A DNA stretch of 20,364 bases. Source: Bryobacterales bacterium (GTDB lineage Bacteria > Acidobacteriota > Terriglobia > Bryobacterales > Bryobacteraceae). The translations under genes and the position numbers were made by a program. Below the pieces are notes generated by a model, which was not told where the DNA came from, made no database searches, and worked only from the letters and a program-made list of their open reading frames with translations. Location of the stretch: positions 1 through 20,364 of the forward strand of contig JANXQZ010001091.1 in the NCBI GenBank assembly GCA_025353235.1, read 5' to 3'. Shown here piece after piece: positions 1 to 20,364 of this stretch; position 1 is the first letter of the stretch; every line of letters begins with the position of its first letter.

Positions 1-384
1 GATCTCTTCAATGAGCCGCAGCTCTACCTCGGGATAGTGCTGGGCGAATTCTTCTAACTTATCGGCGAGATAATACGGCGTGATGGTGGGAATGCACCCG
101 ATGGTCAAGCGTCCGCCCACATTCTGACGCAGAGCTTCCAGCTTGGTTCTCGCACCGTTCACCTGACGCAGTATTTCTAGCGCCTGCGGAAGCAGCGTTC
201 GCCCGGACTCCGTCAAGCGGACGCCCCGCCCGAGCCGGTCAAATAACTTTGAGCCGAGACTCTCCTCCAGGCGAACAATCTGCTGGGACATAGATGGCTG
301 GGCGATCCCCTCTTGCTGCGCGGCCTTGGTAAAGCTTCCCGTGCTGGCGACTGCGCAAAAGTAGCGAAGCTGGTGAATTTCCAT
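1..384 (-). CDS. oxyR: LysR-family transcriptional regulator, OxyR-like (partial, C-terminus outside window)
   Basis: The minus strand reads openly from an ATG at 382-384 to the window edge, giving the first 128 residues of a protein that would normally be about 300. It begins MEIHQLRYFCAVASTGSFTK and continues with the classic LysR winged helix-turn-helix (AAQQEGIAQPSMSQQIVRLE, about residues 20-40, then LGSKLFDR and TESGRTLLP). The start of the substrate-binding domain follows (GGRLTIGCIPTITPYYLADK, about 90-110). LysR proteins bind as tetramers and respond to a ligand or redox signal. The peroxide-sensing cysteines of OxyR, near residues 199 and 208 in E. coli, lie outside the window, so redox sensing cannot be seen. 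The OxyR call rests on the divergent catalase gene and on the OxyR-type operator at 405-441. LysR identity is near certain; OxyR identity is likely. Confidence 0.85.
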   Translation of the reverse strand, partial: MEIHQLRYFCAVASTGSFTKAAQQEGIAQPSMSQQIVRLEESLGSKLFDRLGRGVRLTESGRTLLPQALEILRQVNGARTKLEALRQNVGGRLTIGCIPTITPYYLADKLEEFAQHYPEVELRLIEEI

Positions 385-404
385 TCGGCTGAAACCATGA
401 TCTC

Positions 405-441
405 ATAGACACTGCCTATGAGAGCCATAGGATTGGCTTGA
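405..441. promoter_or_regulatory. OxyR-type operator between oxyR-like gene and katA
   Basis: The sequence reads ATAG (405-408), 7 bases, CTAT (416-419), 7 bases, ATAG (427-430), 7 bases, then TTGA (438-441) where the fourth half-site CTAT would sit. This matches the known OxyR consensus ATAG-N7-CTAT-N7-ATAG-N7-CTAT at three of four half-sites with exact spacing. It lies in the divergent gap between the regulator and the catalase, where OxyR would be expected both to activate katA and to repress its own gene. Confidence 0.8.
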
Positions 442-470
442 TGCCCAATCAGATGCGGAACCAGTACGAT
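442..470 (+). promoter_or_regulatory. Possible katA promoter
   Basis: A TACGAT (465-470, four of six matches to TATAAT) is preceded at 17 bases by a poor -35 (TGCCCA, 442-447). A weak -35 immediately downstream of an OxyR site is typical of OxyR-activated promoters. Transcription would begin near 477, downstream of the ATG at 441, which supports translation from 495. No experimental evidence is visible. Confidence 0.3.
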
Positions 471-483
471 GGAAGAGCAGAGC

Positions 484-489
484 AAGGAG
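484..489 (+). promoter_or_regulatory. Ribosome binding site deciding the katA start
   Basis: AAGGAG lies five bases before the ATG at 495. The upstream in-frame TTG 438 and ATG 441 have no such signal and overlap the OxyR operator, so 495 is preferred. Confidence 0.75.
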
Positions 490-494
490 TCTTT

Positions 495-1985
495 ATGGCT
501 ACAGACAAACCCGACAATCAGAAATGTCCGATCATGACTACGAACTCCGGTCGCCCCGTCGGAGACAATCAGAACTCCGTCACCGTAGGACCGCGCGGAC
601 CCGTTCTCATGGAGGATTACCTCCTGTTTGAGAAGATGGCCGCCTTCAATCGAGAGCGCATTCCGGAGCGCGTGGTTCACGCCAAGGGCGCAGGCGCTCA
701 CGGAACGTTCACCACTACTCACGACATCACGAAATACACGTCCGCCAAGCTGTTCGGAAGCATCGGCAAGCAGACCGACCTGCTGGCCCGCTTCTCCACC
801 GTCGCCGGCGAGAAAGGCTCCGCCGATACGGCTCGTGACCCCCGTGGTTTTTCGGTCAAGTTTTACACCGAGGAAGGGAACTGGGACATGGCGGGCAACA
901 ATACGCCCGTCTTCTTCGTGCGCGACGCATTGAAGTTCGGCGATTTCATTCACTCCCAAAAGCGGATTCCGCAGACGAACCTGCGGTCGCCAACCGTGAT
1001 GTGGGACTTCTGGTCATTGTCTCCCGAGTCGCTGCATCAGGTGACGACGCTGTTTTCGGATCGCGGCACGCCGGACGGCTATCGGCACATGCACGGTTTC
1101 TCGAGCCACACATTCAGCCTGGTAAACGCGAATAACGAGCGTTTTTGGGTGAAGTGGCACTTTCTAACGCTGCAGGGAATCAAGAATCTTTCTGCGGAGA
1201 AGGCGGACGAACTGGCTGGCTCCGATCCCGATTATGCGACCCGCGATCTCTTCGAGGCGATAGAGAGAGGCGAGCATCCCCGCTGGCGCGTGTGCATTCA
1301 GGCTATGCCCGAGGCGGAAGCGGCCACCTACAAGGTGAATCCGTTCGACTTGACCAAGGTCTGGTCCCATCACGATTATCCTTTGATCGATGTCGGTTTG
1401 ATGGAGCTGAACCGCAATCCGCGCAACTACTTTGCCGAGATTGAGCAAGCCGCTTTCTCGCCCGTAAATATCGTTCCAGGCATGGGCTACTCTCCGGACA
1501 AGATGCTGCAAGCCCGCTTAATCAGCTATCCGGACGCACATCGCTACCGCCTCGGCGTGAACTTCGAGACGTTGCCGGTGAATCAGCCCAAGTGCCCGGT
1601 GCACACCTATAACCGGGACGGTGCCATGCGCTTCGATGAGAACGGAGGCATGACTCCGAACTACGAGCCGAACAGCTTTGGCGGACCTGTTGAAGACCAT
1701 CGCTTCCGCGAACTTCGCTATGGGACAACGGGCGAAGTTGGTCGCTATGACCACCGCGAGGGCAACGATGATTACACCCAGGCGGGCGACTTGTTCCGGC
1801 TGCTGAGTTCCGAACAGAAGGCCCACTTGATCAAGAACATCGTCGGTCACATGGCCACGGTGCCGGAACGAATCCAGCGTCTTCAAATCGGCCATTTCAC
1901 GAAAGCGGATCAAGCCTATGGGCGGGGAGTTGCCGAGGGTCTTGGAATCGCGGTAGAAGAGCCGGAACTGGCAGGCGTTCGATAG
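495..1985 (+). CDS. katA: Monofunctional haem catalase, clade 3 type
   Basis: This 496-residue protein decomposes hydrogen peroxide to water and oxygen, probably in the cytoplasm since no signal peptide is seen. The length fits small-subunit catalases. Visible hallmarks are the catalytic histidine in [14 protein letters not shown] (His62), the distal-pocket asparagine in [11 protein letters not shown] (about residue 135), and the haem-ligand tyrosine in [14 protein letters not shown] (Tyr345). The last motif has Ile where most catalases have Phe. Long stretches such as [18 protein letters not shown] are standard for the family. The start at 495 follows AAGGAG; upstream in-frame starts at 438 and 441 lie within the operator. 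The divergent OxyR-like regulator and the operator at 405-441 indicate peroxide induction. It converges with the adaptor gene ending at 2032, with 46 bases between them and no convincing terminator. Confidence 0.97.
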
Positions 1986-2031
1986 GTAGCGAGAATTGCC
2001 GGGGACCTTGCGGGAGCGGGCCTCCGGCTCA

Positions 2032-3222
2032 TCAGAGCGTCGCTTCTACTTTGCTGCCTGTATCCAGCCGATTGAGTTGCGTGGTCGCCACTTGTTCGCC
2101 CATTCGCACGCCTTCCAATATTTCTACATCCTGGTCGAACCGATCCCCTAGTTTGACATCGCGCGCTTCCACGATATTTCCAGCCACTACATAAACCTTG
2201 TTCGATCCAAATACGTAGTAAACCGCCTTCGAAGGCACCAGCTTAATCCGCTCGGTCCGATTCGTGGGCACCCGCGCCCTTGCGTAGGACCCCGGCTTCA
2301 ACTGCCCCGAGGCATTTTGGATCAGCGCTTCCACCACGAACGTGCGCTTGTTTTGATCCACTGTGGGCGAAATGCGCCAGATCTTGCCTTGAAATATCCG
2401 CCCTTCAAAAGCCTCCAGCAGCACATCCACCAACTGCCCTTCCTTGACGAACAGCGCCATCCTCTCCGGGATTTCTAAACGCAATCGAATGGGATCGGTT
2501 TTCACGAGCGTGATTAGCGGCGTGTTCACCCGAACGTACTGTCCCACCGTGATGGTGCGTTCTTTCACGAAGGCATCGAAGGGCGCTCGCACCGAGGTAT
2601 CGCGCAGTTTTTTGCGCTGCATATCGAGCATCGCCTTGGTTCTCTCCACCTCCGATACCAAGTTGCGCGTCTGGTACAAAGTGGAATCGTAGGCTGCCTG
2701 CGCCGCCTTGAATTTGGAGACTGCTCCATCTAGGTCGGACTGCGAGGCGATCCCCTGATCCACCAGACTCTTGGATCGCTTATACCGTTGTTCGGCGTCG
2801 AACAGATCGGCTTGGGCCCTGCGCGGATCCGGCGTCTCGCGGATATCTTTAACCTTGTCGTTCTCTTCTTTCAAGCCCAAGCGGTCGAGCGATGCCCTTA
2901 GTTGCGCCTCGTTCTGAGTCAGGAGATAACGCTGCTCCTCGTCCGAGATGTGAACCATCACCTCGCCCGCCTTCACGCGATCACCCAAGTCCACTTTGAC
3001 TTGATCGACTCGGCCGTCGATCTCGGCGCTGATCACGGATTCGTCAAACGGGTATAGCGTGCCAATCGATTCGAGAACGCGGCGCACATCTCGCTGAACC
3101 ACGGGGGCTATTTTGACGGGAATCGGGCTATCGGCCGAGTGGGCTTGGACCGCTTGCTTCTTGCCGCATCCAGTCAGAGCTGCGGCTACGCCCACGGTTA
3201 CAAGCCAGATACGAGGAGGCAT
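2032..3222 (-). CDS. RND-type efflux periplasmic adaptor (MFP/HlyD family), lipoprotein
   Basis: This 396-residue membrane-fusion protein would link an inner-membrane transporter to an outer-membrane channel. The N-terminus is a lipoprotein signal (hydrophobic stretch, then LTGC with Cys19). A barrel-sandwich (biotinyl-lipoyl-like) half follows at about residues 48-85 (ISAEIDGRVDQVKVDLGDRV). Next come a charged coiled-coil hairpin at about 90-210 and the second half (VRAPFDAFVKERTITVGQYV), then beta-barrel and membrane-proximal domains (LRLEIPERMALFVKEGQ; LKPGSYARARV). Adaptor genes of this type normally precede an RND pump gene in an operon, but here the downstream neighbour is the convergent katA and no pump or outer-membrane channel gene is visible. 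It may serve a pump encoded elsewhere. No strong Shine-Dalgarno is seen before the ATG. The substrate cannot be inferred. Confidence 0.9.
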   Translation of the reverse strand: MPPRIWLVTVGVAAALTGCGKKQAVQAHSADSPIPVKIAPVVQRDVRRVLESIGTLYPFDESVISAEIDGRVDQVKVDLGDRVKAGEVMVHISDEEQRYLLTQNEAQLRASLDRLGLKEENDKVKDIRETPDPRRAQADLFDAEQRYKRSKSLVDQGIASQSDLDGAVSKFKAAQAAYDSTLYQTRNLVSEVERTKAMLDMQRKKLRDTSVRAPFDAFVKERTITVGQYVRVNTPLITLVKTDPIRLRLEIPERMALFVKEGQLVDVLLEAFEGRIFQGKIWRISPTVDQNKRTFVVEALIQNASGQLKPGSYARARVPTNRTERIKLVPSKAVYYVFGSNKVYVVAGNIVEARDVKLGDRFDQDVEILEGVRMGEQVATTQLNRLDTGSKVEATL

Positions 3223-3314
3223 ATAGGTTGAGGCCTCATTCTACCAAGCGGCCTATGGTGAAAAATACCCGCAGTCGAGTTTTCTCTAAGGAAGTTTCCA
3301 CCCTGTATACAACG

Positions 3315-3342
3315 GTTTCAGTTATTTACGGCCCTATATAAT
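3315..3342 (+). promoter_or_regulatory. Possible promoter for the response regulator gene
   Basis: A perfect TATAAT (3337-3342) lies about 57 bases before the response regulator start. The best -35 at 16 bases (GTTTCA, 3315-3320) matches only three of six positions, so the promoter may be extended or activator-dependent. The gap 3223-3399 also has to hold the promoter of the divergent adaptor gene, which I could not identify. Confidence 0.4.
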
Positions 3343-3399
3343 TGGCTGCCAAAGTGCACGGCTATTCGATCGAGGATAGCTGTCCCTAAAGGGGGGATC

Positions 3400-3840
3400 A
3401 TGGGAAATCATTCGAGGCCGGTGGAAGTTCTCTTAGTGGAGGATAATGCCGGCGATGTTCGGCTAACCCAGGAGGCGTTGAAAGAAGGACGATTTCTCAA
3501 TCATTTGAACGTGGTCTCGGACGGCGTGGAAGCGACTGACTTCTTATGGCGGCGCGGAAAATTTCAAACCGCACCCAGGCCGGATTTGATTCTCCTAGAC
3601 CTGAACTTGCCTAAAAAGAACGGGCGCGAGGTGCTCCAGGAAATTAAAGCGGATCCCGAGTTGCGGCGCATTCCCGTGATGGTGTTGACGACGTCGAAGG
3701 CCGACCAGGATCTGCACCGGGCTTACGATCTTCACGCCAATTGCTACATCACTAAGCCGGTGGATCTGGATCAGTTCCTTGCCGTTCTTAAATCCATCGA
3801 GCACTTCTGGTTTAACATCGTGACGCTTCCGTCCGCTTAG
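3400..3840 (+). CDS. Single-domain response regulator, Rcp1/CheY-like
   Basis: This 146-residue protein is a stand-alone phosphoreceiver domain with no output domain. Key residues are visible: acidic pair Glu14/Asp15 ([10 protein letters not shown]), phospho-acceptor Asp67 ([13 protein letters not shown]), the Thr/Ser switch near residue 98 (VLTTSK), and Lys119 (ITKP). The signature [12 protein letters not shown] plus the insert before the aspartate and the C-terminal IEHFW are typical of the Rcp1 group, which usually pairs with phytochrome-like or hybrid histidine kinases. No kinase is encoded in this window, so the partner is unknown. The start has a G-rich Shine-Dalgarno (AAAGGGGGG at 3388-3396). 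Its neighbours are the divergent adaptor gene and a TIM-barrel gene 48 bases downstream. Confidence 0.93.
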
Positions 3841-3855
3841 CTCGGAAGGCATGCC

Positions 3856-3886
3856 GGTCCGGGTTCTAGTAAAATAATCCCGGACC
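3856..3886. promoter_or_regulatory. Perfect 8-bp inverted repeat just before the TIM-barrel gene
   Basis: GGTCCGGG (3856-3863) and CCCGGACC (3879-3886) are exact reverse complements around a 15-base AT-rich centre that contains TAAAAT (3870-3875, five of six matches to TATAAT). The right arm ends two bases before the ATG at 3889. It could be an operator bracketing a -10 element or an RNA hairpin covering the start. It lacks a T run and has a long loop, so it is a poor intrinsic terminator for the response regulator gene. Confidence 0.45.
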
Positions 3887-3888
3887 CT

Positions 3889-4932
3889 ATGACCCGACGT
3901 GAAATCCTTTCAACCGCCGCTTCGGCTTGCGCCTGGCTCTCCGCGCAATCGGTGAATTCCCAGTCTTCGCGACCTCGTTTGGGTGGCGCGCCCACGGCGT
4001 TCAGCTTGCGGATGCGAGCAGCTCGCCAAGAGAATAAGCCGTTCGACTTCGTCGAGTATTGCCATGGGCTTGGCTTGGGCGGGGTGGAGACAACCTTGCC
4101 GAAAGATGCCGACGGTGTGAGGAAGATGCGCCACCAAGTAGAAACTTATGGCATGCAGCTCTACTTAAACACGCCGCTGCCACGAGCCGAGGGCGATGTC
4201 GACGGATTCGATACGGCAGTGAAGGCGTGCAAAGAGGCGGGGGCGCGCGGACTGCATGCGGCTATGACGGGCAGGCGCTATGAGCAGTTCGATTCGCTCG
4301 ACGCTTTCCGGAAGAATTTTGAGCAGTGTCAGCGCTCGGTCGCACTGGCCGAACCGATCCTCCGCAAGAACAAACTGAAACTGGCCGTTGAAAATCACAA
4401 GGGCTGGCGCGCCGCTGAGCAGGCTGCTTGGATGAAGCGGGTGGGCAGCGAGTGGGTGGGCGTCTGCTTTGATTTCGGAAATAATCTTTCGCTCAGCGAA
4501 GCGCCCGATGAGACCTTTCGCTTACTGGCCCCGTACGCGATTTTCAGTCACATCAAAGACATGGGGCTGGAGCTTTACGAGGACGGATATTTGCTTTCTG
4601 AGGTGCCGTTCGGCCAAGGTGTCTTAAATCTGAGGCAGATGGTGCATGGGCTGCGTGAGAAAGATCCCAACATGCTCTTTTGTTTGGAAATGATTACGCG
4701 CGATCCGCTGAAGGTGCCTGTATTTACTGACAAGTACTGGGCAACCTTCGACGATTCTTACAGCCCGGTTCCTGCGCGGGATTTGGCCAAGGTGCTTGAG
4801 ATCGTTCGCAAGAATCCGCGGAAGACTCCGCTGCCGCGAATGGCCGGTCTAAGTCCGGCAGATCAGGTAAGAGCCGAGGACGGTTATAATCTCAAATGCA
4901 TCGCCTACGCCCATCAAAATTTAGATTTATAG
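3889..4932 (+). CDS. Exported sugar phosphate isomerase/epimerase-like TIM-barrel protein
   Basis: This 347-residue protein has the xylose-isomerase-like TIM-barrel fold (AP endonuclease family 2 superfamily). The N-terminus MTRREILSTAASACAWLSAQ resembles a short Tat signal with a twin arginine, suggesting export; many acidobacterial and planctomycete members carry this. Expected metal ligands are in place: Glu168 (AVENHKG), Asp195 (VCFDFGNN), His221 (FSHIKD) and Glu267 (FCLEM). The substrate is probably a sugar or polyol but cannot be named. No Shine-Dalgarno precedes the ATG; TAAAAT 14 bases upstream of the ATG would give a very short leader. It is preceded by the inverted repeat at 3856-3886. 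The following 223 bases (4933-5155) contain no gene that I can support. Confidence 0.85.
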   Translation: MTRREILSTAASACAWLSAQSVNSQSSRPRLGGAPTAFSLRMRAARQENKPFDFVEYCHGLGLGGVETTLPKDADGVRKMRHQVETYGMQLYLNTPLPRAEGDVDGFDTAVKACKEAGARGLHAAMTGRRYEQFDSLDAFRKNFEQCQRSVALAEPILRKNKLKLAVENHKGWRAAEQAAWMKRVGSEWVGVCFDFGNNLSLSEAPDETFRLLAPYAIFSHIKDMGLELYEDGYLLSEVPFGQGVLNLRQMVHGLREKDPNMLFCLEMITRDPLKVPVFTDKYWATFDDSYSPVPARDLAKVLEIVRKNPRKTPLPRMAGLSPADQVRAEDGYNLKCIAYAHQNLDL

Positions 4933-5155
4933 GCTGATGCGAGAGAGGCTGGTCCGCAGCTGAAGCCGTCAGGGACGAACAGCCTCAGCCACGGACGGTT
5001 CACACGAACCACTCATCTCCGGACTCGCTGACTATCCGAAGACGCCAGAGTGCCTGCAATTCAACCGCCCATCGCAACTCGTTCATTCTTCGCGCACGGC
5101 TGCCGCGCGTGCGGAAAAAAACGCACGATCCTTCCCGCTGTGCTTTCATAATTGT

Positions 5156-7954
5156 ATGCCCCGCCTGATTTCCTGGCTCTTAATCGCGCTCCCTGTTTTC
5201 GCCGGCTCTCCGGTATTCAACGGCAACTTTTCCAACTCGAAGGACTGGACCGTGGTTCGCGGAAGCGCATTCCCTGACCCCTCGGTGCAGAGGCAAGGCC
5301 GGAAGGCTATGCTGCTGGAACCTTTAGAGGCTTCGGACGCATACGTGAAGTCAACGCCCGTGCATCTGGTAGTTGGCAAGCGGTATGAGGTGAGCGGGTA
5401 CGTCCGAACCGAGTCCCTCAGTGTTCAGGATTCGGGCAGGACTCCCGTGGCGGTGGGTGCCTCGCTATCCATGGCTTCTATGCCGTTCGATATGCATTCG
5501 GAATCGGTGGGCGGCACGCATGAGTGGACCCGCCTCCGTCTCCGCTTCGTGGCTACCCGCGCCGATGACAGCATCGTGCTCAAGGTTGCTGAGGGCGCGT
5601 CGTTCCGGGGCAAGGCATGGTTCGAGGGAGTCGCCATCGACGAGGTATCGGGCGAGGATGCATGGCCGGTGAAAGCTGCCGTTCGCACATTTGGGCCAGC
5701 TTATCGATACCCGCAAGGCGGCTGGATCTATCTGCACCTGCAGGGCGAGCCGTACGAGCGCGGGTACCAGCATGGGAACCTGATGGCGAAGGAAATCCCC
5801 CAATACTTAGAGCGCTGCGCTTCCGATTACGATCCGCAATGGAAGGATTGGAAGGAGGCGCGCAACATCGCCAATGCTTTATTCCTGCGCGGCTTCGACC
5901 AGGAGATTCTGCAGGAGATGAAGGGGATCGCGGATGGAGCGTCCGACGCGGGTGCGAAATGGCAGGGTCGGCGCATCGACTTGATTGACATCGTGACCGC
6001 CAATACGATCGTTGAAATGGGGGAGCTGCGGGCGGCTTTGCCGATGACGCCCACTGGGCTTGAGGCTCTGCATCTGACGTCGCCGCAGTACTTCAATCGC
6101 AACCGCGATGTGCCGATCACGGAACGTTGCAGCGCTTTCGCGGCCACTGGAAAGGCCACTCGCGACGGCAAAATGGTGGTGGCTCATACGACTTTTTGGC
6201 CGCTTACCCTGGCCGAGCAAACCAACGTGATGCTCGACATTCAGCCGACCAAGGGCCATCGTCTGTTGATGCAGAGTTATCCAGGAGGCATCGAGAGCGG
6301 CACGGACTGGTACCAGAACGATGCGGGCATCGTACTGACGGAGACCACCATTCGCCAAAGCCCGTTCAACGCGGAAGGCGCGCCGATCGCGTACCGCGCT
6401 CGCAAGGCGATTCAATATGCAGACAATATTGACCAAGTGGTGGAGCATCTCTCGACTAAGAACAACGGCCTGTATACGAACGAATGGCTGATTGGCGATG
6501 CGAAGACGGACGAGATCGCAATGTATGAGCTAGGCACTCAGAGGTCGAAACTTTGGCGGAGCGGGAAGAACGAATGGTTCGGCGGGACCGAGGGGTTTTA
6601 CTGGGGCTGCAATAATGCCAAGGATCTGAATGTGCGGCTCGAGTATTTGCCCGATCCAAAGGGCTCGCCCGAGCATGTCCCGTATGTTGCATCGGAGCGC
6701 GACCTGAAGTGGCAAGCGATGTACGCGCAATATAGCGGCAAGATCGACGAGCAGTTCGCGTTTCTGGCGTTCCGCACTGCGCCTCTGGTCAGCTCGTCTG
6801 CGATGGATGCCAAAGTGGTGACGTCGGCGATGGCTGCCAAGCTGATGGTTTGGGGCGTATTTGGAAAGCCGAACGAACGCGAATGGGTCCCTTCGGAATG
6901 GCAAAAGCAGGGGTATGCGAAGAACGACGGGATTTACTCGTCGGGGTACCGGCTATTCAGCGTGGATGCATCTGAATCGTTGCGTGGTGCGATTCGTGAG
7001 AATGAGGCGGCTCGCCTCGAAGCCAAAGCCGCGACTTTGCCGGAGAAGGATTCGAAGCCTTCCAAGGGTTATCGGAACCGGCTTTGGAAAGGGTGGATCT
7101 TGCCGGCTTCGGACGCGGATACCTGGTTCTCTGCAGGTTCGGCGGCCTATTATGAGGATCTTGGATCGGAGGATCTCGATAAGGCGATGGCTGCGCACTG
7201 GACGGAATATCGGCGGCTCAAGGCTGACTCACGGAGCGAGATCGACAGGTTCGACATCGAGAGGCATCGCGGCGTGATCTTGCTGGATTCGCTGCGCCGG
7301 GGAATGGGCGACGATCGTTTCTTCGACACCATGCGCGACTACTTTGCGGCGAATACGACGAAGCCGGTGAGCGCCCAGGCGTTCTTGGAACAGGCGAAGA
7401 CGACGGCTACCATGCCTGTCGATAAAGGCGGACCTGAATACCTGGCGCAAGACTTCATGCACCGGCTGCCGAGCGCCATGATCGTGTACGGAACTATGAC
7501 GGACGCGTGCGCGAATCGGTACGCAGCGGAGCAGTTGCAGCTTCATTATCTGGATCGGTTTGAAGCGGCGATACCCGTTCGCAAGGACTTCGAAGTGTCC
7601 GACGCGGACCTTGCTTCGCATGACGTTTTGTTTGTGGGGAGGCCAGAGACGAATTCGGCCATCGCGCAATTCCGCCATCGGTTGGACCTGAATTATGAGG
7701 GCGGCAGCTTCCGGCTTAACGGCACGGACCACGCTTCGGAGACTGAGGCGCTGGTGTTGGCCGTCGCGAATCCTTTGGATGCTAGGCATATGTTTCTCAT
7801 TTTGGCGGGCAACAGTGCGCTGGAAACTGTGCGGCTGGCGTCGGCTCGGTTTGGCCGGGTGGAGTATGGGATTTTTGGTTCGGGATGCATGACGGAATCG
7901 GGATTTCGCACGGGTGCAGCGGCGAGCAAGGAAGCGACGTTCTCACAGAGGTAG
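5156..7954 (+). CDS. Secreted C45/phospholipase B-like Ntn-hydrolase with N-terminal carbohydrate-binding-like and C-terminal M1-like regions
   Basis: This 932-residue protein starts with a signal peptide (MPRLISWLLIALPVFAG). Residues about 18-165 look like a jelly-roll carbohydrate-binding module (FNGNFSNSKDW; YEVSGYVRTE; WTRLRLRFVA; AWFEGVAIDEV). Residues about 190-520 resemble the C45 acyl-transferase/phospholipase B-like family. They contain LQGEPYERGYQHG, MKGIADGA, ERCSAFAATGK with Cys325 as the predicted autoproteolytic nucleophile, then YQNDAGIVLTETTI and NEWLIGDA. Such enzymes self-cleave before the cysteine and hydrolyse or transfer acyl amide or ester bonds. The tail from about 640 (AHWTEYRRLK; LLDSLRRGMGDDRFFDTMRD) resembles the C-terminal helical part of M1 peptidases but has no zinc HEXXH motif. 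No clear ribosome binding site is present. The PSD1 gene follows after 5 bases, so co-transcription is likely. The substrate is unknown. Confidence 0.75.
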   Translation: MPRLISWLLIALPVFAGSPVFNGNFSNSKDWTVVRGSAFPDPSVQRQGRKAMLLEPLEASDAYVKSTPVHLVVGKRYEVSGYVRTESLSVQDSGRTPVAVGASLSMASMPFDMHSESVGGTHEWTRLRLRFVATRADDSIVLKVAEGASFRGKAWFEGVAIDEVSGEDAWPVKAAVRTFGPAYRYPQGGWIYLHLQGEPYERGYQHGNLMAKEIPQYLERCASDYDPQWKDWKEARNIANALFLRGFDQEILQEMKGIADGASDAGAKWQGRRIDLIDIVTANTIVEMGELRAALPMTPTGLEALHLTSPQYFNRNRDVPITERCSAFAATGKATRDGKMVVAHTTFWPLTLAEQTNVMLDIQPTKGHRLLMQSYPGGIESGTDWYQNDAGIVLTETTIRQSPFNAEGAPIAYRARKAIQYADNIDQVVEHLSTKNNGLYTNEWLIGDAKTDEIAMYELGTQRSKLWRSGKNEWFGGTEGFYWGCNNAKDLNVRLEYLPDPKGSPEHVPYVASERDLKWQAMYAQYSGKIDEQFAFLAFRTAPLVSSSAMDAKVVTSAMAAKLMVWGVFGKPNEREWVPSEWQKQGYAKNDGIYSSGYRLFSVDASESLRGAIRENEAARLEAKAATLPEKDSKPSKGYRNRLWKGWILPASDADTWFSAGSAAYYEDLGSEDLDKAMAAHWTEYRRLKADSRSEIDRFDIERHRGVILLDSLRRGMGDDRFFDTMRDYFAANTTKPVSAQAFLEQAKTTATMPVDKGGPEYLAQDFMHRLPSAMIVYGTMTDACANRYAAEQLQLHYLDRFEAAIPVRKDFEVSDADLASHDVLFVGRPETNSAIAQFRHRLDLNYEGGSFRLNGTDHASETEALVLAVANPLDARHMFLILAGNSALETVRLASARFGRVEYGIFGSGCMTESGFRTGAAASKEATFSQR

Positions 7955-7959
7955 CGACC

Positions 7960-10719
7960 ATGCGCAGCTTTAATACAGGGTCAAGCCGGCTAGAAAGCCG
8001 GCTGCAGCCAGGATTGGCTGCCCCACAAAGCAGCCTAGCCGCAACGAAATTCCGTCGCGAGTGGAGAAGAAATCAGGATGATGTAGTACTAAGCAAGAAA
8101 TTGGAGCTCTCATGTAAGGATGATGGATCACTATTTTGGTTGCAGCTATGCTTTGTGGGGCAGCCAATCCTGGCTGCAGCCGCCTTTCTAGGCGGCTTCC
8201 CCCTCCTTCACGCAGAAGACCCGGCCGAATTTTTCGAAATGCGAATCCGCCCGGTGCTGGCGAAAAATTGCTACAGCTGCCATACCGGCACGCAGATGGG
8301 GGGCCTGCAACTCGATACCCGCGAACATATCCTACAAGGCGGCAAATCGGGACCAGCCTTAATCCCAACCAACCCCGAAGCGAGCCTACTCATCCAGGCA
8401 GTCCGTCAAACTCACGCGCGCATAAAAATGCCGCCCGGAGGCAAGCTTAAGGACAGCGAAATCGCGGACCTCGAGACGTGGGTGAAGGCAGGAGCAGCGT
8501 GGGGCTCGACGGCGGCACCCATCAAGACTCCTGAGTACGTAATTACTCCAGAACAGCGCGCCTTCTGGTCATTTCAGCCAGTGAAGAATCCCGCGCCGCC
8601 TAGCGTAAAGGACCGCGCCTGGGCAAAATCGCCCATCGATGGCTTCGTTCTTTCAAAGCTCGAATCGCAAGGAATGAAACCCGCGCGAGCCGCCGGCAAG
8701 CAAGCCCTGATCCGCCGCGTCACCTACGATCTCACGGGACTGCCACCAACGCCTGAAGAAGTAGACGCGTTCGCGAAAGATGGCGCGCCAAGCGCTTATG
8801 CCAAAGTTGTCGACCGGCTGCTCGCATCGCCGCGCTACGGCGAGCGTTGGGGGCGCTTTTGGCTGGACGTCTCCCGCTACTCGGACGACAAGCTCGACTC
8901 AGAGCGCGAGGCTGCCTATCCTAACTCGTTCCGCTACCGCGACTGGGTGATCAAGGCTTTCAACGACGACATGCCCTACGACATATTCGTAAAGGCGCAG
9001 ATCGCAGGCGACCAGTTCCCCGCGAAGGAACGTGAAAAAGTGGAACCGGGCCTGGGGTTCTACGCTCTCAGCCCCGAGTTTCAAGACGATCGCGTGGATG
9101 CTACCACGCGGGGGTTCATGGCCATAACGGTGGCCTGCGCCCAATGTCACGATCATAAGTACGATCCGATTCCAACCAAAGATTACTACTCGTTGCTGGG
9201 CATATTCGATGGCACACAGTTGTCGGAGCATCCTCTTGCGCCGTCGGCGGACGTCGATGCCTTCAAAGCAGCCAAGAAAAAAGTGGATGATCGAAAAGCG
9301 GCCATCGCCGACTTCATCAAAGTTCAAAATATCGCGCTTGCGGAAGTGCTGGCGGTCAACACCGCCGAGTATCTTCGGGCTGCGGCTGGCCAGAAGCCAA
9401 AGGCCAAGCTGGACGACGAAACACTCACACGCTGGAAGAAATACCTGGATCGATCGGACCTGGAACACCCTTTTCTGAAAGATTGGAAGAAGCAGGATTT
9501 CGATAAATTTCAAGCGCTGGTGCTGGTTGCCAATGCCGACAAGAAGCGGATCGACGACGAGAACAAGATCCGTCTTGGGCTGAATCCCGACCGAGACCAT
9601 CTGGCGTCTGCGGATCTAGTCGCGCTGGAACGCGACAAGTTTGTTCTATGGCGGGACCTGTTTGGCGACAAGGGCATTCTGCATTACGCGGACAAAGATA
9701 TTGATCGCTTCCTGGCACCCATCTTCAAAGAGCGGCTGGATGGAATGCGGGCTGAGTTTGCATCGCTCGAAAAAGCGCTGCCTGCGCAGTATCCGTTCCT
9801 GCAAGTGATCGCCGATAAGGAGCACCCCGGAAACGGGCGCGTGCATCTCCGGGGCAGCGCGGAAAACCTGGGCGATGAAGTGCCGCGTCACTTCCTGAGC
9901 ATTCTGTCCAAGGCTCAACCGGCGGCGTACAAGAACGGCAGCGGACGGTTGGAACTGGCTGACGATATCGCGAGTGCCGACAATCCGCTCACCGCGCGCG
10001 TGATGGCGAATCGCATTTGGGCGCATCATTTCGGACAAGGACTGGTGCGCACGCCAAGCAACTTCGGGCAGTTGGGAGATCGGCCCAGCCATCCCGAACT
10101 GCTGGATTATCTCGCATCTCGATTGGTTGCGAACCACTGGTCCATCAAGGCTATGCAGCGGGAGATTCTGCTTTCAAACGCGTATCGAATGAGCACCGAC
10201 TTCAACGCGGAACATTTCGCGAAGGACCCGGCCAATCGTCTGCTGTGGCGCGCGAATCGGCGGCGTTTGGACGTGGAAGCGATGCGCGATTCGTTCCTCG
10301 CCGTGTCCGGGGCGCTGGACCTGTCCCCTTGCGGTAAGGCGGAGAAATTGACGGATGAGAATAAGCGCAGGACAGTGTACGGCTTTGTGAGCCGCCGCAA
10401 GCTCGATGGCACGCTCGGCCTGTTCGATTTTCCGAATCCGAATTCCACCAGCGAACAGCGGATGGATACGAACGTTCCGCTACAGCGCCTGTTCTTTCTC
10501 AATAGCGGATTTATCATGCAGGAGTCACGCCTGCTAGCCGCGCGCTTGGGACCGCTGAAGGATGACCGCGCTCGTATTGACCAGGCCTACCGGCTCTTAT
10601 TTACCCGGCTGCCCACGGATGCGGAACGTCAGCTTGGCCTCGATTTCCTGAAGACCGGCGCATGGCCGCAGTACGCGCAAGCATTATTCAGTTCGAATGA
10701 GTTCAGTTTTGTGGAGTGA
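7960..10719 (+). CDS. PSD1-type secreted cytochrome c (PSCyt1, DUF1549, DUF1553)
   Basis: From the ATG at 7960 this is 919 residues. A PSCyt1 c-type cytochrome domain comes first (FFEMRIRPVLAKNCYSCHTG, haem motif Cys104-Cys107-His108; distal Met in KMPPGGKL). DUF1549 follows (WSFQPVKNPAPPSVKD; YDLTGLPPTPEEVDAF) with a second CXXCH at 393-397 (CAQCHDHKYDPI). DUF1553 is C-terminal (NPLTARVMANRIWAHHFG, about 675 onward). The family is paired with DUF1501 genes in Planctomycetota and Acidobacteriota and is probably periplasmic; the biochemical role is unproven. The start is uncertain. ATG 7960 has AGAGG eight bases upstream, but then the hydrophobic export segment sits at residues 66-83. ATG 7885 overlaps the previous gene by 70 bases, while TTG 8101, TTG 8140 or GTG 8155 would put a signal peptide first. 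The first 80 codons lie largely in a composite repeat (7984-8197). Confidence 0.88.
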   Translation: MRSFNTGSSRLESRLQPGLAAPQSSLAATKFRREWRRNQDDVVLSKKLELSCKDDGSLFWLQLCFVGQPILAAAAFLGGFPLLHAEDPAEFFEMRIRPVLAKNCYSCHTGTQMGGLQLDTREHILQGGKSGPALIPTNPEASLLIQAVRQTHARIKMPPGGKLKDSEIADLETWVKAGAAWGSTAAPIKTPEYVITPEQRAFWSFQPVKNPAPPSVKDRAWAKSPIDGFVLSKLESQGMKPARAAGKQALIRRVTYDLTGLPPTPEEVDAFAKDGAPSAYAKVVDRLLASPRYGERWGRFWLDVSRYSDDKLDSEREAAYPNSFRYRDWVIKAFNDDMPYDIFVKAQIAGDQFPAKEREKVEPGLGFYALSPEFQDDRVDATTRGFMAITVACAQCHDHKYDPIPTKDYYSLLGIFDGTQLSEHPLAPSADVDAFKAAKKKVDDRKAAIADFIKVQNIALAEVLAVNTAEYLRAAAGQKPKAKLDDETLTRWKKYLDRSDLEHPFLKDWKKQDFDKFQALVLVANADKKRIDDENKIRLGLNPDRDHLASADLVALERDKFVLWRDLFGDKGILHYADKDIDRFLAPIFKERLDGMRAEFASLEKALPAQYPFLQVIADKEHPGNGRVHLRGSAENLGDEVPRHFLSILSKAQPAAYKNGSGRLELADDIASADNPLTARVMANRIWAHHFGQGLVRTPSNFGQLGDRPSHPELLDYLASRLVANHWSIKAMQREILLSNAYRMSTDFNAEHFAKDPANRLLWRANRRRLDVEAMRDSFLAVSGALDLSPCGKAEKLTDENKRRTVYGFVSRRKLDGTLGLFDFPNPNSTSEQRMDTNVPLQRLFFLNSGFIMQESRLLAARLGPLKDDRARIDQAYRLLFTRLPTDAERQLGLDFLKTGAWPQYAQALFSSNEFSFVE
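7984..8030 (+). repeat. Two-hairpin REP-like repeat, copy A
   Basis: 47 bases: stem AGCCGGCT, loop AGAA, stem AGCCGGCT, then stem GCAGCCA, loop GGAT, stem TGGCTGC, then tail CCCACAAAG. The same unit occurs inverted at 8151-8197 and directly at 17853-17898. It is read in the PSD1 frame as SRLESRLQPGLAAPQ. Confidence 0.9.
8151..8197 (-). repeat. Two-hairpin REP-like repeat, copy B (inverted)
   Basis: On the minus strand it differs from copy A at exactly two bases: the first stem is AGCCGCCT/AGGCGGCT instead of AGCCGGCT/AGCCGGCT. The two changed positions pair with each other, so the stem is preserved. It encodes the hydrophobic FVGQPILAAAAFLGG of the PSD1 leader on the plus strand. Confidence 0.9.
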
Positions 10720-10723
10720 TTCG

Positions 10724-12109
10724 ATGGAGAGACCATTTAGCCGACGCGACGCGTTACGCACCATGGGCTGCGGATTCGGCATGCTCGGGTTTGCTAACCT
10801 GATGCGCGCTGAACTGGCGCGCAGCCCGCTTGAGCCCAAGTCTCCGCATTTCGCGCCCAAGGCGAAGCACGTAATTTTCCTCTTCCTCAACGGCGGGCCG
10901 TCGCAAGTGGATACGTTCGATCCGAAGCCGATGCTCACGAAATATCACGGCAAGCCGATGCCATCGGGCAATTTGAAAACGGAGCGCAAGACGGGCAACC
11001 TGCTCGCGTCGCCGTTTAGCTTCAAGAAGTACGGGCAGAGCGGCATCGAAGTGAGCGAGATCTTCGCCAAGCTGGGCGAGTGCATCGACGACGTCTGCGT
11101 AATTCGCTCCATGCATACCGACCGTCCGAATCACGAGCCGTCGCTGTTCATGATGAATACCGGCGACAAGCTCCCAGGCCGGCCTTCCATGGGATCGTGG
11201 CTGACCTATGGCCTTGGCACCGAGAATCAGAACCTTCCGGGCTACATCGTGCTGTGCCCGGGTACTCCTATTGTCGGACCTCAACTGTGGAGCTCCACGT
11301 TCCTTCCCGCCGTTTATCAGGGCACGTTCGTGCCGAACAACGAGATCGAACCGGATAAACTGATTCAGCATATTCGAAATCCCGTGATGAACGCTGATGA
11401 GCAGAGGCGGCAGCTGGATCTGGTGGGCAAGCTGGATCGTTTGCAGTTGCAGCATACCGGGCCGGATCCGCAACTCGAAGCTACCATCGAGTCGGCTGAG
11501 ATCGCCTTCCGCATGCAGACCGAAGCACCTAACGTGTTCGACGTTCGCAAGGAACCCGAGGCCGTGCGGGCGCGTTATGGGGACAGCAATTTCGGACGGG
11601 GCTGCCTGCTTGCGAAGCGATTGGTGGAGCGCGGCGTGCGAATGGTGCAGGTCTATTACGGCGACGGACAGCCTTGGGACAATCACGACGATATTCAGAT
11701 TCATCGCAAGCTGGCTCGCTCGGCGGACCAGGCAATCGCCGCACTGTTGAAGGATTTGAAAGCGAGCGGAATGCTGAATGAGACGCTCGTGATTATCAGT
11801 GGCGAGTTCGGACGCACTCCGGCGGTGGAGGTGAGCGGACTGGTTGCGGTCCAGAACGGGCGCGATCACAATAGCCACGGGTTTTCGACGCTGCTCGCTG
11901 GCGGCGGGATCAAGGGCGGGATTACGTACGGGGCCACGGATGATTTTGGATTTAAGGCTGAGGACAAGCCGGTGCATGTTCACGATCTGCATGCCACGCT
12001 GTTACATCAGTTGGGGTTTGACCATACTAAGTTGACGTACCGTTATAGCGGTCGCGACTTCCGGTTGACGGATGTGGCGGGCGAGGTAGTGAAGGACATT
12101 TTAGTGTAG
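10724..12109 (+). CDS. DUF1501 protein, Tat-exported
   Basis: This 461-residue protein starts with a Tat signal (MERPFSRRDALRTMGCGFGM, twin Arg at 7-8). The DUF1501 body has the alkaline-phosphatase/sulfatase-like features HVIFLFLNGGPSQVDTFDPK, then IRSMHTDRPNHEPS, IISGEFGRTP, GRDHNSHGFSTLLAGGGIKGG and the C-terminal VHDLHATLLHQLGFDH. The family's reaction is not established. It is the usual partner of PSD1 proteins and starts four bases after that gene's stop, so the pair is surely co-transcribed. ATG 10724 is chosen because GGAG at 10713-10716 is well spaced and the twin arginine then lies near the N-terminus; an ATG at 10697 would overlap the upstream gene. The stop codon TAG (12107-12109) falls inside the four-hairpin repeat at 12105-12200. 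Confidence 0.92.
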   Translation: MERPFSRRDALRTMGCGFGMLGFANLMRAELARSPLEPKSPHFAPKAKHVIFLFLNGGPSQVDTFDPKPMLTKYHGKPMPSGNLKTERKTGNLLASPFSFKKYGQSGIEVSEIFAKLGECIDDVCVIRSMHTDRPNHEPSLFMMNTGDKLPGRPSMGSWLTYGLGTENQNLPGYIVLCPGTPIVGPQLWSSTFLPAVYQGTFVPNNEIEPDKLIQHIRNPVMNADEQRRQLDLVGKLDRLQLQHTGPDPQLEATIESAEIAFRMQTEAPNVFDVRKEPEAVRARYGDSNFGRGCLLAKRLVERGVRMVQVYYGDGQPWDNHDDIQIHRKLARSADQAIAALLKDLKASGMLNETLVIISGEFGRTPAVEVSGLVAVQNGRDHNSHGFSTLLAGGGIKGGITYGATDDFGFKAEDKPVHVHDLHATLLHQLGFDHTKLTYRYSGRDFRLTDVAGEVVKDILV

Positions 12110-12200
12110 GGCAGGTTGTCAACCTGCGGGCGATTGCGAATCGCCCAAGCTTGATAAGGGCCGATTGCCAATCGGCCGCAGGTTAACAACCTGCCCTACA
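12105..12200. repeat. 96-bp four-hairpin palindromic repeat element
   Basis: The outer 23-base arms (12105-12127 and 12178-12200) are reverse complements with one mismatch and begin TGTAGGGCAGGTT. Each arm is itself a small hairpin: GCAGGTT-GTC-AACCTGC (12111-12127) and GCAGGTT-AAC-AACCTGC (12178-12194). Between them are GGGCGATT-GCG-AATCGCCC (12128-12146) and GGCCGATT-GCC-AATCGGCC (12159-12177). It fills nearly the whole gap between the DUF1501 and aminotransferase genes, provides the stop codon of the first and abuts the weak ribosome site of the second. It has no T run, so any terminator role would be Rho-dependent or purely structural. Confidence 0.85.
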
Positions 12201-12208
12201 GGTACCCC

Positions 12209-13333
12209 ATGGAACCTATCTTGTTTCTTGACCTTCAGTCCGAGTACCGCGAGCTAAAGCCCGAAATCGATGCTGCGATTCAGCGTGTCATGGACAAGAG
12301 TCAGTTCATTCTTGGACCGGAGGTAGAGGACTTCGAGCGTGAATTCGCGGACTATTGCCAAGCTCGGCATGCGATCGGCGTGAACTCCGGCACCAGCGCA
12401 CTTCACCTTGCGCTCCTGGCTTTAGGCATTGGGCCTGAGGACGAAGTAATCACGGTTCCGTTCACCTTCTTCGCAACAGTCGCGGCGATTCACTACGTCG
12501 GAGCAACCCCTGTGCTCGTCGACATCGACGAGCGGACATTCAACATTGACGTGAATTGCATACAAGCTGCGATCACCGACAAGACCAAAGCCATCTTAGT
12601 CGTCCATCTGTTTGGACAACCCGCCAACATGGACGCCATTCAGGCAATCGCGCGCCAGCACAAGCTCGCCGTGATCGAAGACGCGGCGCAGTCACACGGA
12701 GCGGAGTACAAGGGGCAGCGTGTCGGTGCAATCGGCGACATTGGATGCTTCAGCTTCTATCCAACTAAAAATCTAGGTGCGCCCGGAGAGGGCGGGATGG
12801 TAGTAACCAATAATCCGGAGCATGCGCGCACCATTCGTATGCTGCGCGATTGGGGACAAGAACGAAAGTATCATCCCACCTTGAGAGGCTACAACTACAG
12901 GCTGCAAGGCTTGCAAGCCGCAGTGCTGAGAGTGAAGCTGAAAAAGCTGGAAGCGTGGACGCAGGCGCGGCGATCGAATGCGGCGTTATACGATCGGCTC
13001 CTGCGCGAAACGGAAGCGGCGTTGCCCATCACGATCGCAGATGTGCGTCACGTATACCATCTCTATACAATCCGCCACCCCGAACGCGACCGCTTGCAAA
13101 GCGAACTTGCCTCCGAAGGCGTGCCCACTGCGGTTCACTACCCGTTGCCCATCCACCTCTTGCCGGCTTATCGAGATGATCGTTACAAAGCTGGCGACTT
13201 CCCCGTAGCCGAGGCTTGTTCCAAGTCTGTGCTCTCGTTGCCAGTGCATGCATATCTGACTTCTTCGCAGGTGGAGCGCGTGAGCGAAGCTGTCTGCAAG
13301 TTAGCGGGCAGGACAGAAACCTGCCCGCGTTAA
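12209..13333 (+). CDS. DegT/DnrJ/EryC1 family PLP-dependent sugar aminotransferase
   Basis: This 374-residue type-I-fold aminotransferase has the PLP lysine in FYPTKNLGAPGEGG (Lys187). The phosphate-contact region is NSGTSALHLAL (about 59-69), the aspartate region is IEDAAQSHGA (about 156-165), and the family signature DWGQERKYHPTLRGYNYRL is present. Members usually convert UDP- or dTDP-keto sugars to amino sugars for lipopolysaccharide, O-antigen or glycoprotein glycans, using glutamate as donor, in the cytoplasm. No other nucleotide-sugar gene is adjacent, so the substrate is open. The ribosome site is weak (AGG at 12200-12202). The last residues (GRTETCPR) are encoded by a hairpin repeat at 13304-13328, suggesting that the natural C-terminus was replaced by repeat sequence. 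It converges with the minus-strand gene ending at 13338. Confidence 0.93.
   Translation: MEPILFLDLQSEYRELKPEIDAAIQRVMDKSQFILGPEVEDFEREFADYCQARHAIGVNSGTSALHLALLALGIGPEDEVITVPFTFFATVAAIHYVGATPVLVDIDERTFNIDVNCIQAAITDKTKAILVVHLFGQPANMDAIQAIARQHKLAVIEDAAQSHGAEYKGQRVGAIGDIGCFSFYPTKNLGAPGEGGMVVTNNPEHARTIRMLRDWGQERKYHPTLRGYNYRLQGLQAAVLRVKLKKLEAWTQARRSNAALYDRLLRETEAALPITIADVRHVYHLYTIRHPERDRLQSELASEGVPTAVHYPLPIHLLPAYRDDRYKAGDFPVAEACSKSVLSLPVHAYLTSSQVERVSEAVCKLAGRTETCPR
13304..13328. repeat. Hairpin overlapping the 3' end of the aminotransferase gene
   Basis: GCGGGCAGG (13304-13312) pairs perfectly with CCTGCCCGC (13320-13328) around a seven-base loop. The GGGCAGG/CCTGCCC core resembles the arms of the element at 12105-12200. 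It lies between two convergent genes and could be a bidirectional structural terminator, though no T run follows on either strand. Confidence 0.6.
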
Positions 13334-13337
13334 GACC

Positions 13338-13664
13338 TCACTTCCCTGGTGCGTCGTGCTTCTGGTTGGAGATCTTCTGGCTAAGCTTGTTCTGCCGCGC
13401 ATTGATCTGCTTCTTTTGGTTGTTCGTGAGATTGCCGCCGTTGGCTTTGCGGTCGGTGCTGATCTGCTTGTTTAGATTCGCCTGCTTGTTTTCGAGCTTG
13501 GCAGTCTCCTTGGGAGTGAGCTCGCCGCTCTTTACTCCGTTGGCGATACGCTTCTGCTGATTCACCTTGCGCTCGTGAATTTCGGTTTCCTGCGCCTGCA
13601 CCGTTGCGCTTCCAAGACCGGCCAGAATTCTCGCCGTCATCATCGTCAAAACTAGTCGTTTCAT
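13338..13664 (-). CDS. Small secreted lysine/glutamine/asparagine-rich helical protein, unknown function
   Basis: From the ATG at 13664 this is 108 residues. The first 24 form a signal peptide (MKRLVLTMMTARILAGLGSA then TVQA), leaving a hydrophilic mature protein of about 84 residues. An upstream in-frame ATG at 13697 would add KQLKKEDTTT before the signal and is less likely. The mature part holds two similar helical segments: QQKRIANGVKSGELTPKETA and KQISTDRKANGGNLTNNQKK. Each has a basic helix, a GELT or GGNLT turn and another helix, loosely like an EF-hand layout but without a clear calcium loop. I recall similar small periplasmic proteins in Acidobacteriota and Proteobacteria without an assigned role. 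GAGG lies 11 bases before the start and a promoter-like pair lies at 13697-13724. It ends four bases from the convergent aminotransferase gene. Confidence 0.8.
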   Translation of the reverse strand: MKRLVLTMMTARILAGLGSATVQAQETEIHERKVNQQKRIANGVKSGELTPKETAKLENKQANLNKQISTDRKANGGNLTNNQKKQINARQNKLSQKISNQKHDAPGK

Positions 13665-13696
13665 TGTCGTTGTGTCCTCTTTTTTTAACTGCTTCA

Positions 13697-13724
13697 CTTA
13701 TGTAAAGGCGCGAGGAAGATTCAA
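13697..13724 (-). promoter_or_regulatory. Possible promoter of the small secreted protein gene
   Basis: On the minus strand TTGAAT (13719-13724) and CATAAG (13697-13702) are separated by 16 bases, each matching four of six consensus positions. Transcription would start near 13690, about 26 bases before the ATG at 13664. The rest of the 13665-13871 gap shows no supported gene. Confidence 0.35.
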
Positions 13725-13871
13725 GTTGTGCGCCTGACGCGTTAAAGTCCCGTCACCTTTGGGAAGAGAATGTGCGACCATAATCGCAATGAAGCGAGGG
13801 CGCTGGATTGCCATGCGAGGGAGTCAACTCCTAACCCCCCTGAACTGTTACGAGAAAACTTAGCTGAGAAC

Positions 13872-14342
13872 CTAGAGCGAGAGCCTGAGAAAGATGGCAC
13901 CGGGCGTTGGCTTTGCAGAATACGGGCCTACCTCGGAAAATCCGAAGCACTTGTATAATTGCAAGGCCCGTTGCATCGATGGCAACGTGTCGGCGAACAT
14001 ATCGGCGTACCCCTCCGCAGCCGCTTCTTTCACTAATCTGGCGAGCAGCGCTGCTCCAACACCCTGCCCCCTATTCGCAGGCCGAACATACAGCCGTTTT
14101 GCCTCGCAGGACTTCTCGTCGATGGGACGCATCGCGGCAGTACCCGCGTCGATCTCGCCTGCTCGTGAGAGTAAAAGCCTGCCTCGCGGGGCTTTGTAAA
14201 CGCCGGGAAGAGAGATGCGCTCGTGTTCGAAATTTTGGAAGTCAGCGGGTAGACCTAGGCCAGACCAGTATTCGCTCCAAAGCATTTTGATCGCCTCGAC
14301 TTCCTGACCGGACGCGAGTAAGATATCAACCCGTTGTAGCAC
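13872..14342 (-). CDS. GNAT family N-acetyltransferase
   Basis: This 156-residue protein carries the acetyl-CoA-binding motif A, LYVRPANRGQGVGAALLARL, with RGQGVG at 91-96. The closing motif B region is ALQLYKCFGFSEVGPY (about 127-142). GNAT enzymes transfer an acetyl group from acetyl-CoA to an amine; the acceptor here is unknown. The start is a GTG at 14342 without a clear Shine-Dalgarno, so the true start could differ slightly, but the motifs are well inside. It is the upstream gene on the minus strand, 207 bases before the small secreted protein gene, which has its own promoter-like sequence. Length and motif order are complete. Confidence 0.88.
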   Translation of the reverse strand: MLQRVDILLASGQEVEAIKMLWSEYWSGLGLPADFQNFEHERISLPGVYKAPRGRLLLSRAGEIDAGTAAMRPIDEKSCEAKRLYVRPANRGQGVGAALLARLVKEAAAEGYADMFADTLPSMQRALQLYKCFGFSEVGPYSAKPTPGAIFLRLSL

Positions 14343-14525
14343 TCAATTAAGTTAGCCCACCATCTGCCTAAACTCTTGGACTAAGCCAGTTGGTTACGGT
14401 TTTTAATTGAGCGCGGCACGGGTCGGAATATCCCTTAACGCGTTTGCGTTGCGGCGGTGTAACGATTCCGCTTGGCCCGGCACTTACTGACGAGCTGACC
14501 CACTAAGCATCAGTAACCTTGGACC

Positions 14526-14555
14526 TTGACTCCCGATGGCATCACACCTTACCAT
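14526..14555 (+). promoter_or_regulatory. Possible promoter of the Ig/GT-C/SBBP operon
   Basis: TTGACT (14526-14531, five of six) and TACCAT (14550-14555, four of six) are 18 bases apart, giving a start near 14562 and a leader of about 39 bases to the TTG at 14601. The 14343-14525 stretch upstream shows nothing else that I can support: no tRNA and no clear terminator. Confidence 0.4.
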
Positions 14556-14588
14556 TGCGACTTACCCCCCAGTGGCGCTCGACGCTTT

Positions 14589-14593
14589 AGGAG
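14589..14593 (+). promoter_or_regulatory. Ribosome binding site deciding a TTG start
   Basis: AGGAG lies seven bases before TTG 14601. Starting there gives a clean signal peptide, whereas the upstream in-frame codon at 14526 lies in the putative promoter and would add a 25-residue polar extension. Confidence 0.7.
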
Positions 14594-14600
14594 CTGCGAA

Positions 14601-15191
14601 TTGAAGATCGTAAATCATATCTTGTGCGCGGTTCTGCCCCTGTTCCTGCTCGATGGCCCAGCAGTACTATGCGCCCAAAACGGACAACAGGCGGCTCTGG
14701 CGCCAAAACTCTTTATCGAGATCATCGAAGGCGATAACGCCTTGAATAACGTCCGACAGCGCACCTCCCGCGAAACGATCGTGGAGGTGCAGGATGAAAA
14801 CCACAAGCCGGTGGCCGGAGCCGCAGTGCTGTTTACCTTGCCAAGCAACGGACCGGGAGGCGTTTTTCTGAACGGGGCGCGGACGCTTTCGGTGAATACG
14901 GATGCCAGCGGCCGGGCCACGATGCAAGGCATGAAGCTTAGCAAGAAGGGCAAGTTCCAGATCCAGGTGAACGCGACCTACCAGGGGCTAACCGCTGCTA
15001 GAGTAATTACTCAAACCAACGTCGTCGGCGCTGCGGTTGCCGGGGGAGTTGCTGCCGGGATTGGGCTAGGCACCGGCATTGCAATTGGGGCGGGAGCGGC
15101 GGCGGTAGTTGTGGCTGTCGTATTGGTTAAGGTTCTCGGCGGGGGTGGCAAGCATGCGACCGTTTCTATCGGTACGCCGCGCTTGCCATAG
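14601..15191 (+). CDS. Secreted Ig-like (Big_1/invasin-type) domain protein with C-terminal Gly/Ala-rich membrane segment
   Basis: From TTG 14601 the protein has 196 residues. A signal peptide comes first (KIVNHILCAVLPLFLLDG then PAVLCAQ). One bacterial Ig-like domain follows at about 40-140 (IVEVQDENHKPVAGAAVLFT; VNTDASGRATMQG; FQIQVNATYQG). Next is a long glycine/alanine-rich hydrophobic stretch (AAVAGGVAAGIGLGTGIAIG to VVVAVVLVKVLGGGG), probably a membrane anchor, and a short tail. The Ig-like domain has the same pattern as those near the end of the giant protein in this operon (V-x-D-x-x-x-x-P-V-x-G-x-x-V-x-F-T). The next gene starts 14 bases after its stop. It may anchor or assemble the larger secreted partner; this is inference. 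Confidence 0.75.
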   Translation: MKIVNHILCAVLPLFLLDGPAVLCAQNGQQAALAPKLFIEIIEGDNALNNVRQRTSRETIVEVQDENHKPVAGAAVLFTLPSNGPGGVFLNGARTLSVNTDASGRATMQGMKLSKKGKFQIQVNATYQGLTAARVITQTNVVGAAVAGGVAAGIGLGTGIAIGAGAAAVVVAVVLVKVLGGGGKHATVSIGTPRLP

Positions 15192-15205
15192 TGAGGAGTC
15201 GATCT

Positions 15206-16204
15206 ATGAACAGTGGCCGCTCTATTCTAATCTTTCTGACCCTGATCGGTAGCGCGTCAGGCCAATCCAGGCCAGCATTGACGGTCCCCTCGGCGGCCAA
15301 CGTTCGGATACCCGTTCTCGGCTACGTGGCATCGCCGTCTCAGGCGAACATTCGTTCCATGCTGGGAGCGCCCGGCGCAGTTGTTGTGGGCGATCCGATT
15401 GCTTTGCCGGATGGCGTCACGTTGGCGACAGTGGTCCCCGGTCAGGCGTTTGCGATTGTTGAACGGAATCAGACCCCCCAGTTGTCCATGGCCTCGCTCA
15501 GCATCGCAAGCGCGGGCGACCTACTGCCGATCATCGGGACGTTTGCCCACGCCGACCGAATTGTCTTCAGCCCGTCTGGAACGGTGGCCGCGATCTACTC
15601 GGCTGCGCTGGCACAGGCACAGGTGATCACTGGCCTGCCGTTGTCTCCGCAGATGGCGCGGCAGGTCGACCTGAGTACTTTAGGTAGCGTGCCGCTTACG
15701 AGTCTGGCAGTCAGCGACGATGGCCAAAGCCTCTTGATTGGCGTCTCGGATGGAACCAGCGGGGCCGTGTGGCTGTTCCCCGCGCAAGGAGCGGCAAGGC
15801 AGCAGCTGAGCGCGGGCGTGCCTTCAGCGGCACGTTTCTTCGCGGGCAGGCAGGACGCGGTAGTTGCCGATAGCGGATGGCAACAGGTGGCGCTGCTTTC
15901 GAGCGTTGGCGATCAGGTCAGCTCGCGTGTTTTGGGCGGCAGCGCGCAAGGGTTTATCGCTCCAGCCGACGTGGAGATTTCCGCCGACCAAAAGCGGGTA
16001 TGGGTGGCTGACGTGAACAGCCTGTTGGCAATCGATCTAGGTTCGGGTGCCGTGAGTGCTCAATCTTGCCCGTTCACGCCATCCAGCTTCCTGCGGCTTA
16101 CGGGACGCTCCGTGTATTTAGTTAGCTCGCAGGATGGAAGTGCGACAGGCATGTGGGCCCCGGATTCCGCAGTTCCGCGCGTTTGGCAGGTTACCGGAAA
16201 ATGA
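15206..16204 (+). CDS. Secreted beta-propeller-like protein, unknown function
   Basis: From ATG 15206 the protein has 332 residues. A signal peptide (MNSGRSILIFLTLIGSASG) is followed by repeated beta-rich units with motifs such as RIVFSPSGTVAAIYS, SLAVSDDGQSLLIGVSDG and DVEISADQKRVWVADVNSLL. These resemble YVTN/WD40-like propeller blades; the exact number of blades is unclear. I recognise no catalytic motif. AGGAG at 15194-15198 is seven bases before ATG 15206; a GTG at 15191 in the same frame overlaps the previous gene and is less likely. The TGA overlaps the next gene's ATG (ATGA at 16201-16204), indicating translational coupling with the GT-C gene. Confidence 0.75.
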   Translation: MNSGRSILIFLTLIGSASGQSRPALTVPSAANVRIPVLGYVASPSQANIRSMLGAPGAVVVGDPIALPDGVTLATVVPGQAFAIVERNQTPQLSMASLSIASAGDLLPIIGTFAHADRIVFSPSGTVAAIYSAALAQAQVITGLPLSPQMARQVDLSTLGSVPLTSLAVSDDGQSLLIGVSDGTSGAVWLFPAQGAARQQLSAGVPSAARFFAGRQDAVVADSGWQQVALLSSVGDQVSSRVLGGSAQGFIAPADVEISADQKRVWVADVNSLLAIDLGSGAVSAQSCPFTPSSFLRLTGRSVYLVSSQDGSATGMWAPDSAVPRVWQVTGK

Positions 16205-17778
16205 AGCGGAGAACCATCGAGGCGGCCATTTGCCTGCTCCTCGCCGTCACGGTTGCGTTCGTTTACGCTCGCGTAACTCATTACTCGTTTATCAACTTCG
16301 ACGACTTGGCATACGTGTATGGAAACCCGCACGTCACCTCCGGCCTGACCTGGAGCGGTATCAAGTGGGCTTTTCTGACCACGGATTACATCTACTGGCA
16401 GCCGATTACTTGGCTCTCCCATATGCTGGATGTTCAATTTTACGGACTCAATGCAGGTGGGCACCATGCCACGAACGTGGGTCTGCACATTTTCAATACG
16501 ACCCTGCTGTACTTCGTATTGCGTTCGTTTAAGTTGGCGATTTGGCCCAGCGCGCTAGGCGCGGCTGTTTTTGCTCTGCACCCCTTGCGGGTTGAATCGG
16601 TGGCCTGGGTTGCCGAGCGCAAGGATGTTCTCAGCGCGTCGTTCTGCCTGTTGACGATCCTGGCTTACATCGCCTACGCGAAGGCGCCGTCGCGATCGAA
16701 ATACTTCGCGGTCTGCGGACTGATGCTGTTAGGGCTGATGTGCAAACCGTCGCTCGTCGTCATCCCGCTGATGTTGCTCTTGCTGGACTTCTGGCCGCTC
16801 GGACGCGGCGGATTGGGATCGCGGCTCTTGGTCGAAAAGGTTCCGCTATTTGGGATGGCTGCTCTCTCGAGCGCCGTCACGCTCTGGGGACAGTGGAAAG
16901 GCGGAGCCATCGCCCAGGTTCCCCTGCTCACCCGAATCGAGAACGCTTTCACCGCGTATTCGATGTACATTCGCAAAACAATCTGGCCGGACAGGCTTGC
17001 AATCTTCTATCCGTATCGCACGGACATTGTGGGATGGCGGGTGCTCGGCGGGCTGATCGTGCTTGCGGGTATTACGTGGCTTGTTTTCGATCAACGAAAG
17101 AAGCGGCCCTATCTCGCGTTTGGCTGGCTGTGGTTCCTCATCGTTCCGCTTCCAATGATGGGCTTCGTGCAAGCGGGCCAGCAAGCGTTCGCTGACCGCT
17201 TTACTCACTTGGCCGCAATCGGCGGAGCGGTGATTGTTGCATGCGGCTGCGCTGAAATATCGAGCCGGATTCATCCGGCGATGCTGACTGCGGCCGGGCT
17301 TCTGATCGTCTCGGCGCTGGCCTGGAGTTCGCGAACCCAACTCCAATTTTGGCAGAATAACTTCACGCTTTACGAGCATGCCCTCGCTGTCACCAACAAC
17401 AATTACCTGGCGCATTACAATCTGGGCCAAGCGCTGGAAGAAGGCGGCAAGAGCAATGCAGCTATGGAGCACTATGCCGAGTCAGTACGCATCAATCCGG
17501 ATCTGGCCGAGGGTCATTACAGTCTCGGCACCTTACTATTTGCGCGCGGGGATGTGAGCGGATCAGAGGCGCAGTTCGCCCAAGCTCTTGATCGAAAACC
17601 CGAGTTCGCCGACGCGCACTACGCGCTGGCGCTAGTGCTATTGCGAGAAAACAAGCCGGATCAGGCCGCTCCGCATTTGTCGGATGCGCTCCGGCTGAAT
17701 ATTGGACCTCAGTATGCCGCGGAGTGCCGTAGAATCTTGGCCGAGCCGCAAACTGTTGCTGCGAAGGGAACTAAATGA
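16201..17778 (+). CDS. GT-C-fold glycosyltransferase-like membrane protein with C-terminal TPRs
   Basis: This 525-residue polytopic protein resembles the TMTC/O-mannosyltransferase-like group. The first transmembrane helix (about 7-24) is followed by a loop with the acidic pair Asp34/Asp35 (INFDDLAYVYGNPHVT), which in GT-C enzymes binds the metal or lipid-linked donor. Then come conserved motifs WQPITWLSHMLD, GLNAGGHHATNVGLHIFN, HPLRVESVAWVAERKDVLS, CKPSLVVIPL and QQAFADRFTHLA, with roughly 9-11 membrane helices. The end (about 400-501) holds three tetratricopeptide repeats (YLAHYNLGQALEEGGKSNAA; AEGHYSLGTLLFARGDVSGS; ADAHYALALVLLRENKPDQA). Such proteins are predicted to glycosylate exported proteins using polyprenyl-phosphate sugars. 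Acceptor and sugar are unknown. The gene overlaps both neighbours by ATGA (16201-16204 and 17775-17778). An upstream in-frame ATG at 16153 is inside the previous gene and rejected. Confidence 0.85.
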   Translation: MKRRTIEAAICLLLAVTVAFVYARVTHYSFINFDDLAYVYGNPHVTSGLTWSGIKWAFLTTDYIYWQPITWLSHMLDVQFYGLNAGGHHATNVGLHIFNTTLLYFVLRSFKLAIWPSALGAAVFALHPLRVESVAWVAERKDVLSASFCLLTILAYIAYAKAPSRSKYFAVCGLMLLGLMCKPSLVVIPLMLLLLDFWPLGRGGLGSRLLVEKVPLFGMAALSSAVTLWGQWKGGAIAQVPLLTRIENAFTAYSMYIRKTIWPDRLAIFYPYRTDIVGWRVLGGLIVLAGITWLVFDQRKKRPYLAFGWLWFLIVPLPMMGFVQAGQQAFADRFTHLAAIGGAVIVACGCAEISSRIHPAMLTAAGLLIVSALAWSSRTQLQFWQNNFTLYEHALAVTNNNYLAHYNLGQALEEGGKSNAAMEHYAESVRINPDLAEGHYSLGTLLFARGDVSGSEAQFAQALDRKPEFADAHYALALVLLRENKPDQAAPHLSDALRLNIGPQYAAECRRILAEPQTVAAKGTK

Positions 17779-20364
17779 GCTATCGAATTCTACTTTCTTG
17801 CGTGGGTCTGGCCGGAATTTTATTCTGGTGCACGTCCGAGCCGCAGGAAAAAAGCCGGCTGGAAAGCCGGCTGCAGCCAAGAATGGCTGCCCCACAAGTC
17901 GCGGGCTATGGGCGTGTGCCTCTAGCTTTTGAGACGAATGCGGGGCAGTCCGATTCACAAGTTGAATTTCTTTCAAGAGGGGACGGTTACAATCTTTTCC
18001 TCACACGAAGGGAAGCGGTGTTGAGCCTGCATCGCAAGGACCGCCAGGCCGTCGTGCGCATGCAGTTCGTGGGCGCGAACACGCAGCCCAAGATTCGCGG
18101 ACTGGATCGACAATCGGGAGTCAGCAATTATCTAATCGGCAACGATCCTTCCAAGTGGCAGCGCAACGTCGCCAATTACGGCAAGGTGGAATACGGCGCG
18201 GTCTGGCCTGGGATCGACATAGTGTACTACGGCAGCCAGCGCAATCTCGAGTACGACTTCGTGGTCGCGCCCGGCGGCGATCCAGGGCAGATTCGGATGA
18301 AGATGGCCGGCGCGACGAAGCTTCGTCTGGCGTCCGATGGCAGCCTCCTTGTCGACGTGCAGGGCGGGACGCTCACGGCGCATGCGCCGGTGGTGTACCA
18401 GCGCACTTCACTGGGGCAGAAGAGGGTGGCTGGGCGCTACACGCTGGACAGCCAATCGGAAGTGGGCATTGCAGTAGAGAACTACGACCGCGCCAACACG
18501 CTGGTGATCGACCCGATCTTGTCGTATTCCACCTATCTCGGCGGCAGCGGAGACGACATCGGCACGGGCATCGCAGTGGACGCGGCCGGCGCTGCATACG
18601 TGGTCGGCTATACCAATTCGCCTAATTTTCCGCTCGCTAACCCCTTCCAGAGCGCACAGTTCGGGGGCGTGGATGCTTTCGTAACCAAGATCAATGCGGC
18701 CGGGTCGGCCTTGGTCTATTCAACGTATTTGGGCGGAAGCAATCTGGATCGAGGCAACGCCATCGCAGTGGACGCAAGCGGCGATGCTTACATTACCGGG
18801 GCTACCAGCTCGCCGAATTTCCCTCGCGTGGGCTCTATCGCGAGCATGCAAAACTCTTTGCGTGGGACGACCAATGCCTTCGTTACAGTCTTAAATCCGA
18901 GCGGAACGCCCACCTTCTCCACTTATTTTGGCGGCAGCCAAACGGATTCGGGGAACGCCATCGCCGTGGACGCTGCGAAGAACATCTACATCGCCGGCTC
19001 AACCACCTCGTCCGATTTTCCGTTAATGAATGCCATCTTGTTCGAGGGGGGAATGGGCAACGGGGATGCGTTTATCGCTAAGATCGCCACCAGCAATTCC
19101 AGTTTGGTGTACTCAACGCTTCTGGGCGGATCCGCAGCGGATTCGGCTGAAGGCATCGCGTTGGATGCTAGTGCCAACGCTTACGTAACGGGCGTGACAT
19201 CCTCTACGGACTTCCCCCAAATTTCCCCGCTTCAGTCCTTATACGGAGGCGGAACCTCGGATGCCTTCCTGACGAAGATCAATGCGGCTGGCAATGGGTA
19301 TGTGTACTCTACGTTTATCGGCGGGAGCGGTGCTGACGACGGTATGGCCGTCACGGTTGACGGGTCCGGGAACGCCTATGTGGCGGGCTCCACCGCTTCA
19401 GGCAATTTCCCTCTAGTCAACCCGCTGCAATCGACTTTTAGCAGCAAAGCTGGATTTGCCTCTAAGGTGGGTCCCTCCGGGTCGTCATTAGTTTATTCCA
19501 CCTATCTGGGCAACGATCTAGCGGCTGCAATCAAGGTGGATGCGTCGGGCAACGCCTATGTGGCCGGCAGCACGTCCGGAACTACGCTTCCCTTGGCGAG
19601 TCCGATCCAATCCACGTCCGGCATTCTCAACACATTCATTACGGTTCTATCTACTGCTGGCAATACAACGCCGTTTTCAACGCTGCTCGGCGGAAGCAAG
19701 CAGCAAAGAGCTTTGGGACTTGCTCTTGACACCAACAAGAACATCTACGTAACAGGATTCACCAACTCCAGCGACTTCCCCCTTCAGAATCCGATCCAAT
19801 CCACCTACGGCGGAGGGTCTGCGGGCGCGATTCCAGTTGGCGATGCGTTCGTGGTAAAAATACTGAACACGCAAGCCACTCTTGCCACCACGGCTGGGAC
19901 ACCCCAATCCACGTTTACAGGCACGGCATTTCCCACGGCGCTGCAGGTGACGGTGCGGGATGGCAGCAACGCGCCCATTCCCGGGGTAACGGTCACATTC
20001 ACGGCACCTTTTACATCGGGACCCACCGGAACATTTGCGGGCGGATCGTTTACAGCAACGGCGAATACCAATGCGAGCGGAGTTGCCACTGCTCCCGTGT
20101 TCACGGCCAATTCCTCGGCGGGAGCATTCGTGGTGAACGCGACCGTTCCAGGAATCGGAACTGTCGGCGCATTCAATCTTACGAATCTTCCGGGTCCGGC
20201 ATCCATCACAGCCACCGCCGGAACGCCTCAGACGGTCAGAATAAGCACCGCTCTGCCTGTCGCGCTGCAGGCTACGGTTCGAGATAACACGAACAGTCCG
20301 GTTAGCGGTGTCTCAGTTACATTTACGGCACCTGCTTCGAGCGGCACGTTTGCCGCGGGTGGGC
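17775..20364 (+). CDS. Giant secreted SBBP-propeller and Ig-repeat protein (partial, 3' end outside window)
   Basis: The frame from ATG 17775 stays open for 863 codons to the window edge. A hydrophobic export segment comes first (SYRILLSCVGLAGILFWC), then a 15-residue insert encoded by the repeat at 17853-17898. Next is the N-terminal domain common to SBBP proteins (about 42-248: LAFETNAGQSDSQVEFLSRG; YGSQRNLEYDFVVAPGGDP; TLVIDPILSY). Seven SBBP units follow (18525-19865, pattern YSTYLGG...G.AIAVD..GNAYV.G.T...FP), enough for one closed seven-bladed propeller. Tandem Ig-like domains follow (19866 on; VTVRDGSNAPIPGVTVTFTA), the second cut by the window. The protein is rich in Thr, Ser, Gly and Ala, has few charges in the repeat part and lacks any enzyme motif, as expected of a cell-surface or secreted adhesin-like protein. 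The start overlaps the GT-C stop, so the two are coupled. The Cys19 context (FWC) is not a good lipobox. Confidence 0.88.
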   Translation, partial: MSYRILLSCVGLAGILFWCTSEPQEKSRLESRLQPRMAAPQVAGYGRVPLAFETNAGQSDSQVEFLSRGDGYNLFLTRREAVLSLHRKDRQAVVRMQFVGANTQPKIRGLDRQSGVSNYLIGNDPSKWQRNVANYGKVEYGAVWPGIDIVYYGSQRNLEYDFVVAPGGDPGQIRMKMAGATKLRLASDGSLLVDVQGGTLTAHAPVVYQRTSLGQKRVAGRYTLDSQSEVGIAVENYDRANTLVIDPILSYSTYLGGSGDDIGTGIAVDAAGAAYVVGYTNSPNFPLANPFQSAQFGGVDAFVTKINAAGSALVYSTYLGGSNLDRGNAIAVDASGDAYITGATSSPNFPRVGSIASMQNSLRGTTNAFVTVLNPSGTPTFSTYFGGSQTDSGNAIAVDAAKNIYIAGSTTSSDFPLMNAILFEGGMGNGDAFIAKIATSNSSLVYSTLLGGSAADSAEGIALDASANAYVTGVTSSTDFPQISPLQSLYGGGTSDAFLTKINAAGNGYVYSTFIGGSGADDGMAVTVDGSGNAYVAGSTASGNFPLVNPLQSTFSSKAGFASKVGPSGSSLVYSTYLGNDLAAAIKVDASGNAYVAGSTSGTTLPLASPIQSTSGILNTFITVLSTAGNTTPFSTLLGGSKQQRALGLALDTNKNIYVTGFTNSSDFPLQNPIQSTYGGGSAGAIPVGDAFVVKILNTQATLATTAGTPQSTFTGTAFPTALQVTVRDGSNAPIPGVTVTFTAPFTSGPTGTFAGGSFTATANTNASGVATAPVFTANSSAGAFVVNATVPGIGTVGAFNLTNLPGPASITATAGTPQTVRISTALPVALQATVRDNTNSPVSGVSVTFTAPASSGTFAAGG
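17853..17898 (+). repeat. Two-hairpin REP-like repeat, copy C, in frame inside the SBBP gene
   Basis: Stems are identical to copy A (AGCCGGCT/AGCCGGCT and GCAGCCA/TGGCTGC); only the loops (GGAA, AGAA) and one tail base differ. It is translated as SRLESRLQPRMAAPQ, the same frame and nearly the same peptide as copy A in the PSD1 gene. Confidence 0.9.
18525..19865 (+). repeat. Seven SBBP protein repeats (beta-propeller blades)
   Basis: Blades begin at about 18525, 18717, 18915, 19110, 19305, 19494 and 19674, with spacing of 180-198 bases. Each opens with a variant of YSTYLGGS, continues with a D-x-x-x-N-A-Y-V-x-G core and N/D-F-P, and ends with DAFVTKIN. Blades 6 and 7 are shorter and more divergent. 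The similarity is at protein level and diverged at DNA level. Confidence 0.85.
19866..20364 (+). repeat. Tandem bacterial Ig-like (Big_1-type) domains, second one incomplete
   Basis: Two copies of about 105 residues begin near 19866 and 20185. Both contain ATAGTPQ or TTAGTPQ, ALQ-V/A-TVRD, P-V/I-x-GV-x-VTFTAP and GTFA-A/G-GG. More copies probably follow outside the window. Confidence 0.75.

Follow-up and report, generated by a model that had tools for sequence, protein, structure and literature searches.

Two nearly identical double-hairpin repeats (A and B) lie close together on opposite strands of the window, the whole 20,364-nt stretch of DNA analysed here, and a third copy (C) lies elsewhere in it; the locus raises the question of what these repeats are and what moved them. 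A transposase gene whose two ends bear these hairpins is the probable mover of the repeats; among relatives of the host, hairpin tips and transposase seem to vary in step, a hint at how the enzyme might select its DNA. The features concerned are as follows.

7885..10719, + strand: open reading frame (ORF) for a PSCyt1-PSCyt2-PSD1 protein; the frame ahead of the mature part runs through copy B
7984..8026, + strand: copy A, whole
7984..8003, + strand: copy A, hairpin 1, AGCCGGCT-AGAA-AGCCGGCT
8004..8021, + strand: copy A, hairpin 2, GCAGCCA-GGAT-TGGCTGC
8022..8026, + strand: copy A, CCCAC foot; GTGGG on the - strand, a REP-type tag by the rule in the available text of PMC6006769
8027..8095, + strand: copy A, tail, matching a tail repeat of ~62 nt (score 108, shuffled maximum 31)
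8130..8154, - strand: copy B, short tail (score 34, barely above the shuffled maximum of 31)
8155..8197, - strand: copy B, whole
8155..8159, - strand: copy B, CCCAC foot; GTGGG when read on the + strand
8160..8177, - strand: copy B, hairpin 2
8178..8197, - strand: copy B, hairpin 1, AGCCGCCT-AGAA-AGGCGGCT, with a compensatory C-G pair
17775..20363, + strand: ORF for a protein with DUF7948 and SBBP repeats, running off the window; contains copy C
17853..17895, + strand: copy C, comprising both hairpins and the CCCAC foot; in frame with ORF 17775..20363, which contains it

When the copies were compared by eye, A and B were alike over about 47-49 bases except at positions 6 and 15 of hairpin 1, and these two positions pair with each other, as G-C in A and as C-G in B, just as the initial annotation had described; C differs from A in the two loops and the tail alone, again as described there. 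With up to 3 mismatches allowed, the hairpin-1 pattern gave 6 matches in the window where 0.11 were expected, and these represent the three elements, each found on both strands. The single strand of each element forms the two hairpins with a folding energy of –18.2 to –18.7 kcal/mol (z –5.3 to –6.0), and 0 of 200 shuffles were equally stable. Read on the opposite strand, each element runs GTGG-G-hairpin 2-hairpin 1, which is the layout of a GT[AG]G-tagged REP. The available text of PMC6006769, which classifies Y1 transposases and gives rules for REPs, calls for GTAG or GTGG at a distance of 0-2 nt on the 5' side of a basal stem that is paired throughout, 7-20 nt long and closed by a loop of 2-5, with at least three G/C among the first four stem bases; the sequence GTGG-G-GCAGCCA-ATCC-TGGCTGC of both A and B follows the tag rule.

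The host genome (G000) is a 5.3 Mb draft in 1247 contigs, 89.5% complete, of which the window is contig C993. We found 70 matches to hairpin 1 at up to 2 mismatches (some elements being matched on both strands) and, at the same tolerance, 155 matches to hairpin 2 plus CCCAC on many contigs, while the backward-pattern controls gave 0 in both searches; the large genomic REP family that had been predicted from three copies is thus present. A number of copies are only tens of bases away from a contig end, as expected of repeats that break assemblies.

To describe stem pairing we used 147 of 150 copies collected from fetched loci with the hairpin-2 pattern and a tolerance of 4 mismatches, a sample of the genome's copies from which 3 at contig edges were left out. 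At the best placement, hairpin 1 has all 8 pairs in 95 of the 147, 7 pairs in 32 and at most 6 in 20. Where the loop ends in AA (135 copies), hairpin 1 is fully paired in 93, with 9 distinct fully paired stems, and the mean is 7.563 of 8 pairs as compared to 6.525 (maximum 6.741) when the arms were re-dealt 1000 times, although choosing the placement for best pairing favours the observed mean and the arm shuffle ignores relatedness. The variable pair of hairpin 2, left free on each side in the search pattern, is Watson-Crick in 139 of 147 copies (86 C-G and 53 G-C). Stem pairing is therefore kept across the genomic copies.

The initial annotation had read the A/B pair as a MITE-like transposable unit of about 214 bases with inverted ends. 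Its copies are indeed inverted, near-identical and similar for some way inward, and three other tail-to-tail pairs are known in the sampled copies. However, close pairs among the 150 copies comprise 41 head-to-head (one overlapping), 4 tail-to-tail and 2 on the same strand, so that A and B stand in an arrangement seen in only 4 of 47 pairs, and in those four the blocks of hairpin 2 and foot are 26, 109, 128 and 138 bases apart with different interiors. No target duplication borders the window pair by eye. The inward similarity, which had been taken as a mark of the unit, is the tail repeat: ~62 nt long and sometimes continuing for more than one unit, it scores above the best shuffled score 3' of 50 of 146 copies, a count that is indicative since the tail consensus was made by eye from the same copies, and it also stands beside copies in other arrangements. 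A transposable unit of this kind is therefore very improbable. As for the tail, a 34-base piece of it had 3 matches in G000 at up to 3 mismatches, each adjoining a copy of the element, so we rejected an independent dispersed repeat and conclude that the tail belongs with the element.

Since head-to-head pairs outnumber tail-to-tail pairs by 41 to 4, the recurring form is the inverted doublet and A/B is a rare arrangement, which we read as two solo copies, tail to tail, in the 5' region of a gene. The commonest paired form is a REPIN-like doublet, GTGG-hp2-hp1-spacer-hp1'-hp2'-CCAC, with head-to-head spacings clustered at 42 and 73. For 58 of the 150 fetched copies no partner was found within 400 bases.

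A Y1 transposase flanked by the same hairpins had been named as the thing to look for, and the genome holds one. The single Y1_Tnp match found in G000 (contig C749, locus L009; further RAYTs of the host may have been missed because the genome is incomplete) is an ORF that lies between inverted copies of the element, with its stop codon inside hairpin 1 of the downstream one. The ORF encodes the motifs NHVH (HUH) and YIEQNP (catalytic Tyr, YI..NP type). Taken from an internal ATG, the protein is 184 aa long; it scores 29.8 bits against Pfam Y1_Tnp, above the cut-off of 23, and 70.4 bits against NCBIfam REP_Tyr_transpos, below the cut-off of 80. Its nearest solved relative is the TnpAREP of PDB 4er8 (E 8.9e-5). 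A protein search returned 3526 relatives at E ≤1e-20, and many of the 120 listed carry the source names RayT or transposase. A RAYT-linked REP family is thus supported: the one gene for a Y1 transposase that the search recovered is a RAYT, with inverted copies on its flanks.

These data make it highly likely that A, B and C belong to a GTGG-tagged double-hairpin REP family whose commonest pair is an inverted doublet, and that this family goes with a single RAYT (HUH/Y1 transposase) gene elsewhere in the genome. In this reading the RAYT would bind the element as a folded single strand, making contact with the loops and upper stems of its hairpins, would cut near the GTGG foot, and would mobilise the doublets in trans. 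Inverted doublets at high copy number would also suit a DDE transposase whose own gene lies between such ends. In G000, however, it is a Y1 RAYT that those ends flank, the same layout flanks RAYTs elsewhere, and no target duplications are seen by eye at the listed pairs; we give this reading the least credence of all those considered.

To ask how general this layout is, we sampled 70 RAYT loci from the family search (30 + 40), part of the matches listed there, and applied a strict rule of two adjoining hairpins followed by C[CT]AC. In these 70 relatives the HUH motif is present in 68 and Y[IVL]..NP in 60. We found a double hairpin upstream at 25 of 70 loci, downstream at 24, on both sides at 15 and on at least one side at 34, as compared to 0 of 2800 mononucleotide-shuffled flanks; at 36 of the 70 loci no double hairpin was found under the strict rule. 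Of the 15 two-sided loci, 12 have identical hairpin-2 arms upstream and downstream, and 8 have identical hairpin-1 arms. As in the host, the downstream element often meets the gene: in 16 of 24 downstream cases hairpin 1 starts ahead of the point where the protein match ends or no more than 3 nt from it. Genome G037 carries two RAYT units (L222 and L223) laid out as in L009, with the base of hairpin 1 recoded from A-T to C-G; both genes end inside hairpin 1 of the downstream copy, and hairpin 1 of the 3' copy is slightly imperfect.

Stems vary among loci, and the two hairpins of one element tend toward the same tip. When each locus contributed a single element (n = 34), the longest stretch that the two tips have in common was 4.56 bases on average, as compared to a maximum of 3.85 in 5000 re-pairings, and loops are identical in both hairpins of 8 of the 34 elements where re-pairings reached at most 6. 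The top three pairs agree at 0.65, 0.71 and 0.53 within elements and at 0.27, 0.39 and 0.29 between classes, a comparison that is partly circular because the classes were named from the tips, whereas the re-pairing test is free of this circularity. At pairs 4 and 5 there is no excess within elements (0.71 vs 0.68 and 0.18 vs 0.17), and at pair 6 there is little (0.74 within elements vs 0.60 between classes). The base GC[AG][GC] is found in hairpin 2 of 47 of 49 elements and in hairpin 1 of 5 of 49. The class to which the window's copies belong shows only partial agreement between its loops (nGAA vs nGAT).

We then mapped the tips onto a tree built from 69 RAYT proteins (one short row omitted), in which 34 rows were labelled with seven tip classes. 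Tip type changes 8 times on this tree (the least possible is 6), as compared to a shuffled mean of 21.9, and 0 of 200 shuffles were as low; the classes were named by hand, the labels come from the double-hairpin loci alone, and clustering is favoured by the presence of near relatives. Classes A (the window's), B and F each form one supported group, classes C and D take 2 changes each, and class E takes 4 and is scattered. It is possible, and we put it forward tentatively, that the RAYTs of this acidobacterial lineage read a repeated tip code, in which the loop and top three pairs of each hairpin would be the recognition module, the lower stem and the GT[AG]G foot would be a fixed scaffold, and clades would have switched both tips together.

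The tip data also bear on whether the hairpins are kept for an RNA role, as transcription terminator or mRNA stabiliser, with spread being only passive. The hairpins are stable, and roles of REPs in termination and mRNA stabilisation are proposed in the available text of PMC3733652. In contrast to what such a role would suggest, no T run follows the hairpins by eye among the copies listed, the 155 hairpin-2 matches fall on both contig strands (81 and 74), one copy lies inside an ORF, and tip type tracks the tree of the transposases. A search of the window against Rfam gave nothing at the gathering score, so we also rejected a known Rfam RNA as the identity of the element. An RNA role as the reason for the repeats is, in our view, doubtful in the extreme.

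To see how the RAYT-linked repeats are distributed, we surveyed 121 genomes of the family, a selection from a larger group. Of these, 25 contain the hairpin-2 pattern when up to 1 mismatch is allowed, and 50 contain a RAYT relative at E ≤1e-20. RAYT matches of at least 250 bits occur in 7 of the 13 genomes with at least 10 copies and in 3 of the 108 others (Fisher p 2.8e-6, with cut-offs set after the lists had been seen, G000 among the 7 and relatedness ignored). The remaining 6 of the 13 copy-rich genomes (G048, G066, G086, G120, G076 and G107) have no RAYT match of at least 250 bits, and in G076 and G107 the best RAYT matches are pieces; loss of the RAYT after the repeats had spread could explain these six.

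Genomes G076 (27 copies) and G001 (1 copy) belong to the same genus. In G076 a 97-base doublet lies between two genes, and its flanks, when joined, match G001 in one stretch at 87% identity. There is no doublet at that junction in G001, where another short palindrome is found; the two genomes thus differ by presence and absence, though the site in G001 is not perfectly empty. At a second junction (L257 vs L295) the flanks are highly diverged.

Two of the window's copies run into protein-coding frames. Copy C lies between an N-terminal hydrophobic segment and DUF7948, where it codes SRLESRLQPRMAAP; the stretch is a variable linker in the 20 relatives chosen for alignment, and SRLESRLQP with up to 2 substitutions is absent from all of the 120 relatives listed. 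Copy B codes part of the hydrophobic stretch VGQPILAAAAFLGG, a candidate leader ahead of the mature part of the PSCyt protein, and 12 PSCyt orthologues viewed by eye mostly have an ordinary leader at this position. The best named-genome matches of this PSCyt/PSD1 protein are in Solibacteraceae, Bryobacterales and other Acidobacteria MAGs, at 60% identity or less, which makes Bryobacterales-type Acidobacteriota the probable affiliation of the host. We rejected a clean 214-base insertion into ORF 7885..10719, since removing 7984-8197 by hand leaves no in-frame start just upstream. We likewise rejected selection for stop-free reading: of six frames, 4.98 are open on average as compared to 4.91 after dinucleotide shuffling (maximum 5.05), and fully open copies (47 of 147) are not above chance (shuffled mean 43.5, maximum 55).

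Known systems resemble the element in part; the comparisons that follow hold for the available text of the papers cited. Like REP/REPIN and RAYT systems (PMC6006769, PMC8266576, PMC3686654), it has a paired stem with a GTAG/GTGG tag 0-2 nt to its 5' side, doublets in inverted orientation, cognate repeats around the RAYT and repeat classes matched to RAYTs, PMC3686654 stating that REP classes depend on cognate RAYTs. It is likewise dispersed at high copy number (155 matches), with inverted doublets frequent, although the window's A/B is not one. Unlike REP/REPINs, each unit here has two adjoining hairpins, the second echoing the tip of the first; two hairpins per REP with a common tip are not reported in the literature searched, which consisted of text without figures or supplements and included few subscription papers. 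PMC8266576, which treats E. coli, S. maltophilia and Marinomonas, finds that loop and foot matter to differing degrees.

In the TIRYT/TIRtron elements described in PMC3733652 (Di Nocera et al. 2013), inverted repeats surround RAYT-like genes; part of these repeats are called double palindromic, and part recur elsewhere in the genome. That paper includes an acidobacterial group of transposases and reports that flanking repeats may overlap the gene end. The likeness thus extends to the RAYT-like gene, the inverted double-palindromic flanking repeats and the Acidobacteria group. In contrast, GGGGWSAS, a motif of some of their TIRs, is not the foot here: the foot of the window's repeat family, the tip class compared, is GTGGGGCAG. 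Their description is also without a GT[AG]G foot, common hairpin tips or tracking of the RAYT tree, and PMC3733652 sees no obvious correlation of transposase genes with repeat families. TnpAY1 subclass 2.1 (TIRYT; PMC6006769) has a C-terminal HTH-type extension that is absent in the L009 RAYT, where Pfam shows only Y1_Tnp at E up to 1. Class 3 TnpAY1 of Planctomycetes and Acidobacteria, with ~600 structures in Solibacter usitatus (PMC6006769), for which PMC3174227 reports numerous short repeats, shares the phylum and the high-copy secondary structures around Y1 genes, but has a YV[VI][AENY]EQ motif and a CnGA foot where we find YIEQNP and a GTGG foot.

Taken together, we class the element as a variant of RAYT/TIRYT-associated repeats, ordinary in kind, in which the architecture and the correspondence between tip and transposase make recognition testable. 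Many bacteria have REP repeats, yet few systems are understood in terms of how the RAYT picks out its own copies. The analysis documents a RAYT/REP population in a probable member of the Acidobacteriota, with a presence/absence difference between congeners and copies that run into protein-coding frames. Paired hairpins that tend toward the same tip, together with natural tip variants along RAYT clades, provide ready-made swaps for recognition tests, and if the tip code is true, RAYT specificity could be predictable from hairpin tips and swappable by them.

Copy C of the element lies in frame inside the SBBP/DUF7948 protein gene (window 17775-20363), at a position that is a variable linker among aligned relatives. 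Copy B encodes part of the hydrophobic stretch N-terminal to the mature PSCyt1/PSCyt2/PSD1 protein (window 7885-8230); the start codon of this gene is putative.

In about a third of copies, we found a tail of ~62 nt directly 3' of CCCAC, which sometimes extends into a second unit. A composite doublet of ~119 bases or slightly above recurs in G000, the genome of the window, and its centre is partly conserved and GGGTACAAATACTCTCTGACAGCCCGG-like. A different palindrome, GTAGGCCTCCTGGCCTGC, is found alongside the two-hairpin elements in the congeneric genomes G076 and G001; at the G001 site matching the position of a G076 doublet, there is one palindrome of this kind.

Fetched loci (L) and window positions of these features:
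Tail of ~62 nt, examples: window 8027-8095; L012, L203, L208
Composite doublet, G000: L186, L196, L199, L211
Palindrome GTAGGCCTCCTGGCCTGC: L248, L252, L259 (G076); L294 (G001)

The best matches to the REP-associated Y1 transposase (RAYT) in two copy-rich genomes of the family, G076 and G107, are pieces only:
G076, contig C64:2934-3468, RAYT piece
G107, contig C659:45985-46386, RAYT piece

These pieces possibly reflect decay of the transposase later than the spread of the repeat.
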